A DNA stretch of 64,000 nt from Fimbriimonadaceae bacterium (GTDB lineage Bacteria > Armatimonadota > Fimbriimonadia > Fimbriimonadales > Fimbriimonadaceae). Location of the stretch: contig CP075365.1 of the NCBI GenBank assembly GCA_019454125.1, positions 1,482,218 to 1,546,217 on the forward strand, written 5' to 3'. Both the position numbers and the translations under genes were made by a program. Position 1 is the first letter of the stretch. The number at the start of each line of letters is the position of its first letter. The notes under the pieces were generated by a model. It worked only from the letters and a program-made list of their open reading frames with translations. It was not told the origin of the DNA and made no database searches. This document shows positions 1 to 64,000 of this stretch, piece after piece.

Positions 1-139
1 AAGTCTCGTCGCGGAGGCCCATGGCGGGGACGCCATTGTCCAGGAAGAGGTGCATCGTCTCCCCGTGCGCAAAGGCGAGGGTGTTCCCGCCGATAACGGC
101 GAGGGCGGCAAGTGTTGTCTTATTGAGCATTACCTTCAT
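1..139 (-). CDS. Secreted protein, N-terminal fragment (runs off the left edge)
   Basis: This is the first 46 codons of a minus-strand gene that starts with ATG at 139 and continues past base 1. The N-terminus has a basic start, a hydrophobic stretch and an Ala-Phe-Ala motif before HGETMHL, which is a standard Sec signal peptide of about 24 residues. Too little of the mature protein is present to assign a family. It lies 116 bp downstream of another small secreted protein on the same strand, so the two could be co-transcribed. The start is the only in-frame ATG ahead of the signal peptide. Its Shine-Dalgarno region (ATAAGAAC) is weak. Confidence 0.6.
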   Translation of the reverse strand, partial: MKVMLNKTTLAALAVIGGNTLAFAHGETMHLFLDNGVPAMGLRDET

Positions 140-255
140 GTTCTTATGGTGAGGTCAAGGGGCATAACTGCCCAAAGCAGAGGCGCGTAAAGGCCTAAAG
201 GACAGGCGCGATCACACCCGTCTTAAATTGAGGAAGAGCCGACTTACGGCAGCGG

Positions 256-675
256 CTAAGCCGTTTGAGGGGGAGGGGAAGTCGGGCCGTCGTCCACTTC
301 AAGGAAGTCGCGGACTTTGTACGCCACAAAGAGTGGCGGCTCTGCCAGGCGCTGGCCAACTACGACCGGTATCGGGGGCGGCACTATGCAAACCAAAGTG
401 TCCGAGGCTTTCGAAAACTCGTTCTTTTGCTTGGCGAATTCCTTCTCCGTGCAGTGGCATTGAAGGAAGTCCTTCTCTCCGGCGACCGGCTTTCGGAGCG
501 TGCCGCCCGCGCTTTGGACGCGTTGGACCGGGGCGGTCGGGCAGTGGATCCCGAACTGGGTGAGCGGCGCAAAGAGCGACGCCGAAGTCAGAAAGACGCA
601 CATCGCCAGCAACCCGGGCCAAACTTTTGCTCCGGACAAGGCGGCGATAACGGCGCGCACTCTCCGCACGGCCAT
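256..675 (-). CDS. Small secreted or membrane-anchored protein of unknown function
   Basis: The 139-residue product has a hydrophobic segment at about residues 17-35, likely a signal peptide or anchor. The rest is a short polar domain containing a CHC motif and a proline-rich end (TSPPPQ). I do not recognise the family. The frame stays open upstream to 846, but that would overlap pilT, which starts divergently at 736. The ATG at 675 directly before the hydrophobic segment is therefore preferred, leaving a 60-bp divergent promoter region. Several plus-strand frames across the same bases lack protein-like composition. Confidence 0.5.
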   Translation of the reverse strand: MAVRRVRAVIAALSGAKVWPGLLAMCVFLTSASLFAPLTQFGIHCPTAPVQRVQSAGGTLRKPVAGEKDFLQCHCTEKEFAKQKNEFSKASDTLVCIVPPPIPVVVGQRLAEPPLFVAYKVRDFLEVDDGPTSPPPQTA

Positions 676-735
676 GGAGGCTACCCGATCACGCCCGCGA
701 GCGCAAGCTGGGACGTGCGGGCTACAATCGGGTCG

Positions 736-1914
736 ATGCTTCCGGTCGAAGGGCTGCTCGAGCGTTGCGTGCGCATGCAGGGATCGGACCTGCACGTCAA
801 GTCCGACACGGGAAAGATCTACGTCCGGGTCCACGGCGACCTCCACCCCTTAGACGACGTGCCGCACTTCACGGACGACGAGTTCCGCGCCGCCATGCGC
901 CGCCTGCTCCGTCCCGAGCAGATCGAGCGGTTCGACCGCGACTTGGAACTCGACTTCGCGCTTGAGGTGAAAGGGCTTTCCCGCTTCCGCGGCAACATGT
1001 ACGTGCAGCGTGAGCACGCCCAGGCCGCGTTCCGCGTGATCCCTTATGAAATCTCCTCGATGGAGGACCTGCAGCTCCCGCAGGTCTGCTACGACTTTAT
1101 CGAACGGCCGCGCGGGCTCGTGCTCGTCACAGGGCCGGCGGGCAGCGGCAAGTCAACGACACTGGCCGCGATGATCGACCGCATCAACAAGAGCCAGAAG
1201 GTCCACATTGTCACGGTCGAGGACCCCGTCGAATTCGTCCATGACGACCACCGCGCCCTCCTGAACCAGCGCGAGCTGGACGTAGACACCCTCAGCTTCG
1301 CCAACGCGCTCAAGTACGTCCTGCGTCAGGACCCGGACGTGATCCTGGTCGGCGAAATGCGCGACCTGGAGACGATCCACCTTGCCATCACCGCGGCGGA
1401 GACCGGGCACCTGGTCTTCGCGACCCTGCACACTGTGGACGCGGTGCAGACCGTCGACCGCGTGGTCGACGTCTTTCCGATGCACTCGCAGCAGCAGGTG
1501 CGCATGCAGCTTTCCGTGAACCTCCTCGGAGTCGTCAGCCAGACTTTGGTGCGGCGCAAGGATGGGCGGGGGCGGGTCGCCGCTTTCGAAGTCCTGAACG
1601 CGGTCAGCGCCGTCCGCAACCAGATCCGCGAGAACAAGACGTACCAACTTTCTTCGATCATCCAGACGGGCTCGAAGCTTGGGATGCAGACGCTCGACCA
1701 ATCACTGGCGACGCTGGTCGAGAAGGGTTTGGTCTCTGTCGAAGACGCCCGGTCAAAGGCGAAAGACCCGGGCGAGTTCGGCCGGTTGGTCGCGCTCTCC
1801 GATGCGGGGGGCAAGCACCCGGGGGCGGCCGCTAACGCGCCAGGCCCGGTCGGCCAGCAGCCCATGTCAGCCCCGTCGGCAGCCCGCAACTTGCCGCCTC
1901 GACCGGGCAACTGA
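736..1914 (+). CDS. pilT: PilT-type type IV pilus retraction ATPase
   Basis: This 392-residue cytoplasmic AAA-like secretion ATPase should power pilus retraction or twitching. The Walker A motif GPAGSGKS is at about residues 133-140, the Asp box VEDPVEF near 160-167, the Walker B region DPDVILVGEMRD near 199-210, and the His box AETGHLVFATLHT near 221-233. An N-terminal PAS-like domain comes first (GSDLHVKSDTGKIYVRVHG). The length is slightly above typical PilT because of an Ala/Pro-rich tail of about 35 residues. The frame is open upstream to 265, but the family N-terminus begins at the ATG at 736. PilU is an alternative name. Pilins lie 15 kb away, and no pilB, pilC or pilM is nearby. Confidence 0.9.
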   Translation: MLPVEGLLERCVRMQGSDLHVKSDTGKIYVRVHGDLHPLDDVPHFTDDEFRAAMRRLLRPEQIERFDRDLELDFALEVKGLSRFRGNMYVQREHAQAAFRVIPYEISSMEDLQLPQVCYDFIERPRGLVLVTGPAGSGKSTTLAAMIDRINKSQKVHIVTVEDPVEFVHDDHRALLNQRELDVDTLSFANALKYVLRQDPDVILVGEMRDLETIHLAITAAETGHLVFATLHTVDAVQTVDRVVDVFPMHSQQQVRMQLSVNLLGVVSQTLVRRKDGRGRVAAFEVLNAVSAVRNQIRENKTYQLSSIIQTGSKLGMQTLDQSLATLVEKGLVSVEDARSKAKDPGEFGRLVALSDAGGKHPGAAANAPGPVGQQPMSAPSAARNLPPRPGN

Positions 1915-2020
1915 CCCGATCGCAAGGGAAGAGCGGGCGAAGGTCCGCCTCTCGGACTGCAAAGTTCCGGTGTTTGGCCCAGTCACACAGAGGGCCCTGC
2001 AGACGCGGTCGGTTTGGTGC

Positions 2021-2026
2021 GATAAT
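2021..2026 (+). promoter_or_regulatory. Possible -10 element for the tRNA pair
   Basis: A GATAAT hexamer lies 15 bp upstream of tRNA-Asp, in the 127-bp gap after pilT, where a -10 box would be expected. No convincing -35 hexamer is visible at the right spacing, so this is tentative. Confidence 0.3.
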
Positions 2027-2041
2027 TCCAGTCCCTAGCGC

Positions 2042-2118
2042 GGGGGTGTAGCTCAGTCGGTTAGAGCGCCGGCCTGTCACGCCGGAGGTCGCGGGTTCAA
2101 GTCCCGTCATCCTCGCCA
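2042..2118 (+). tRNA. tRNA-Asp (anticodon GTC)
   Basis: A complete 77-nt cloverleaf. The acceptor stem GGGGGTG pairs with CATCCTC using two G-U pairs. The D arm has GCTCAG, the anticodon loop CTGTCAC carries GTC, and the T arm contains GGTTCAAGT. The 3' CCA is encoded. It is followed 6 bp later by tRNA-Phe, probably on the same transcript. Confidence 0.95.
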
Positions 2119-2124
2119 TCGAGT

Positions 2125-2200
2125 GCCGCGGTAGCTCAGTTGGTAGAGCATAGCACTGAAAATGCTAGGGTCGCCGGTTCGAGCCCGGCCTGCGGCACCA
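2125..2200 (+). tRNA. tRNA-Phe (anticodon GAA)
   Basis: A complete 76-nt cloverleaf. The acceptor stem GCCGCGG pairs with CTGCGGC. The anticodon stem TAGCA/TGCTA encloses loop CTGAAAA with anticodon GAA. The T arm has GGTTCGAGC, and the 3' CCA is encoded. Confidence 0.96.
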
Positions 2201-2217
2201 CTCCCTTTTCCCCTGCC

Positions 2218-2243
2218 AGGGCGGCCCTTCGGCCCGCCCTTTG
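2218..2243 (+). terminator. Possible terminator after the tRNA pair
   Basis: GGGCGG (2219-2224) pairs with CCGCCC (2234-2239) around a short loop and is followed by only three T residues. It sits 17 bp after the tRNA-Phe CCA. The short T-run makes the call weak. Confidence 0.4.
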
Positions 2244-2311
2244 AGGCCCCGCGGGCCTACTGGGGAAACCGGCAAATCCTAACGGTCCCCCCAAACGTCC
2301 TTACCCACAGC

Positions 2312-3574
2312 ATGCTCCGCGCGGCCTTCGTCGTGTTCCTTTTGCTGGGCGCCTTCGTTTCGTTCGCCCAGACCCGGGCGATCAAGCCAGGTGACAAACT
2401 GAAGATCACCTGTGCCGAAGAACCAGGCGTCGACAAGCTCGCCGAGGTCTCGCGGGACGGGGTCGTGCTCGTCAACTTCTTGGGCGCGGTGGTCGTCAAC
2501 GGCCTCACAGAGCAAGAAGCGGCCGACCGGATTCGCGACCAGCTTGTGAAGGACCGCATCGTCCGCAAGGCGACGGTGGCCGTCCAGGTCGTTTCCTCGG
2601 TGGCGCTCGTCCGAACGGATCCTATCCAGTTCGTTGGGGCCGTGGCCGATGCGCCCGCGAGCTTGCCGTATACGGTCGGACAAACCCTTGGCCTCGCGCT
2701 GGCCAAGATCGAGCTTGAGAAAGGCGCGGATCTTGCCCGCGTGCAGGTAAAGAAGCTGGACGGCACCATCATCAACCTGGACGCGAACCGGGCGGACGGT
2801 CGGGCGGTGGCCCTGGATCCGGGCGACATCGTGACCATCCCGCGCGGGGAAACCCCGGTTGACCAGACGCCCACCCATTCCGTGCCCGATCCGAAGGCCA
2901 ATCCGTTGCCTGGCGAGGTGCCGACGAAGCCGATCGAACAAGCACAGCCCGATCCCAGTCCGGCCGAGCAGCCGGAGCCAGAAGCCGAGGCCGAAGAAGG
3001 GGCTGCGGTCTCGCCGCAAAGCCTCATCTTCGTCACCGGCGGAGTCCGCGCGCCCGGCCCCATCATCTTTCGACCAGGCCTCACCTTGCGCGAGGCGATC
3101 GAAGAGGCCGGCGGATTGGCCGTCACTGGTGAACTGCCGATGGTGACGATCGAGCGGGACGGTCGCGTCGCCGAAACCATTGATATGAGCCTTCCCAACA
3201 CCGACGCCCCGCTCACGCCCGACGACCGGATCGTGGTGCCGATGCGCGAGCCCCGGGCCTATGTCGAAGTGAAGGGAGCGGTCCGCAAGCCTGGCTACCT
3301 CGTGCTCCAGCCCGGCATGATGCTGAGCCAGGCCATCCGCGCGGCGGGCGGGCTTTCCACCAAGGCGCGGCCCGACCGGGTCCAGATCATCTCCGCCACA
3401 GAAGGGGAGAAGCCGCGCACCGTGAACTTTGCGGAGATACAGCAAGGCTACATGGGCGACATTCCGCTCAAGCCCGGCGAGCAGGTCGTCGTGGCCGGGC
3501 CGCCGACCCGCAACGGGACGCCGCTCGCCATCATCGCCGGTGCGGGCGTGCTCTGGTACGTCATCGGTCGCTGA
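2312..3574 (+). CDS. Wza-like polysaccharide export protein with SLBB domains
   Basis: This 420-residue envelope protein is probably part of a capsule or exopolysaccharide export channel. It has a signal peptide ending near residue 19 (SFA before QTRA), with no lipobox cysteine. A polysaccharide export domain (AIKPGDKLKI onward) covers about residues 22-95. An SLBB-like segment lies near 105-180. A Pro/Glu-rich linker is followed by two clear SLBB domains near 240-310 (VTGGVRAPGP) and 318-390 (VEVKGAVRKPGY). A short hydrophobic C-terminus may be an anchor. The frame continues upstream into tRNA-Phe, so the ATG at 2312 is chosen. Wzc/Wzx/Wzy partners are absent here, although a GT2 enzyme lies 2 kb away. 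Confidence 0.8.
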   Translation: MLRAAFVVFLLLGAFVSFAQTRAIKPGDKLKITCAEEPGVDKLAEVSRDGVVLVNFLGAVVVNGLTEQEAADRIRDQLVKDRIVRKATVAVQVVSSVALVRTDPIQFVGAVADAPASLPYTVGQTLGLALAKIELEKGADLARVQVKKLDGTIINLDANRADGRAVALDPGDIVTIPRGETPVDQTPTHSVPDPKANPLPGEVPTKPIEQAQPDPSPAEQPEPEAEAEEGAAVSPQSLIFVTGGVRAPGPIIFRPGLTLREAIEEAGGLAVTGELPMVTIERDGRVAETIDMSLPNTDAPLTPDDRIVVPMREPRAYVEVKGAVRKPGYLVLQPGMMLSQAIRAAGGLSTKARPDRVQIISATEGEKPRTVNFAEIQQGYMGDIPLKPGEQVVVAGPPTRNGTPLAIIAGAGVLWYVIGR

Positions 3575-3596
3575 CCGCGAAGGCCATACTGGAACG

Positions 3597-4358
3597 ATGC
3601 TCCGTTCAGACCGACGCGGCCCCGTGCTGCACCTGACCCTCGACCGGCCCGAAGTCCGCAACGCATTTAACGACGAACTGATCGCGGCCCTTGCGGGCGC
3701 CTTCGATGGGCTGGATAGCGACGTCCGCGTCGTCGTCCTGGGCGGAGAAGGGAAGGCCTTCAGCGCGGGTGGCGACCTGGAGTGGATGCGTCGCGCGGCG
3801 GACTACACGGTCGAGCAGAACTATGCGGACGCCATGAAGCTCGGGGGCCTCTTTGAGGCTATCGCGGGATGTGCGGCGTTGGTGGTCGCCCGGGTCCACG
3901 GCGCGGCCTTCGGGGGCGGGTGTGGCCTGGTCGCGGCCGCAGACGTGGCCGTGGCGGCGGAAGGCACGCTCTTCGCCTTTAGCGAGGTCCGCCTCGGCCT
4001 AGTCCCGGCGACGATCTCAAAGTTTGTCGTGCCGAAGATCGGGGCGGGCCATGCGCGCGCGCTCTTCACCACGGGCGAGGCCTTCGACGCTGAGAGGGCG
4101 CTTCGCATCGGTCTTGTGCACCACGTCGCCGGATTGGACGAAATAGACGCACGGGTCGAAGAGGTCGTGAAGACGACGCTCAAGAACGGGCCGAGGGCCG
4201 TCGCCCAAGCCAAGCGTCTCGCCCAACAGTTGGGCGAAGCGGTCGAGATGGCGCCGCTGGCGCGTATGCTGGCCGAAGCGCGCGCCGGGGAGGAGGGCCG
4301 CGAGGGAGTCGCCGCCTTCCTGGATAAGCGCCCGGCGTCTTTCGTCGCGGAGGGCTAG
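3597..4358 (+). CDS. Enoyl-CoA hydratase family protein, methylglutaconyl-CoA hydratase-like
   Basis: This 253-residue cytosolic crotonase-fold enzyme should hydrate an unsaturated acyl-CoA. The oxyanion-hole segments are SAGGDLEWM (about residues 56-64) and HGAAFGGGCG (101-110). A Glu in FSEVRLG near 130 is a catalytic candidate. The pattern SAGxDLxWM followed by a YTxEQNxADA-like stretch resembles LiuC-type methylglutaconyl-CoA hydratases of leucine breakdown, but substrate cannot be fixed from sequence. The ATG at 3597 fits the family N-terminus. The stop shares a CTAG with the convergent dihydroorotase gene. No other leucine-degradation gene is nearby. Confidence 0.8.
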   Translation: MLRSDRRGPVLHLTLDRPEVRNAFNDELIAALAGAFDGLDSDVRVVVLGGEGKAFSAGGDLEWMRRAADYTVEQNYADAMKLGGLFEAIAGCAALVVARVHGAAFGGGCGLVAAADVAVAAEGTLFAFSEVRLGLVPATISKFVVPKIGAGHARALFTTGEAFDAERALRIGLVHHVAGLDEIDARVEEVVKTTLKNGPRAVAQAKRLAQQLGEAVEMAPLARMLAEARAGEEGREGVAAFLDKRPASFVAEG

Positions 4359-5695
4359 CGGCCCTTCCACCCGAACTCGACCATGCGGCCGAGGCCGGGC
4401 TCCCCGAGCTCCCCCTCGCGCAGGGCAAAGCCTCCCCCGACGAGCGTGTGGACGGGGAGCCCCGTGAGTCGCCGTCCCTCGAAGGGGGACCAGCCGCACT
4501 TCGATTGCAGCCAACGCGCCTCCACTCCGAAGTCGGCCTTGAGGTCGACCGCGACGAGGTCTGCGTCGAACCCGGGGGCGATCTGGCCCTTGGTCGGGAC
4601 TCCGAAGAGCCGCGCGGGGTTGAAACTCGTCATCGCGACGAGCCGCTCCAGAGTGAGCCCGCCATGGTGGACCGAATCGAGCAACACGGGCAGCATCGTC
4701 TGCACGCCGGGCATTCCGCTTGGTGAAGCGGGGTAAGGGCGCGCCTTCTCCTCGAGCGTATGAGGGGCGTGGTCGCTCCCGAAGACGTCGAAGAGCCCCT
4801 CTTGGACGGCCCTCCAGAGAGCCCGGCGGTGCCGCTCCTCGCGGATCGGCGTGTTCATTTGGATGCGCGAGCCGAGCCGCTCATAGTCCTCGGCGTTGAA
4901 GCTGAGGTGTTGAGGCGTCACTTCGCACGTCGTCCCCAGCCCGTCACGCTTTGCCTCGGCCAAGAGGGGGAGTTCCTCCTCTGTCGAGACGTGCAGCACG
5001 TGGATCGGCCGTCCCGTTTCGCGGCTGAGGCGAAGGATGCGCTCGGTGGCGAGCCGTGACGACTCGACGTCGCGCATGAGTGGATGCTCGCGGGCGTGGG
5101 TCGGCGTGCGCTCAGCCTTGATGCGCAGGAGCCGTTCCTCGTCCTCCGAATGGACCGCGACCGGCCGCGACCCATTCTGCAGGACCCGGCGAAGCGAGGC
5201 ATCGTCCGCCACGAGCAAAGGGCCGGTAGAACTCCCCATAAAGACCTCGCCGATGCCCGGCGTGCCGGGCAACTGCTCTAACGCGGCCAGGTCGTCCAGG
5301 TTGTCCATCGAGGCCCCGACCCAGAAAGCGTAGTGGCACCAGGCACGGCCGGAGGCGCGAGCGAGCTTTTCTGAGAGCGCGGCGGCCGTCGTCGTCGTCG
5401 GGTCTGTGTTCGGCTCGTCAAAGATCGTCGTGACCCCGCCCGCGACCGCGGCGCGAGTGCCCGATTCCAAGTCCTCCTTGTGGGTCAACCCTGGCTCGCG
5501 AAAGTGGACCTGGCTGTCTATGACGCCCGGCAGAATGTGGAGCCCGGTGACATCGACGCGGTCAGCCGCCTCCGCTTGGCGCAAGTCCCCGACCGACGCG
5601 ATCCGCCCGTCACGGATCCCAATGTCGGCCGCCCGGACACCGGTGGGGGAGGCAATGGCCCCCCCAAAAAGTAGGACGTCGAACCGGCCAGGCAC
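4355..5695 (-). CDS. pyrC: Dihydroorotase (class I amidohydrolase)
   Basis: This 446-residue amidohydrolase is likely the pyrimidine-pathway enzyme cyclising carbamoyl-aspartate to dihydroorotate. Family motifs include QVHFREPGLTHKEDL (from residue 62), the PNTDP segment, HVLHVSTEEE near 232-241, TPQHLSF, and GSDHAPHTLEEK near 307. The first His of the metal-binding HxH motif is Gln62. The position often occupied by a carboxylated Lys is Glu150 (GEVFMGSSTG). The QVHFREPG form is known from Bacteroidetes-type dihydroorotases, so this need not mean loss of activity. An allantoinase or non-catalytic homologue is the alternative. It stands alone, without other pyr genes. Confidence 0.8.
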   Translation of the reverse strand: MPGRFDVLLFGGAIASPTGVRAADIGIRDGRIASVGDLRQAEAADRVDVTGLHILPGVIDSQVHFREPGLTHKEDLESGTRAAVAGGVTTIFDEPNTDPTTTTAAALSEKLARASGRAWCHYAFWVGASMDNLDDLAALEQLPGTPGIGEVFMGSSTGPLLVADDASLRRVLQNGSRPVAVHSEDEERLLRIKAERTPTHAREHPLMRDVESSRLATERILRLSRETGRPIHVLHVSTEEELPLLAEAKRDGLGTTCEVTPQHLSFNAEDYERLGSRIQMNTPIREERHRRALWRAVQEGLFDVFGSDHAPHTLEEKARPYPASPSGMPGVQTMLPVLLDSVHHGGLTLERLVAMTSFNPARLFGVPTKGQIAPGFDADLVAVDLKADFGVEARWLQSKCGWSPFEGRRLTGLPVHTLVGGGFALREGELGEPGLGRMVEFGWKGR

Positions 5696-5724
5696 CTCGC
5701 GAGGTTACCGAGAGTGGCAAGCTC

Positions 5725-6447
5725 ATGTATCCTGTCGTGCCCATGGCGCAAGACCGCCCGGATGTGACCGTCATCATCCCCGCCCTCAACGAGGAGCGGA
5801 CGATCGAGGAGGTGGTCCGGCGCGTGCTCGACGTGCCGATGACGAAGCAGGTCATCGTTGTGAACGACGGCAGCGACGACCGTACCCTGGAAATACTGCG
5901 GGAGTTCGGCCAGGAGATCGTGGTGCTCTCGAACAAGCGGCGGGGAGGTAAGGGCGCGGCGATCCGCCAAGCTTTGGGCTTTTCGACCGGCGTCGTCGTC
6001 GTGATCCAGGACGCAGATTTGGAGTACTTCCCGGAAGAGATCCCATCGCTAGTCGCGCCAATCTTGCGAGGCGAGGTCGGCGTCGTCTATGGGACAAGGT
6101 TTGCGAAAGGAATGCCTTCGGGAATGGCCCTTCCAAACCGCATCGTTAACAAGCTTCTCGTGTGGGCGGTGCGCATTCTATTTGGTCGAGAAATGACGGA
6201 TGAGGCAACGTGTTACAAAGCGGTCCGGACGGATTTGCTTAAGAGCTTGGAGCTCGAATGCCAGCGGTTCGAGTTTTGTCCGGAGGTCACGGCAAAAGTG
6301 ATCCGTTTGCGGGAGCAGATCCTCGAAGTGCCCGTAAAATATGTGCCGCGATCGGTCGAAGCGGGGAAGAAGATTCGGTGGACTGACGCCCCCGAGGCGT
6401 TCTACACACTTTGGCGCTATCGCAACTGGAAAGGGCCGGAGGATTGA
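5725..6447 (+). CDS. Family 2 glycosyltransferase, dolichyl-phosphate mannosyltransferase-like
   Basis: This 240-residue GT-A fold enzyme transfers a sugar from a nucleotide donor, probably to a polyprenyl phosphate or surface glycan. The motifs are VIIPALNEE near 16-24, VNDGSDD near 46-52, GKGAAIRQAL near 75-84 and the donor-metal motif DADLEYFPE near 96-104. There are no long membrane segments, so it is a soluble catalytic domain. The start could be the ATG at 5725 or the one at 5743; neither has a strong ribosome site. Its 3' end overlaps the convergent LmeA-like gene by 31 bp. Confidence 0.85.
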   Translation: MYPVVPMAQDRPDVTVIIPALNEERTIEEVVRRVLDVPMTKQVIVVNDGSDDRTLEILREFGQEIVVLSNKRRGGKGAAIRQALGFSTGVVVVIQDADLEYFPEEIPSLVAPILRGEVGVVYGTRFAKGMPSGMALPNRIVNKLLVWAVRILFGREMTDEATCYKAVRTDLLKSLELECQRFEFCPEVTAKVIRLREQILEVPVKYVPRSVEAGKKIRWTDAPEAFYTLWRYRNWKGPED

Positions 6448-7247
6448 GGGTCTACCGCCTTGGGGATGAGCGTCCTTCCGTTGAGGACGATCTTTCCGTC
6501 CTGCGTCGTCACTTTCTCGACGGTCAGCGCGCCGCCAAGCTGCAAATCCTTGTCAAAGTCCACGACCGGGTTCAGCGTGTCAAGCAGCGTTTTCGACGCG
6601 AACTCGTCGGCGGCAAGAAATCCGAAGAGGATCTTTGCGTCGGCAAGATAAAGCTTGGAACCGTCCTTTGCCACTAATCGGGCCACAACCTCGAAGTTCG
6701 TCTTGACGATGAGAAACTCACCGTAGCCCTTCACGCGAACGAAGCCATGGCGGGATTCGACCGTGACCTGCTTAATTTCCGGATATTTCCTTAAGATAAA
6801 AGAAGCCAGGTCTTTCTCATCGACCCTGACCCAACCTTGCCCCTCTCCGCTTCGGCTTAGCCGAAATTTTTTCTCTCGCCGAGCCAGCCCAAAATCGTAG
6901 CGACAAGCGGGGATTTGCGCCTCCAAGGCCTCCACCCGCAGACCCTTCAACTGGAAATTCTCGAGCCTTAGGACGAGCTGGGAACACCTGGCCGCCTGCG
7001 ATCGCCACGGTTCCGTATAGAGGGGAAGCCCCTCGACCGAGAAGTCCCGCGCGGTGATCGTGGCGCGGTCCAGATGGCCCCACGGCCCGCCAAAGCCGTT
7101 CGGCTCGACGCGGACGTCCACCGATTTAGCGTCGCCTGAGAGCAACGACGCGATGTCCCGTCCGGCCGCGCGCTCGAAGACGTTGATCTCCCGCGAGCCC
7201 ACGACCGATGCTCCTGCGAAAATCGCCAGTGCGACTAGGGGCCCCAT
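6417..7247 (-). CDS. LmeA-like (DUF2993) secreted phospholipid-binding protein
   Basis: The 276-residue product begins with a signal peptide (hydrophobic residues 2-17). Its body resembles the DUF2993/LmeA family, whose mycobacterial member binds phospholipid and acts in lipomannan maturation. Supporting features are the repeated beta-strand pattern, the early segment with LLSGDAKSVDVRVEP, and the late ILNGRTLIP-type segment. There is no catalytic motif. Family assignment rests on overall pattern, so moderate confidence is appropriate. It overlaps the convergent glycosyltransferase gene by 31 bp and is divergent from ygfZ with a 69-bp gap. Confidence 0.55.
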   Translation of the reverse strand: MGPLVALAIFAGASVVGSREINVFERAAGRDIASLLSGDAKSVDVRVEPNGFGGPWGHLDRATITARDFSVEGLPLYTEPWRSQAARCSQLVLRLENFQLKGLRVEALEAQIPACRYDFGLARREKKFRLSRSGEGQGWVRVDEKDLASFILRKYPEIKQVTVESRHGFVRVKGYGEFLIVKTNFEVVARLVAKDGSKLYLADAKILFGFLAADEFASKTLLDTLNPVVDFDKDLQLGGALTVEKVTTQDGKIVLNGRTLIPKAVDPQSSGPFQLR

Positions 7248-7316
7248 GTTGCTGCCTTCATCTATTCACAATCGTTGGACACGCAGAAGGCGGCGCATAT
7301 CGCGCCTTGCACGCTC

Positions 7317-8270
7317 ATGCAGGCCTCCTCAATTTCTACGCCTCAAGGATACGACGAACTTCAGGGCTCTGCCGCGCTCGCCGAACCTAATTTGAAGCTG
7401 GTGACCCTCACCGGGGAAGACCGGAAGGGCTGGCTGCAAGGCCAGATCACCCAAGACTTGCTGCACTTTACGACCGGGTTCTCGGCCGACTCTTGCTTGG
7501 TCGCGCCCACGGGCCAGTTGCTGGGAATCCTGAGGCTTTGGGCCCTTCCTGACCGCATTGTTATCGTGACGGAGGCGCCCGAACCTTTGCTGGATCGGGC
7601 GAAGAAGTTCGTCGTGATGGAGGACGTGCGCGCGGAGCTTTCCGACTGGACGGTCGTGACCGTCCAGGGCCCACGCGCGACCGGAGTCCTGGGCGAGCTG
7701 GCCGCCCTGCCCGTGCAGGACGCGGGCGAGGCCGAGATCGAAGGGGAACGCACGCTGCTCCTTCGTTCGCGGCGGACTTTCGCGGGGGGCTGGGACGTGG
7801 CCCTGCCCGCCGGCTCGGCGGCGGAGAGGGCCCTGCGCGCGGCGCTTCCCGCCGCTTCGGAAGACGCGTGGTCGCTTGCCACCCTGGAAGGCGGGTTCCC
7901 CCTCTTCGGGGTGGACACCGACGCCAAGACCCTCCCGCCCGAGCTCGGGCACCGCTTCGAATCCCAACAAATTAGCTATACGAAGGGCTGTTACACCGGA
8001 CAGGAGGTGCTCGCGAGGATCCACAGCCGCGGCCACACGAACCGGACTTGGGTCGGCCTCTTGCTGGAAGGCGAGGCCCGGCGGGGCGAGACGGTCTCCG
8101 TGCGTGACCGCCAAGACGCGGGCGTCGTCACCAGGGCTGCGCTCAGTCCGCGCTTCGGTTGGATCGCGGGGGCCATGGTGAGGAACGCCTACGCGGATCC
8201 CGGCACGATCGTGAAGGTCAACGGTCAAGAGGCCGAGGTCGTGGAGCCGCCGTTCTACGAGGCCGGGTGA
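7317..8270 (+). CDS. ygfZ: YgfZ/CAF17-family folate-binding protein for Fe-S cluster enzymes
   Basis: This 317-residue protein is related to the glycine-cleavage T protein. It carries the YgfZ signature KGCYTGQE at about residues 223-230, including the conserved Cys225. Known homologues use tetrahydrofolate to help maintain or repair Fe-S enzymes such as MiaB. The N-terminal part has the expected GWLQGQITQD segment. A TTG at 7275 would extend the reading frame, but the ATG at 7317 matches the family length better. Its end overlaps the convergent TMEM14-like gene by 16 bp. Confidence 0.85.
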   Translation: MQASSISTPQGYDELQGSAALAEPNLKLVTLTGEDRKGWLQGQITQDLLHFTTGFSADSCLVAPTGQLLGILRLWALPDRIVIVTEAPEPLLDRAKKFVVMEDVRAELSDWTVVTVQGPRATGVLGELAALPVQDAGEAEIEGERTLLLRSRRTFAGGWDVALPAGSAAERALRAALPAASEDAWSLATLEGGFPLFGVDTDAKTLPPELGHRFESQQISYTKGCYTGQEVLARIHSRGHTNRTWVGLLLEGEARRGETVSVRDRQDAGVVTRAALSPRFGWIAGAMVRNAYADPGTIVKVNGQEAEVVEPPFYEAG

Positions 8271-8626
8271 CTTGTCTCGCCTTCCGCGCGGCGCCGGCGC
8301 ATCGCGGACATGTGCCCATAACCGAGAATCGCGATGACCGCCGCCGCAAGGGCGATGTTCATGCCGGAGATCATGACGGACTTGCCTTCGCCGGAAAGCT
8401 GGATGGTGCGGTAGATCCAGAAGATCAGGAGCAACAGGGAAAGGCCGGCCGCGCCGCGCATCCCGAAGCCGGGCTTCTCCTTCGAGACGATGCCCAACCC
8501 AAGCATGAGCAGCCCGGAGATGCCGCCCGTGAGGAGCGAGGCCATGCTCCCCGCCATGGCGTAGCCCATAACGCCACCAGCGATGAGGATGACGCCGTAG
8601 ATCAAGATGACCGCCCTGTACAGCAT
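8255..8626 (-). CDS. TMEM14-like small membrane protein
   Basis: This 123-residue protein has four hydrophobic helices. The opening pattern GGVMGYAMAGSMASLLTGG matches the TMEM14/UPF0136 family, and a second Gly-rich helix follows (GISGLLMLGLGI). Bacterial members have no firm function; eukaryotic relatives are mitochondrial membrane proteins. The C-terminus is basic and should face the cytoplasm. It is divergent from purF with a 78-bp gap. Confidence 0.7.
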   Translation of the reverse strand: MLYRAVILIYGVILIAGGVMGYAMAGSMASLLTGGISGLLMLGLGIVSKEKPGFGMRGAAGLSLLLLIFWIYRTIQLSGEGKSVMISGMNIALAAAVIAILGYGHMSAMRRRRAEGETSHPAS

Positions 8627-8704
8627 TGCCCTATCCTATCGCGTCGCGGGAGGCGAACCTCTCGCATTCGGGACGAATGGGGAACGAACCGGTAGACTAG
8701 CAAG

Positions 8705-10171
8705 ATGAAGGCAGGGCAACAAGAGTGGGTCGTCGACGACTCTCCCAAAGAGGAGTGCGGCGTTCTTGGGCTCTATATCCCAGGCACAGAGTCTGCGCGC
8801 CTCGCCTACTTCGCGCTCTATGCCCTGCAGCATCGGGGCCAGGAATCGGCAGGGCTTGCCGTTAGTGACGGGACCGTCGTGCGCATGCACAAGGGCATGG
8901 GTCTGGTCGGCCAAGTCTTCAACGAGGACATCCTGGGCACGCTTCGCGGCGAACTGGCGGTGGGCCATACCCGGTACAGCACGACCGGTCACAGCGAGCT
9001 CGACAACGCCCAGCCCGTTTTCTGCACGAGCGTGATCGGGGACGTCGCGGTCGCCCACAACGGCAACCTCGTAGACATCCACCTGTTGAAGGAAGACCTC
9101 CTCCGCAACGGCCACAGCTTCTATTCTTCCAGCGACTCGGAAGTGATCGCGCGGCTCCTCTCGAGCCACCTGGAGGAAGGGCCTCTGGCCGCCGTGCGAG
9201 CGACGATGGCGCAGATCCGCGGGGCCTACAGCGTCTGCGTCCTTGTGCGGAACAAGCTGCTCGCCTTCCGCGACCCGCACGGGGTCCGCCCCCTGGTCCT
9301 CGGCCGTGTCCGCGGCGGTTGGATGGTGGCGAGCGAGAGTTGCGCCCTCTCGCCCGTCGACGGAGAGTTCGTGCGCGAGATCCGGCCGGGCGAACTCGTT
9401 GTGATCGACGAGAACGGCCTGGAGTCGTTCCAGGCGATGGAGCCCGCAGCCCCCGCGCCGTGCCTCTTCGAGTTGATCTACTTCGCAAGGCCCGACAGCC
9501 GCATGGAGGGCAGCTCGGTGAGTGCGATCCGGACGCGGATGGGTGAGGAACTGGCGCGCGAGCACCCGGCCGAGGCCGACGTGGTGGTCCCCGTGCCGGA
9601 CAGCGGCATCCCTGCCGCGCGGGGCTATAGCAAGGTCAGCGGCATCCCCTACGCGGACGGGATGATGAAGAACCGATATATCCACCGGACGTTCATCCAA
9701 CCAGACCAAAGGATGCGGGAGATGGGCGTGCGTATGAAGCTCGCCCCCCTGCACGACGAGATCAACGGGAAGCGGATCGTGCTGGTCGACGACTCCATCG
9801 TCAGGGCTACGACGACAAAGCAGATTGTGCGGATGCTATTGGACCACGGGGCCGCCGAGGTCCACGTCCGCATCACCGCGCCGCCGATCAAGTGGCCGTG
9901 CTTCTATGGCATCGACATGGCTTCACGGAGCGAACTTGCCGCCGCGACCTTCACGGTCGACGAGATCCGGCGGCACATCGGCGCGACGAGCCTCGGCTAT
10001 CTCTCCGTCAACGGCACGGTACAGGCGGCTGGGGGAGGCCCTCATTGCCTGGCCTGCTTCACAGGGAACTACCCGATCGATGTTTCGGAAGAGCACCGGA
10101 TCGCAGCGGCCGCCCGCCCGCCGGACGTGGGCCAGATGACGACCGTCTCCTCGCCGGTGAAGGTGCTTTAA
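8705..10171 (+). CDS. purF: Amidophosphoribosyltransferase
   Basis: This 488-residue enzyme catalyses the first step of purine synthesis, converting PRPP and glutamine to phosphoribosylamine. Cys18 in EECGVLGLY is the N-terminal nucleophile and implies removal of a 17-residue propeptide, as in Bacillus PurF. Glutaminase motifs such as ALQHRGQESAG and GHTRYSTTG follow. The PRPP-binding motif VLVDDSIVRATT is near residues 359-370. Cysteines in APCLFE, KWPCFYG and HCLACFTGN match the four ligands of the structural [4Fe-4S] cluster of the Bacillus type. It stands alone rather than in a purine operon. Confidence 0.96.
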   Translation: MKAGQQEWVVDDSPKEECGVLGLYIPGTESARLAYFALYALQHRGQESAGLAVSDGTVVRMHKGMGLVGQVFNEDILGTLRGELAVGHTRYSTTGHSELDNAQPVFCTSVIGDVAVAHNGNLVDIHLLKEDLLRNGHSFYSSSDSEVIARLLSSHLEEGPLAAVRATMAQIRGAYSVCVLVRNKLLAFRDPHGVRPLVLGRVRGGWMVASESCALSPVDGEFVREIRPGELVVIDENGLESFQAMEPAAPAPCLFELIYFARPDSRMEGSSVSAIRTRMGEELAREHPAEADVVVPVPDSGIPAARGYSKVSGIPYADGMMKNRYIHRTFIQPDQRMREMGVRMKLAPLHDEINGKRIVLVDDSIVRATTTKQIVRMLLDHGAAEVHVRITAPPIKWPCFYGIDMASRSELAAATFTVDEIRRHIGATSLGYLSVNGTVQAAGGGPHCLACFTGNYPIDVSEEHRIAAAARPPDVGQMTTVSSPVKVL

Positions 10172-10183
10172 GCGCCGACACGC

Positions 10184-10678
10184 CTACGACTTTTCCAGCA
10201 TGCCGAGAGTGGCCGCGTGGCGGCGAAGGACTTCGGCGGAGTAATCGAAGATCGCCTCGGTCAAGGGGTTCCAAAGGTGGTAGATCTCGGGGAGCTGGTC
10301 CACCGTGACGTACATCCGGCCCATGGACTCGAACTCGGCAGGGATGTCGACGAGTTCCTTGACCCGGGCCGCATAGACGTCGGCCCAGCGCACCTCGCCG
10401 CGCTCCGAGATGCGGTAGCAGCCGAGGTAAAGGATGTCCTGCAAGACAGCGCCGGCCTCTTCGCGGGCTTCGCGGGCGGCGGCCTCCAGGGACGTTTCGT
10501 TCGGCTCTACCCGCCCGCTGGGGATGCACCAGCCGCGGTCCTCGATGTTGCAAAGCAGCACCTCGTCGCCGCACCACGGGAAGACCAGGGCGGCAAAGGC
10601 GCGGAGCGGCGCTCGGAACGGAGCCGGGAAGAACTCGAGCAGCTGGCGGCCATACCTCCCGCTCGGGAACCGGCTCAT
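10184..10678 (-). CDS. Nudix hydrolase
   Basis: This 164-residue protein has a complete Nudix box at residues 55-77, following GX5EX7REXXEEXG (G55, E61, R69, E70, E73, E74, G76). Members cleave nucleoside diphosphates linked to another group; the substrate cannot be inferred here. The ATG at 10678 overlaps the lepB stop as ATGA, which decides the start and suggests translational coupling. A longer frame to 10750 would run deep into lepB. Confidence 0.85.
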   Translation of the reverse strand: MSRFPSGRYGRQLLEFFPAPFRAPLRAFAALVFPWCGDEVLLCNIEDRGWCIPSGRVEPNETSLEAAAREAREEAGAVLQDILYLGCYRISERGEVRWADVYAARVKELVDIPAEFESMGRMYVTVDQLPEIYHLWNPLTEAIFDYSAEVLRRHAATLGMLEKS

Positions 10679-11235
10679 CCGCTCTTCCCCCGGGAAGACC
10701 GGGCGAGCAAGGCTGGGATGGCGGCAAGGGCCAGACTGGTCCCGATCCAAGCGACACTGGTATAGACCAGCACGTCCACCCGGACGATCTTGCCGAGGAC
10801 GGAGTCCTCCGGGAAGGGGCCGAGGACGCGGCTGTCCTCCGAGACCTCGCGATTGTCACCCACCAGGTAGATCATTCCCGCGGGAACCTTGTATTCGCCG
10901 TAGGCGAGGTTGTAATTGTCCGGCCGCAGGGCGAAGTCGAGCACGTCGCCGCCCATCCCCTTGATGCGCTTGATAAGAACGTCGCCGGTCTCCGGGTTCT
11001 TGGCGACGACGATGTCCTCCCGCTGGACGGGGCCGATTAGGGCGTAGGCGCTGCTCATAATCAGTCGCTGGCCCGGCTCGAACGTTCCCAGCATCGAGGA
11101 GCCCCTGACCTCCACGACTTGGAAATTCCGCCAAAGGAAAAATGCGAAGACCAAGACGGCGGCCAAAAAGAACCCGAAACCGGAAATCAGGGCGGTGCGC
11201 TTTCGCATGGGGTCCAGTAGTTCGTCGCGAGACAA
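10675..11235 (-). CDS. lepB: Signal peptidase I
   Basis: This 186-residue membrane protease removes signal peptides from exported proteins. One N-terminal helix (about residues 15-35) is followed by the catalytic Ser47 in GSSMLGTFEPG. The general base Lys89 lies in VLIKRIKGMGGD, and the late motif GDNREVSEDSR is present. A second hydrophobic helix at the C-terminus (about 158-178) is less usual for short Gram-positive-like forms. The canonical SMxPT is SMLGTFEPG here, a small variation. It is the first gene of a two-gene unit with the Nudix hydrolase and is divergent from the DUF4446 gene. Confidence 0.9.
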   Translation of the reverse strand: MSRDELLDPMRKRTALISGFGFFLAAVLVFAFFLWRNFQVVEVRGSSMLGTFEPGQRLIMSSAYALIGPVQREDIVVAKNPETGDVLIKRIKGMGGDVLDFALRPDNYNLAYGEYKVPAGMIYLVGDNREVSEDSRVLGPFPEDSVLGKIVRVDVLVYTSVAWIGTSLALAAIPALLARSSRGKSG

Positions 11236-11277
11236 ACCAGGTTATACTTCATCATCGGTCGCTTGGCCGGTCTTTCA

Positions 11278-11799
11278 ATGGATGGTCTCCTCCAGAACCT
11301 GAATCAGGCACCGGGCGCGGCGATCGGCGTCCTCGCTTGCGTGGTGCTGGTCCTCACCCTGGTGGTCGTGTTCCAGGCGGTGGCGAACAATGCCCTTCGC
11401 CGCCGGTGGTCTGGGCTCATGAAGGGATCGGACGGCGAGTCGATCGAGGGTGTCCTGGAACGGCACCTGGAAGAGCGGGAGCGCTTACGCGTCGAACTTG
11501 ATGACGCAAGGGAGCGGGTAGACGTCTTAGAAAGGAAGATGCGCACGGCGAAGCGCTACATGGGCCTCGTCCGGTACGACGCCTTTGAAGACGTCGGTGG
11601 GGAACAGAGCTTTGCCCTCGCCCTCTACGACGAGGAAGGCAACGGCACCGTGCTGACCAGCCAGGTTGGCCGTACGGACTGCCGGGTCTATGCCAAGGCC
11701 ATCGTCCATGGCCGCAACGACCGCCACCTTTCCTCTGAGGAGCAGTCCGCAATAGAAATTGCGGGTACACAGCGCACCCAGCCTCGAATCCATCCATGA
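11278..11799 (+). CDS. DUF4446 membrane-anchored protein
   Basis: This 173-residue protein has one N-terminal membrane helix (about residues 14-36), a coiled-coil region rich in Glu and Arg (about 55-88), and a conserved domain with RYDAFEDVGGEQSFALAL near 97-114. This layout is typical of the DUF4446 family, whose function is unknown. The ATG at 11278 is preferred over a TTG at 11263. Its stop overlaps the start of the downstream sigma factor as ATGA, so the two are probably translated together. Confidence 0.75.
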   Translation: MDGLLQNLNQAPGAAIGVLACVVLVLTLVVVFQAVANNALRRRWSGLMKGSDGESIEGVLERHLEERERLRVELDDARERVDVLERKMRTAKRYMGLVRYDAFEDVGGEQSFALALYDEEGNGTVLTSQVGRTDCRVYAKAIVHGRNDRHLSSEEQSAIEIAGTQRTQPRIHP

Positions 11800-12386
11800 G
11801 CCACGCCAGCGACGACGTCCTGATCCGCCAGTGCCAAAAAGGCGACCGAACCGCCTTCGACAGCCTGGTGAAGCTTTACGAGGAAAAGGCCTACCTTTAC
11901 GCGTACCGGCTGACCCGTAACCAAGACGAAGCCGCGGACGTTGTCGCAGACGCCTTCGTGAGGGTCTATAACGCGATCGGCAACTTTAGGAGCCAAGCCG
12001 CGTTTGGCACTTGGCTGTACCGGATTCTCACTAACTGTTATCTGGACCTCAAAAAGAAGGACAAGAGCAAATACCACACCAGTCTAGAGGCCACTATCCC
12101 TGTGGAAGGGGGCGAGGTCGAGAGGCAGGTGATCGACGAGAGGCCGGGGCCTGACGAGGAAGCGGAGCGGAACGCGAGGGAAGCGGCCGTGCAAGACGCC
12201 CTCACTAGGATGCCGGAATACCAACGGGCAATGCTTGTGATGTACCACGTCGACAACCTGAGTTACGAGGAGATTTCTGAGGCCCTGGACCTGCCGATCG
12301 GCACCGTGAAGAGCCGCCTGAACCGGGCCCGATTGGCCCTGCGGGAACATCTTGCCCCAAACCAGGAACTTTTTCAAATTGGGTGA
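11796..12386 (+). CDS. ECF-type RNA polymerase sigma factor
   Basis: This 196-residue sigma-70 family protein has region 2 at about residues 20-90 (DSLVKLYEEKAYLYAYRL through GTWLYRILTN) and region 4 at about 135-185 (helix-turn-helix in LSYEEISEALDLPIGTVKSR). It lacks regions 1 and 3, as expected for the ECF group. It is followed 24 bp later by a single-helix membrane protein that is probably its anti-sigma factor. A purine-rich site (GGACAGGAAAG) precedes that next gene. Confidence 0.93.
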   Translation: MSHASDDVLIRQCQKGDRTAFDSLVKLYEEKAYLYAYRLTRNQDEAADVVADAFVRVYNAIGNFRSQAAFGTWLYRILTNCYLDLKKKDKSKYHTSLEATIPVEGGEVERQVIDERPGPDEEAERNAREAAVQDALTRMPEYQRAMLVMYHVDNLSYEEISEALDLPIGTVKSRLNRARLALREHLAPNQELFQIG

Positions 12387-12410
12387 AGTCCAAGTCGGAC
12401 AGGAAAGACT

Positions 12411-13259
12411 ATGACTGCGGAAAAGGCGAGAGACCTGTTCTCTGACTACCTAGAAGGAGCGCTCGATGCCGGGCTGAAAGCCCAGTTCGAGCGCGCTTTG
12501 GCGTCAGACGGAGCCCTCCGTGAGGAGTACCGGCAGTTCGAAGCCGTCATCCGGCAGTTCGAATCCTTGCGGGACGAGGAGATCCCGGTGCCGTACGGCC
12601 TTCACGAGCGGATCATGGGCAACCTTGACCGCCATCTTGCCGAGGTCAAGTCGCGCCGGACCTTCTGGGACGTGGTGAACCAGTTCCGCATGCCCCTTAT
12701 CGGCGGCGTCGCGGTCGCGGCGGTCGCCGCGTCGATCTGGGCGATCCTCCCCAGGACGGGCCCCCAGCCCGGCCCAGGGACCGTGGCCCAGGCGGGGATC
12801 GGCCCGGAAGTCCGCCCGCCGTCCTTCTCAGTCTTGCTCATCGAGGGGACCCTCCACGTGCGCCACGACCGCGAAGCGGGCGCCAAGGTGGAGATCGTCC
12901 GCGAGGCGGACGGCAAGGTCGTCCAGACGTTCGACGTTTCCAAGCGGTCGCTGGACGCCCCGCTCCGAAACACGGCTGAAGTCGCCCAGACCCTGAGCGC
13001 GAGGGCCGGTGGCAAGACCATCGTCGTGGCGTTGCCGGGCACCGGGCAGACGGCACCGGAACTAGTAGGGAAGGGGACCGTGATCGACTTTGCCGCTAAG
13101 GTCGCGGACGCTTATCGGACCGTGGTGTTCGTCGAAGTACCGGACGCCACGAAGAAAGTGGGCTGGACGATCGACTTGCGCGACCCGCTCGCCGTCAAAT
13201 GCGAGCCGCCGCTCAGCATCGAGAGGCGCGACGACGGTTCGCTCTTCTTGTCCGAGTAG
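12411..13259 (+). CDS. Probable membrane-bound anti-sigma factor
   Basis: The 282-residue protein has an N-terminal helical domain (EKARDLFSDYLEGALD, typical of anti-sigma domains), one membrane helix at about residues 94-113, and an extracytoplasmic domain of about 165 residues. The Zn-binding HxxxCxxC motif of ZAS anti-sigma factors is absent. Position right after an ECF sigma gene supports the role; the outer domain would sense envelope stress by inference. Its 3' end overlaps the convergent gene at 13112-14128 by 148 bp, which is unusually long. Confidence 0.75.
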   Translation: MTAEKARDLFSDYLEGALDAGLKAQFERALASDGALREEYRQFEAVIRQFESLRDEEIPVPYGLHERIMGNLDRHLAEVKSRRTFWDVVNQFRMPLIGGVAVAAVAASIWAILPRTGPQPGPGTVAQAGIGPEVRPPSFSVLLIEGTLHVRHDREAGAKVEIVREADGKVVQTFDVSKRSLDAPLRNTAEVAQTLSARAGGKTIVVALPGTGQTAPELVGKGTVIDFAAKVADAYRTVVFVEVPDATKKVGWTIDLRDPLAVKCEPPLSIERRDDGSLFLSE

Positions 13260-14128
13260 CCGAAACTGGCTTCCAAAGTCGAGAGGCGGTCGTAGAGCGC
13301 CTGTTCGGCATAACCGGCCATCCGCAAGTTTGAACTGATCGGAACCAAGTCGCCTGCACTCGCGCCGGCGACGTGGGCCACCTGTCGAGTCGCCTCGATC
13401 TGCTTGACGCCGGGGTTCCGGCCCGCAGTCACCAAGATTTGGTAGCTCTTCGCCAGGGAGGGGTCATAGACGTCCCCGCCGAACTCGATCAGTCGCCGGT
13501 AATGGGTCCGACGAATGTGGCAGATGATGGTTTCGAGCGACGGTCGCCGGGAGAAGCCTTTGCGCAGGACCGTGACGACCCCCTCGCGTTCTTCGGCTGT
13601 GAGCTCCGGCGCGATGCTGATAAGCTCGTCCACCATGCGGCCCTGGAAGCTGCCGAAAAAGTGCACGGCGGAAAAGTCGCAGTACTTCCCGATCTGGGCG
13701 ACTGCGATCGCCTTCGCGAGGTTCCGGGCCGCTTGATAGGAACGCCCGGCCTTCCGCTCCTTACGGGCGAGGTGCACTCCGGCTTCCATGATCTTGCGTT
13801 TCGCCGACTTGATGTCCGCGGCCACACCCACGTTCGAAGAGGCCTGGAACTGCGGGTTGAGAATGTCGTGGAGCTTGCCGTCCTGATAATCGGCGATCCA
13901 AGCGTCTGCCACTTGGTCGAACTCGGCGACGGTGGGGTTCGGCTTCGCACCGAGCTCCATGGCATGGCGGACCGGCTTGATATAGGCGCGGATCCAGGCG
14001 TTGCCGACCGTCCCGTAGTCGTCGTTCGGGTCGGGCGGGGTGCCGATCCGCCCCAGGATCGCCACTCCAAGAAGGAAGAGGACCGGGCCACCGGCCATCA
14101 TTCGATAAGCAAGCCTCCTTGCCGCCAT
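13112..14128 (-). CDS. Unknown protein with N-terminal membrane helix
   Basis: The 338-residue product starts with a basic segment and a hydrophobic helix (about residues 10-27), then a mostly helical, soluble domain that I do not recognise. The final 49 residues are Ser/Thr-rich and lie entirely over the anti-sigma gene on the other strand, so they may be read-through of a lost stop. The opposite plus-strand frame (13373-14197) is less protein-like and lacks a ribosome site. It lies between two ECF sigma genes and shares a divergent promoter region with the second one, which suggests a regulatory or envelope role. Confidence 0.6.
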   Translation of the reverse strand: MAARRLAYRMMAGGPVLFLLGVAILGRIGTPPDPNDDYGTVGNAWIRAYIKPVRHAMELGAKPNPTVAEFDQVADAWIADYQDGKLHDILNPQFQASSNVGVAADIKSAKRKIMEAGVHLARKERKAGRSYQAARNLAKAIAVAQIGKYCDFSAVHFFGSFQGRMVDELISIAPELTAEEREGVVTVLRKGFSRRPSLETIICHIRRTHYRRLIEFGGDVYDPSLAKSYQILVTAGRNPGVKQIEATRQVAHVAGASAGDLVPISSNLRMAGYAEQALYDRLSTLEASFGYSDKKSEPSSRLSMLSGGSHLTASGSRKSIVQPTFFVASGTSTNTTVR

Positions 14129-14215
14129 GTCCCCTGGTTTTCGGCAGGGTTTTGCAGAAGGCTCAGGGTGGACATTTACGAGGGCCGGTCATGCTGACTT
14201 CAAAATATCTGAGGC

Positions 14216-14845
14216 ATGGTCTTAGATATTTCGTCCTGGGACTGGGTGAACATTGCATATCATGAAGGCGTGGGCAAAATCCACTTAGAAGATCGGATTC
14301 CGGTATGGGAAGAACACTTGGTTCGACGCGCCCAGGCGGGCGAGTCGGTCGCCTTGGAAATGCTTCTGGACCAATACCGGCCTGCGGTACGTGCTCAGGC
14401 GATGCGGATGCTCCGAGACGCGGACGACGCTTCTGACGCGGTGCAAGAGACCTTCGTCAAAGCAGTCCGGGCCCTCGGAACGTTCGACCCTGAACGCCCC
14501 CTGCTTCCTTGGCTGATGCGAATCTGTTCGAACTGCTGCGTCGACCTGATGCGGGACCGACGCAAGGTCGGGGAGTCGCTAGAACCGCACGAGCACTCGC
14601 TGACCGACGACGGGGTCGACATCCAGCGCGGGGCGGAACGGGACCACGAGCGGGCCATCGTCGAGGGCGCCGTCACCCGGTTGCCGGAGCGCTACCGAGA
14701 TATCATCGTAATGCGGCATTACCGGCACATGGACGTCAACGAAATCGCTACCGCCCTGGATAAACCAGAGGGGACGATCAAGAGTTGGCTGTTCAGGGCG
14801 CGGGCGCTGCTCCGGAAGGATTTGGACGTGGCATGCCTGGGGTAA
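14216..14845 (+). CDS. Second ECF-type sigma factor
   Basis: This 209-residue sigma factor has region 2 at about residues 45-110 (LEMLLDQYRPAVRAQAMRML and RPLLPWLMRICSN) and region 4 at about 148-200 (MDVNEIATALDKPEGTIKSW). An acidic N-terminal extension of about 40 residues precedes region 2. No anti-sigma gene follows; the transcript ends at a strong terminator 23 bp downstream. The divergent membrane protein at 13112-14128 is a possible partner, by position only. Confidence 0.9.
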   Translation: MVLDISSWDWVNIAYHEGVGKIHLEDRIPVWEEHLVRRAQAGESVALEMLLDQYRPAVRAQAMRMLRDADDASDAVQETFVKAVRALGTFDPERPLLPWLMRICSNCCVDLMRDRRKVGESLEPHEHSLTDDGVDIQRGAERDHERAIVEGAVTRLPERYRDIIVMRHYRHMDVNEIATALDKPEGTIKSWLFRARALLRKDLDVACLG

Positions 14846-14867
14846 ACGTAAGCGTGACTTCGGCAAG

Positions 14868-14909
14868 AAGGCCCGTGCCATGGGGATCCACCCAGCACGG
14901 GCCTTTCGT
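14868..14909 (+). terminator. Rho-independent terminator after the second sigma gene
   Basis: An 11-bp perfect stem, AAGGCCCGTGC (14868-14878) with GCACGGGCCTT (14895-14905), encloses a 16-nt loop and is followed by TCGTTT. It separates the sigma gene from mrp, which starts at 14947. Confidence 0.85.
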
Positions 14910-14946
14910 TTGCGGGACTTCGCTCCAGGTTTGACAGAATGGTCTC

Positions 14947-16029
14947 ATGGCGATAAGCCCGGAGGCCGTCCTGCAAGCGCTGAGGACCGTCCAAGACCCC
15001 GACCTTCACCGAGACATCGTTGCCCTCGGCTTCGTGAAGGACCTGGAGATCGAGGGCGAATCCGTGAAGTTCAAGGTCGAGCTGACGACTCCCGCGTGCC
15101 CTGTGAAAGAAGATTTGAAACGGGAGTGCGAGGAAGCGGTCGGGGCGTTGCCGGGCGTGGGCCGGGTCGAGGTAGAGATGACCGCGCAAGTCCGGTCGCG
15201 ACCGGAGACCGCCCAAGACCTCATCCCAGGCGTGCGCCAATGCATCGCCATCGCCAGCGGCAAGGGAGGGGTGGGCAAGAGCACAGTGGCTGTGAACGTG
15301 GCCGTGGCGCTCGCGCAAGAAGGCGCCCGGGTCGGGTTGATGGACGCGGACGTCTACGGGCCGAGCGTACCCCTGATGATGGGGATTCCTGATGAACGCC
15401 CCATGGCCCGCGGCCAGCGCATCATTCCCATTGAGCGATTCGGTGTCCGAATCATGTCGCTTGGGTTGCTCTTGGAGGAGGGCCAGGCCGTCCTCTGGAG
15501 GGGGCCGATGGTGGCCGGCACGGTGCGGCAGCTCTTGGCCGATGTGGACTGGGGCGAGCTCGACTACCTCTTGGTCGACCTGCCCCCGGGGACGGGCGAC
15601 GCTCCCATGTCCCTGGCGCAGCTTGTGCCCCTGGCGGGGGTGGTCATCGTGACCACGCCGCACCACGTGGCCGCGAACATCGCGGGGAAGGCGGCCAGCC
15701 TCTTCCGTCGCTTGAACTCGACCGTGATCGGCGTGGTCGAGAATATGGCGACCCACGTCTGCCCAGGGTGCGGCCGCGTCTCGCGGCTCTTCGCCGGGGC
15801 GACCGGCGAGGAGCTGGCGGCCTCGCTTGATGTGCCGTTCCTTGGGTCAATCCCGTTGGACGAGGCAGTAGGGGCCGCCTCCCTCGAGGGCCTTCCTTCG
15901 ATCTTGGCGAGCCCGAACCGTCCCCAGGCGAACGCCTTCCGCCAGATCGCCCGCCAGGTCGCGGCGGGATCCAGCGTGCTCGCCATGGAACGCGAGGCGC
16001 GGGACGCAGCGAAAGCCGGAGGAGGCTAG
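14947..16029 (+). CDS. mrp: Mrp/ApbC-family Fe-S cluster carrier ATPase
   Basis: This 360-residue protein has an N-terminal MIP18/DUF59 domain (about residues 5-80) and a ParA-like ATPase domain with the deviant Walker A motif SGKGGVGKS at about 104-112. The Mrp motif GLMDADVYGPS and Walker B-like LLVDLPPGTGD are present. The CxxC in HVCPGCG near 272-275 bridges an Fe-S cluster between monomers in characterised relatives. It delivers clusters to apo-enzymes in the cytosol. The ATG at 14947 follows a terminator, so it starts a new transcript, and it converges on the M48 protease gene with an 8-bp gap. Confidence 0.9.
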   Translation: MAISPEAVLQALRTVQDPDLHRDIVALGFVKDLEIEGESVKFKVELTTPACPVKEDLKRECEEAVGALPGVGRVEVEMTAQVRSRPETAQDLIPGVRQCIAIASGKGGVGKSTVAVNVAVALAQEGARVGLMDADVYGPSVPLMMGIPDERPMARGQRIIPIERFGVRIMSLGLLLEEGQAVLWRGPMVAGTVRQLLADVDWGELDYLLVDLPPGTGDAPMSLAQLVPLAGVVIVTTPHHVAANIAGKAASLFRRLNSTVIGVVENMATHVCPGCGRVSRLFAGATGEELAASLDVPFLGSIPLDEAVGAASLEGLPSILASPNRPQANAFRQIARQVAAGSSVLAMEREARDAAKAGGG

Positions 16030-16037
16030 AGCCCCCG

Positions 16038-16868
16038 CTACTTCTTGACCTTTTTCTTGGCTGCCTGGGCCTCTTCCTCGCTTGCCGAGATGGTCAGGAT
16101 CGCCGAGGACCGCGAGGTCATCGGGGGCAGGTTGGCCTCGTTCGCGACCCGCTTCTTTAACTCATCGATGCGGTGGCCCGTGTTCGGGTGGGTGCTGAGG
16201 AACTCGGGCGTCCCGCCCCCGCCTCCTTTGCGCAGAACCTCGAAGGCATCGACCATGCCCCCCGGGTTGAACCCGGCCTTCTTGGTGAGGTCGTAGCCCC
16301 ACTTGTCAGCCTCGGTCTCGTGCTTTCGACTATAGGGGAGGGTGTAGATGAGGGTGTCCGCCACGCTTGCGACGTCGAAGGCGGTGTCCCCAGCCCCGAG
16401 GAGGGTCAAGACGACCCCGATACCCAGGCGCCGCTTCTGGTTGTCGGCATAAGCGCTGGCCCAGTGCTGGTTGCGGACGTGGGTGATCTCGTGGGCGAGC
16501 ACGCCGGCCACTTCGTCCTCGGTCTTAAACTTGTTGAGTAGGCCCGTATAGAAGAAGATCGGCCCGCCCGGCATCGCGAATGCGTTCAGGTCTGGGCTGT
16601 CGATCACGTCGAACGTGTATTCGAACGGGCGCTTTTTCTTCTCGTCCTGCGGAATAAGACCGACAAGCTTGTTGCCGATCCGCCGGAGCTCTTGCACCCG
16701 GGGGTCGGAGTCGCCGAGAACCTTCTCTTTCTTGCGGACGTCCGCCGCCCCTCGCTTGCCGAGGGCAATCTGGTCCTTGATGCTGGGACGGAAGAGGTCC
16801 GCCTGCGCTGGACCCGCCATCCCGATTGAAAGGGCGGTGGTACAGACGATCAGTCTCGATAGGGTCAT
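16038..16868 (-). CDS. M48-family zinc metalloprotease, secreted
   Basis: The 276-residue protein has a signal peptide (about residues 1-23) and the zinc motif HEITH at 126-130. The third ligand Glu is in KHETEADKWG near residue 181. This layout resembles BepA/LoiP-type periplasmic proteases involved in outer-membrane protein quality control, without the BepA TPR domain. The C-terminal end is Lys-rich. The open frame continues upstream to 17000, but the ATG at 16868 sits directly before the signal peptide. Confidence 0.85.
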   Translation of the reverse strand: MTLSRLIVCTTALSIGMAGPAQADLFRPSIKDQIALGKRGAADVRKKEKVLGDSDPRVQELRRIGNKLVGLIPQDEKKKRPFEYTFDVIDSPDLNAFAMPGGPIFFYTGLLNKFKTEDEVAGVLAHEITHVRNQHWASAYADNQKRRLGIGVVLTLLGAGDTAFDVASVADTLIYTLPYSRKHETEADKWGYDLTKKAGFNPGGMVDAFEVLRKGGGGGTPEFLSTHPNTGHRIDELKKRVANEANLPPMTSRSSAILTISASEEEAQAAKKKVKK

Positions 16869-17023
16869 AAGTAGGAAGACGATCTTCGCCAAGTCTATGT
16901 TTCCCCCAGGTCCTCCCCAATTACGGCATTCCTGCGGGTTAGACCGGCCGTTTGAAGTGGAACGACCGCCCCAGGAGGCTTTGGCCCCCAAACGGATCAA
17001 AAGTCCGGAGGATCTAACTAGAT

Positions 17024-17386
17024 ATGACTAAGCGCTCGAGCAAGCGAAAGGGTTTCACCCTCGTCGAGATCATGATCGTGGTCTTGATCATCGGCATCCT
17101 TCTGGCAATCGCCGTGCCGAACTTCATCACGGCCCGACAGAACAGCCGCGCCCAGACCATCATCGCCACGCTGCGACAGGTCGAGGCCGCCAAGGACCAG
17201 TGTGCCATGGACAAGGGCCTGACCACCGGTGACGACTGCGACGACACGGATATGGAAGAGTACATGAAGACTTATCCGCCGGAGTTCCCCGTCAACGGTA
17301 CGTTCGAAAAGAACACGATCGGCAGCGATCCCACCTTCGAAAGCAAGACTGCTGACGAGTGGAAGACCGACAAGTCCGGCCTCTAA
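17024..17386 (+). CDS. Type IV prepilin-like protein, first gene of a pilin cluster
   Basis: This 120-residue protein has a class III signal peptide: basic leader MTKRSSKRKG, cleavage after Gly10, then FTLVEIMIVVLIIGILLAIA with Glu at +5. The mature domain is small and acidic, with one cysteine pair that could form the C-terminal disulphide loop (Cys near 54 and 65). Its size fits a minor pilin or type II pseudopilin, with a GspG-like look. It begins a same-strand cluster of five genes to 20888, followed by a terminator. Confidence 0.9.
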   Translation: MTKRSSKRKGFTLVEIMIVVLIIGILLAIAVPNFITARQNSRAQTIIATLRQVEAAKDQCAMDKGLTTGDDCDDTDMEEYMKTYPPEFPVNGTFEKNTIGSDPTFESKTADEWKTDKSGL

Positions 17387-17445
17387 TCTAGCGGCCAGTT
17401 CGACAACCACGGCGGACGGCCGGCCTCCAAGGGTCGCCGTCCGCC

Positions 17446-17925
17446 ATGACCACTTATCCGACTATGAAACGTCTGCTGCGTAAGCGTCAAAAAGGCAGTG
17501 CCCTCATCGAGGCGATGTTCGCGATCTTCCTCGCGCTCGTCTGTGCCGTGATCTTCGCCGCGACGATGCCGACGGCAAACCGGAGCCGCGCGAAGGCCGA
17601 CCTCAACAACCTTGCCCTGGGCCTGGCCCAGAAGCAAATGGAGGCCCTGAAAGGCGTCGATGCCGCCTTAAGCCCAGAGGCCCTCTTTGCGGCGCGCCTG
17701 ATCGACAGCAAAGACCCGGTCGCCCCTAACACCTATAGTTTTACGAACGTCGACAGCGGCGTCTCGGACAGCCCATCCAGTGTTCTTCCCAATGGAACCG
17801 GACGCCTAAGGGTGGAAACCGTCGCCATAGAGCTCCGAAGGGTCACAGTGGAAGTCAACTGGACCGAGGAAGGACAGCCCAAGACCGTCCGACTTGGCAC
17901 GCTTATCGCAGACCTGAACAACTAA
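17446..17925 (+). CDS. Minor prepilin, PilV/GspI-like
   Basis: This 159-residue protein (153 if the ATG at 17464 is used) has a basic leader ending in RKRQKG, then SALIEAMFAIFLALVCAV with Glu at +5. That is a class III signal peptide for the prepilin peptidase. The start at 17464 (MKRLLRKRQKG) would give a more typical 11-residue leader. The mature domain is beta-rich with no cysteine pair. Its stop overlaps the next start as TAATG, so the two are co-translated. Confidence 0.8.
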   Translation: MTTYPTMKRLLRKRQKGSALIEAMFAIFLALVCAVIFAATMPTANRSRAKADLNNLALGLAQKQMEALKGVDAALSPEALFAARLIDSKDPVAPNTYSFTNVDSGVSDSPSSVLPNGTGRLRVETVAIELRRVTVEVNWTEEGQPKTVRLGTLIADLNN

Positions 17926-18515
17926 TGCCCGTGAAACGCCAGATACCCAGACGGCTGAGAGCCGGTATGACCCTGATCGAGGTGGTGACAGCGACGGCGG
18001 TGTCGTCGCTCGTTGTGCTGAGCGCGACGACCGTCTTTGTGACGGGAATGGCCACCTGGATGCGTGGGCAGCACAAGATCGAAGCCGAGACCCAGACTCT
18101 GCGGGCTGTCCGCACGATCAGCGACGAACTGCGCGAGGCGATGTCGGTCACAGTCGACAACGACGGCCTCGGCCTCACATTTGTCAAGCCCGACGTCGAC
18201 GAGAACGGTGATTTTCGGGCCGACGGACTCGGCCAGCCGATTCCGGATGGCGTGAACCGCCGAATCGAGTTCGTGAACGGCTCCCTGATCTATCGGGACG
18301 GGGTTGGAGACCGCGTGATCGGACGCGACGTCGTGACGAACGACCCAGAGAACAACAACCAGCGGTACCGGATTTTCACGCCCGGGGCTGGAGCCGTCGT
18401 ACGGCAGGTCGCCGTCCAGGTCGTCACGTCCACGCTAGACGATAAGGGCGTTGAGACCTACTCGCGAAAGCGAGAAGTTATCTACATGCGGAACCTAATG
18501 GAGACTACGCGTTAA
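17925..18515 (+). CDS. Minor prepilin, PilW/GspJ-like
   Basis: This 196-residue protein has a basic leader MPVKRQIPRRLRAG, cleavage after Gly14, then MTLIEVVTATAVSSLVVLSA with Glu at +5. The segment KIEAETQTLRAVRTISDELREA after the helix is characteristic of PilW/GspJ-type minor pilins. The start overlaps the previous stop by one base. It is followed by a strong AAGGAGG ribosome site for the next gene. Confidence 0.85.
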   Translation: MPVKRQIPRRLRAGMTLIEVVTATAVSSLVVLSATTVFVTGMATWMRGQHKIEAETQTLRAVRTISDELREAMSVTVDNDGLGLTFVKPDVDENGDFRADGLGQPIPDGVNRRIEFVNGSLIYRDGVGDRVIGRDVVTNDPENNNQRYRIFTPGAGAVVRQVAVQVVTSTLDDKGVETYSRKREVIYMRNLMETTR

Positions 18516-18529
18516 GGAGGCGTAAAAAG

Positions 18530-20437
18530 TTGCGAACGAAAGCGAGAAAGAAGAAACTAGACAAGGGATCGGCATTGGTCACGACGTTCGGCGTCATGAC
18601 TCTTCTTGCCGTGGCGGCAGCCAGCTATGTCGAGAGCTCCTCGGCGACGATCCGACAGTCTCGGCACGCCCAGCGCGACTTACAGACCACGCACCTTTGC
18701 GAAGCGGGCGTCATGTCCGTGCAGCGTGTTCTTTGGCGCCCCTTCCGACTGTCGCAGAAATTCACGGAGATCTCCGAGGCGTGCGCAGGCGCCAGCCTAG
18801 GCGACGAAAAGGCGGTCCAGTCCGGAGAGATCGCGTCCGTGGGCCGCTTCGTGGCCGGCGTCGTGGACTACCAGCAGGCCACCCCCTATCTGGCGGTGGT
18901 CACGATCCGCGCCGTGGGTTATCTGGACACCAACAAAAACGGCCAGCTCGACGAGAACGAGCCCTTCAAGGAAGTCCGCGCGGTGACCAGGTACGAACTG
19001 GCAAGAAGCAAGGTTTTCGATTACACCTACTTCATCAACAATTACGGGTGGATGGACGGCTTCAGGGAGACGGACCTTATCGTGAACGGCGATATGCGGG
19101 CCAATGGTAACTTCGACTTCTTGAACGGGTCGCCAACCGTCAACGGCTCGGTCTACGCAGCCGCGAACGAGAGGTTGGACCCGCCCGCTTCCGGCTTCAT
19201 CAATACGCCGCCGGTCAAGTGGACCGACAACACCTATTCCAACGCCAGGAACAACAACGGCACTGCGTTCCGCGAGCGGTGGCGCCCGGTCTATAGCTCC
19301 GGTTCGCACGGAAGCCCAGGTGAAGCGAAGTTCGAGAAGTACCGCGACATGGTCTTCAAGTCGCAAGCCGCCATGCTCTCGAGCTACGAGGTGAACGGGG
19401 CCATGGTCGCTCCCGGCGCCTTCGGCGCGGTGGTCGCGGACGCTCGCGGTACGAGCGCCTGGAACCGCACTTCGACGAACTCCGACATCACCAAGACGGT
19501 GCTCGACTCGAAACCCACCAACGAGATCGCCATGCCCGATCTTTCCGACATCTCGCGGTACCAAGAGCTGAGCCAGAAGTTCAGCACGGAGCCTGGCACC
19601 TACCAGAAGCCGACTTATGCCGACGGCACGGCGAACCCGAACTACGGCCAGCCCGCTTACGTCGAGGTCTGGAACTCTTCGACCAATGCCTACCAGAGGC
19701 TGAGCAACTCCAACGGTCGCATCGCGGGTTCCGCGGTTTTGGTCGGGACGTCCGACCGCCCGATCAAGATCTACGGTCCGGTGACGGTAGACCAGGACGT
19801 CGTGATCAAGGGGTTCGTCCAAGGTCAAGGCACTCTCTACACGGGTCGGAACGTGCACGTCGTCGGTTCGGTCCGCTATAAGAACGGCCCGAACTTCCTG
19901 GGAGACCCCGAGGCGGCTGACCTGGCGAACGAGAAGCGCGACATGCTCGGCCTGGCTGCCCGAGGCTCCGTCATCATGGGCGATAGTACGCGGTTCCAGA
20001 ACCCGTACCCGCTCTACTACATGATGCCGCCCTTCACCAAGGGCCGCTACGACGAGAACAACAACTACATCCCGCCCTATAACGCGATGGACCGCGATTC
20101 CACGGGCCGCATGAAGTACCAGAGCGTCGTCAGCGACGAGACGATCCGTAACTTGACCGAAGGCGTCAACCAGGTCGACGCGATCATGTATACGAACTTC
20201 GTCGGAGGAGGCAACGTCGGCATGAGCGGCGGAGGCTTCGCCTTGAATGGCACGATCGTCAGCAAGGACGAGGCCATCGTCGGCTGGAGCCTGCCCATCC
20301 GAATGAACTACGACAACCGCATCCGAGAGCGGGGCCCTGACCAGCCGCCGCTCATCGACCTGAACTTGCCGCGCCAGCCAACAACCTTGCGCAGCACGTG
20401 GCAGGACCGCGGGTTCCACGATGGAAGAGAAAGCTAA
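18530..20437 (+). CDS. Large PilX/GspK-like pilus tip protein candidate
   Basis: This 635-residue protein has leader MRTKARKKKLDKG followed by SALVTTFGVMTLLAVAAASY. It lacks Glu at +5 (Thr instead), as GspK and PilX-type tip pilins do. The mature part is very long for a pilin: about 600 residues rich in Asn, Gly and Tyr, with an acidic segment DTNKNGQLDENEPF near 140 that looks like a calcium-binding loop. Repeated short beta motifs later (NGSVYA, GSVRYK, NGTIVS) suggest a solenoid or adhesin. The start is TTG at 18530, set by a perfect AAGGAGG 9 bp upstream. The adhesin role is inferred. Confidence 0.7.
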   Translation: MRTKARKKKLDKGSALVTTFGVMTLLAVAAASYVESSSATIRQSRHAQRDLQTTHLCEAGVMSVQRVLWRPFRLSQKFTEISEACAGASLGDEKAVQSGEIASVGRFVAGVVDYQQATPYLAVVTIRAVGYLDTNKNGQLDENEPFKEVRAVTRYELARSKVFDYTYFINNYGWMDGFRETDLIVNGDMRANGNFDFLNGSPTVNGSVYAAANERLDPPASGFINTPPVKWTDNTYSNARNNNGTAFRERWRPVYSSGSHGSPGEAKFEKYRDMVFKSQAAMLSSYEVNGAMVAPGAFGAVVADARGTSAWNRTSTNSDITKTVLDSKPTNEIAMPDLSDISRYQELSQKFSTEPGTYQKPTYADGTANPNYGQPAYVEVWNSSTNAYQRLSNSNGRIAGSAVLVGTSDRPIKIYGPVTVDQDVVIKGFVQGQGTLYTGRNVHVVGSVRYKNGPNFLGDPEAADLANEKRDMLGLAARGSVIMGDSTRFQNPYPLYYMMPPFTKGRYDENNNYIPPYNAMDRDSTGRMKYQSVVSDETIRNLTEGVNQVDAIMYTNFVGGGNVGMSGGGFALNGTIVSKDEAIVGWSLPIRMNYDNRIRERGPDQPPLIDLNLPRQPTTLRSTWQDRGFHDGRES

Positions 20438-20462
20438 GGGGAGAACAAGGGAGGTGAATGCC

Positions 20463-20888
20463 ATGAAGAACACCAAGATCCAGGCTCTATTGGCCGTGAT
20501 AGTGCTGGCGGCGAGCGCGAGCGCGTTCGTCGAAGACAAGCCGAAAGGTGCCCAGTTCCAGCCGGAGCACAGCCAGGAGGCCGTCGCACAACAGCAGAAA
20601 CTGACCGGCACCGTGCCGATCGTCGGCGAAGTGGGCGGGGAAGTCAGCTCGGAGTATGTCCTCGAACCTGACGCGGGCTTCGGTGCCGCGGACCTGAACA
20701 AGGCGGGCAACGAAACGGACAAGGCGACCTTGAAGAAGGCGCAGAACCGGGCGAAGCCGCAAGGCGGCCCCCCCGTATGGTTGGGGTTCATCGCCCTCGG
20801 CGTCAGCCTCACGGCCGTGTTCGCCTTCCGACACTATGCCAACCGCGTCGTGCCAGAAGTCGCTCGACGCCGGACGCGGAACAAGTAG
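20463..20888 (+). CDS. Secreted, C-terminally anchored protein of the pilin cluster
   Basis: The 141-residue protein has a signal peptide (about residues 1-21), a short acidic and Gln-rich ectodomain, and a C-terminal membrane helix (about 105-122, PVWLGFIALGVSLTAVFAF) followed by a basic tail. I do not recognise the family. A GGGAGGTGA ribosome site precedes the ATG at 20463; the frame itself opens earlier at 20421, inside the previous gene. Position at the end of the cluster, before a terminator, suggests a link to pilus assembly. Confidence 0.65.
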   Translation: MKNTKIQALLAVIVLAASASAFVEDKPKGAQFQPEHSQEAVAQQQKLTGTVPIVGEVGGEVSSEYVLEPDAGFGAADLNKAGNETDKATLKKAQNRAKPQGGPPVWLGFIALGVSLTAVFAFRHYANRVVPEVARRRTRNK

Positions 20889-20914
20889 GGGCCTGGTCGG
20901 CCCGATAGGCGAGC

Positions 20915-20949
20915 CTCGCCCTGGGAGCAGAATCCAGGGCGAGCTTTTT
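20915..20949 (+). terminator. Rho-independent terminator closing the pilin cluster
   Basis: A 10-bp perfect stem, CTCGCCCTGG (20915-20924) with CCAGGGCGAG (20934-20943), has a 9-nt loop and is followed by CTTTTTG. It lies 26 bp after the last pilin-cluster gene. Confidence 0.9.
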
Positions 20950-21001
20950 GTTCGCGCCCTGCGTAACGCCCGCCGCCCCCGTCCTGTACCTGCCAAGAGA
21001 G

Positions 21002-21706
21002 ATGCCGACCATGCTGCGCGCCTTCCTGCTGGTCTACCAAGACCGGACCCTGCGCTCTTATGTCTGGCGCCCCCTCCTATTCTCGGCCCTTGCCTACTTG
21101 GCCCTGTTGCTCGCCGGATTTGCGGTGCTGGTGCCTTGGCTCGCACACCTGGCCGAGACCTCCGGCCTGCCTGGCGCCGTCGGTTGGATCGGAGGCACGG
21201 TCGTGCTCGGGGTGGCGTGGTTCTTCCTTTCCGGGCCGATCTTCTTAGTGATGGCGAACTTGTTCTCGGCCTTTCTTTGGGAACCGCTCAGCCGTCGCGT
21301 GGAGGAGAGGCTCTATGGCCGGGCGGAAGGTGCCGCCCCGACTTGGCCGATGCTCCTTCAAGACCTTGCCTTCCGGATGCCGACCACGGTCATGGCGGCT
21401 TTGGCGGTGGCCGTCTTCGGCACAGGCTGCTTCGGCCTGGTGGCGGTCGTGGTCGCAGGTTGGATGGGTCTGAACGATTACACTTCGCCGGCCTTTGCCC
21501 GGCGGGGGGTGGTCTTCCCGCGGCAGGCGTTCGCCGCCCTGCGCTGCCAGAACTCCTGGACTCTCTGGCTGCTCGGCGGGGCGTCGAGCCTCCTGCCGTT
21601 CCTGAACGTCTTGCTCGTCCCTGGCTGGGTCGCGATGGGCACGGTGATGTGCCGAGAGTCGGCCAACCCCGCAAGTCGGCCGCCCGTCCTCCCGCCAAGG
21701 CCGTAA
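21002..21706 (+). CDS. EI24/CysZ-like integral membrane protein
   Basis: This 234-residue membrane protein has about four to five helices and fits the EI24 domain family. Supporting features are the Trp-Arg-Pro opening, the long central helices, SGPIFLVMANLFSAFLWEPL near 75-94 and the closing FLNVLLVPGWVAMGTVM. CysZ relatives transport sulphate; no cysteine-synthesis gene is nearby, so the substrate is unknown. The ATG at 21002 follows AAGAGAG; another ATG lies 9 bases later. The gene runs directly into trpB with a 9-bp gap. Confidence 0.7.
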   Translation: MPTMLRAFLLVYQDRTLRSYVWRPLLFSALAYLALLLAGFAVLVPWLAHLAETSGLPGAVGWIGGTVVLGVAWFFLSGPIFLVMANLFSAFLWEPLSRRVEERLYGRAEGAAPTWPMLLQDLAFRMPTTVMAALAVAVFGTGCFGLVAVVVAGWMGLNDYTSPAFARRGVVFPRQAFAALRCQNSWTLWLLGGASSLLPFLNVLLVPGWVAMGTVMCRESANPASRPPVLPPRP

Positions 21707-21715
21707 AATCGGGCT

Positions 21716-22915
21716 ATGTTCGAAGGCGAGCCCCTGAACGGAAGGTTTGGCGAGTTTGGCGGGCGGTATGTGCCCGAGACCCTCGTGCCTGCCCTAGAGG
21801 AGCTTGCCGAGGCCTTCAGGAAGGCCTGGAACGACACGGGCTTCCGGGCCGAGTTCGACCGGCTGGCCCACGACTACGTTGGTCGTCCGACGCCCCTCAC
21901 CGAAGCCCCCCGCATCAGCGAGGCCACCGGTCTGCAGGTCTCCGTGAAAAGGGAAGACCTCTGCCACACCGGCGCCCACAAAATCAACAACGCGGTCGGC
22001 CAGTGCCTCCTGGCGAAGCGAATGGGCAAGAAGCGGATCATCGCGGAGACCGGGGCAGGGCAGCACGGCGTCGCCACGGCCACGGTCTGTGCCCTCTTCG
22101 GGCTCCAGTGCGAGGTCTACATGGGCGAGGAGGACTGTGCCCGGCAGGAGCTCAACGTCTTCCGCATGCGGCTCTTAGGGGCCGAGGTCGTGCCGGTCTC
22201 GAGCGGCACCAAGACCCTCAAGGACGCCCTCAACGAAGCGATGCGTGATTGGGTGACCAACGTTCGGGACACCCACTACGTCATCGGGACGGCCGCCGGG
22301 CCCCACCCTTACCCCTGGATGGTCCGGGAGTTCCAGGCCGTGATTGGGAACGAGGCCCGCGCCCAGTACCTGGAGCGTCACGGCCGGCTCCCGGATGTCG
22401 GGATCGCCTGCGTCGGGGGCGGCTCGAACGCGATCGGCTTCTACCACGCCTTCGTGCCGGACCCCGTCCGGCTTCTGGGCATCGAGGCTGGAGGGCTCGG
22501 GGTCGCCACCGGCAGCCACGCCGCGCCCCTGACCGCGGGCTCCCCCGGCGTGCTCCACGGCTCCTACAGCTACATCATGCAGGATGAAGACGGCCAGATC
22601 CTGCCCACCCACAGCGTCTCCGCCGGCTTGGACTACCCCGGGGTCGGGCCGGAGCACTCGCACCTGCGCGATACCGGCCGGGTGGAGTACTCGGCGGTCA
22701 CCGACGAGGAAGCGCTCGACGCCTTCCAGCGGGTGGCGCGGCTAGAAGGCCTCATCCCAGCGTTCGAATCCTCCCATGCCTTCGCCCCCCTTTTCCGCCC
22801 CGGCTTCTTGCCCGCAGGCAGCCGCGTCCTCGTCAACCTGAGCGGGAGAGGCGACAAGGACATGGAACGCGCGGCCCAGCTTCTCGGCTACGGGCACTCC
22901 AAACGGGCCGACTAA
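21716..22915 (+). CDS. trpB: Tryptophan synthase beta subunit
   Basis: This 399-residue PLP enzyme condenses indole with serine. Lys89 in [10 protein letters not shown] is the PLP-binding lysine, and the phosphate-binding loop GGGSNAIG is present. [15 protein letters not shown] at the N-terminus is the classic TrpB1 signature. The alpha subunit is not adjacent and no other trp gene occurs in the window. This gene follows the EI24 gene closely and is 39 bp before asd, so the three may be co-transcribed. Confidence 0.96.
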
Positions 22916-22954
22916 TCCCGCATTCGGTTTCCACGAATTGGGTATCCCCGCAGG

Positions 22955-24004
22955 GTGCAGGCGGGTTTGGACGTCGCCGTCCTTGGCGTGACGGGTGCGG
23001 TCGGTCGAGAGTTTCTCGAATTGTTCGAAAGACGACGTTTCCCTCTTCGGAGGCTGGTGCCGCTCGCCAGCGCCCGTTCTGCGGGATCGAAAGTGACCTG
23101 CGCGGGGCAGGAGTGGACCGTCCAAGAGCCATCTGCAGAGGCGTTTCGCGGCATCGACGTGGGCTTCTTCTCGGCGGGGGCGTCCCGCTCCCGTGAGTGG
23201 GCGCCGGTCGCGGTGGGGGAGGGGGCGACCATCGTCGACAACTCCAGCGCCTTCCGCATGGAACCGGATGTTCCGCTGGTCGTGCCGGAAGTCAACTTCT
23301 GCGCGATACCCGATGGTTGCCGACTCATCGCAAACCCGAATTGTTGCACCATCGTGCTCCTTATGGCGGTGGCCCCGCTTTGCCAACTCGGCCAGGTTCA
23401 ACGGCTCGTCGTGAGCACCTATCAGAGCGCTAGCGGGGGCGGCGCGGCCATGATGGAGGACCTCGTTTCCCAAACCCGAAGGAGCCTTGACGGTGTGGAT
23501 TCCACACCGAGTTTCACCCGCCATCCCTATGCCTTCAACCTCTTCAGCCACGACTCCGCAGTCCGGCCGGACGGCGAGAACGAAGAGGAAGCGAAGATCG
23601 TCGCGGAGACTCAGAAGATTTTGGGCCGCCCCGACCTTGGCGTCAACGTGACGTGCGTCCGCGTTCCAGTGCTCCGCGCCCACACGGAGTCCGTCACGGT
23701 CGAGTTTGCCGAGCCTGGCCCTACTGAGGACCAGGTTCGCGAGTGCCTGCAGAACGCGCCGGGAGTCCGCATCGTGGACGACCGTGAGAGAAACCACTTC
23801 CCAATGCCGGTGGAAGCGAGCGGGATCGACGAGGTCTTGGTCGGCCGTATTCGGCGCGATCCCAGCCATCCCTCCGCGATGCGTTTCTTGGTGTCGGGCG
23901 ACCAACTCCTGAAGGGTGCCGCCCTGAACGCAGTCCAGATCGCCGAAAGGCTCCTGGCCGAGGGCCGGCTCCGGTCGGGCGCGCTTAGCGGGCAGGGAAG
24001 CTAG
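22955..24004 (+). CDS. asd: Aspartate-semialdehyde dehydrogenase
   Basis: This 349-residue enzyme makes aspartate semialdehyde for lysine, threonine and methionine. It shows the NADP-binding GVTGAVGREF near residues 11-20, the catalytic Cys130 in ANPNCCT, and the substrate-binding His in VLRAHTESV near 234. The start is GTG at 22955, chosen because it gives the standard N-terminus just ahead of the nucleotide-binding strand. Its stop shares CTAG with the convergent DUF1501 gene. Confidence 0.93.
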   Translation: MQAGLDVAVLGVTGAVGREFLELFERRRFPLRRLVPLASARSAGSKVTCAGQEWTVQEPSAEAFRGIDVGFFSAGASRSREWAPVAVGEGATIVDNSSAFRMEPDVPLVVPEVNFCAIPDGCRLIANPNCCTIVLLMAVAPLCQLGQVQRLVVSTYQSASGGGAAMMEDLVSQTRRSLDGVDSTPSFTRHPYAFNLFSHDSAVRPDGENEEEAKIVAETQKILGRPDLGVNVTCVRVPVLRAHTESVTVEFAEPGPTEDQVRECLQNAPGVRIVDDRERNHFPMPVEASGIDEVLVGRIRRDPSHPSAMRFLVSGDQLLKGAALNAVQIAERLLAEGRLRSGALSGQGS

Positions 24005-25296
24005 GCGAGCAGGCCGATAGGCTTCGGATCGAGCCCGGGGAAGACGGTCTGCATTGGCACAGGCCGTAACCTGCCCCGGACGACCTCGGCGAGCACGTCC
24101 CGATAGTCGGTCGTCACCAGCAGGTCTCCCGGCTCAGTCTGTCGGCTCTTGGCCAGCCCCGGCCAGGTCCCATGCACGCGCCCCCCGGCCAATCGGTCGC
24201 CGAAGAGCAGCATGCAGCCCCCGCGCCCGTGGTCGGTTCCAAAGCCGGAGTTCTCCTCGATCCTGCGGCCGAACTCCGACATCACCACCGTTGTGACCCG
24301 GATCGATTCCCCTCCAAGATCCTTGTGGAAGGCGGCAAGCGAGGTTCCGACGTCCTTTAGGAGTCCGAACAGCCAGCCCTCCGATGTGCCTTGAGTGATG
24401 TGGCTGTCCCAGCCGAGGGACTCCAGACAGGCGACCTCCAGCCCGAGCCGGTTCTTGACCAGGAACGCGACCTGTTTGAAGGCGCGGCCGAGGTCGGTTT
24501 CTGGGTACGGCGCCTCGGGCCGATAACCGTGGGGATCGGCCGCGCGCAGGGCGTCCAGAACCGCTAACGTTTCTCGGCCCGCCTCCGAGATGGCATCGCT
24601 GCCCATGGCATAAAGTCCACTGAGGGCCTTCAGAAGGCGTGTGCGGTCCACACCCTCCGGCGTCGCCATGCCGTATTCGGCGAGGTTCGGGATGGTGACC
24701 GCAGAAGGCGCGCCGGCAAGCATGTCGGGCCGCGTGCCCGAGAACGCGACCGCCCGCAAAGGCGAGTCTGAACCTCGGGTGGACTCAAGGTATCGGGCGA
24801 TCCAGCCGCCGCGAGCCGAGTCCGCGTTCGCGAAACTGCCGCTTTCCATGAGGCTCATCGCCTCGAAATGGGAGTGGGTCGAATCGCCCGAGCCTGCCGC
24901 GTGGACCACCGCCATGCGCCCTTCACGAAACTCAGGGAGCAGGGGCTCCAACGCCCGGTTCATCCCGAAGAATCCGTCCAGGTCCAGCAGCCGTTCGCCT
25001 TCCGCGTGGCCCCGGTCATTCGGGTTCCTAAGGGCCAGCGACGGCCTCGCGCGGAAGTACTCGTCGTCACCATAGGGAGCGATGACGTTGAGCGCGTCGG
25101 CCCCGCCCCGAAGGAAGAGGACGACGAGGACATGGCCCTCTTCGCCACCCTTGCGGAAGGCGGCCTGGGCGAGCCCGCTTCGGGCCGTGAACAAAGTCAG
25201 GCCGGTCAGGCCGAGGGCAAGCATGTCGCGACGGGCCAGAACGGGGCGGTCCAGCCGTCCATAACCGTCGCAATAGCAGGGGCCGCCTATTTCCAT
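24001..25296 (-). CDS. DUF1501 family protein with Tat-like signal
   Basis: This 431-residue exported protein has a twin-Arg motif ARRDMLALGLTGLTLF near 23-40. The DUF1501 body includes VVLFLRGGADALNVIAP, HSHFEAM, TTVVMSEFGRRIEENSGFGTDHG and a late LLVTTDYRDVLAEV. These features place it with sulfatase-like proteins of unknown activity. The ATG at 25296 overlaps the end of the DUF1800 gene (ATGGAAATAG carries both start and stop), so the pair is translationally coupled. Such pairs are common in Planctomycetes, Acidobacteria and relatives. Confidence 0.88.
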   Translation of the reverse strand: MEIGGPCYCDGYGRLDRPVLARRDMLALGLTGLTLFTARSGLAQAAFRKGGEEGHVLVVLFLRGGADALNVIAPYGDDEYFRARPSLALRNPNDRGHAEGERLLDLDGFFGMNRALEPLLPEFREGRMAVVHAAGSGDSTHSHFEAMSLMESGSFANADSARGGWIARYLESTRGSDSPLRAVAFSGTRPDMLAGAPSAVTIPNLAEYGMATPEGVDRTRLLKALSGLYAMGSDAISEAGRETLAVLDALRAADPHGYRPEAPYPETDLGRAFKQVAFLVKNRLGLEVACLESLGWDSHITQGTSEGWLFGLLKDVGTSLAAFHKDLGGESIRVTTVVMSEFGRRIEENSGFGTDHGRGGCMLLFGDRLAGGRVHGTWPGLAKSRQTEPGDLLVTTDYRDVLAEVVRGRLRPVPMQTVFPGLDPKPIGLLA

Positions 25297-26690
25297 TGGA
25301 ACTCCGGTGAGGCGAGGCAAAGGGCCACGGCCTCGGCGTCAGCCAGGCCGTGGGAGGAGAGATCGACCGCGGCGTCTGGCCCCAGGATAAGGTCGGTCCA
25401 GGGAGCGTGGCCCGTCCGCCGGGCGAGCCGTGTCAAGTCCACCGAGCAACCCGCCACTTTGCCATGGGCGAGCTCGATCGCGAAGTTCCAACGGGCGAGG
25501 AGCGTCCCGCTCCAGGAACCGGTGTCCAAGGGGTAGCCGTCTGGCATAGGCCAAAGGAATGGCGACTGCCCCATCTTGGCCAGGTGGTCGAGTGCAGCGG
25601 TGCCCTCGACCGAAGCGTCGAGAGAGCGCAATGCGCTCGCGACGTAGTCGAAAGGCCGCTTCAATACGGGCATCGCCGACCAGAAAGGTTCCGAGTCATA
25701 GACCGCGCGGACCAGGGCCTTGGTGTCGCCGTCCGACCGCAAGAACGCCTTCTCCACAGCAGGGGCCACCTCTGGCCAGGCATCCCCGCAGAAGTAGCGG
25801 GCGAACTTCCGGGAGACGTTGCGGGCCGTGGCGGGGTGGCGCACCAGGATCTCGAGGACGCGGTCGCCATCGGCGATGCCACCTCCGGCGGGAACCACCT
25901 CGCCCAGAACGCGCTTCTCGCCGTCGTCATGGAGGGCTTCGTCGAACTTGAACGCGCCCTTGGGGCGGAGGAACCCGCGCTCTTCGGTCCAGCCCGTGAA
26001 GCACCGGGCGACCTCCATGACGTCGCGCTGCGTATAGCCGCCGTCGACGCCGAGCGTGTGGAGCTCAAGCAGTTCGCGGGCGTAGTTCTCGTTGGGGTGG
26101 CGCGCGTTGCTGGCTTGTTGGTCCAGGTAGACCAGCATCGCGGAGCTGCGGGCGCTGGCCCGGAGGAGGTTCCCGAAGCTGCCCAGCGCGTTCTCCCGGA
26201 CCACCGTCCGATCGTCAAGAGGCTTGCGATAGGCGCCGAGGCCCTTGTCCGCATTGATGTTGAAGTGGTCGCTCCAGAACTCGGCGAGCCTTTCTCGGAG
26301 CTGCCAGGGCGAGTGGACGGCCCGCACCAGGGCGGCGTATTGCATCTGTTGCAGGATCCGCTTCTTGGGCCAGTCGCGAAGCTCCCAGGGGCCAAGGTGG
26401 AAGATCTCCAGCCGACCGATCCGTTCCGCGACGGCGCCCTCGTCGCCCAGGGGCGCGGCAAGTTGCCCCTCGAGCCACGCCTTTTCACCGCCCTTACGCA
26501 TTGCTGCCAGCTCGCCTGGACGTGCGCCAAACCCGAACCTGTTGGCGAGACGGACGGCGCGGTCGTCTTCCCGGGTCGGTGGCTTGAGGGGCGTCTCCGC
26601 CGTAAGCCATTCGCCGGCGCGGCCACAGCCCGCCGCGAGCAGCCCTGCGCCGCCGAGCGTGGCCAGTGCCTGCCGCCGAGAAAGGCTCAA
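25287..26690 (-). CDS. DUF1800 family protein with Tat-like lipoprotein signal
   Basis: This 467-residue exported protein has an N-terminus SRRQALATLGGAGLLAAGCG, a twin-Arg signal with a lipobox-like cysteine. The DUF1800 body includes ANRFGFGARPGEL, LAEFWSDHFNIN, HPNENYARELLELHTLGVDGGYT and RHPATARNVSRKFARYF. The function is unknown, but it is normally paired with DUF1501, as here. The start chosen is TTG at 26690, preceded by GGAGGCGAG and overlapping the stop of the upstream membrane gene as TTGA. The open frame extends to 27269, but that stretch lies over another gene. Confidence 0.85.
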   Translation of the reverse strand: MSLSRRQALATLGGAGLLAAGCGRAGEWLTAETPLKPPTREDDRAVRLANRFGFGARPGELAAMRKGGEKAWLEGQLAAPLGDEGAVAERIGRLEIFHLGPWELRDWPKKRILQQMQYAALVRAVHSPWQLRERLAEFWSDHFNINADKGLGAYRKPLDDRTVVRENALGSFGNLLRASARSSAMLVYLDQQASNARHPNENYARELLELHTLGVDGGYTQRDVMEVARCFTGWTEERGFLRPKGAFKFDEALHDDGEKRVLGEVVPAGGGIADGDRVLEILVRHPATARNVSRKFARYFCGDAWPEVAPAVEKAFLRSDGDTKALVRAVYDSEPFWSAMPVLKRPFDYVASALRSLDASVEGTAALDHLAKMGQSPFLWPMPDGYPLDTGSWSGTLLARWNFAIELAHGKVAGCSVDLTRLARRTGHAPWTDLILGPDAAVDLSSHGLADAEAVALCLASPEFQWK

Positions 26691-27202
26691 CTCGCCTCCG
26701 GGACCGTTCCTATGGCCGAGACTTTCGGCACAAGCAAGGCCTTCAAAGCGGCTCCCACGCCTAAGAAGAGCATGAACGGGGTGAGGAGCATCCAGCCAAT
26801 GAAGGGAACGCCGAGCGCGCCGATCAGGGCCGACCCGGCGATGACGGTCGCGCCCAGGGGCGAGAGTCCAGGGTTGGCGCCCCGCACCCGGGCCGCCACG
26901 ACCCGGACCAGGCCGCTCAGGCCGAAGACGGCGAGCAGGAACCAGCCGATAACCAGGGCAGCGCCCAACGCGCGGGCGACCGGCAAGGGCAGGTTCGCCA
27001 CGACGATAGAGAGCAGAAGCAGCGGACCGCCCACCAGCAGGCCGGTGAAGAAGGTCTGCCAAGGCCTGTTCTCCATGGCTTGGGCAGCCACGGCCGTCCG
27101 GGCAGGGGCAAGGAGCGTCGCGGCGACGAAGGCCGCCAACAGGGTCGCGGCGGTGCCGAGGATCAGCAGCGCGGTTGCGAAAACGTCGCCAAGGGTCAAC
27201 AT
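26687..27202 (-). CDS. Multi-pass membrane protein of unknown function
   Basis: This 171-residue protein has about four hydrophobic helices separated by short loops, with no enzyme motif that I recognise. The second loop contains NRPWQTFFTG, and the last helices are Gly/Pro-rich. It is the first gene of a three-gene coupled unit with DUF1800 and DUF1501. By context it may help anchor or export those proteins; that is inference. Confidence 0.7.
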   Translation of the reverse strand: MLTLGDVFATALLILGTAATLLAAFVAATLLAPARTAVAAQAMENRPWQTFFTGLLVGGPLLLLSIVVANLPLPVARALGAALVIGWFLLAVFGLSGLVRVVAARVRGANPGLSPLGATVIAGSALIGALGVPFIGWMLLTPFMLFLGVGAALKALLVPKVSAIGTVPEAS

Positions 27203-27332
27203 CGGTTTGGCTCCTTAACGAACGTGATATGCGACCTGGACCGCGCCAGCAAGACCCAATCGTGCGCAATGGGCCGGTTGGAAGCCGAAATCGGGCCGAG
27301 GGGCCCAGGCCGCATCCCGGAGGGGAAGGGAG

Positions 27333-27409
27333 TGGTAGCGACGCGCGGACTTGAACCGCGGACCTACCGGGTATGAACCGGTCGCTCTAACCAACTGAGC
27401 TACGTCGCC
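27333..27409 (-). tRNA. tRNA-Met (anticodon CAT), probably elongator
   Basis: A complete 77-nt cloverleaf on the minus strand. The acceptor stem GGCGACG pairs with CGTCGCT (a G-U pair at 1-72). The D arm is GCTCAGTTGG, the anticodon loop TTCATAC carries CAT, the T arm has GGTTCAAGT, and CCA is encoded. The paired first base argues against an initiator; a tRNA-Ile with modified CAT remains possible. Confidence 0.92.
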
Positions 27410-27520
27410 TTGCCGAGCCCTTCATTGTGACACGGGGACTGGAATCTCATTTCGGTCCCTCCCGCGGGTTCACGGGCAAGGACTGCCTCGCCGCACGGTC
27501 GCGACGACCATAATGGGGCG

Positions 27521-27913
27521 GTGGCAGAGGTCTTCGTCCGCGGTCTTGAGTTTTATGCGTTCCACGGCGTCAGTGGGGCAGAACAGGCGATCGGCCACCG
27601 GTTCCGGGCGGCGGTGAGCGTGAAGTTGGAACCGAACGCGGCCGTGAGCGACGACGTTCGGGAGACGGTGGACTACGGGGCCCTTGCCGCCTTTGCCTTG
27701 AAGTTGAGCGCGGAGAGCCGTTTCCGAACCCTTGAAGCCTTCGCCAACGCCTATTGCGACGCGGTCCTGGAGGCTTTTCCCGCCGTCGAGGAGGTCGACA
27801 TCGAGATTGAAAAAGTCGCCCCGCCCCTGCCCGTCATCGCCGAATCGGTAGGGATTCGGATGGGGAAAAAGCGGCAACAAGCCCGCCCGCAGGTGCCGGA
27901 CGACATCGTATGA
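27521..27913 (+). CDS. folB: Dihydroneopterin aldolase
   Basis: This 130-residue enzyme of folate synthesis has the short N-terminal VRGLEFYAFHGVSGAEQ, followed by DYGALAAF and FRTLEAFAN; the Glu and Lys regions match FolB. The start is GTG at 27521. Its stop overlaps the ispH start as ATGA, so translation is coupled even though the pathways differ. The C-terminus is slightly extended and basic. Confidence 0.88.
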   Translation: MAEVFVRGLEFYAFHGVSGAEQAIGHRFRAAVSVKLEPNAAVSDDVRETVDYGALAAFALKLSAESRFRTLEAFANAYCDAVLEAFPAVEEVDIEIEKVAPPLPVIAESVGIRMGKKRQQARPQVPDDIV

Positions 27914-28887
27914 GCTTCGCGGCACGTAAAGGAAGGGGAGTGGGCAAGATTCTGCTGGCGGCGCCGAGGGGCTTTTGTGCCGGGGTGTCCTACGCGATCG
28001 AGATCGTGGATTTGGCCTTGAAGGCACACGGCGCGCCGATCTATGTGCGGCACGCGATCGTCCACAACGAATGGGTCGTGCGCTCGTTTGAACAGCGCGG
28101 GGTCGTCTTCGTCGAGGACATCGGCGAGGTTCCTCCCGGGGCCGTCGTGGTCTTTTCCGCCCATGGCGTCTCGCCCACCGTCCGACAGGAAGCGCAAGAG
28201 CGCGGCCTGAACATCATCGACGCCACCTGCCCGCTCGTCACGAAGGTCCACAACGAGGCGCGGCGCTTCGCGGAGAAGGGCTACCTGATGGTCTATATCG
28301 GCCACGCGGGCCACGTTGAGGCGGAGGGGACAATGGGCGAGGCCCCCGACCGCATGGTGCTGGTCGAAACCCCTGAGGATGCCGAACGGTTAGTGCTGCC
28401 TCCCCACGACCGGCTCGCCGTCGTCACCCAAACGACCCTGAGCGTGGACGAGGTGGACGCGACGATGGCCGTCCTTCGCCGCCGATTCCCGCACATCGAG
28501 ACTCCCGGCAAGGAGGATATCTGCTACGCGACCACAAACCGCCAAGCCGCGGTGAAGGCCCTGGCCCAGGAATGCGGGCTCGTCGTGGTCGTGGGATCCC
28601 AAACGTCTTCGAATTCGAACCGGCTTCGCGAGGTGGCGATGCAGTGCGGCGCGGAGGCGGTCCTCATCATGCAGCCGGACGAGCTTCAGCCCGAACTGGT
28701 GGCGCGGCACGAGGTGATCGGCGTGACGAGCGGGGCCTCGACGCCCGAGTCCCTGGTCGAAGCCATCGTCGGGCGGCTCATGGAACTGAAGCCGGGCTCG
28801 GAGCTTGGCGTGCTGGAAACGGTTCGAGAAGAAGTCGAGTTCCGCCCTCAACGAACGCTGGTCCAGCTCGCGATGGCTAAGAGCTAA
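27910..28887 (+). CDS. ispH: 4-hydroxy-3-methylbut-2-enyl diphosphate reductase
   Basis: This 325-residue Fe-S enzyme does the last step of the MEP isoprenoid pathway, making IPP and DMAPP. The three cluster cysteines are visible: Cys23 in PRGFCAGV, Cys109 in DATCPL and Cys205 in DICYATTNRQ. Other family motifs are HNEWVV and GSQTSSNSNRL. It has an N-terminal extension of about ten residues. It ends 5 bp before the convergent pafA gene. Confidence 0.95.
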   Translation: MSFAARKGRGVGKILLAAPRGFCAGVSYAIEIVDLALKAHGAPIYVRHAIVHNEWVVRSFEQRGVVFVEDIGEVPPGAVVVFSAHGVSPTVRQEAQERGLNIIDATCPLVTKVHNEARRFAEKGYLMVYIGHAGHVEAEGTMGEAPDRMVLVETPEDAERLVLPPHDRLAVVTQTTLSVDEVDATMAVLRRRFPHIETPGKEDICYATTNRQAAVKALAQECGLVVVVGSQTSSNSNRLREVAMQCGAEAVLIMQPDELQPELVARHEVIGVTSGASTPESLVEAIVGRLMELKPGSELGVLETVREEVEFRPQRTLVQLAMAKS

Positions 28888-28891
28888 AGGC

Positions 28892-30334
28892 TTAGACCTC
28901 GGTATAGGTCTCGAACGGATCGGGCATCTCGATGTAAACGTGCCGGTCCAGGGCCACGCCCGACCAGTCGAACATATAGACTTTTCCCGGCCCGCGTTCT
29001 AGCACGCGCTTGACCAGTTTTGCCCTTCCCGCGGCACGCGTGTCCTTTGGAGGTTCCACCATGCCGTCCAGGATGTCGAGGTCTTCGATAAAGCGCTTGC
29101 CGGGTTGGGCGTAAAAGAGCGACTTGTCAGGGTCAATGTTGTGGTATTCCAGGTCGACCGAGTGCAGGGCGTCGTCGCCCCATTCCAGCCCTTCTTGCTT
29201 CCGGTATTCCTCGACGATCGAAAGCTTGTTGACCCAGTCGATGCGGTCGGCAAGGTCCAGCGGATTTTTCTCGAGCCCATCGAGGATCGAGGCCCACTCG
29301 TCCAGCGTCCAGTCCGTGTCGTCACTGTCGCCCCGGTAGCGCTCGGCCATCTCCAAGTAGCGGCGTTGGACTTCGATGGCCGTCGTGGCGGATCCGTCGC
29401 ACATCGTGACGGGCCACTCGTAGTCCTGGTCGCGGCTCACTTCCCGCAGGGCCGAGACCGGATCGGCCAATTGCCAATCCTCAGGGACCAGCCCGTCTTC
29501 GACGAGCCGCAAGACCAACGAGGTCGTGCCGACCTTTAGGGCATAAGCAAACTCGTTCTGGTTCGATTCGCCGAACAAGATGTGGAGTCGGTGCATTCCC
29601 TCGTGAGCATAGAAGTGTTCCCACTTTGGATTGATGATTGCGCGGTTAAATCGCACGCGCGAAGCAATCGTTTTTAAGATATGGTCGGCCCGCTGGCTTA
29701 ACTGGAAACGGATCCCCGAGTCGCTATAGACGTTATAGACTTGGCTGACCCAAATGTAGTCGATCGGGTTCTCGTTCATATCCCGGACTTTCGGCCGTCC
29801 TCCCGGCGAAAGCACGTGGCCCCCGACCCGCCCGACGCCCGCGAAGATTTGGCGGGTCACAAGGAAGGCGTAAAGAAGCGGGGCCTTGTGGCTAAAAAAG
29901 TCCTCGCTCATCCGAACGAGATAGTTCTCGTGGCACCCGAAGGTATGGCCTCCGAAGTGGTCCACCGAGTTGTTGTAGACGTCCACCTCGTCCTGCAGTC
30001 CCGTCTCGCGGACGGCCCGCACGATGATCCGCTGGCCCGCGCGGTCGTTGGCGACGATGTCCTTCAGTCGTCGGCACTCGGCCGTCGCATATTCCAGGTG
30101 CGAGCCGACCGCATCGATATAAAGCCGCCCGCCGTTCAGAAGGAAGCCGCCGGACTCCGCCGGCTCGAAGACCTCGTCCCTCGAATGGAGGTCGATGGCC
30201 CCAAGCCGCTGTTCGAAGAAAACGTGGTCCTTGACGGCTTCGACGACGGTCTCATAGGTCCCGACGCTCGACGCGGCCAGGGTCCCGAACTCCGTCTCCA
30301 CGCCGAAAATTCGGTCGCCAGGGCGCCACCCCAT
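28892..30334 (-). CDS. pafA: PafA-type Pup/UBact protein ligase
   Basis: This 480-residue protein belongs to the PafA/Dop carboxylate-amine ligase family, which attaches a small modifier (Pup, or UBact in non-actinobacteria) to lysines of target proteins. The nucleotide-binding motif GVETEFG is at 11-17. The catalytic Asp73 lies in NGGRLYIDAVGSHLEYAT. Further family motifs are FGCHENYLV, FLVTRQIFAGVGRVG, FQLSQRADHI and LKVGTTSLVLRLVED. The short stretch between ETEFG and LYID lacks the Dop loop, favouring PafA over Dop. An insertion near 190-215 separates the motifs relative to actinobacterial PafA. No modifier, proteasome or ARC/Mpa gene is in the window. Confidence 0.85.
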   Translation of the reverse strand: MGWRPGDRIFGVETEFGTLAASSVGTYETVVEAVKDHVFFEQRLGAIDLHSRDEVFEPAESGGFLLNGGRLYIDAVGSHLEYATAECRRLKDIVANDRAGQRIIVRAVRETGLQDEVDVYNNSVDHFGGHTFGCHENYLVRMSEDFFSHKAPLLYAFLVTRQIFAGVGRVGGHVLSPGGRPKVRDMNENPIDYIWVSQVYNVYSDSGIRFQLSQRADHILKTIASRVRFNRAIINPKWEHFYAHEGMHRLHILFGESNQNEFAYALKVGTTSLVLRLVEDGLVPEDWQLADPVSALREVSRDQDYEWPVTMCDGSATTAIEVQRRYLEMAERYRGDSDDTDWTLDEWASILDGLEKNPLDLADRIDWVNKLSIVEEYRKQEGLEWGDDALHSVDLEYHNIDPDKSLFYAQPGKRFIEDLDILDGMVEPPKDTRAAGRAKLVKRVLERGPGKVYMFDWSGVALDRHVYIEMPDPFETYTEV

Positions 30335-30382
30335 CTAGCCTATTCTACGTCGGATCGCCGGAGAGGTGCGAGAGAACACGGC

Positions 30383-30410
30383 TATTGTTCTTTCCACATT
30401 CCGCCGAAAA
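30383..30410 (+). promoter_or_regulatory. Candidate sigma-28-like flagellin promoter
   Basis: TATTGTTC (30383-30390), a 12-bp spacer and GCCGAAAA (30403-30410) resemble the flagellar sigma-28 consensus TAAAGTTT and GCCGATAA; the -10 part matches at seven of eight positions. It lies about 50 bp upstream of the flagellin GTG, as expected for a late flagellar gene. Found by eye only. Confidence 0.4.
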
Positions 30411-30462
30411 TCTCCCTAGCCTAGGGGCTTTATGCCTCTATCTTAACCTGGAGACAACGACC

Positions 30463-31914
30463 GTGAGCCTTCGGATCAACACGAACATCCCTGCTCTGAC
30501 CGCCATGCGCCACCTCGGGATGACGGACGCCATGATGCAGGATTCCGTCACTCGACTTTCGACGGGGCTTCGGATCAACTCGGCCGGGGACGACCCTGCC
30601 GGGCTCATCATCAGCGAAGGTCTGCGCACGCAAATCAAGAGCATCGAACAAGCAGCGAGGAACACCCAGGACGCCGTAAACATGACTCGGACGGCCGAGG
30701 CGGCGATGGAAGAAATCTCGACGCTGTTGCGGGACATCCGCTCCCTGGCCGTCCACGCGTCCAACACGGCGACCGTCGACGCCGCGCAGCTAGAAGCCGA
30801 CCAGAGTCAGATTCGCTCGACCATCGATTCGATCAACCGCATCGCCAGCCAAACCTCTTGGGGCACGAAGAAGCTGCTGAACGGCAGTGCGGGCATTAGT
30901 ACGAACGTGGTCCGGAACGACCTCGTTTCGAGCCTCTATATCGGCAGCGAGTTCGGTGGGGAAGTGGTGCGGACGGGCGTGGTCAACATGAACCAGACGA
31001 CCGCGGCCTCGCAGACCACGACCGGCCCGCTTTCCCAGACCTTCGCCGGCACGGGCTCGACGCTCGCCGCAGGCACGTTCGTCATCAACGGCTATGGCTT
31101 CAACGTGCAAAACGGGGATACGCTCTCGAACGTCGTGGCCATGATCAACGTGGCAAGTAATAATACGGGTGTCTCGGCCTCGCTAGGCGCTGGTAACGCG
31201 GTCGTCCTGACCTCGACCAAGTTTGGCTCAAGATTCCCGATCAACTTCATGGACGCCAGTCCCGGCCTGCTGAACGGAGGCAACAGCGCAACCCCCGCGG
31301 TCGGAGCCGACGCGGTCTATGACGTGACGGTCCCGATCGAACCCACGGGCACGAAGACGGAGACCTTCACAGGCGGCCTTGGCACCCTAGACGACGGCCT
31401 TACGCTCACCTCGCCGTCTGGAAACCGAATGGTCGTCACTCCTGCGGGGAACGCGACCGCAGCCGCGACCGACATCGGCCAAGTCTATGTCGGCAGTATG
31501 CGCTTCCAAATCGGGGCGAACGCCAGCCAAGGCGTCACGTTCTCGATCCCGAACGTCGCCGCCGACCGCCTCGGGGTCGGCATCTTTTCCGGTGAGAGCC
31601 TCGCCACCCTGGACGTCCGTAGCCAGCAAGGCGCCCAGCGGGCGATGCAGATTATCGACACGGCCATTCAGCAGCTTGCCTCGCTGCGCGGCGATCTCGG
31701 TTCGTTCCAGAAGAACTTTCTGGAGTCGACCACGCGGTCCCTTGCGGTCTCGAAGGAGAACGTGACGGCGAGCGAAAGCGAGATCCGCGACGCGGACATC
31801 GCGAAGGAGATGACCGAGTTCACGAAGGTCCAGATCCTGCGCCAGAGCGGCATCTCCGTCCTCGCGCAGGCCTCGCGCGCGCCCCAGAGCGTCCTCCAGT
31901 TGCTGCAGCAGTAA
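30463..31914 (+). CDS. fliC: Flagellin
   Basis: This 483-residue filament protein shows the conserved D0/D1 N-terminus (RINTNIPALTAMRHL, RLSTGLRINSAGDDPAGL) and C-terminus (DLGSFQKNFLESTTRSLAVSKENVTASESEIRDADIAKEM, ending in VLQLLQQ; segments from about 405 to 483). The middle 200 residues are Gly/Thr/Ser-rich and variable, forming the exposed surface. The start is GTG at 30463 with GGAG upstream; the open frame begins earlier at 30385, over the candidate promoter. No other flagellar gene is in the window, so this is an isolated flagellin locus divergent from pafA. Confidence 0.95.
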   Translation: MSLRINTNIPALTAMRHLGMTDAMMQDSVTRLSTGLRINSAGDDPAGLIISEGLRTQIKSIEQAARNTQDAVNMTRTAEAAMEEISTLLRDIRSLAVHASNTATVDAAQLEADQSQIRSTIDSINRIASQTSWGTKKLLNGSAGISTNVVRNDLVSSLYIGSEFGGEVVRTGVVNMNQTTAASQTTTGPLSQTFAGTGSTLAAGTFVINGYGFNVQNGDTLSNVVAMINVASNNTGVSASLGAGNAVVLTSTKFGSRFPINFMDASPGLLNGGNSATPAVGADAVYDVTVPIEPTGTKTETFTGGLGTLDDGLTLTSPSGNRMVVTPAGNATAAATDIGQVYVGSMRFQIGANASQGVTFSIPNVAADRLGVGIFSGESLATLDVRSQQGAQRAMQIIDTAIQQLASLRGDLGSFQKNFLESTTRSLAVSKENVTASESEIRDADIAKEMTEFTKVQILRQSGISVLAQASRAPQSVLQLLQQ

Positions 31915-31950
31915 CCGCCGAAATCCCCGCACGAGACCGTTAGCGTTCCG

Positions 31951-31956
31951 TATAAT
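31951..31956 (+). promoter_or_regulatory. Consensus -10 box upstream of parB
   Basis: A perfect TATAAT lies 30 bp upstream of the chosen parB GTG start and 37 bp after the flagellin stop. No good -35 hexamer is seen 17 bp further upstream. Confidence 0.4.
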
Positions 31957-31985
31957 GGACGTGTGGTCGCGTGGGGGGATTTTTC

Positions 31986-32885
31986 GTGAGAAGGGCTCTG
32001 GGCAAGGGCCTTTCCCAATGGCTGGAAGAAGAGCCGAGGCAAAAGGCAAAGCCCGCCAGTCCAAAGAAGAAGCCCGCGACAGAACAGGTTAACTCGGCAA
32101 ACGAAGTATCCGTAGACCTTATTAAACCCAACCCTCGCCAGCCTCGGCACCACTTTGACGAGGCGGCGCTGCTGGAGCTCGCTTCTTCGATAAAGGAGCA
32201 CGGAGTGGTTCAACCGCTCATCGTGCGGCCGATGCCGGAAGGCAAGTTCGAGCTCATTGCGGGCGAGCGCCGTCTGCGTGCGGCGCGTCTCGCGGGCCTC
32301 ACTCGGGTGCCCGTGGTCACTCGCACGGCGGACGCCAAGCAGTCCCTCGAGATCGCCCTGATCGAGAACGTCCAACGTGAGGACGTGAACGCGATGGAGT
32401 GCGCCCGCGCCTACTACCAACTCGTCAACGAGTTCGGTCTGACCCAAGAGCAGGTCGGGCAGCGCATCGGCAAGACGCGTGCCGCGGTCGCGAACACTCT
32501 GCGCCTCTTCAAATTGCCGCCCGAGATCCAGCAGGCCATCGAGGCTGGGACGGTCAGCGAGGGGCACGCCCGGGCCTTGCTCATGGTGGAATCCCCCCTG
32601 CGCCAGGCCGCCCTCTTTCGGAGGATCGTCGCGGAAGGGCTGAGCGTGCGCCAGGCGGAACGGCTCGCCCGGGGCGAAGCCGAGCCTCCGACCGAACCAA
32701 GGGCCCCAAAGCCGCGGTCGGGCAGCTCGGCCGAATGGGTCGCCTTAGAAGGGGGCCTGCGGGAGTACTTCGGCGCCCCTGTGAACCTGGAGTCGAAAGA
32801 AGTCGGGGGCCGGCTGGTGGTCGAGTTCTACTCGGACGACGACCTTGCCCGCATCCTGGACATCCTCGGGCTCTCCTTGCCATGA
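31986..32885 (+). CDS. parB: ParB-family chromosome partitioning protein
   Basis: This 299-residue protein should bind parS sites and help chromosome segregation. It starts with RRALGKGLSQWLEEE, a typical ParB opening. The ParB/Srx domain follows with IKPNPRQPRHHFDE, GERRLRAARLAGL (CTP-binding box) and ALIENVQREDVNAMECA. Then comes the helix-turn-helix LTQEQVGQRIGKTRAAVANTLR and a C-terminal dimer domain. The GTG at 31986 is preferred over GTG at 31971 because GGGGGGAT lies at ribosome-site distance. The usual upstream partner parA is absent, and flagellin lies upstream instead. Confidence 0.92.
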   Translation: MRRALGKGLSQWLEEEPRQKAKPASPKKKPATEQVNSANEVSVDLIKPNPRQPRHHFDEAALLELASSIKEHGVVQPLIVRPMPEGKFELIAGERRLRAARLAGLTRVPVVTRTADAKQSLEIALIENVQREDVNAMECARAYYQLVNEFGLTQEQVGQRIGKTRAAVANTLRLFKLPPEIQQAIEAGTVSEGHARALLMVESPLRQAALFRRIVAEGLSVRQAERLARGEAEPPTEPRAPKPRSGSSAEWVALEGGLREYFGAPVNLESKEVGGRLVVEFYSDDDLARILDILGLSLP

Positions 32886-32959
32886 GCCTCGGCATGGGCC
32901 GCAACGAGCGGGCCGGGCGTTAGGACGCCCGCCCGGCGGGGGCATACTCACAAGTCCCC

Positions 32960-34942
32960 GTGCTGCTCGGCGTCAACAACGTCCGCAAGCTTTTCGCCGC
33001 CGAAATCGTGCTCGACGGCGTGTCCTTTCGCATCGACCGGAAGGCGAAGGTGGCCTTGGTGGGTCGCAACGGGACGGGCAAGACAACGCTCCTCAAGATC
33101 ATCACGGGCCAGTACGAACCGGACGGCGGTTCGGTGCATTTGGCACGGGGCGCGAAAGTCGGCTACCTGCGGCAGGAGCACGCGGTCGACGAAACGCGGA
33201 CCGTGATCGAAGAAGCGCAGTCCGGCATCGCTGACCGTCTTGCCATGAAGGCCCGCCTGGAGGAACTGGAGGAGAGAATGGAGGGCGGCGCCAGCGAAGA
33301 GGACCTCGAAGAATACGCCCTGCTCCACGAGCACTTCCTGGAGAGCGAGGGTTACTCGGCGGAGACCGACGTCCGTGTGGTGCTCCAGCGCATGGGCTTC
33401 GAGGAGGCCGATTTTGACCGCAGCACGGCGGGACTGAGCGGGGGGGAGAAGACACGCCTCGCGATCGCACGGCTCCTCCTGGAAGAGCCCGACCTCCTGA
33501 TCTTGGACGAGCCCACGAACCACCTGGACCTGCAGGCGACGGAATGGCTCGAGAGTTGGATCCGCCGCTATCACGGCGCTGTCCTGCTTGTGAGCCACGA
33601 CCGCACATTCTTGGAGAACACGGCGGACGAAGTGGTCGAGATGCGGGACGGAAGGACCAAGCACTATCCCGCTGACTTCAAGAAGTACCTCCAGCTGCGG
33701 GCGGAGGACGAGGCGCGCCAGGCAGAAGTCGCGGCGCGGCAAGCCCAGGAGATCGCCAAGCTCGACGAATATGTCCGGCGGTTCATGAACAGCCAGCGCA
33801 CGGCCCAGGCGCGCGGGCGGCTCAAGCAGATGGAGAAGCTGGCCGCCAACCAGGTCCACGCCCCGAAGCAGGAGAAGGGCATGGCGGCGGGCTTCGGCGC
33901 CACCCGGCGCTCGGGCGACGTCGCCATGGAGGCCAAGAACCTCGCCGTCGGCTTTCCGGGCGTGCAGCTCTATGGCGGCCTGGACTGGACGGTCCGATGG
34001 GGCGAGCGGTGGGGCGTGGTGGGCGAGAACGGGGCAGGGAAGTCGACCCTTATCAGAACCATGCTCGGGCTCCACGAGCCTTTAGGCGGCGAGTGCCGCC
34101 TCGGGGCGAACGTCGTCGTCGGTTACTTCCACCAGGACGTGAGCGACCTCGACGTCGAGATGACGCCGCTCGAGTTCATGGTCTATGAGTGCGGGATGGA
34201 GAGCCAGCCCGCGCGGGACCTGCTGGGCCGTTTCCTCTTCAGCGGGGACGACGTGATGCGCCCGATCCGTACCTTGAGCGGCGGAGAGAAGAACAAGCTG
34301 GTGCTCGCGCGGCTCACTCGCCTGAACCCGAATTTACTCGTCCTTGACGAGCCCACGAACCACTTGGACATGGCGAGCCGAGAGGCGCTGGCCGAGATCC
34401 TGCAGGAGTACAAGGGCACCCTGGTCCTCATCAGCCACGACCGGTGGCTGCTCACCCACGTGGCGGACCGCATTTTGGACGTTCGGCGGTCGGGGCCGCT
34501 GCTTTACCCGGGCGGCTTCGCCGATTATCGCAAGAAATCCCCCCTCCCCAAGCTTGGGGAGGGGGCAGGGGGAGGGGTTCGGAAAGCCCCCTCCCCTGGC
34601 AGGGGGGAGGGGGCTGGGAGTGGGAGTTCGGGTCTTACCACCGAACCGGACGCTCCGCGGCAGTTAACCCCCCGCGAGCTGAGCAAAGAGATCGCGCGGC
34701 TCGAGAAACTCGTCTCCGAGCTCGAAGACCAGGTGGCAGAAGACGAGACCGAGCTGAAGTCCATCGAGAAGCAACTCGCCGACTTGCCACCGACCGCCGA
34801 CGTCTTCGACCTCTCCCGTCGGTACGAATCGCAGACAGAGCGGGTGGCGGCCAGCCTCTCCGCGTGGGAGGAGCAGTCCGTGCGCCTAGAGGCGTTGAAG
34901 GAGCAACAGGGCGTCGGCGTCAGCTTCCGGCCTCGGGACTAG
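32960..34942 (+). CDS. ABC-F family ATPase with a repeat-derived linker insertion
   Basis: This 660-residue cytosolic protein has two ABC ATPase domains and no membrane segments, as in ribosome-associated ABC-F proteins (Uup/YdiF type). Walker A motifs are GRNGTGKTT (about 35-43) and GENGAGKST (about 355). Signature motifs are LSGGEKTR (about 160) and LSGGEKNK (about 439), with LDEPTNHLD in both halves. The C-terminal coiled coil (about 570-660) resembles Uup. Residues about 527-555 ([13 protein letters not shown] onward) are encoded by a GC-rich repeat inserted in frame just before this coiled coil. The start is GTG at 32960. Confidence 0.9.
34539..34622 (+). repeat. GC-rich dispersed repeat inserted in frame in the ABC-F gene
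   Basis: CCCCTCCCC-AAGC-TTGGGGAGGGG starts a palindrome followed by GGGCAGGGGGAGGGG and a second module with CCCCTCCCCTGGCAGGGG. The same modules occur in the intergenic arrays at 38963 and 44738. It encodes about 28 Gly/Pro/Arg-rich residues without breaking the frame. Confidence 0.85.
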
Positions 34943-35298
34943 CTCCCTTCGACGATTCCGAAGTACGCCTTGACTTCGGGCTTGAACCACGCGGCAAGGA
35001 GAGGGATGCAGACGGGGGCCAAGACGAGGCTCGCCGCTCCGAAGGCGATGTTCGCCATGTGGACCGACCAAGATTTCTTCGTCGCGGGGAGCCGCGGCAG
35101 GAAGAGCGTGGTGAATCCGAAGAAGAGGCCGACCGGCACGAACACCGCCCCGGTCAAGGCGGCGACAATCTGGGTCTGCGTCTCGAAGCCCTTGTTCTGG
35201 TAGACCACCAGCACTCCGATGGCGACGAGGGCGAAGTTCAGCGCCGCCAAGAGCACGCAATACGCTCGGTACCATCGGACGGCGGCAGGCACGGCCAT
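34939..35298 (-). CDS. Small multi-pass membrane protein
   Basis: This 119-residue protein has about three to four hydrophobic helices (near 12-32, 42-65 and 80-102) and no recognised motif. The N-terminus [22 protein letters not shown] resembles many uncharacterised four-helix proteins. Its stop shares CTAG with the ABC-F gene. Function is unknown. Confidence 0.6.
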
Positions 35299-35345
35299 AG
35301 TTTATCGTCGGCCCAGGGCTTCTAGCGCCTCTTTTTTCGGGGCCC

Positions 35346-35894
35346 TTAGCCTTGTTCCATCTCTCGGACCGTCCGCTCCAGTTCTTGCCACAGGGGCCGG
35401 TTGACGGAGGCCGGGATGGCTTCCAGAATGCGGCGGGACTGGCGGACGTAGCGGTCGAGCTTCTTTCCTTTCTTCGCCGTCTTGGCCTCGAGCAGGTTCG
35501 AGATCCGGTCGCTAAGCTTCACCTGTTGCGCCCGGTCGCTCATCTCTTTGACTTCCGCGAGAAGCATGTCCGCCCGGAGCTGCCACACCTCGTCCTTCGT
35601 GAGGCCGTCGGTCTGCCCGGGGCCGGGCTCTTCGCGCGTAAGCTCGCGGACGAGGTCGGAGACATCGCGACCGAACCTTGCTTCGATCTCCTCGTGGCTG
35701 GTCTCGGTCGCTTCGACCACGTCATGGAGCGCGGCGGCGCAGAGCAACGCCTCGTCCGTGACCCCGCCCGTGTGGCGCAACCGCCGCAGCACGTCGATCG
35801 GGTGCTCAAGGTAAGGAAGCGGGGTTTCACCGTCCCGCCACTGGCCAAAGTGCCTTTCTGCGGCAAAACGCACGGCTTCTTGAAGACGATCCAT
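35346..35894 (-). CDS. Small HD-domain hydrolase, SpoT/MESH1-like
   Basis: This 182-residue single-domain protein matches the HD hydrolase half of RelA/SpoT enzymes. It has YLEHPIDVLRRL (His31), the metal motif LHDVVEATET (His57, Asp58), an EEI-plus-Leu-rich stretch, and VKLSDRISNLLEA near 126-138 in place of the SpoT KLADRLHN. It lacks synthetase, TGS and ACT domains. It may hydrolyse (p)ppGpp as a small alarmone hydrolase; the substrate is inferred. It lies divergent from ppx-ppk with a 73-bp gap. Confidence 0.75.
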   Translation of the reverse strand: MDRLQEAVRFAAERHFGQWRDGETPLPYLEHPIDVLRRLRHTGGVTDEALLCAAALHDVVEATETSHEEIEARFGRDVSDLVRELTREEPGPGQTDGLTKDEVWQLRADMLLAEVKEMSDRAQQVKLSDRISNLLEAKTAKKGKKLDRYVRQSRRILEAIPASVNRPLWQELERTVREMEQG

Positions 35895-35967
35895 CCTGAG
35901 CTAAGCTTACGAGGGTCGCACGCCTCCGGGCGGGACGCATTTTGTTGCCGCCATACTCCAGCAAAGG

Positions 35968-36876
35968 ATGCCCAAGATCCTGGCCGCGGCGGATATCGGC
36001 AGCAACACGGTCCACCTTCTGGTCGCGAGCGTGGGCGAGCGCGGCATTACGCGCCTCGACAACCTGAGCGAATGGATGAGCCTGGGGCAGGTCGTGAGCC
36101 GCGAGGGCCGCTTGCCCGACCCCCTGGTCGAAGCCCTAATTTCGACGATTATCGACTTCCGTCGCCGCGCAAGCGCAAGCGGAGCGCAGGGTCTCTACGT
36201 CTTTGCCACTGAGGCCATGCGTCGAGCGCAAAACCATGACGAGGCGATGCAAAGGATCCAGGAGCGGACCGGCGTCGAGATCCAGATTGTCCCTCCTTTG
36301 CGCGAGGCCGAGCTCGGGCTGCGCGGGGCGATGACGGATTGCGAGGTGGCCACTCCCTTCTACCTCGTGGAAGCGGGCGGGGGCAGCGTCCAGGTCTCGC
36401 TCTGCCACCGGGTCGAGGAGATCGGTTGCTCCGAGTCCCTCCCGCTCGGAACGGGAGTCCTTACCCAGAAGTGCGAGATCGAGCACCCCGTCGACAGTAA
36501 GACCTTGGAACGGGCGAGGAAGAAGATCGACAAGGAGCTGCGGCGGCTGGAACCAAAGAAGTCCGAGCGCATGGTCGCTTGCGGCGGCGTGGCGCGCGGC
36601 TTCCTCCGGGCGCTGCACCGCGACAGCGACCGGCTGGTCCACCGCCGGGAGTTGGAGTACCTGGTGTGGGCGACCGCCCGCCTCCCCGTGACGCTGGTCG
36701 AGTCGCGCTTCGGTGTCAGAATGAAGCGGGCAGTGACGCTTCTGCCCGGTGCACTGGTCTACCTTGCCATCATGGACAGACTTGGCCACGAAGAGATGCT
36801 CGTGAGCGAACACGGCGTCCGGGAAGGCGCGATCCTGGAAATGGCGGACGGAAGGATCCAACCGTGTCCGCTCTAA
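35968..36876 (+). CDS. ppx: Ppx/GppA-family phosphatase
   Basis: This 302-residue protein has the actin-like ATPase fold of exopolyphosphatases and pppGpp phosphatases. AADIGSNTVHLLVA near residues 7-20 and VEAGGGSVQVS near 133-143 are the two phosphate-binding loops. It is the short form, without a C-terminal HD domain. The next gene is polyphosphate kinase, overlapping by 13 bp, which favours polyphosphate as the substrate. Confidence 0.88.
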   Translation: MPKILAAADIGSNTVHLLVASVGERGITRLDNLSEWMSLGQVVSREGRLPDPLVEALISTIIDFRRRASASGAQGLYVFATEAMRRAQNHDEAMQRIQERTGVEIQIVPPLREAELGLRGAMTDCEVATPFYLVEAGGGSVQVSLCHRVEEIGCSESLPLGTGVLTQKCEIEHPVDSKTLERARKKIDKELRRLEPKKSERMVACGGVARGFLRALHRDSDRLVHRRELEYLVWATARLPVTLVESRFGVRMKRAVTLLPGALVYLAIMDRLGHEEMLVSEHGVREGAILEMADGRIQPCPL

Positions 36877-38936
36877 AGCCGCTCGCACCGGGCCTGACCT
36901 GGGTCCAGCACAGCCGCTACGTGAACCGGGAGTTCAGCTGGCTGCAGTTCAACGCCCGGGTCTTGGGCGAGGCGGAGAACAAGGCGAACCCGCTGCTGGA
37001 CCGCGTCAAGTTCCTGGCGATCTTCGAGAGCAACCTCGACGAGTTCTACATGGTTCGGGTCTCGGGCCTGCACGAGCAGGAGGAGTCGAGCATCCAAGAG
37101 CCGACCCCGGACGGCCTCACGCCGAGCCAGCAGCTCGCCATGATCAGTGAGGTCGCCCGGCCCCTGCGTCAGAAGGCGAGCGACATCTGGCAGAACGACC
37201 TCGGCCCCGCCCTCGCGCGCCACGGCGTGCACGTCACGACGTTCAAGGAGCTCAGCCCCCGCGACCAGGCCGACCTCAGCGGCTATTTCGAGCGGTCGGT
37301 CTTCCCGCTTTGCACGCCGCTGATGATGTACCCCACCACCACCTTCCCGTTCATCTCGAACCGGTCGTTGAACCTGGCGGTCGAGCTTCGAGACGCGGGT
37401 GAGACGAGGTTCGCGCGGGTCAAGGTGCCGCCCAACCTCAACCGCGCCGTGCGGGTGCCGGGTTCGCGCGAGACCTTCATCCTTCTGGAAGACCTCATCG
37501 CCTCGCACCTGGACAAGCTGTTCCCAGGGGTGACCATCATCGGGGCGCACACTTTCCGCGTGATCCGCGACGCGGACATCGAGATCCTGGAGCTCGAGGC
37601 CGCCGACTTGATCCAAGCCGTGGAGCAATCGTTGCGCCTGCGCCGCATGGGCGACCCCGTGTTGCTCGAGGTGTCCTCGGGCTTGGGGGCGGGGCCGACG
37701 AGGATCATCCGCCGCGGCCTAAACCTGGACGAGCAGGACGTCATCAGCATCTCCGGCCTGCTCGGCATGGACGTCATGTGGGAGCTCGCGCGTCTGGAGA
37801 GGCCCGCCCTCAAGCACGTCCCATTCGTTCCCTTCAGCAACGAGAAGCTGGCCCACCACGGCACCCTCTTTCCCGAGATCGCCAGCCGCGACGTCTTGGT
37901 CCATCATCCCTACGACAGCTTCCGCTCCGTCGAAGAGTTTGTGGCCTCGGCCGCGGAAGACCCCCGCGTCATCGGGATCAAGCAGACGCTCTACCGCGTC
38001 GGGACGGAGTCACCGATCGTCCAGAGCCTGCTGCGCGCCGCCGAAGCGGGGAAGCAGGTCGCCGTCATGGTCGAGCTGAAGGCGCGGTTCGACGAGAGCA
38101 ACAACCTCCTTTGGGCGCGGGAGTTGGAGCGCGCGGGCGTCCACGTCACGTACGGCTTCTCGGACATGAAGGTGCACTGCAAGCTGTGCCTGCTCGTCCG
38201 CGACGAGCCCACCGGCATCCGCACCTACGCCCACATCGGCACGGGGAACTACAACCCGGACACGGCCCGCCTCTATACCGACCTTGGCCTCTTCACCTGC
38301 GACCCCGAGGTGTGCCAGGACATCACCGAGCTTTTCAACTACCTCACCGGATATAGCCGCCAGACCAGCTACCGCAAGCTCCTCGTCGCGCCGCTGAACC
38401 TGCGGGAGGCGATCCTGGAACGCATCCGGCGAGAGACCGCCGCCCACCAGGTGCACGGCAACGGCCGCATCCTCTTCAAGCTGAACTCACTGGTCGACCC
38501 CGAGGTGATCGACGCGCTCTACGAGGCGAACCAAGCCGGGGTGGAGATCGGGCTCGGCGTGCGGGGCATCTGCTGCCTGCGGCCGGGGGTGCGCCGGGTC
38601 AGCCAGAACATCCGCGTCGTCAGCATCGTCGGACGCTTTCTGGAGCACAGCCGCGCTTACTATTTCGAGAACGGGGGAGAGCCGGAATGCCTCATCGGCA
38701 GCGCGGACATGATGCGCCGCAACCTCGACCGCCGCATCGAGGTGCTCACCCCGCTCCGCGACCCTGCGCATATCGAGTACGTCCGGGAGAAGGTGTTGCT
38801 GGCGAGCTTCCGCGACAACCAGAAGGCGTGGAGCCTGCAACCAAACGGCACCTACAGGCGCGTTCGCCCCAAACCGGGCGAAGAGCCCATGGAGCTGCAA
38901 GCCTGGCTCATGCGCCACCCCGCTTCGTTCGATTGA
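36864..38936 (+). CDS. ppk: Polyphosphate kinase 1
   Basis: This 690-residue enzyme makes polyphosphate from ATP. It starts with RYVNREFSWLQFNARVL, the PPK1 N-terminal signature. The two conserved histidines, His438 in MKVHCKL and His457 in YAHIGTGNYN, are spaced 19 residues apart as in E. coli PPK (435 and 454); the first is the phosphorylated residue. The start is GTG at 36864, preceded by GGAAGGA and overlapping the ppx end by 13 bp. The longer frame upstream to 36579 lies within ppx. A GC-rich repeat array begins 27 bp after the stop. Confidence 0.95.
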   Translation: MSALKPLAPGLTWVQHSRYVNREFSWLQFNARVLGEAENKANPLLDRVKFLAIFESNLDEFYMVRVSGLHEQEESSIQEPTPDGLTPSQQLAMISEVARPLRQKASDIWQNDLGPALARHGVHVTTFKELSPRDQADLSGYFERSVFPLCTPLMMYPTTTFPFISNRSLNLAVELRDAGETRFARVKVPPNLNRAVRVPGSRETFILLEDLIASHLDKLFPGVTIIGAHTFRVIRDADIEILELEAADLIQAVEQSLRLRRMGDPVLLEVSSGLGAGPTRIIRRGLNLDEQDVISISGLLGMDVMWELARLERPALKHVPFVPFSNEKLAHHGTLFPEIASRDVLVHHPYDSFRSVEEFVASAAEDPRVIGIKQTLYRVGTESPIVQSLLRAAEAGKQVAVMVELKARFDESNNLLWARELERAGVHVTYGFSDMKVHCKLCLLVRDEPTGIRTYAHIGTGNYNPDTARLYTDLGLFTCDPEVCQDITELFNYLTGYSRQTSYRKLLVAPLNLREAILERIRRETAAHQVHGNGRILFKLNSLVDPEVIDALYEANQAGVEIGLGVRGICCLRPGVRRVSQNIRVVSIVGRFLEHSRAYYFENGGEPECLIGSADMMRRNLDRRIEVLTPLRDPAHIEYVREKVLLASFRDNQKAWSLQPNGTYRRVRPKPGEEPMELQAWLMRHPASFD

Positions 38937-38962
38937 GCCGGAGTTCGTCTAACTCCTGGCAT

Positions 38963-39500
38963 CCCCCCTCCCCAGGCTTGGGGAGGGGGCTAGGGGGAGG
39001 GGTTTGCGCCCGCCCGCCAGGCCCGGGAACGTTTGTGGCTCCTGGCCCTTCTCCCCCCTCCCCAGGCTTGGGGAGGGGGCCAGGGGGAGGGTCGGCGCAG
39101 GCTCCCTCTCAGCACGGGGAACGATCCCCCTCCGCCCCTGCGGGGCACCTCCCCCGAAGCAGCGGGGGAGGGGGTTAGGGGGAGGGTCGGCGCAGGCTCC
39201 CTCTCAGCACGGGGACCGATCCCCCTCCGCCCCTGCGGGGCACCTCCCCCGAAGCAGCGGGGGAGGGGGCTAGGGGGAGGGTCGGCGCAGGCTCCCTCTC
39301 AGCACGGGGAACGATCCCCCTCCGCCCCTGCGGGGCACCTCCCCCGAAGCAGCGGGGGAGGGGGCCAGGGGGAGGGTCGGCGCAGGCTCCCTCTCAGCAC
39401 GGGGAACGATCCCCCTCCGCCCCTGCGGGGCACCTCCCCCGAAGCAGCGGGGGAGGGACGGCGGTCGTGCTTCGCGGGGGCTAGGGAGAGGGGTTGGCGC
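38963..39500 (+). repeat. GC-rich palindromic repeat array 1
   Basis: The stretch from 38937 to 39614 has no convincing gene. It holds two copies of a module with CCCCTCCCC-AGGCT-TGGGGAGGGG (38963-39003 and 39053-39093), then a tandem array of a 95-bp unit starting at 39094, 39189, 39284 and 39379. Each 95-bp unit has two hairpins: GCCCC-TGC-GGGGC and CCTCCCCC-GAAGCAGC-GGGGGAGG. Copies differ at only a few bases, for example TTAGG, CTAGG or CCAGG in the same position. The last unit ends in a different tail (GTCGTGCTTCG) that is also found in array 2. Confidence 0.95.
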
Positions 39501-39614
39501 CGCCATGTGCCGCCTGTGAGACCCGCCCTGTGCCGCTCCAAGACTGCCGGATCGTGTCCTAACTTTCTGGAAAACAACCGTCTCGATCCGCAGTTTAGGC
39601 GTGTAAGCTAAGAC

Positions 39615-41372
39615 ATGCCTAAGGCAATCACTCCCATCATACTCATCCTTTGCGGAGCTTCGGGCGCGTTCGCCCAGCGCGTCGTCCAGCACGCCTGGGC
39701 GGTCGCGAACCAAAGCCTGATCGTCGACCTAGCCCAGGGCCTGGACGGCAAAATCCTTGTTCCAGGCACACGCTCGCTGAAGGCCTTCGACCGCGACGGC
39801 GTCTTTCAGTGGGCCTCCCCCCGCCAAGGCGCCAAGCGTGCCGCCGTCAGCCCGGACGGCAAGGTCTATTCCTCTGCCGAACCTCGGTTCGTCACCGAAC
39901 AAGACGGCGAAACTGGCGCCACCGTGCGGCGGATCGGCCCCTTCGACTCGCCGATCAACGGAACGGCGGTCAGCCCGGACGGGAAGGTCCTCATTGTCGG
40001 GTTACGGACGGGCTATTCCTTCGTCGACGTGGCAACCGGGTTCCCCTTCGCCGCGTGGTCGTCGGAAGGGTTTTCGGAGTGGTTCCGCCATGCGTTCGCG
40101 CCGGACGGTTCCGTCTTCCTGGCAAACAATGCCTCGCTAAGGCATTTCGAAGTTTCTAGCGGCCGACTTCTGGAGACCGTGGATACCGAACCCGTCGTGG
40201 AGGTCGGCTTGTCCTCGGACGGGAGCCGGCTCTACTATGCCCGGAGCGGCCACGACAATCCCCAACTCCGTTGCCTCGACACGGCCACGCGTCAAGTTGT
40301 CTGGAGCGACCCCAGTTTCGTCGAGAGCCTGCGGTTGGGCGCGAACGGCGACAGCCTGGTCGCTGGGGGCTACGCCATCTATCGGTTCGACCCCCAAACG
40401 GGCGCGCGCGAGGAGTACGCCTCGTCGAGTCTCGCACCCATCTGCGGCCTAACGGAGACCGGCGGCGGCAAGGTCCTCTTCGGCTACATGGACGGCCAAG
40501 CCGAGTACCGGCAACTCGACGACCTTAGCCGTCCGGTCGGGCGACTCATGCCCGGCAGCGCCGCCTACGAGGTCATCGGCTATTGCCGGGATGCCGCCTC
40601 CTGGGTGGTGAGGACCCTCCCGGACAAAGCGATCTCGCTGCTCGATGCTGAAACGGGCCGGTTCGGTGCGACCTTGAGCGTCCCAGGTGAGTTTGACTTC
40701 TCGCTCTCCCCGAACGGCCGGTACCTCGCCTCCCGCAAGGACGGCACGGTACGGCTCTACGACCTCGTGTCCAAGACGCTCGTTGGCCAAGCAGCCTATA
40801 ACGGCACGCCCGTGCCGTTGAACGATGGCCGGCGGGTCATCGTGTGCTCCAACAACACGATCGAGGTCGACGTGCCCACGGGAACGATCTTGCGGTCCAT
40901 GACCCCGACTGGCGGGCCCCAGTTGAGCGAGGACGGCGAAAGGCTGGTCTTGAGCAAGTTCGACCGAGTCCTCGTTTACCGCACTTCGGACTTCGTCTTG
41001 CTCGGAGGTTTTATCCACGCGTCCGGAGTGGAAAGGGCGGTTTCGCCCAGCGGCGATTACATGGCGATCGTCGAGAGCCGGGTCGTCAAGGTCTATGAGT
41101 CGAGGACCGGCCGTCTCGTCGGCGCGATCGCTTGGCCCGTGGCCGCGGCGAAGTCCACGTCCCTGCAAAGGTGGAACTGGGTGTCGGGCGACCTGCTGGC
41201 GATGGTCGCCTATCAACCGGTGGTCCGGCTGGTGACCCCGAGCGGGCAACAGGTCGATTCCTTCCGGACGGAATGGCCCGAAAACCCGCAGTCGCTTGCC
41301 GCTTCTCCGGACGGGTCGCGCTGGCTGATGTCGGCGGCGGACGCCTCGCTGGTCTCGCTCCGCGTACGCTAG
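39615..41372 (+). CDS. Secreted beta-propeller (WD40/PQQ-like) protein
   Basis: The 585-residue protein has a signal peptide (about residues 1-20, ending FAQ) and repeated blade motifs such as AVSPDGKVY, SPDGKVLIVG, LSSDGSRLYYA, SPNGRYLASRKDGTVRLYD and ASPDGSRWLM. These short SPDG-centred repeats across the whole length indicate a seven- or eight-blade propeller, maybe doubled. No enzyme motif is seen; a binding or scaffold role is likely. It lies between repeat array 1 and a short palindrome. Confidence 0.75.
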   Translation: MPKAITPIILILCGASGAFAQRVVQHAWAVANQSLIVDLAQGLDGKILVPGTRSLKAFDRDGVFQWASPRQGAKRAAVSPDGKVYSSAEPRFVTEQDGETGATVRRIGPFDSPINGTAVSPDGKVLIVGLRTGYSFVDVATGFPFAAWSSEGFSEWFRHAFAPDGSVFLANNASLRHFEVSSGRLLETVDTEPVVEVGLSSDGSRLYYARSGHDNPQLRCLDTATRQVVWSDPSFVESLRLGANGDSLVAGGYAIYRFDPQTGAREEYASSSLAPICGLTETGGGKVLFGYMDGQAEYRQLDDLSRPVGRLMPGSAAYEVIGYCRDAASWVVRTLPDKAISLLDAETGRFGATLSVPGEFDFSLSPNGRYLASRKDGTVRLYDLVSKTLVGQAAYNGTPVPLNDGRRVIVCSNNTIEVDVPTGTILRSMTPTGGPQLSEDGERLVLSKFDRVLVYRTSDFVLLGGFIHASGVERAVSPSGDYMAIVESRVVKVYESRTGRLVGAIAWPVAAAKSTSLQRWNWVSGDLLAMVAYQPVVRLVTPSGQQVDSFRTEWPENPQSLAASPDGSRWLMSAADASLVSLRVR

Positions 41373-41384
41373 GGGCCCTCCCAC

Positions 41385-41414
41385 CCTGCCTGCAAGCGCC
41401 AGCTTGTAGGCAGG
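41385..41414 (+). repeat. REP-like palindrome
   Basis: CCTGCCTGCAAGC (41385-41397) and GCTTGTAGGCAGG (41402-41414) pair with one mismatch around a 4-nt loop, 13 bp after the propeller gene. No T-run follows, so it is more like a REP element than a terminator. Its sequence differs from the GC-rich arrays. Confidence 0.7.
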
Positions 41415-41569
41415 CGGGGAAGGGCACGGGGAAGCGGCGACGAGGGCCAGCGCGGGCGTGATCGTGCAAGAGAGGGGCGCGTCGAACCTGCAGACCGTGC
41501 TATCCTGGATGGATTCGGCCCTAGCGGGCCAACCCGGCCCAGACACCGCTGTCTGGAAGGTACGCGCAG

Positions 41570-43642
41570 GTGAAGAACTACACCCCCGACCAGATTCGAA
41601 ACGTTGCCATCGTCGGCCATGGAGGGTCCGGCAAGACCATGCTTGTGGAGCACCTGCTCTACACCGCCGGTGCCACAGACCGGGTCGGCACGGTCGAAGC
41701 CGGGAACACGCAGAGCGACCACGACCCGCTCGAAGTGCGCCGCAAGATCAGCGTCAGTGCATCGATCCTCTCCCTTGAGTGGCACGACCACAAGATCAAC
41801 TTGATCGACGTCCCGGGTTATCCGGATTTCATCGGCGACCTGCACGCGGTGGCCCGCGTCGTGGACGCCATGGTCATCGTCTGCGAGGCGAAGAAAGACC
41901 TCGACGTGGGCTTTGACCTCGCCTGGGAGGTCGCGGAGAAAGCCGGGCTCGCCCGTTGCATCTTCGTCAACAAGCTTGAGCGCGACAACGCCGATTTCCC
42001 CGGTTTCATGGAGACGCTGCACGAGCGCTTCAGCAACCGCGTGGTGGAATGCCAAATCCCGATCGGCCATCAGGCCGCCTTCAGCGGCGTCCTCGACCTG
42101 CTGAACATGAAGGTCTATAAGGGCAAAGACCGTGGCGTCGAGATCGAAGAGATCCCCTCGGGCTACACCGAGGAGGCGGAGAGGCTCCACGACAAGATGA
42201 TGGACGCCGCCGCAGAAGGCGACGACGAGCTCATGGAGAAGTACCTCGGTGGGGAACAGCTCACCGAAGAGGAAGTGGAGCACGGCCTGATGTTCGGCGT
42301 CAAGGAAGGCCGCGTGGTGCCGGTCTTGATCGGCTCGGCGGCGAGCGGCATCGGCGTCGCCACTCTGCTGGACCGCATCGTTGGCGAGCTGCCGTCGCCG
42401 GTCTACCACCCGTTCACGACCGTTGAGGGCACGAAAATGGAGGAGGACCCCAACGGGCCGCTCGTCGGCTTCGTCTTCAAGACCACCGCCGACCCCTATG
42501 TCGGCAAGATCAACTATGTGCGCATTTTCAGCGGGTCGCTGAAGGCGGACGACCACGTCCTGAACGTGAACCACGAGAAGGACGAGCGCGTCCACAACCT
42601 CTTCTTCCCCCACGGCAAGGCGCAGGAGGCCGCGACCCTCGTGCAGGCGGGCGACTTCTGCGCGATCGCCAAGCTCCAAGACACCCACACGGGCGACACC
42701 CTGACGACGGCCAAGGACCGGATCCAACTCCCGCCGATCGACTTCCCCGAGCCGATCTACCGCGTGGCCGTGAAGCCCGCGACCAAGGCCGACGAGGACA
42801 AGCTCGGCGGCGCGATCCAGCGGCTGCTGGAGGAAGACCCGACCCTCCACTACACGCGCGACACGGTCATGCACCAGGAGCTGCTCGAGGGAATGGGCGA
42901 CATTCACATCGAGACGGCGGTCGAGAAGCTGAGGTCCCGATTCGGGGTGAACGTGGAGCTGGTCGAAGCGAAAGTCCCTTACAAGGAGACGGTTCGCGTG
43001 AAGGGCGAGGCGCAGGGCCGGCACAAGCGCCAGACGGGCGGCAAGGGCCAGTTTGGCGACTGCTGGCTCCGACTGGAGCCGCTCCCCCGGGGCACGGGCT
43101 TCGAGTTCGGCAGCGAGGTCGTCGGGGGCGCCATCCCCAAGAACTTTATCCCCGCGATCGAAAAGGGCGTGCGCGAGACGATGGTCTCCGGCTTTCTCGC
43201 CGGCTATCCCGTCGTGGACGTGAAGTGCGTGGTCTATGACGGCAGCTACCACGACGTGGACTCCAGCGAGCAGGCCTTCAAGACGGCCGCCCGCATCGGG
43301 TTCAAAGCTGCCGCTGAGAAGGCTCAGCCGACCATCCTGGAACCCGTGCTCAAGCTCGAGGTCGACGTGCCGGACGAGGCGGTGGGCGACGTGGTGGGCG
43401 ACCTGAACACCCGCCGCGCCCATATGCAGGGCATGGAGCCTTGTGCGCCGGGGAAGACCCGCATCAGCGCCACCGTCCCGATGGCGACCATGATGCGCTA
43501 CGCGCTGGACCTGCGGTCTATAACCAAGGGCCGCGGCCTCTTCCGCGCCAATGTCTCGCACTACGACGAAGTGCCGCAGAACGAGCAACAGAACCTTATC
43601 AAGGAGTACCAGGCGCACCGCAAGGAGGACGAGGACCACTAG
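41570..43642 (+). CDS. Elongation factor G paralogue (EF-G2-like)
   Basis: This 690-residue translational GTPase has all EF-G domains. The P-loop is GHGGSGKT (16-23) instead of GHIDAGKT. The switch II motif is DVPGYPDF (80-87) with Tyr84 where canonical EF-G has the catalytic His. The G4 motif is NKLERD. Domain IV and V segments are present (GKGQFGDCWLRLEPLPRGTG, VVGDLNTRRAHMQGMEP). The GHGGSGKT and GYxDF forms are typical of the EF-G-like second group, whose role is not translocation in all species. The start is GTG at 41570 with GGAAGG upstream. Confidence 0.88.
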   Translation: MKNYTPDQIRNVAIVGHGGSGKTMLVEHLLYTAGATDRVGTVEAGNTQSDHDPLEVRRKISVSASILSLEWHDHKINLIDVPGYPDFIGDLHAVARVVDAMVIVCEAKKDLDVGFDLAWEVAEKAGLARCIFVNKLERDNADFPGFMETLHERFSNRVVECQIPIGHQAAFSGVLDLLNMKVYKGKDRGVEIEEIPSGYTEEAERLHDKMMDAAAEGDDELMEKYLGGEQLTEEEVEHGLMFGVKEGRVVPVLIGSAASGIGVATLLDRIVGELPSPVYHPFTTVEGTKMEEDPNGPLVGFVFKTTADPYVGKINYVRIFSGSLKADDHVLNVNHEKDERVHNLFFPHGKAQEAATLVQAGDFCAIAKLQDTHTGDTLTTAKDRIQLPPIDFPEPIYRVAVKPATKADEDKLGGAIQRLLEEDPTLHYTRDTVMHQELLEGMGDIHIETAVEKLRSRFGVNVELVEAKVPYKETVRVKGEAQGRHKRQTGGKGQFGDCWLRLEPLPRGTGFEFGSEVVGGAIPKNFIPAIEKGVRETMVSGFLAGYPVVDVKCVVYDGSYHDVDSSEQAFKTAARIGFKAAAEKAQPTILEPVLKLEVDVPDEAVGDVVGDLNTRRAHMQGMEPCAPGKTRISATVPMATMMRYALDLRSITKGRGLFRANVSHYDEVPQNEQQNLIKEYQAHRKEDEDH

Positions 43643-43651
43643 CGTGGAACG

Positions 43652-43676
43652 GGCCCAGGGTTCAGGCTCCTGGGCC
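43652..43676 (+). terminator. Hairpin after the EF-G paralogue, possible terminator
   Basis: GGCCCAGG (43652-43659) pairs perfectly with CCTGGGCC (43669-43676) around a 9-nt loop, 10 bp after the stop. There is no T-run on the plus strand, so termination is uncertain. Confidence 0.35.
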
Positions 43677-43719
43677 ACCGCCTGTGCCGGACAGGAGAGC
43701 CTGGCCCTAACTGAGCGGT

Positions 43720-44398
43720 TTAGGGGCAGGGGACTTCACGGCTGCCGTAGGGTACGTCGGCCTCTATCTTCCAGACCGCTTCGGGCATCGGCGCGTCCGT
43801 GAGGAGCGGCCAGATGAAGGAATAGCCGACCATGTGTCCCTCCCGGTCCAGATAGCACTTTTCGGTCATGTTGCGATTGACGACCGATCCACTCTTTAGG
43901 GCTACCAAGACCTTGCCCTTGCGGTTGAACAAGGGCGACGACGGCCCTCTCGTGTGCACCGTGTGCATCAGGCAATAGACCACACCATGGTTAGGGTCGG
44001 CGTTCTGAAGCGCTTCGAGATACTTCCCGTCGCCTTCGCTTGGGACGGGCCAGTAACTCACCGAAAACTTTGAATAGCGCGTAGCTGCTTCGTTAGCGCC
44101 CTTGGCGTAATTGTCTTCCGGACATTTCAGAACGCGGGAATCCCCTGTGTAGCGTGCCAGGACGGACCAATCCGTCAAGAGAGTCTTTGGATAGGCGTCC
44201 CCGCCGTTGTCTGTGTTGTATTGCTCCAGCGCGGCAGAAATCTGATGGAGGTTTGATCTGCACACGGTTTCCTTTGAGGATCGAAGACTGGGCCCGAGAA
44301 CCGAGAACACGATGCCCATCAGAACAAGCACGATGCCCACCGCGACCAGCAGCTCAACGAAGGCTTAATCCGCGCGAGAGAGAACGAGACGTTCTCAA
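43720..44398 (-). pseudogene. Type IV prepilin-like gene with a one-base frameshift
   Basis: From TTG at 44398 the frame reads a basic leader MRTSRSLSRG, then LSL, then Arg and a stop. Removing one base (the minus-strand C opposite 44359, in CTTCGTTGAG) restores LSLVELLVAVGIVLVLMGIV, a perfect class III signal with Glu at +5, and joins the long frame to 43720. The remaining domain (about 200 residues; ETVCRSNLHQISAALEQYNTDNGG) is a DUF1559/pseudopilin type. TTG overlaps the stop of the upstream gene as TTGA. Either the gene is broken or the assembly has a base error. Confidence 0.8.
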
Positions 44399-44697
44399 CC
44401 TTGTTCCCCCAAGTACGCATGGATTTTCGATCCTATGGCACCGACGGCCGTCCCGACCAGAAGACCCTGCACCGTCCCCATTATCAGCGGGGCCACGTTC
44501 CCCCCGAAGAAGGCCAGCGCTGAGCCAAAGTAGCACAGAAACGCAGACAAGAAATAGAGGTGGGAGGGTTTCATAGAACCACTTTTTTGACGCCCTAGTG
44601 TTACGATCAACCAGGACAGCAGGCCAGCAGCCATACAGACCGTCAACCAGAAAGAACTCGAATAAGTGTTCACGACGCTCGTCAGCCAACGATCCAT
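44395..44697 (-). CDS. Small multi-pass membrane protein
   Basis: This 100-residue protein has about three helices (near 14-34, 46-65 and 67-88) and no recognised motif. The ATG at 44697 is the first start outside the repeat array; a longer frame through the repeats is low-complexity. It is coupled to the frameshifted prepilin downstream by a TTGA overlap. The array ends about 40 bp upstream of its start, so its promoter may lie within or beyond the repeats. Confidence 0.6.
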   Translation of the reverse strand: MDRWLTSVVNTYSSSFWLTVCMAAGLLSWLIVTLGRQKSGSMKPSHLYFLSAFLCYFGSALAFFGGNVAPLIMGTVQGLLVGTAVGAIGSKIHAYLGEQG

Positions 44698-44737
44698 GGG
44701 GCCGGGCCCGCCGGAAGAACCCTCTCGGCCCGCTGAA

Positions 44738-45220
44738 CCCCCTCCGCCCCTGCCGGGGCACCTCCCCCGAAGCATCGGGGGAGGAGTGGCTGTCGTGCTT
44801 CGACGAAAGCCCCTCCCCAGGCTTGGGGAGGGGGGCAGGGGGAGGGGTGGCGCAGGTTCCCTCCCGGTACAGGAAACCCCCTCCGCCCCTGCGGGGCACC
44901 TCCCCCGAAGAATCGGGGGAGGAGTGGCCGTCGTGCTTCGACGAAAACCCCTCCCCAGGCTTGGGGAGGGGGCAGGGGGGAGGGGTGGCGCAGGTTCCCG
45001 CCCGGTGCAGGGAAACCCCCTCCGCCCCTGCGGGGCACCTCCCCCGAAGCATCGGGGGAGGGGTGGGTTCCCTGTCTCGGCCCGGGAGCACCCCCTCCGC
45101 CCCTTCGGGGCACCTCCCCCGAAGCATCGGGGGAGGGGTGGCGCAGGCTCATTGCCTCGGTACAGGGAAACCCCCTCCGCCCCTGCGGGGCACCTCCCCC
45201 GAAGCATCGGGGGAGGGTGG
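44738..45220 (+). repeat. GC-rich palindromic repeat array 2
   Basis: The 571 bp from 44698 to 45268 hold no gene. Five copies of a 46-bp core begin at 44738, 44877, 45016, 45091 and 45171; the core includes CCCCCTCCGCCCCTGCGGGG and CCTCCCCC-GAAGCATC-GGGGGAGG. The first two copies are 139 bp apart because they also carry the CCCCTCCCCAGGCTTGGGG module. The family is the same as in array 1, with CATC replacing CAGC in the loop. Confidence 0.95.
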
Positions 45221-45268
45221 GCCGGGCTGTTGCCCGCTTGACTGTGCTAGACTCGCCGCTTCCCCGGA

Positions 45269-46795
45269 ATGCGGCACGAACTCGTCTTAGTCATCGATTT
45301 CGGCGGGCAATACGCGCAGCTCATTACGCGGCGTGTCCGCGAGCTGGGCGTCTTTAGCGAGATGGTCGCTTGGCCGCACGCCGCCGACGCGGTCCGCGAG
45401 AAGAAGCCGGACGCGGTGATCCTGAGCGGCGGGCCGAAGTCGGTCTTGGCCGAGGGCGCCCCCGACCTCGACATGAGCGTGCTTCAGGGCATCCCCGTCC
45501 TGGGAATCTGCTACGGCCAGCAGCTTATGGCGCACCGCTTGGGCGGGGAAGTCGCTCGGTCGTCCGACCGTGAGTATGGGCGGCGGCACTTGAAGAACGT
45601 GCGGGCCGGCGCCCTTGTGGACGGGTTGCGCGACGACCAGGTTTGGATGAGCCATGGAGACCAAGTGATCACCTGCCCGCCCGGCTTCGTAGCGACCGCC
45701 TCGACCGAGACCTGCCCTGTGGCCGCCTTCGAGAACCCCGAGGCGCGCCAATACGGCGTCCAGTTCCATCCGGAAGTCAGCCACACCCCGGACGGGCAGA
45801 CCGTGCTGCGCCGCTTCCTCTTCGACGTCGCCAAGCTCCGCGGGGATTGGACGAGCGAGCACTTTATGGAGGACGCCATCGAGCGGGTCCGCCAAGAAGT
45901 CGGGAGCCAGCAAGTGGTCTGCGCAGTCAGCGGCGGCGTGGACAGCTCCGTCGTGGCGGCGCTCCTGAACCGGGCCATCCCGGACCAAGTGACCTGCGTC
46001 TTCATCGACCACGGCCTTCTGCGGAAGGGCGAGGCGGAGCAGGTGGTCGACACCTTCACCCGGATCGTCCACGCCAAGCTCGTCCACATCGATGCTTCGG
46101 AGCAGTTCTTCGGCGCCCTGAAGGGCGTGACCGACCCCGAGCAGAAGCGGAAGGTGATCGGCGCCGAGTTCGTCCGGTGCTTCGAACGGCACGCAGGCGA
46201 GTTCAACGACTGTGCGTATCTCGCCCAGGGCACGCTTTATCCCGACGTCATCGAGAGCGGCTCCGGCACCGCCTCCAAGATCAAGACCCACCACAACGTC
46301 GGCGGTCTGCCGGACTGGATGAAGTTGAAGGTCGTCGAGCCCCTCAAGTGGCTCTTCAAAGACGAGGTCCGCGACTTGGGACGCCGGCTCGACCTGCCGG
46401 GCGAGGTCGTGGACCGCGAGCCTTTCCCGGGCCCCGGGCTAGCCGTCCGCATCCTGGGAGAAGTGACGCCGGAGCGCGTCCGGGTCGTCCAGGAGGCCGA
46501 CTGGATCTTCCGCAGCGAGATCCGGGAGGCGGGCTTGCACCCCGGCATCTGGCAGTCCTACGCAGCCTTGCTGGACGTCCGCAGCGTCGGGGTCATGGGC
46601 GACGAGCGAACCTATGAGCACCCCATCGTGTTGAGGGCCGTCCAGAGCGAGGACGCGATGACCGCCCAGGCGTTCCCGTTCGATTTCGGGTTCCTGGAGC
46701 GGGTCGCCAGCCGGATCGTGAACGAGGTGGAGGGGGTCAACCGAGTTCTCTACGACCTCACCAGCAAGCCGCCCGCCACGATCGAGTGGGAGTGA
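45269..46795 (+). CDS. guaA: GMP synthase (glutamine-hydrolysing)
   Basis: This 508-residue enzyme converts XMP to GMP. The N-terminal glutaminase has Cys in LGICYGQQ (about 79) and the catalytic His in QFHPEVSHT (about 170). The synthetase domain has the P-loop AVSGGVDSSV near 216-225 and the C-terminal dimer domain ending TIEWE. It stands alone, without guaB, and begins 48 bp after the repeat array. Confidence 0.96.
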   Translation: MRHELVLVIDFGGQYAQLITRRVRELGVFSEMVAWPHAADAVREKKPDAVILSGGPKSVLAEGAPDLDMSVLQGIPVLGICYGQQLMAHRLGGEVARSSDREYGRRHLKNVRAGALVDGLRDDQVWMSHGDQVITCPPGFVATASTETCPVAAFENPEARQYGVQFHPEVSHTPDGQTVLRRFLFDVAKLRGDWTSEHFMEDAIERVRQEVGSQQVVCAVSGGVDSSVVAALLNRAIPDQVTCVFIDHGLLRKGEAEQVVDTFTRIVHAKLVHIDASEQFFGALKGVTDPEQKRKVIGAEFVRCFERHAGEFNDCAYLAQGTLYPDVIESGSGTASKIKTHHNVGGLPDWMKLKVVEPLKWLFKDEVRDLGRRLDLPGEVVDREPFPGPGLAVRILGEVTPERVRVVQEADWIFRSEIREAGLHPGIWQSYAALLDVRSVGVMGDERTYEHPIVLRAVQSEDAMTAQAFPFDFGFLERVASRIVNEVEGVNRVLYDLTSKPPATIEWE

Positions 46796-46870
46796 GGCCG
46801 GGCAAGAGTGCCGCAATTCCGGTAGGTTAGCCGGGCCTACAGGCCCTGGCGCTTCCAAGAATTTTCCTGG

Positions 46871-47626
46871 ATGCGCACCGACCGAGCCGTCTTGTTCTGC
46901 CTAGCCTTGCTTGGCGGCGCGATCTCGCAGTCCGCGCTTTGGTCGCCGGATTCGGTGCCCGTCCTCACCCGGGTCACTTTCGATACGTTCCCAGAGTCCT
47001 GGCGGGGCGGGGACATCGCCGCAGAGGGCCAGTCACTGGCCGAGGGAGAGGTCGCCCGCTCGAAGGCCCTGGTCGCCAAGGCGGTCGCCCGCTACCCGAA
47101 AGCGCTCATCTCCCAAAACCTGGCGCGGATTTACGTGCTAAGGAGCATCACTTTTTATGGGTTAGAGTACGGTGGGACCAACTCTCTCGATACCGTCTAC
47201 CTGACGAACCAAGGGGTGGAAAGGGGATATACAGACCGGTACATCTTGGCGAGTTTCCACCACGAATTCTCCAGCATTCTCCTGCGAAACTATCCGGAGC
47301 GATTCGACGAGGACGAGTGGGTGGGAGCGAACCCGCTCGGGTTCTCCTATGGCCATGGGGGCACCGAAGCGCTTCGCGACGGCAGCAGCGACGTCCGCTA
47401 TAACAGCTGGCACATCCAAAGAGGGTTTCTGAACCAATATGCGACGGCCAGCTTGGAGGAAGACTTTAACACGGTCGCGGAAGGCATGATGACGGGAAGC
47501 CCTGAGTTTTGGGCCGCATGCGAAAGCTCACCTATGCTCAAGAAGAAGCTGGGCCTCGCCGTGAAGTTTTATCGCAGCTTCTGGCCTGGTTTTGACCCCA
47601 GGGACGCCGCACCGGCGGAAGAGTAA
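46871..47626 (+). CDS. Secreted protein resembling a metallopeptidase with a degenerate zinc motif
   Basis: The 251-residue protein has a signal peptide (about 1-20). The segment ILASFHHEFSSILL near 126-139 resembles the HExxH region of Mx1-type zinc peptidases, but the second His is Ser. The downstream acidic segment EEDFNTVAEGM near 197-207 matches the third-ligand region of that family. An inactive or altered enzyme is likely, by inference. The stop lies 14 bp upstream of the chosen QueD start, so these may be co-transcribed. Confidence 0.6.
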   Translation: MRTDRAVLFCLALLGGAISQSALWSPDSVPVLTRVTFDTFPESWRGGDIAAEGQSLAEGEVARSKALVAKAVARYPKALISQNLARIYVLRSITFYGLEYGGTNSLDTVYLTNQGVERGYTDRYILASFHHEFSSILLRNYPERFDEDEWVGANPLGFSYGHGGTEALRDGSSDVRYNSWHIQRGFLNQYATASLEEDFNTVAEGMMTGSPEFWAACESSPMLKKKLGLAVKFYRSFWPGFDPRDAAPAEE

Positions 47627-47639
47627 ACTGCCGCTCTTG

Positions 47640-48053
47640 GTGCGGATCGCGAAAGAGTTCTCCTGGGAGATGGGCCACCGCCTGCCAGGGCACCCCGTCT
47701 GCCAGAACGTCCACGGCCACTCGTACCGGATGGTCGTGGAACTTGAGGGCGAGCCCGATAGGTCCGGCATGCTGCTCGACTATGGAGTGGTCTCGGACCT
47801 TGTCCGGCCCATCCTTGCCGAGCTCGACCATTCGTTCATGGTCGATCCGGACGACGAACTGATGGGCGGCTTTCTGACCTCCAGCGGCCTTAAGGCCACG
47901 CGGGTCGGTTTCCGGTCCACGGCCGAGAACATCGCCAAGTGGATCCTAGAAAAACTTAGCCCCCGGTTCTTCGAGACACCGGGGGTGCAAAGCGTGACTG
48001 TGCGGGTCCACGAGACGACCCGTACGGCCGCCGAGGCTACTGCCCGGCGCTAG
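47640..48053 (+). CDS. queD: 6-pyruvoyl-tetrahydropterin synthase / QueD-like enzyme
   Basis: This 137-residue protein has the zinc-site motif EMGHRLPGHPVCQNVHGHSY, with the conserved His triad and the catalytic Cys, plus a Glu-containing C-terminal motif VRVHETTRTAAE. It may make 6-carboxy-tetrahydropterin for queuosine or deazapurines; no other que gene is nearby. The start is not certain: GTG at 47640 or TTG at 47637, with GGAAGAG about 14 bp upstream. Its stop shares CTAG with the convergent gene. Confidence 0.82.
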   Translation: MRIAKEFSWEMGHRLPGHPVCQNVHGHSYRMVVELEGEPDRSGMLLDYGVVSDLVRPILAELDHSFMVDPDDELMGGFLTSSGLKATRVGFRSTAENIAKWILEKLSPRFFETPGVQSVTVRVHETTRTAAEATARR

Positions 48054-48739
48054 GACCTCGCCCTGGATTTGATGACGATGTGGCCCTCGGCCTGCATCCC
48101 CTGGATCGTGGCGTTCACGAGGACGGCGTCCAGCTTGACAAGCTCGCCGGTTTCGACTTCCAGCCAGATCGTGCCCTTGCCACCCATGGTCGGCTCCTCA
48201 AGGAGGGTGTTCTCGAACTCGATCACATAGACCTTCTTGCCGTCCATCTCCTCGATGCCCTTGAGGGTGCCCTTTTGCTTGGTCTTCGGCGCCTTGGTAG
48301 CCTCGTTGGCGGGCTCTTCGAGCTCCCAGGTCTCACCGACCGCCACTGCTTGGGCAGGGGCGACGAAATCGATGGCGGCGCTCATCCGGGCCGAGTTTTC
48401 GTCTGTCTCCTCGCCCTTCCGTTCTAGGACGCGCCCCCGCTTGTCGCGGGTCGTGCTCCGCTCTCCACCGGCGTCTTGGGTGGATTGCTGGTCGTTCATC
48501 TTCTGGACGGCCTTGGTCACCTTGGTGATCTCGACGAAGGTGCCGTCCGGGTTCACCTTGGTGATCGTGGACTCGGCTTCCGTCTCGATCTTGATCTCCA
48601 TGCCCATGATCTCGATCTCGGCATTGACGCTGGTGAACCTGGATGAGCCCTCCTTGGGCTTGACGATAATCTGGTGTGTGTCCTGGGCGTGGACGCCAAG
48701 GGCGAGTGCAGCAAGGGTGAGCGCGAAAAGCGAGCGCAT
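48050..48739 (-). CDS. Secreted protein of unknown function
   Basis: The 229-residue protein has a signal peptide (about residues 1-18, ending VHA). A beta-rich domain follows, with alternating acidic and Thr-rich strands (IETEAESTITKVNPDGTFVEITKV) and a late VGETWELEEP and GTIWLEVETGELVKLDA. This resembles DUF6263-type lipoprotein domains, but the match is by pattern only. It is divergent from the AAR-like gene with about 100 bp between starts. Confidence 0.55.
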   Translation of the reverse strand: MRSLFALTLAALALGVHAQDTHQIIVKPKEGSSRFTSVNAEIEIMGMEIKIETEAESTITKVNPDGTFVEITKVTKAVQKMNDQQSTQDAGGERSTTRDKRGRVLERKGEETDENSARMSAAIDFVAPAQAVAVGETWELEEPANEATKAPKTKQKGTLKGIEEMDGKKVYVIEFENTLLEEPTMGGKGTIWLEVETGELVKLDAVLVNATIQGMQAEGHIVIKSRARS

Positions 48740-48844
48740 GTGGACTTTACTAACGCGTGGCAATGGGGTTTCGCTTCAAAGGCATTAGGCCCGGTGAACC
48801 TGGTGCGGGCCCAGGTGGAACCTGTCACCGGTACACTCGGCCAG

Positions 48845-49903
48845 GTGACGCGGTTTGCCTTCTTGCTCCATCCGCTGACGGCACGGCAGGCCGCAAGGAA
48901 GTATGCCTGGGCCCGCTGGATGCCCGAGGGGTGGATCGAGCGGTTCCTAAGGATGACGAAACCCACTTACGTCAGCCACATCACCGGGGTGAAGTCGATC
49001 ACCGGAGTCGAGACCGAAGGCTGGTTCTTCGGAGTCCCCCTGACCCCGCGAATGATGACGGGCAGCGTGCCCGTTGAGGAGAGCTATGCGCTCATCGTCG
49101 AAGCCGCCCGCATGGCGGCGGACGTAGGGGCGGAGATCATGGGCCTCGGCGCGTTCACGAGTGTGGTGGGCGACGGGGGTATCACGATCGCCGAACGGAG
49201 CCCCATCGCGATCACGACCGGGAACAGCTACACGGTCGCGACGGCGATAGAAGGAACTCTTGAGGCGTGCCGCAAGGTCGGGGTGCAGCCCTGCGAGGCG
49301 ACGCTGGCCGTGGTCGGCGCGACCGGTTCGATCGGCAACGCCTGCGCGCGCGTCCTCGCCCCAAACTTCGCCAAGACGTGGCTGGTGGGGCGCGACGAGG
49401 CGCGGACCCAGGCGGTCGCGGACCAGATCCCAGGCTCGCACGCGACGGTAGACCTCGACGTCCTGCGGCACGCTGACGCGGTCGTCACCGTGACCAGTGC
49501 GGGAGGCGCGATCGTGGAGCCGCACCACTTGAAGTCGGGCGCGGTGGTCTGTGACGTCAGCCGCCCCCGGGACGTGAGCGTGAAAGTCGCCGAGAAGCGA
49601 CCGGACGTTCTCGTCATCGAAGGCGGCGTGGTGAAAGTGCCGGGCGCGGTCGACTTCGGCTTCGACTTTGGCTTCCCGAAAGGCACGGCCTATGCCTGCA
49701 TGTCCGAGACGATGATGCTTGCGCTGGAGGGCAGGGCCGAAAGCTACACGGTCGGCAAAGAAGTGCAGGTGGAAAAGGTCGAGGAGACCCGGCGGTGGGC
49801 CACGAAGCACGGATTCCAACTTGCCGGCTTCCGGAGTTTCGAGCGCGAGGTGGACGAAGAGACGATCTCCCGGATCCGCGCGATCCACGCCAAGGCTGGC
49901 TAA
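48845..49903 (+). CDS. Acyl-ACP reductase (AAR)-like dehydrogenase
   Basis: This 352-residue protein resembles cyanobacterial long-chain acyl-ACP reductase (341 residues), which makes fatty aldehydes. Shared features are KSITGVETEGWFFGVPLTPRM, LGAFTSVVGDGG near 101-112, TTGNSYTVATA, a Rossmann motif VVGATGSIG near 157-165, and the C-terminal YACMSETMMLALEGR, where Cys285 aligns with the catalytic Cys of AAR (Cys294 in Synechococcus). No aldehyde-deformylating oxygenase gene is seen. The start at GTG 48845 is chosen by family length; there is no strong ribosome site and the frame opens earlier. Confidence 0.7.
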   Translation: MTRFAFLLHPLTARQAARKYAWARWMPEGWIERFLRMTKPTYVSHITGVKSITGVETEGWFFGVPLTPRMMTGSVPVEESYALIVEAARMAADVGAEIMGLGAFTSVVGDGGITIAERSPIAITTGNSYTVATAIEGTLEACRKVGVQPCEATLAVVGATGSIGNACARVLAPNFAKTWLVGRDEARTQAVADQIPGSHATVDLDVLRHADAVVTVTSAGGAIVEPHHLKSGAVVCDVSRPRDVSVKVAEKRPDVLVIEGGVVKVPGAVDFGFDFGFPKGTAYACMSETMMLALEGRAESYTVGKEVQVEKVEETRRWATKHGFQLAGFRSFEREVDEETISRIRAIHAKAG

Positions 49904-49909
49904 GCGCTT

Positions 49910-50662
49910 ATGGTGGAAGTCCAAAGTCTCGGCCGCGCCTTCGAAGGGCGATGGGTGCTTCGAGAAATCGACTTCGCGGTCGAACCTGGGCAGGTGCTCG
50001 TGATCATGGGTTCAAGCGGAGGCGGGAAGACGACCTTGCTGCGTTGCATCGCGGCCCTGCTCGATCCGTCCGAGGGCGACGTCCTCGTCGATGGGCGGAG
50101 CGCGAAGCGCGAGCCAGAAGCGGTGCGCTCGGCCATCGGCATGGTCTTCCAGTACGCCGCCCTCTTCGACTTTTTGAACGTTTCGGAGAACATCCTCTTC
50201 GGGGTCAGACGACGGCGGCGGCTCAGTTCGGGCGAGGCCAAGTCGCTCGTGGCGGACCGGCTGGCCGAAGTCGGGCTCTCGGGGACGGAGGCGATGATGC
50301 CGTCGGAACTCAGTGGCGGCATGCGCAAGAGGGTCGGCTTGGCCCGCGCGCTCGCCATGGACCCGCAGGTCTTGCTCTACGACGAACCCACCAGCGGCCT
50401 CGACCCCGTGACCGCGTATTCGATCGACCAACTCATCGTAGAGACTCGGGACAGGACCGGAGCGACCAGCATCGTCGTCAGCCACGACGTGAGCTCCGTG
50501 ATGCGGGTGGCCGACCGAATCGCCTTCTTGGAGAAGGGAAGCCTGGTCTTCATGGGCACGCCCGACGAGTTCCGCAACGCAGAGAACCGGGCGATTAAGG
50601 ACCTGGTCCAGAAGGCTAGGGCCGAATCCCTAGACACTTTCCACCCCGGGCCGGCCGTATGA
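49910..50662 (+). CDS. MlaF-like ABC transporter ATP-binding protein
   Basis: This 250-residue ATPase has Walker A GSSGGGKTT near 35-43, the Mla-type FQYAALFDFLNVSENILFGV, signature SELSGGMRKRVGLARAL and Walker B LLYDEPTSGLDP. These favour the MlaF/Ttg2A group that moves phospholipids in the envelope. The permease MlaE and the MCE protein MlaD are not in the window. It begins 6 bp after the AAR-like gene, which suggests one operon and a possible lipid link between them. Confidence 0.8.
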   Translation: MVEVQSLGRAFEGRWVLREIDFAVEPGQVLVIMGSSGGGKTTLLRCIAALLDPSEGDVLVDGRSAKREPEAVRSAIGMVFQYAALFDFLNVSENILFGVRRRRRLSSGEAKSLVADRLAEVGLSGTEAMMPSELSGGMRKRVGLARALAMDPQVLLYDEPTSGLDPVTAYSIDQLIVETRDRTGATSIVVSHDVSSVMRVADRIAFLEKGSLVFMGTPDEFRNAENRAIKDLVQKARAESLDTFHPGPAV

Positions 50663-50724
50663 ACTCTGTCGAGCGAGTTTCGTCGTAACCAGCGAGGCCC
50701 TTGGCCAACTACGGACTTACGTTC

Positions 50725-51231
50725 ATGAAAAACAAACTTTACGGCGCGCTCCTCGCCGCCATCGTGCTCGCCTTTGGCACGACCGCCTTCGCTCAAAAGG
50801 CCGGACCGAAGGGCGGCGCTCCCCAGATGGGCGGCCCGGGCGGTGGCCGCATGATGATGGGCGGCAAGATGCAGGAGGCCCACAAGAAGGTGCTTGGCGA
50901 GCTTGGCCTGAACGCCAATCAGAAGACCAAGATCACGCAGCTCGACCAGAAGCGCGAGAACGAACTGAAGGCCCTTCGAGGCAAGGCGGGCAAGCCCGGT
51001 CAGCCCGCTTCGCAGTCCGATCGTGAAGCAATGCGCGGCAAGATGCAAAAGATCCAGGCGGACTATCAGGCCGGCATGAAGGCCACTCTGACCCCCGCGC
51101 AGTTCACCAAATACGAGGCGCGGATGAAAGAAGAGATGGCTAAGCTCCGCGCCCAGCGCGAAAAGGAAGGCGGCCGACAGGGTGGCGCAAAGGCGGGCGG
51201 CGGCAAGCCGGCCGGTAAAGGCAAGCCCTGA
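50725..51231 (+). CDS. Periplasmic Spy/CpxP-like protein
   Basis: The 168-residue protein has a signal peptide (about residues 1-24, ending AFA). A Gly/Met-rich segment with GGRMMMGGKMQ is followed by a helical, highly charged domain carrying the LTPAQFTKYEAR motif (LTxxQ type). The C-terminus is Gly/Lys-rich. Such proteins are usually envelope-stress chaperones. The ATG at 50725 is preferred to one at 50701 because the signal peptide starts there. A terminator follows 40 bp later. Confidence 0.7.
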   Translation: MKNKLYGALLAAIVLAFGTTAFAQKAGPKGGAPQMGGPGGGRMMMGGKMQEAHKKVLGELGLNANQKTKITQLDQKRENELKALRGKAGKPGQPASQSDREAMRGKMQKIQADYQAGMKATLTPAQFTKYEARMKEEMAKLRAQREKEGGRQGGAKAGGGKPAGKGKP

Positions 51232-51270
51232 ACCTTGAGAGTCGCTTCTTACGCTTGACCGCGGGACCAT

Positions 51271-51303
51271 CGCCGGGAGGATTCCTCCCGGCGGTGTCTT
51301 TTT
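51271..51303 (+). terminator. Bidirectional-type terminator between convergent genes
   Basis: CGCCGGGAGG (51271-51280) pairs perfectly with CCTCCCGGCG (51284-51293) and is followed by GTGTCTTTTTG. It sits between the Spy-like gene and the convergent GNAT gene and may serve both. Confidence 0.85.
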
Positions 51304-51315
51304 GGGGCCTCCGGG

Positions 51316-51843
51316 TCACGACGTGAGGCTCAGGTACAGCCCCCATTCGGGGCTGTCGTCGGGGTCGTCGCAGACACGGTCGCCAACGATCTGTGCGCCC
51401 AGGCGCTGGTAAAGCCGATGGGCCGCGTGGAAGCGCTTGTCGCTCCAAATCTCCATGGCGGTTCGGCCCCGTTCCACGGCCTCGGAGATGACCGTGCGGC
51501 TGAGGGCCTCGCCGATTCCTTTGCCGCGCGCCGCGGGGCGGACGTAGACACGGACGATCTCGCAATCTGTGGTCGCGACCCGGACGGTGCCTTCGACGAC
51601 GATCGTGCCGCCCCGGTCACCGGGGAGCGGCTCGAAAACGGCCAGTCCAGCGCAACCGACGACCTCGCCGTCAACTTCCGCGACCCAAAACCCGTTCTCG
51701 GGAAAGCCGTACTCCTCCTCGATCGTGAAGAGGTCGGCGTGGTACTCCTCCTCGTCCCAGGTCAGGGAGTACTCATCGTAGACGACTCGCACCGTCTCGA
51801 CGACCGCGGGCGTGTCTCCTGGGCGGAAGGGGCGGATCAGCAC
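51316..51843 (-). CDS. GNAT-family acetyltransferase
   Basis: This 175-residue protein has the GNAT fold: acceptor strands (FWVAEVDGEVVGCAGL near 51-66), then the acetyl-CoA motif VRVYVRPAARGKGIGEAL near 98-115 with R/QxxGxG/A. A late AAHRLYQRLGAQIVG matches the family C-terminus. The substrate is unknown. The start is GTG at 51843 (GTG CTG ATC), giving the standard IRPFRPGDTPAVVE opening. It is divergent from the giant BTAD regulator, 171 bp away. Confidence 0.8.
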   Translation of the reverse strand: MLIRPFRPGDTPAVVETVRVVYDEYSLTWDEEEYHADLFTIEEEYGFPENGFWVAEVDGEVVGCAGLAVFEPLPGDRGGTIVVEGTVRVATTDCEIVRVYVRPAARGKGIGEALSRTVISEAVERGRTAMEIWSDKRFHAAHRLYQRLGAQIVGDRVCDDPDDSPEWGLYLSLTS

Positions 51844-52014
51844 GCCCGGGAAGATACCGCGCCTCCCGCAACCGAACCCAGCTCTCGGAAGGGCGAGTCG
51901 CCGCCCCCCGGAGGGAATGGATGCCGCCAAAGCGCTCAGGGCGCGGGGAACCTGGAATGTTTCCAGGGTCGGCACGGCCCGGAGTAAGATGCGCACGTCC
52001 GCAGGCACTCGCAA

Positions 52015-55000
52015 ATGTGGCAAGGTTCGATCAATGTCCGGCTCTTCGGGAGGCTCACGGTCGCCGTGGGCGAGACCGAGACCAGCCGTTTCCGGACCGA
52101 GAAGACGGCCGCGTTGCTGGGCTACCTCGCCTATCACCTGGGAAGGCCCGTCACGCGGGAGTCGCTCATCGACATGCTCTGGCCGGACTCGTTCGGCGAG
52201 CAGGGACGGCAGAGCCTCCGCACCGCACTAAGCTCGCTCCGCAAGCTCTTGGACTCGCCTGACGGCAACGGCCTCCAAGCGGACCGGGACTCGGTCTGCC
52301 TGAACCCCGACCTCGTTTCCACGGATGTCCGCCAGTTCGAACGCCTCCTGGAGGCGGCGGCCGGGGAAACCGACGCTGGAGTCCGGGTGCGCCAAAGGGA
52401 ATCCGCCCTCCAGTTGGTCCAGGGGCCGCTGCTGCAGGGCCAAGACGAGGACTGGATCATTCCCCAGCTGCTAAAACTGGAGGAGCAGTGGGTGGAGGCC
52501 ACGCTCGGCCTCGTCGCCGACTACCGCCGCCTCGAAAACCTTTCCTCCGCGGTGATGGCGGTGAAGCGGACCATTGCGGTCGCCCCGCTTCGGGAAGACC
52601 TCCACGTCGCCCTCATCAAGCTCTATGGCGAGGAGGGGAGAAGCGCCGAGGCGCTCCGCCAGTTCGAGGAGCTCGAGCGGCTTCTGGACTCGCAGTGGGG
52701 AGAGGCTCCGTCCGCCGCCGCGGTCCAAGCCTTGGAGGCCTCCGAGCGCGACGGGGACGTCGAAGAGCAGATCCAAGCCGTGAAGAAGCGGCTCGCCGCT
52801 TCGATCCGTGAGGCTCCAGGCCAAGCGGAGCCTGCCGGGCCGCCCTCGCACGCCTCGAGGGCCAACTTGCCGGCAGAGCTCTCGAAGTTCTTCAACCGCG
52901 TGGACGAGATCGCGAGGATCGTGGACCTGCTCTCGCCGGAATCGACCGACCCGGGGCGGCTGCTGACGGTCGTCGGGTTCGGCGGCTGCGGCAAGACGCG
53001 GCTCTCGATCCGGGTCGCATCCGTGTTGGCGGAGGCTTATGGTGGGCGGGTCTGGTTCGTGCCGTTGGCCTCGCTCCGCGACCCTGGCTTGCTGCCGTAC
53101 ACGGTCGGCTCCGTGCTGATCGGCAACCAGGCGCAACAGGGCGACCCTTGGGTCAGCATCCGAAACACTCTCGCGGGCGGCCCTTCTCTCCTCGTCTTGG
53201 ACAACTATGAGCAAGTCGCCGAAGGAGGCGCCCCTTTCGTCCAAGACTTGCTTTCTGCATCGAGCGACGTGCGGATCCTCGTCACTTCAAGGACCCGGTT
53301 GCATGTCGAGGGAGAAAGGCTCTTTAACCTAAACCCGCTCGTGACCCCAAGCGTTGCGGCGAGCCTCGCCCAGATCTCCCAGAACGACAGCCTGCGCCTC
53401 TTTGTCGACCGGGCCAAGGCGGTCCGGCAGGACTTCGAACTCACTGTTGACAATGTCCGGCCCGTCGCCGAGATTTGCGCGCGGCTCGATGGCCTGCCGC
53501 TCGCCCTCGAACTGGCGGCGGGCCGAGTCGGACTGGCCAGCCCCGCGCAGATCGTCGGGCAGCTCGCCCACCGTCTGGACGCCTTCGCCACCAAGCGCCA
53601 CGGTCCGGACGGACGCCACCGAAACCTGCGCGCCTGCATCGAGTGGAGCTATGACCTGCTACACGACGAGACGCGCCCCGGCTTCGCCGCCATGAGCGTC
53701 TTTCGGAACGGGGCCGCGCTTGAGGCCATTGCCGCCGTCACGGGGACGCCCGGGCCGGAGACCCTGCTCGAGGAGCTTGTCGAGGACTCGCTGCTCCAGG
53801 CGGTCGAGACGCCGGTTGGAATGAGGTTCCTGATGCTGGAGACCGTGCGCGAGTTCGCCCGCGAGCGACTCACCGAACTCGGACAGGACAGGGCACTGAA
53901 CGCCCACGCCGCCTATTTCGCGGCCCTGATCGAGGAGGCGGTGCCGAAGCTGAACAGCCCGGACCAGAAGGAATGGGCGGCCAAGTGCGCTCCCGAGCTG
54001 GACAATTTTCGCGCCGTCTGCGACCGTGCCATGCGAGGCGCGGTCGCGGTCGAATACGGCCTCCGCGTGGTGGGCAGCATCCCGCAATTGGTGATGCTGA
54101 GCTCGAGCGCAGGCGAGTGGGCAGAGCGCTGCCGCGCGCTCCTTGCGGCCGCACCGGAGGCGGACGTCACCTTGAAGGCGAAAGCCTGGGGGGCGCTCGG
54201 CATCTACTCGACGTTCCAGATGCGTCTGCCGGAAGCCATCGAGGCGACCCGCAAAGCCTACGAGTACTGGCGACAGACCGACGATCGAGTCCGCACCGCC
54301 GGCACCCTGTGCAACCTGGGCAACATCCTTCTTAGCGCGGGCCGCTTGGACGAAGCGGAGGAAGCGTTCAAGCAGGTCGTGCTCGAGAACCATGAGTTGA
54401 AGAACCCGCGCCTTGAAGTCATCGCGCGCGTCAACCTCGGCCGTTTCTGCGATTTTGCCGGCGACCTCGCGTCCGCCGAGGACCACTATCGGACGGCCGA
54501 GCCGCTCGCCGAGGAAGTCGGCGACCGCCGCCTGCAAAGCATCCTGCTGGAGCACCGCGCCCTCATCGCGATAGCGGAGAAGCGCCTCGAGGACGCCGAC
54601 GCCCTGCTGCACGAGTCGCAACGGATCAATTCCGACATCGCCTATTCCCGAGGGACGGCCTTCAACCACCTCAACTTCGGCTCGCTTGCCGCCCTCCGCG
54701 AAGACTGGGACGAAGCCTGGCGTCAGACCCTCGATGGGATCGAGGCCCTTTGGGCGGGGCAGTGGTTCGACGGCGCGGACTCGGCCGTGGCCCATGTCGC
54801 CTGCTTGGCGGCGGCCGTCGGAGACTTCGTGGGCTTTGCCCGGCTGGCCGGCTACTTCTCCGAGCGCGACTCGCCCCCGCTGGTCACCACCAGCATGCGC
54901 AGACCCTTCGAAGAGGCCGTGGCCACCGCGTCCGGCGCGCTGGGCAACGCGGCCTATAAGGCGGCGACCAGCACCGGCAGCAGATGGTCGAACGAGCAAG

Positions 55001-55053
55001 CGGTCGAATTCGCCCTCGGCCTTTGCCGCGACCGCGCCGCGCCAAAGTCCTAA
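52015..55053 (+). CDS. Giant BTAD/NB-ARC/TPR transcriptional regulator (AfsR/SARP-like)
   Basis: This 1012-residue cytosolic protein has an OmpR-like DNA-binding region (about 1-100; VTRESLIDMLWPD, SLRTALSSLRKLL), a bacterial transcriptional activator domain (about 110-250), and an NB-ARC NTPase domain with P-loop VGFGGCGKTRLS near 319-330 and LLVLDNYEQV near 396. A winged-helix linker is followed by TPR-like helices from about 690 to the end. This layout is common in actinobacterial AfsR/SARP regulators and also occurs elsewhere. It should act as an ATP-gated switch; the ligand is unknown. The ATG at 52015 is the first in-frame start. Confidence 0.85.
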   Translation: MWQGSINVRLFGRLTVAVGETETSRFRTEKTAALLGYLAYHLGRPVTRESLIDMLWPDSFGEQGRQSLRTALSSLRKLLDSPDGNGLQADRDSVCLNPDLVSTDVRQFERLLEAAAGETDAGVRVRQRESALQLVQGPLLQGQDEDWIIPQLLKLEEQWVEATLGLVADYRRLENLSSAVMAVKRTIAVAPLREDLHVALIKLYGEEGRSAEALRQFEELERLLDSQWGEAPSAAAVQALEASERDGDVEEQIQAVKKRLAASIREAPGQAEPAGPPSHASRANLPAELSKFFNRVDEIARIVDLLSPESTDPGRLLTVVGFGGCGKTRLSIRVASVLAEAYGGRVWFVPLASLRDPGLLPYTVGSVLIGNQAQQGDPWVSIRNTLAGGPSLLVLDNYEQVAEGGAPFVQDLLSASSDVRILVTSRTRLHVEGERLFNLNPLVTPSVAASLAQISQNDSLRLFVDRAKAVRQDFELTVDNVRPVAEICARLDGLPLALELAAGRVGLASPAQIVGQLAHRLDAFATKRHGPDGRHRNLRACIEWSYDLLHDETRPGFAAMSVFRNGAALEAIAAVTGTPGPETLLEELVEDSLLQAVETPVGMRFLMLETVREFARERLTELGQDRALNAHAAYFAALIEEAVPKLNSPDQKEWAAKCAPELDNFRAVCDRAMRGAVAVEYGLRVVGSIPQLVMLSSSAGEWAERCRALLAAAPEADVTLKAKAWGALGIYSTFQMRLPEAIEATRKAYEYWRQTDDRVRTAGTLCNLGNILLSAGRLDEAEEAFKQVVLENHELKNPRLEVIARVNLGRFCDFAGDLASAEDHYRTAEPLAEEVGDRRLQSILLEHRALIAIAEKRLEDADALLHESQRINSDIAYSRGTAFNHLNFGSLAALREDWDEAWRQTLDGIEALWAGQWFDGADSAVAHVACLAAAVGDFVGFARLAGYFSERDSPPLVTTSMRRPFEEAVATASGALGNAAYKAATSTGSRWSNEQAVEFALGLCRDRAAPKS

Positions 55054-55089
55054 GCAGGCCGATTCACTGGCTTCATAATCCGAGGCTCT

Positions 55090-55165
<76 letters not shown>

Positions 55166-55194
55166 AGATCTATGCCCGGCTCCGGGCTACGCTC

Positions 55195-56325
55195 CTAACC
55201 AAGCAAAGCTTTGCGCAGGTGTTTAAGGGCGGTGTGGCGTTCTTGGCGGATGCGGAGTGTGCCTTCAGCGAGGAGGGCGGAGAACGCATGGCGGTCGTCC
55301 TTGATGCGCGAGAGGGAGTCGAGCACGCCTTGGGCGTCGTCGAGCGCATGGCAAGGCAGGGTGTAGCGCAGGAGCTCGTGCAGGCCGCGAGTCTTGTGCG
55401 TTCCAGAGGGGAGCGAAACGAACGGCGTGCCGACCGTCGCCGCCTGGATCGCGGTGTGGTAGCGACCGCCGACGAGCGCGAAGGACTGCGCGAGCAGAGC
55501 ACTCACGTCGCGATAGCCGATGCCTGGCTTCGGCCTCAGGGGAGGGAGACCGCCCACCTTGGCCACAACTGATTCCATCTCGACCGCGACGCTCGGGTTC
55601 CAGGTCAGCGCACACACTTGGAGCCCATTGTCGCGGGCAAAGGCGGCGGCTGCCTCCATCGGGGGGCTTTGGTGGAGTCCCGAGTGCCCACCCGAACCGG
55701 TCAGGCACAGAAGCGGCCCGAGGACCTCCCCAGCGACCAACTCGGCCAGCGGCATTTCGCTTGGCTCGGTGCGGAACGCGGAATCCGCGAAGAGGAACGC
55801 CTCCGAAAAGCCGAGCTCCCGCATGTACGCGAGCGAAGCGGGCTCTCGGAGCGCGACCATGCGGAACTTCGCATAGGTCGCCCGCATTGCGGGCTCGAAG
55901 CCCGGGGCCGCGGAAAAGACGGACTGGTTGAGGCTCAAGACGGGCTTCCCCATCTCTGCGGCGAGCCAAGGCAAGAGCAACAGCCGCGAGCCTTCGAAGA
56001 AGTTCAGCCCGGTCATGGTGCCCTCGGCCATGAAGACGACGACGTCTGCCTGCCTGAGCCGCGAAAGGAGCGCCTCGCCATAGATCGCTTGGCCCGCGAG
56101 GGTGACGAGCCCGGGGCTCCCGCGTCCGGCCAACGAGCGGCGCAACCAGGGGTCGAGCAGGCGGACCCGCCTGTCGGCGGCGACCTTCTCCCCCAGCGGG
56201 ACGAAGTGGAACTCTACGGGGGCTTCGCCGAGAGCTTCGCGCAGATCGTCCAGCAGTCCGAAACTGGTGGCTTGGCACCCCCAGTTCGGGCGGTCGCCGG
56301 TCCAGTTAAGGATGGAGATCCGCAT
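55195..56325 (-). CDS. Polysaccharide pyruvyl transferase family protein
   Basis: The 376-residue protein has the PS_pyruv_trans fold: opening ISILNWTGDRPNWGCQATSFGLL, central segments VVVFMAEGTMTGLNFF and LSLNQSVFSAAPGF, and a late GGRYHTAIQAATVGTPFVSLP near 308-328 typical of the family. Members add ketal-linked pyruvate to cell-wall sugars (CsaB, WcaK). The ATG at 56325 is preferred over a GTG at 56334. It stands alone but fits the surface-polysaccharide theme. Confidence 0.78.
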   Translation of the reverse strand: MRISILNWTGDRPNWGCQATSFGLLDDLREALGEAPVEFHFVPLGEKVAADRRVRLLDPWLRRSLAGRGSPGLVTLAGQAIYGEALLSRLRQADVVVFMAEGTMTGLNFFEGSRLLLLPWLAAEMGKPVLSLNQSVFSAAPGFEPAMRATYAKFRMVALREPASLAYMRELGFSEAFLFADSAFRTEPSEMPLAELVAGEVLGPLLCLTGSGGHSGLHQSPPMEAAAAFARDNGLQVCALTWNPSVAVEMESVVAKVGGLPPLRPKPGIGYRDVSALLAQSFALVGGRYHTAIQAATVGTPFVSLPSGTHKTRGLHELLRYTLPCHALDDAQGVLDSLSRIKDDRHAFSALLAEGTLRIRQERHTALKHLRKALLG

Positions 56326-56700
56326 CGGGCGCACACGCAGATGTTAGAAGACGGGCGGCAGCGGCCGCTTGCCGAGGGGCAAATGGTGTGCGGCCCTAAC
56401 TCGGTCGCGAGCTACGGTGCTTCGGTTTCTCGGCATCAACGCGAGTCTAGCCCAGCCGCGCGCCCCTCACCCTCTCCCCCGGAGGGGCGAGGGGGCTCCG
56501 GATTCCTCAGCAACTCGACTAGTTTCTGCGGTTTAGAGCGGCTTTTGGCACGGTCGTTGGCATGGCCTTGTCACAGATCGGCCGCAGATGAGCAATAGGC
56601 CGGTACCAAAGCGACCAAGCCAAGGGTCGTAAGCAACTTAGAAACCACCCCACAATCACCTCAGGCGGGCCGTCTTCCCGACGGACCCGCCTCTCTTTGG
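56326..56700. other. Intergenic region with a GC-rich palindrome and a hairpin
   Basis: These 375 bp lie between the pyruvyl transferase start and the end of the next minus-strand gene. They include a palindrome CCCCTC...GAGGGG at about 56463-56487, unlike the array cores but similar in composition, and a hairpin AGGCGGG/CCCGCCT at 56663-56692. No gene-like frame or RNA gene was recognised. Confidence 0.6.
56663..56692 (-). terminator. Hairpin downstream of the copper monooxygenase fusion
   Basis: AGGCGGG and CCGTC (56663-56674) pair with GACGG and CCCGCCT (56680-56692), with one bulged base. It lies 9 bp after the stop on the minus strand, but no T-run follows on that strand. Confidence 0.4.
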
Positions 56701-58425
56701 TCAGAAGTCTGCTTCCTTCCAGCCGTCCTGGCCCCGGACGGAGATCGCGGCGACCAAGAGCATCATCTCGTCGGTCGTCTGCTCGCCCCAATGCAACGTC
56801 TTAGGCGGATCGTTCGGATTGTTCGGGTTTCCGGCTGAATTGTCGTAGACCGCCTCGACCACGATCTTCGAGCCCTTGTCGATGTCCAGGGGGCTTCGGA
56901 GCTGGTACATCAGCTGCCAGTTGAAGTCCCACGCGGGGATGTCGATGAGCGGAAGCTCCGAGCCGTCCGGCTTGACCAGGGTCGCCCGCATGGATTTTCC
57001 GGTGAGGTGCATGTGCGGCATCAGGGAGTAGAGGCGCACGTCGGCGGGGATCGGGATTGTCTGCTTCACCCTGTGGTCCGATTCGCCGGCTGGGATGCGG
57101 ATCAGGGGGTTGGCGAGCCAAGCGATCTTGACCGAGTTCTGCACCTTGCCCTTGTTGAAGTAGAGCGCGACCTTCGTGAGGTCTTTCTCGGGTTTGCCGC
57201 TCTTGTTGTAGTGGACCTGGAGCACGATGTCCGTCCCCGGTTTCAAGAGGAAGCCGGCGTCCTCTGGGAAGCGTGAGGGGACGAGGCCGGGCGCCCACCC
57301 GCCAAGCGAGTTGTCCGGCTGGACGCCAATGCCCCCGCCGGACGTCTTATAGCCGCCGGATCGACCTGCCGCAGCCATCTTCCTCGCGCGGCCGCTGGAA
57401 TCGAGGAAGGCTATCACGTGATGGACGACGCGCCGGTTGCCGGGCTGCACGTCCATCGCCTGGATCCAGACCGGCTTCTTAATGTCCGGCGTGATGACGA
57501 AGTTCCAGTATTCATCGCGGCCGTCTGGGCCAAGGTCGAAGCTCTCCGGCATCGAGACCACCATGTCCGGCTTGCCCAGCGCCCAGTCGCTCTTGAAAGT
57601 GGGCGGCTTCGGCGCCTTCTTCGGGTCGCCTTGCGGCGCGCCCGCCTGCGCCCATTGCCGAAGGACGGCGACCTCGCGGTCGGAAAGGCGGTTTTCTTGT
57701 TTGAACTCGCCGACGCCCGGCGCGGCCTTCCATGGTGGCATGGTGCCCTTGCCGGTGACCTCGGCGATCATGTTCGACCAGTTCTTCGCGTTCTGGTAGC
57801 CGACCATCGAAAACGGCCCGACCTGCCCTGGGCGGTGGCAGGTGACGCAATGGTCGTTCAGGATCGCGGCGACATGTTCAGAGTAGTTGACTTCCTTCAA
57901 GGTCGGGACAGGCGGGCCAGGATCCATGATGCAGCCGACGGGCTTTGTCTCCGCCACTGTTGGGCTCTTGCCGTTGGCCACCGCGAGCAACGCTTCGCGC
58001 AGATAGGGTCTGCGGACGGCGTCGGCGTATTTGGAATCGTCGATCGCGCCCCGGTAGAGCAGGGCCCCGTCCGCCGACCGAACGACGACGGTCGGGACGA
58101 TCTCGACTTTATTGGCCCGGGCCTTCTCTCCGCCTAAGTCCAATTCGGCGGAGAAGGAGTAGTTCCGCTCGCGGACATAGGCTTCGACCTTACTCCGACT
58201 GTCGGCCGCGTTCGGAAAATACGAAGCGAACTGGACCCCTTTCGGCTTGAACTCCTCGACGAGGCTGTTGATCCGCGGCGTATAAGCGGCCGCGACCGGG
58301 CACTCGGTGCTGAGGTAGAAGGTAACAATCGCCGTCGGATTCTTCGGCTGCTTGGCCCCGACCATGCCAAAGGCGAAGAGGCCGAGCGCGCCGGCCACCG
58401 GCAGAAATCGAAGGATTGGGTTCAT
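56701..58425 (-). CDS. Thioredoxin-like / cytochrome c / copper monooxygenase fusion protein
   Basis: This 574-residue exported protein has a signal peptide (about 1-24), a thioredoxin-fold domain (about 30-150, one Cys in STECPVAAAY at 42), a heme c motif CVTCH at 193-197, and a C-terminal domain like copper type II ascorbate-dependent monooxygenases (PHM/DBH). Candidate copper ligands are His335-His336 in VVHHVIAF, His405 in LQVHYN, and His471/His473 in MPHMHLTG. The start MNPILRF at 58425 gives the signal peptide; the frame opens earlier. Similar fusions occur in Planctomycetes and Acidobacteria. The substrate is unknown. Confidence 0.82.
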   Translation of the reverse strand: MNPILRFLPVAGALGLFAFGMVGAKQPKNPTAIVTFYLSTECPVAAAYTPRINSLVEEFKPKGVQFASYFPNAADSRSKVEAYVRERNYSFSAELDLGGEKARANKVEIVPTVVVRSADGALLYRGAIDDSKYADAVRRPYLREALLAVANGKSPTVAETKPVGCIMDPGPPVPTLKEVNYSEHVAAILNDHCVTCHRPGQVGPFSMVGYQNAKNWSNMIAEVTGKGTMPPWKAAPGVGEFKQENRLSDREVAVLRQWAQAGAPQGDPKKAPKPPTFKSDWALGKPDMVVSMPESFDLGPDGRDEYWNFVITPDIKKPVWIQAMDVQPGNRRVVHHVIAFLDSSGRARKMAAAGRSGGYKTSGGGIGVQPDNSLGGWAPGLVPSRFPEDAGFLLKPGTDIVLQVHYNKSGKPEKDLTKVALYFNKGKVQNSVKIAWLANPLIRIPAGESDHRVKQTIPIPADVRLYSLMPHMHLTGKSMRATLVKPDGSELPLIDIPAWDFNWQLMYQLRSPLDIDKGSKIVVEAVYDNSAGNPNNPNDPPKTLHWGEQTTDEMMLLVAAISVRGQDGWKEADF

Positions 58426-58476
58426 AGTGCTCAACACCAGGGTCAGACGCGCCCAGTCAAAGGAGTTTACAAGGGA

Positions 58477-59220
58477 ATGGCGAAAACGGTTCTTGTCACG
58501 GGCTCTTCGAAAGGGATCGGGCGGGCGGTGGCGCTGCGCTTGGCAGAAGACGGATGGCGGGTGGCCCTGCACTTCGGGGCCGATCAGGCGGGCGCAAACG
58601 AGACGGCCCGGCAGCTTGGCGAGGCCTGCGCGGGCATGGTGCAGGCGGACCTCTCGAATCCTGCGGAGGTCGGGCAGATCGTGCCCGAGGCGGTTCGCCT
58701 GGCCGGTTCGCTCGAAGCCCTTGTGAACAACGCTGGAGAGTATGTGAAGCTGGACTTTCTCGGTTCGAGCCAGGAGGAGTTCGACGCGGCGTGGCGACGG
58801 GCGATGCAGGTGAACTTCTTCGCGCCGGTGGCGCTCGTCCGGGCGGCCGCGCAGCACTTTCTGGAGCGGGGAAGCGGCGCCGTCGTCAACGTGGCGAGCC
58901 GGGTTGGGCACCGCGGTGAAGCAGGCGCCTCTCCATATTCGGCGTCAAAGTCGGCCCTTCTCAATTTGACGAGGGCGCTTGCCGTCGAGCATGCAAAGCT
59001 CGGCGTGCGGCACTTTGCGATCGCCCCGGGCTGGGTCGAGACGGCGATGGCACGCGAGGGGATGGAGACCCGCCTGCCCGAAATCCTGCGCGACATCCCG
59101 CTCGGGCGCATGGCGAGCCCGGCTGATTGCGCGGCGGCGGTGGCTTTTCTCTTGCGCGACGAAGCCGCCTACCTCAGCGGCATCGTCCTCGACATCAACG
59201 GCGCCAGCTACTTGCGCTGA
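58477..59220 (+). CDS. Short-chain dehydrogenase/reductase, FabG-like
   Basis: This 247-residue NAD(P)-dependent enzyme has TGSSKGIG near 8-15, the structural NNAG, and the catalytic Ser and YxxxK in SPYSASKSAL near 151-160. The C-terminal GIVLDINGASYLR closes the fold. It may be a 3-oxoacyl-ACP reductase, but many SDRs look alike. It is divergent from the copper monooxygenase gene with a 51-bp gap and is followed 43 bp later by the M16 pair. Confidence 0.85.
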   Translation: MAKTVLVTGSSKGIGRAVALRLAEDGWRVALHFGADQAGANETARQLGEACAGMVQADLSNPAEVGQIVPEAVRLAGSLEALVNNAGEYVKLDFLGSSQEEFDAAWRRAMQVNFFAPVALVRAAAQHFLERGSGAVVNVASRVGHRGEAGASPYSASKSALLNLTRALAVEHAKLGVRHFAIAPGWVETAMAREGMETRLPEILRDIPLGRMASPADCAAAVAFLLRDEAAYLSGIVLDINGASYLR

Positions 59221-59263
59221 GGGGTACCGGGCCGGGCACCGCCCTTCTCGGTACCCTGGTGAG

Positions 59264-60352
59264 ATGCTTGTGGCAGCCCTGCTCCTTGGGCAGATCGTCG
59301 CCTCCCCTCTGCAGCGGGCGACTTTGCCAAACGGGGCGCGGGTCAGCGTCGAGGGCACGGGTTCTGGCGACGCGGTGGTCGTGCTCGCTGTGGGAGCGGG
59401 GGCCGCCCCCGATACGCCCGAGACCCACGGCTTCCGCCACCTTTGGGAGCACCTTGTCGCCAAGCGGATCGGACCCGGAATAGAGGCGGCGGGGGGACGG
59501 CTCATCGCCGAGACCACCCGCGACGCGACTTTCTTCACCATCCTGATCGACCCCGACAAGCTTTCTGTCGCTTGGGAGAGCGTCTCCCGCGTGGCCGCCG
59601 GACTTCCCCTCGGCCCAGGGGAAGTGGAGAGGGAGGTCGGCATTATCGGACACGAATACGCGCTTCGCTCGGAGTACGACAAAGCTTCGGCCGAGGCATG
59701 GGCCGTTTATGGAGACCGAGGGTTGGACGGTTACGGTCCCGAAGGGACGATCAAGGGTGCGGACGCGGACGCCCTCCTTAGGCTCCACGAGCGGTCGATG
59801 GTCGGCTCGAACATCGCTCTGGCCGCTGTCGGAGACTTCGACACGGGCTCCGCCCTCGCGAGCGCGCGAAGCGCGCTCCAGGGAATCCGGGAGGGCGAGG
59901 CCAGGTTCCAACCCAGGCCCGTGGCGGAAGGAGAGGGCCGTTCGCGCACAGGAAGGGCGGCTTGGACGGCCGCGCCTTCCATCGAGGAGCCTGCGGGGCT
60001 GGCGCTACTCGGCGTAGGGCTCGTGCTGGCCCAAGACGGATCGGGGGGGCTGGTCGTCATGCCGAGCCCCACCGCCGGAATGGTGACAGTGGCCACCGCT
60101 TCTCTCATGAAGCCCGTCGCCGAGGCAGACCGGCCTTTGGTGCGGCAGCGCGCCCGCAACCTCGCCGCCCGTTATTGGCAGCGGCTCGCCACCGATCAAG
60201 TCGAACTCGCGAAGGCGCGTGCCCTTTGGGGTTTGGCGGGACGCAGCTTCAACCCGATGGAAAGGGCGGCGTGGGCGGAGCGGCTAGACGATTCGTTGCT
60301 TGACGAGGCGATCGGCCGGTGGAACCTGGCAATCGAAGGGGGCTCGCGGTGA
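59264..60352 (+). CDS. M16-family peptidase, catalytic subunit
   Basis: The 362-residue protein has a short N-terminal hydrophobic start (likely signal peptide). The inverted zinc motif HLWEH is at 59-63 and the likely third ligand Glu in GIIGHEYA near 132. It is about half of a full pitrilysin, as expected for a two-subunit enzyme. The downstream gene starts by a GTGA overlap and lacks the zinc motif, so the pair is probably an active/inactive heterodimer. Confidence 0.8.
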   Translation: MLVAALLLGQIVASPLQRATLPNGARVSVEGTGSGDAVVVLAVGAGAAPDTPETHGFRHLWEHLVAKRIGPGIEAAGGRLIAETTRDATFFTILIDPDKLSVAWESVSRVAAGLPLGPGEVEREVGIIGHEYALRSEYDKASAEAWAVYGDRGLDGYGPEGTIKGADADALLRLHERSMVGSNIALAAVGDFDTGSALASARSALQGIREGEARFQPRPVAEGEGRSRTGRAAWTAAPSIEEPAGLALLGVGLVLAQDGSGGLVVMPSPTAGMVTVATASLMKPVAEADRPLVRQRARNLAARYWQRLATDQVELAKARALWGLAGRSFNPMERAAWAERLDDSLLDEAIGRWNLAIEGGSR

Positions 60353-61476
60353 CGGCGGCGCTCGCGCTGCTGGCGCTGGTCGGCCCCAGCCTTGGGCTTA
60401 AGGTGCTCGAAGCGCCGGAAGAATCGCCGAACGTCGTCGTGCAGGCCGTCGTGCGCGCGGCACCGCTGGAAACGGGATACAAGCGCGCGGTCTGGCGCGT
60501 GCTGGCCGAAGCGCTCTGGGAAGGCACAAGCCAATTCACGACGGAGAAGATGCGCAGCTATGGCCAGCAAGCGGGCGTCCCCATGCTCATCAACCCGGGC
60601 GACGGCTTCATCAGGATCCAGATCGTCGAGCCGGAGAACGGTTACGACGTGGCCGCGCAGATCCTGGAATCGCTCGTCGAAGAGGCTCGCCTGAGCGACG
60701 AAGGGATCGCCAAGGCCAAGGAGCGGCTGCAAAGCCGCATCACCGATCCGTGGGTTAAGGCGGTCAACGGGCCGCAGCCGGACGTCTCGGCGGTGAAACC
60801 TGAGGCCGTCCGCGAGTTGTACCGCCTCTCCTTCCAGCCCGCCAACCTTCTCGTCGTGGTCGCCGGAGCGTTCGAGCCCGGCGCGCCGGCCAAGGACTTG
60901 GGTCGCAGGTTCCCGGCGAGGCCCGCGCCTCGGCCGGAGCGCTGGCGCGAGGCCGAGTCCAGGCTCGTCGCCCCCGATCTGGAATCGCACGAGATCCGCC
61001 TCGGGGAGCCCGGCGACATCGGGCCGAACGGGTTCGTGGCGGCCTATGCGCTGGGCACCGGGCAGGGATCGCTCTTGCACGAAGTGCTGCGCGAGGACAT
61101 GGGACGGAGCTACCGGCAAGAGGCCGTGCTCTGGCCGACCGCGCAGGGATTCTCGCTCCGCCTTGTCTGGGCAGGCCCGGCGAAGGGCGGGGAGGTCTTG
61201 GAGGCGCTCCGCGCCAAGAGGTTCCCGGTCGAGGCGACAATCGCCAGGGCGCTCAACCTTGCGGAGGCGTCGCTGCGCTTCGAAGGGAGGCTGAGCCCCG
61301 TCTGGCTGGACGCGCGCTCGCCTTGGAGCGGGGGGCTTGCCGACCGGGCCGCGTTGCTCGCCCTGAGTTCGCTCGGGTCACAGCCGAAGCCGATCCAAAT
61401 CGAGGTGCTCCGGAGCGCGGGGCCGGGGGGCGAAGACATCGAGGGCGCCTTGCAGCGCGCCAAAGTCGTGCGTTAA
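60349..61476 (+). CDS. M16-like non-catalytic partner
   Basis: This 375-residue protein has a signal-like hydrophobic start and an M16 fold by pattern (SFQPANLLVVVAGAFEPG near 168-185). There is no HxxEH motif, so it should be inactive as a protease. Its GTG start overlaps the previous stop as GTGA, giving tight coupling. Its stop shares TTAA with the convergent TPR gene. Confidence 0.75.
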   Translation: MTAALALLALVGPSLGLKVLEAPEESPNVVVQAVVRAAPLETGYKRAVWRVLAEALWEGTSQFTTEKMRSYGQQAGVPMLINPGDGFIRIQIVEPENGYDVAAQILESLVEEARLSDEGIAKAKERLQSRITDPWVKAVNGPQPDVSAVKPEAVRELYRLSFQPANLLVVVAGAFEPGAPAKDLGRRFPARPAPRPERWREAESRLVAPDLESHEIRLGEPGDIGPNGFVAAYALGTGQGSLLHEVLREDMGRSYRQEAVLWPTAQGFSLRLVWAGPAKGGEVLEALRAKRFPVEATIARALNLAEASLRFEGRLSPVWLDARSPWSGGLADRAALLALSSLGSQPKPIQIEVLRSAGPGGEDIEGALQRAKVVR

Positions 61477-62180
61477 ATCTCGAAGTCTTTGTCGACCGGC
61501 GGCGTCGGGCGTTCAAATTTTTTCTGTTCGACGCGGCCCGCGGCCTGGCCCGCGTCCAAGATCGACCAGATCCACGCGATCGCACTGATCCCCAGGGGCA
61601 GCAGGACAAGCGGCTCGAATCCCGGCCCGCGGCCGGTGAAGAGGGTCGTCAGACCCTTCATCCCGTTCGGCACCAGGAACGCAAGGATCCAGCCGACGAG
61701 CCAGACGCCCATAAAAGCCGCGCCCTTCGCGCGCAAGCCGTTGACGATCTGGCCCAGGCCGGGGACCAAGAAACTGAGCACGACCGAGGCCTTGCCGCTC
61801 GCATAGGTGCCCTCCCCGCTCCCCAGGAGCAGGGCGGGGTTGAGGGCGGTCTCGATGGCGAGCACGGTCTCGCCGTACTTGCGCTCCGCGCTCGCGTTGG
61901 TGGCGTCGAGCTCCACCGCCTGCCTATACGCCTCACGGGCTTTGCGGGTCTGACGCTGTTCTAGGTAGACGTCGCCCAGGGCTTCGTTCGCAGGAGACGA
62001 GTGTGGCGCGAGTTGGACCGCCTCCAAGACGAGCCTCTCGGACAGATCCGCCTGGCCCCTCACTTTGGCAAGGTTCGCCTGGCGCAAAAGGTCTTCGACC
62101 CGGAGCCGCTGTTCTTCCGTGAGCTCGCGGGGGGCCTCTGCTACGGCATCAGGTTCGGATCGTTCTGCATCGTCCGCCAT
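61473..62180 (-). CDS. TPR and membrane protein after rsfS
   Basis: The 235-residue protein has an acidic start, then TPR-like helices (about 35-105; LGDVYLEQRQTRKAREAYRQAVELDATN), and two or three C-terminal membrane helices. The segment SFLVPGLGQIVNGLRAKGA resembles TM2/DUF5683-type membrane proteins. The ATG at 62180 overlaps the end of rsfS by 40 bp, which is long but fits the operon. It may be anchored in the inner membrane. Confidence 0.65.
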   Translation of the reverse strand: MADDAERSEPDAVAEAPRELTEEQRLRVEDLLRQANLAKVRGQADLSERLVLEAVQLAPHSSPANEALGDVYLEQRQTRKAREAYRQAVELDATNASAERKYGETVLAIETALNPALLLGSGEGTYASGKASVVLSFLVPGLGQIVNGLRAKGAAFMGVWLVGWILAFLVPNGMKGLTTLFTGRGPGFEPLVLLPLGISAIAWIWSILDAGQAAGRVEQKKFERPTPPVDKDFEI

Positions 62181-62491
62181 AGCGTCTCCAGATCGTAGAA
62201 CTGTCGCTTCTCCTCCAGCATCACGTGCAGGACCACGTCGCCAAAATCGTAAAGGATCCACCCGCCCGCTTTCGGGCCGGTGGTGGAACGGAGGGCACGC
62301 TCGCCGATCGCCCTCATCTTTTCCTCCACCTTTTCGGCGATGGAGTTCGCGTGGGTGTCCGATGTGCCCGAGCAGACGACGAAGAAGTCGGCGACAGACG
62401 TCTTCGCGCGGACGTCGATGACCTCGATGTCCACCGCCTTGATGTCGTCCGCGAATTCGCGGATGCGGTCGGCTTTCTCTTGCGAGTTCAA
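62141..62491 (-). CDS. rsfS: Ribosomal silencing factor RsfS
   Basis: This 116-residue protein has the DUF143 fold: IREFADDIKAVDIEVIDV, then SVADFFVVCSGTSDTHANSIAEKV, and GWILYDFGDVVLHVMLEEKRQFYDLETLW. RsfS binds L14 of the large ribosomal subunit and blocks subunit joining when nutrients are short. The start is TTG at 62491 (LNSQEKADR), set by family length; no ATG fits. It belongs to the obg-nadD-rsfS operon. Confidence 0.88.
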   Translation of the reverse strand: MNSQEKADRIREFADDIKAVDIEVIDVRAKTSVADFFVVCSGTSDTHANSIAEKVEEKMRAIGERALRSTTGPKAGGWILYDFGDVVLHVMLEEKRQFYDLETLWRTMQNDPNLMP

Positions 62492-62498
62492 TGGTCGT

Positions 62499-63089
62499 TC
62501 AGTCGAGATAGAGTCCCTCTCGCTCAATGTACTCCCGAAGGGCGGCGGTGAGCCACCTATCGGTAGGCCGTCCCCTCGCGACGTCCTCCCTGATCTTAGA
62601 CGAGGAAACCGGGTGGTTTGGCATTTCGACGACGTCGACGACCCTGCGCCACTCACGGTCGAGCTCGTTGAGGACGCCTTCTAAGCGCGTCCCGGTGCGG
62701 GCGACCACGGCGACTCGGCAGAGCCGCAGGAGCTTGGCCGGCTCTCTCCATTGGGGCAGCGACGCGAGGGCGTCCGCCCCCATAACGAACCAGTAGTCGC
62801 CAGGGCGCGAGTAGGTGAGCTCCTCCATCGTTTCTAGAGCGTAGCTCGGCCCCTTGCGGGTGAGTTCGATGTCGCTCACCGCGAGCCAGGGCCGCTCGTG
62901 GGCGAGCAATCCGCACATGGCGAAACGCTGGGCGCCCGTGGCTGCAGGCTGCCGCCGTTTCAGCGGGTTCTGGTAACCGGGTACCAGCAACACCTCGTCC
63001 AGCTGCAAGGCATCGTGGGCCGCTTCCGCCAACGCCACGTGCCCCAGGTGGGGCGGGTCGAACGTTCCTCCTAAGACGCCGTAACGCAT
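62499..63089 (-). CDS. nadD: Nicotinate-nucleotide adenylyltransferase
   Basis: This 196-residue enzyme of NAD synthesis has GGTFDPPHLGH near 7-17 (nucleotidyl-transferase HxGH), VPGYQNPLKR near 38-47, WFVMGADALASLPQW near 100-114, and the late SSSKIRE near 163-169 (ISSTxIR type). The ATG at 63089 overlaps the obg stop as TAATG, showing coupling. Confidence 0.92.
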   Translation of the reverse strand: MRYGVLGGTFDPPHLGHVALAEAAHDALQLDEVLLVPGYQNPLKRRQPAATGAQRFAMCGLLAHERPWLAVSDIELTRKGPSYALETMEELTYSRPGDYWFVMGADALASLPQWREPAKLLRLCRVAVVARTGTRLEGVLNELDREWRRVVDVVEMPNHPVSSSKIREDVARGRPTDRWLTAALREYIEREGLYLD

Positions 63090-64000
63090 TACCAATCCAT
63101 GAAGGCGAACTCGTAGTTGCCGATTTTCACCGTGTCGTTCTCTTCGATACCCATGTCGCGCAGTTTCTGGACGACGCCGATCCGCTCTAGTTTGCGGTGG
63201 AGATACCGGACGGCCTCGCTGTTGCCGAGGTTCGTCATGGCGACGAGCCGCTCGATCCGTTTGCCCGTCACGATGTACTCGCCGTTCTCCACCAGCACGC
63301 CCCAGTCTCCGGGGGTGCGCTCGACCGCGACGGGACGAAGCACGACTTCGGGCTGCTCGCCCTCGCTCTCCTTCAGCAGGGCCAGCGCGCGAAAGAGCAT
63401 CGGTTCGAGGCCTTGGTTCGTCGCCGCCGAGGCCAGGAATGTTTCGACTTCAATGCCTCTGAACGGCTCGGCCGCCGCTTCGACCATCTCGGGCGTTCCC
63501 AAGTCCGTCTTGTTCAAGACAAGCAGACGGGGGCGCTCGGCCAGTGCCGGGGAATACCGTTGCAGCTCGTGTTCCACCGTCTTATAGTTCGTGAAGGGGT
63601 CGGTCTCGTCGATGGGGAAGAGGTCGACGACGTGGATCAGCACCCTGGTGCGCTCGACGTGCTTCAGGAACTGGTGGCCTAGGCCGACGCCCTCGCTGGC
63701 GCCCTCGATGAGGCCGGGCATGTCTGCCATTACGAACGTCTCGTCGCCGACGCTGACCACGCCCAGGTTCGGGACGATGGTGGTGAAGGGGTAGGCGCCG
63801 ATCTTCGGTTTGGCCGCAGAGCAGGCTGAGATCAGCGTGCTCTTGCCCGCATTGGGGAGTCCGACCAAGCCAACGTCCGCGAGGAGTTTCATCTCCAGCT
63901 TGACCTGGACGGCTTCGCCAGGGGCGCCCTTTTCGGCGAAGGTCGGTGCTTGGCGGACGCTGCTCGTATAGTGCAAGTTGCCCCGGCCCCCGCGCCCGCC
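63089..64000 (-). CDS. obg: Obg GTPase, partial (runs off the right edge)
   Basis: The window holds the last 303 codons. The end of the Obg fold (GGRGGRGN) is at the window edge, followed by the GTPase domain: P-loop [31 protein letters not shown]-terminal OCT domain follows ([22 protein letters not shown] to the end). Obg acts in ribosome assembly and stress response. The N-terminus lies beyond the window. It heads the obg-nadD-rsfS-TPR operon. Confidence 0.94.

Follow-up and report, generated by a model that had tools for sequence, protein, structure and literature searches.

A short repeat of the intrastrand-triplex type, which is multiplying in the Fimbriimonadaceae, appears to have inserted in frame into the already disordered linker of an ABC-F ATPase gene and to be tolerated there as DNA-level baggage, a reading to which we would assign a probability of roughly 0.8. 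The gene lies in a window of 64,000 nucleotides (the whole stretch of DNA that was analysed, from contig CP075365.1 of a Fimbriimonadaceae bacterium), and the relevant features of the window are as follows.

32960..34942, + strand: ABC-F ATPase ORF of 660 aa, host of the repeat insertion (Pfam ABC_tran twice, NCBIfam ribo_prot_ABC_F)
34540..34577, + strand: repeat unit 1, a perfect 10-triplet class II intrastrand triplex motif (sequence, window matches, blastn, triplex scan)
34540-34549, + strand: C-rich arm of unit 1, CCCCCTCCCC
34550-34555, + strand: loop of unit 1, AAGCTT
34556-34565, + strand: G-rich arm of unit 1, GGGGAGGGGG
34566-34567, + strand: loop of unit 1, CA
34568-34577, + strand: second G-rich (mirror) arm of unit 1, GGGGGAGGGG
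34578..34586, + strand: spacer TTCGGAAAG separating units 1 and 2 (sequence)
34587..34624, + strand: repeat unit 2, degenerate, with CCCCCTCCCC, a G-rich arm and an imperfect third arm GGGAGTGGG (sequence, palindrome count)
34670..34909, + strand: C-terminal helical hairpin, residues 571-650, directly 3' of the disordered linker (AlphaFold model)
38964..39092, + strand: two intergenic units at the head of a 95-bp tandem array (window matches, gene calls, triplex scan)
44810..44986, + strand: two more intergenic units, in a second array (window matches, gene calls, triplex scan)

The ORF at 32960-34942 is open throughout, including across both repeat units, and the initial annotation was correct in describing the reading as clean on both sides. 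Its assignment of the gene to the ABC-F ATPases, with a Uup-type C-terminal coiled coil, holds at the level of the general family, as the NCBIfam ribo_prot_ABC_F model scores 417 bits against a cut-off of 380 and Pfam finds two ABC_tran domains, the twin-domain arrangement of ABC-F proteins. The Uup cut-off was missed, with 362 bits against 900, and the EttA-specific cut-off was not reached either. In common with known ABC-F ATPases the protein has two ABC domains, inter-domain helices and a C-terminal helical hairpin, and it differs from them in that the linker preceding the hairpin holds the repeat. In the AlphaFold model the hairpin helices (571-607 and 616-650) have pLDDT values of mostly 86-95, and the linker between the second ATPase domain and the hairpin falls below 50 over residues 530-567, a stretch that includes most of the repeat-encoded residues (~527-555). 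Within such a linker the sequence probably matters little. As the frame is intact and the motifs are conserved, the protein carrying the insert would be expected to be made and to have retained its function.

The inserted block of about 85 nt (~28 codons, 34540-34624) consists of two units, the second degenerate; the initial annotation, which had placed a single segment at 34539-34622, was right in the number of encoded residues and missed this composition. Unit 1 has the structure by which triplex motifs are defined, with 10 of 10 triplets and loops of 6 and 2 nt. Over ~40 nt it is 95-98% identical to many dispersed copies found by blastn in its own genome, and it looks recent. Unit 2 starts 47 nt downstream of unit 1, each is followed by TTCGG, and unit 2 (34587-34624) was not picked up by the strict triplex scan.

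Further copies of the core of the first unit (34537-34577) lie in the window at 38961, 39051, 44806 and 44944, which bears out the proposal that the gene and the intergenic arrays contain the same repeat. Both arrays (38975-39544, with a 95-bp period, and 44703-45214, irregular) contain, besides the triplex unit, another palindrome, CCCCCTCCGCCCCTGCGGGGCACCTCCCCC. With a 121-base query blastn found 143 matches across the 2.65 Mb genome, each palindrome being counted on both strands; the best short ones are 97-98% identical over ~40 nt. The palindrome pattern was counted 68 times in this genome (G000) as opposed to twice in a reversed control. In one orientation most copies consist of a C-rich arm, a variable loop, a G-rich arm, 2-3 bases and a second G-rich arm (AGGGGGAGGGG); that is, the unit is itself a hairpin with a one-sided tail (GGGGAGGGG), the tail being a mirror copy of the G-rich arm. 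Because the second G-rich arm mirrors the first, the unit can be assigned to the class II intrastrand triplex motifs, and for the GC-rich palindrome of the initial annotation, which is a real repeat, the term pyrimidine-purine-purine triplex motif is more apt. A scan that followed a published definition (PMC4666352), narrowed to stems of 8-12 nt and one mismatch in all, found 60 strict motifs in 258 kb of stretches of this genome, which were chosen around the repeats (exact palindromes), and none after shuffling. Four runs of at least four G are present in 49 of the 68 copies of this genome and in 43 of 47 copies in a genome of another genus (g8; G008), and the G strand might alternatively fold into a quadruplex. 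As the conserved feature a G-quadruplex is possible, but the mirror symmetry of the arms is better matched by the triplex motif. The palindromes are very unevenly distributed, as 68 were counted in G008, two in a genome of the same genus (G001) and none in most others; in relatives the architecture is the same and the loops are different, with the tail GGCAGGGGGTGGGGG in G008. An Rfam search gave no match at the gathering score, and a literature search on repeats of the Fimbriimonadaceae returned nothing relevant.

Motifs of this kind, known as TM/PIT, have been reported from more than 260 bacterial genomes, and their class II is defined by a Y-R-R order of arms, stems of 6-15 nt, loops of 1-6 nt and at most one mismatch (PMC4666352). 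In the same study triplexes were seen in vitro, but footprinting in vivo gave no support for stable ones; it found no mobility genes near the motifs and linked them to instability, for which it proposed replication stalling and repair among other routes (PMC4666352). The repeat described here resembles TM/PIT in its pyrimidine, purine and mirrored purine arms, in its size of ~38 nt, in its many near-identical copies and in that no mobilising gene was found nearby. It differs in its arm, which is CCCTCNCCC in E. coli and CCCCCTCCCC here, and in its tandem arrays of various periods. The E. coli copies (TMECO) are reported to be always intergenic (23 of 23; PMC4666352), a location that is an observation and not part of the definition; most other copies of the present repeat are intergenic too, and the ABC-F copy, inside an ORF, departs from this pattern, as do some copies in conserved genes of genus g8.

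In-frame repeats are themselves familiar from other bacteria. The RPE of Rickettsia are palindromic repeats that lie in frame within genes (as described in PMC10969869), and the two systems have in common an apparently tolerated in-frame insertion into unrelated conserved genes; RPE are, however, ~150 bp long, often genic and encode a conserved peptide, whereas the units here are ~40 nt, mostly intergenic and read in differing frames. GTAG/CGTC REPs within genes are often dimers encoding 20-30 aa, and it has been suggested that flexible linkers tolerate them (PMC3733652). They likewise are small stem-loops tagged at one end, present in many copies, with genic dimers of 20-30 aa; the present repeat differs in having no GTAG/CGTC tag, no RAYT that could be found and a tail that mirrors the G-rich arm. 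Judged from these features, the units fit best as repeats that behave like RPE or intragenic REPs but belong to the triplex-motif class, and in another phylum; they are placed outside both of the former because no conserved peptide, no tag and no RAYT were found.

The most serious alternative is that the units are REPs or REPINs moved in trans by a RAYT (REP-associated tyrosine transposase), the ABC-F copy being an ordinary intragenic REP of the dimeric, 20-30 aa kind (PMC3733652). The size class, the one-sided tail after a stem-loop, the arrays, the high copy number and the patchy distribution all agree with such an origin, and the genome does encode two Y1_Tnp proteins. Against it, the REP tags are nearly absent (GTAG in 2 and CGTC in 4 of 68 units), which led to the rejection of a plain GTAG/CGTC REP; the CCCTCCCC palindrome was absent from all 32 Y1_Tnp loci examined in this and related genomes, and thus no RAYT gene flanked by the repeat was found among them; and G008, where the units are abundant, has only two weak Y1_Tnp matches. 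Both Y1_Tnp (RAYT-like) genes of the present genome (L039 and L040, at G000:C1 ~1376029 and ~2573537) are flanked by inverted repeats of their own, unrelated to the CCCTCCCC repeat. Next to the gene near ~1376029 (L039) there is also a perfect 236-nt direct repeat. On balance a RAYT-driven origin is unlikely.

The history of the insertion can be read from the orthologues, a comparison that the initial annotation had proposed. Orthologues from the family and the order, 29 in all and including the one from the same genus, were aligned. Their flanking domains are intact and align well, the linker sequence is unrelated, and the segment is absent from all of them, which indicates that the repeat entered coding DNA. 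Since 29 of 29 have an unrelated linker, the segment is taken to have been acquired on this lineage, after its split from the nearest genome compared; the whole genome of the same-genus relative contains one weak match to the repeat, within cas4. The claim that a linker was gained is not supported, as every orthologue already has an unrelated linker at this place, of low complexity and with much P, A, K and S. The linker measures 44 aa here, 32 aa in the same-genus sister and 21-42 aa (median 25) among the orthologues, a growth of 12 aa over the sister and 19 over the median. By this comparison the linker is older than the repeat and was lengthened or partly replaced, not gained. Only ~15-17 host-like residues are left, below the typical 25, and part of the original linker was therefore probably replaced or lost. 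Because the linker is hypervariable, neither a target duplication nor a clean empty site is readable in the ABC-F gene. A MITE would have terminal inverted repeats and a target-site duplication, and the unit here is itself a hairpin. Mobility of the repeat, which the initial annotation had inferred, thus holds as movement of sequence and does not extend to transposition; for the repeat neither a mobilising enzyme nor a junction bearing the mark of movement was found.

Under the preferred reading, a triplex-type repeat would have entered the linker between the second ATPase domain and the hairpin as a tandem pair, or else as one unit that was duplicated later. Such an insertion would survive where there is no stop in any frame, where the net length change keeps the frame and where the linker tolerates any sequence, so that the unit would be carried as protein without being a selected peptide. 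Its spread may have involved copying via single-stranded, repair or replication-slippage intermediates, or alternatively a putative enzyme acting in trans. It could instead be argued that the block arose locally, within a G-rich linker, through slippage or a switch of template, and later underwent gene conversion from dispersed copies. The 47-nt distance between the units, the TTCGG after both and the link between triplex DNA and replication instability (PMC4666352) would fit, but local slippage is unable to make a 40-nt sequence that is 98% identical to distant copies, and at least one copy must have come from elsewhere. As an account of the whole block local slippage is improbable; as the source of unit 2 it may have played a part.

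The ABC-F gene is not the only gene that contains the repeat, and the main examples from this genome and G008 are the following.

G000:C1:271473-273491 (L125:3474-5492): argS (arginyl-tRNA synthetase) ORF with one in-frame unit
G000:C1:719950-720612 (L131:7951-8613; also L169 and L174): cas4 copy (Pfam Cas_Cas4)
L216:5777-7192: homoserine dehydrogenase of G008, with a ~60-aa insert of tandem 17-codon units in the ACT region
L216:7239-8567: acyl-CoA dehydrogenase of G008, neighbour of the homoserine dehydrogenase gene

About 5 of 67 palindromes in the stretches of this genome lie inside genes, as positioned by a simple home-made codon-usage gene caller, though 82% of these stretches is coding; the repeat is strongly excluded from coding DNA, yet present there. 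As the stretches were chosen around exact palindromes, this count may have passed over degenerate copies within genes in other parts of the genome. Because most units lack stops (48 of 68 copies are free of them in all six frames), a copy that lands in frame in a loop can survive. In argS the unit occupies a loop; at this place 22 orthologues either have different sequence or lack any. Three genomes of two genera have a G/C-rich palindromic insert in cas4, immediately ahead of the EYKSG motif. The copies of this genome and its same-genus relative share arms and differ in the loop, the insert in the other genus is longer, and homologues from further afield lack it, which suggests either that the insertion is older or that the site is a preferred one, possibly an insertion hotspot. 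In G008, 7 of 47 sampled palindromes lie within four genes. Its homoserine dehydrogenase contains three of them with a spacing of 51 nt, and here the insert is clean, the flanks being directly joined in 13 orthologues. The SufB/D gene, whose orthologues are shorter at the same place, and an AIRS-family gene are also among the four. Two units 51 nt apart are present, on the opposite strand, in the middle domain of the acyl-CoA dehydrogenase. A 253-aa ORF at G000:C1:1838282-1839043 has two reverse-strand units and no Pfam match; it may be a real protein or spurious, and was left out of the firm genic copies. Judging from these genes, in-frame insertion is not a single accident. With the frame preserved and the repeat recurring in other genes, an error in the single assembled contig is also unlikely.

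One might suppose that the insert is selected, its Gly/Pro-rich extension or its mRNA hairpin tuning the ABC-F protein or its translation. Unit 1 does retain a perfect triplex motif and the predicted RNA folding is strong (-61.2 kcal/mol, z -2.2), but conservation proves nothing in a unit that looks recent, the insert is common to no orthologue, and the argS copy is read in a frame other than that of the ABC-F copy. Because different genes use different frames, no encoded peptide appears to be selected, and selection on this insert is very improbable. Least tenable of all, with next to no probability, is an ancient protein linker with G/P-rich codons that look like the repeat by chance. All orthologue linkers are indeed of low complexity, but their comparison refutes this reading, and ~40 nt match non-coding copies in other parts of the genome at 95-98% identity and make up a perfect triplex motif.

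Genic copies that are absent from orthologues represent insertion events with readable junctions, which intergenic copies rarely provide, and the best readable of these is the homoserine dehydrogenase of genus g8 (G008). A broader proposal, which we regard as tentative and on present evidence rather doubtful, is that intrastrand-triplex repeats form an active class of mobile DNA in the Armatimonadota that, without a dedicated transposase, repeatedly invades loops of conserved proteins in frame. If this were true, triplex repeats would be a source of new protein linkers outside Rickettsia and the REP/RAYT systems. The phenomenon of in-frame repeats is already known; what differs here is the class of repeat and the phylum, and a mostly non-coding repeat can thus become protein sequence in bacteria beyond Rickettsia and the REP-rich genera.
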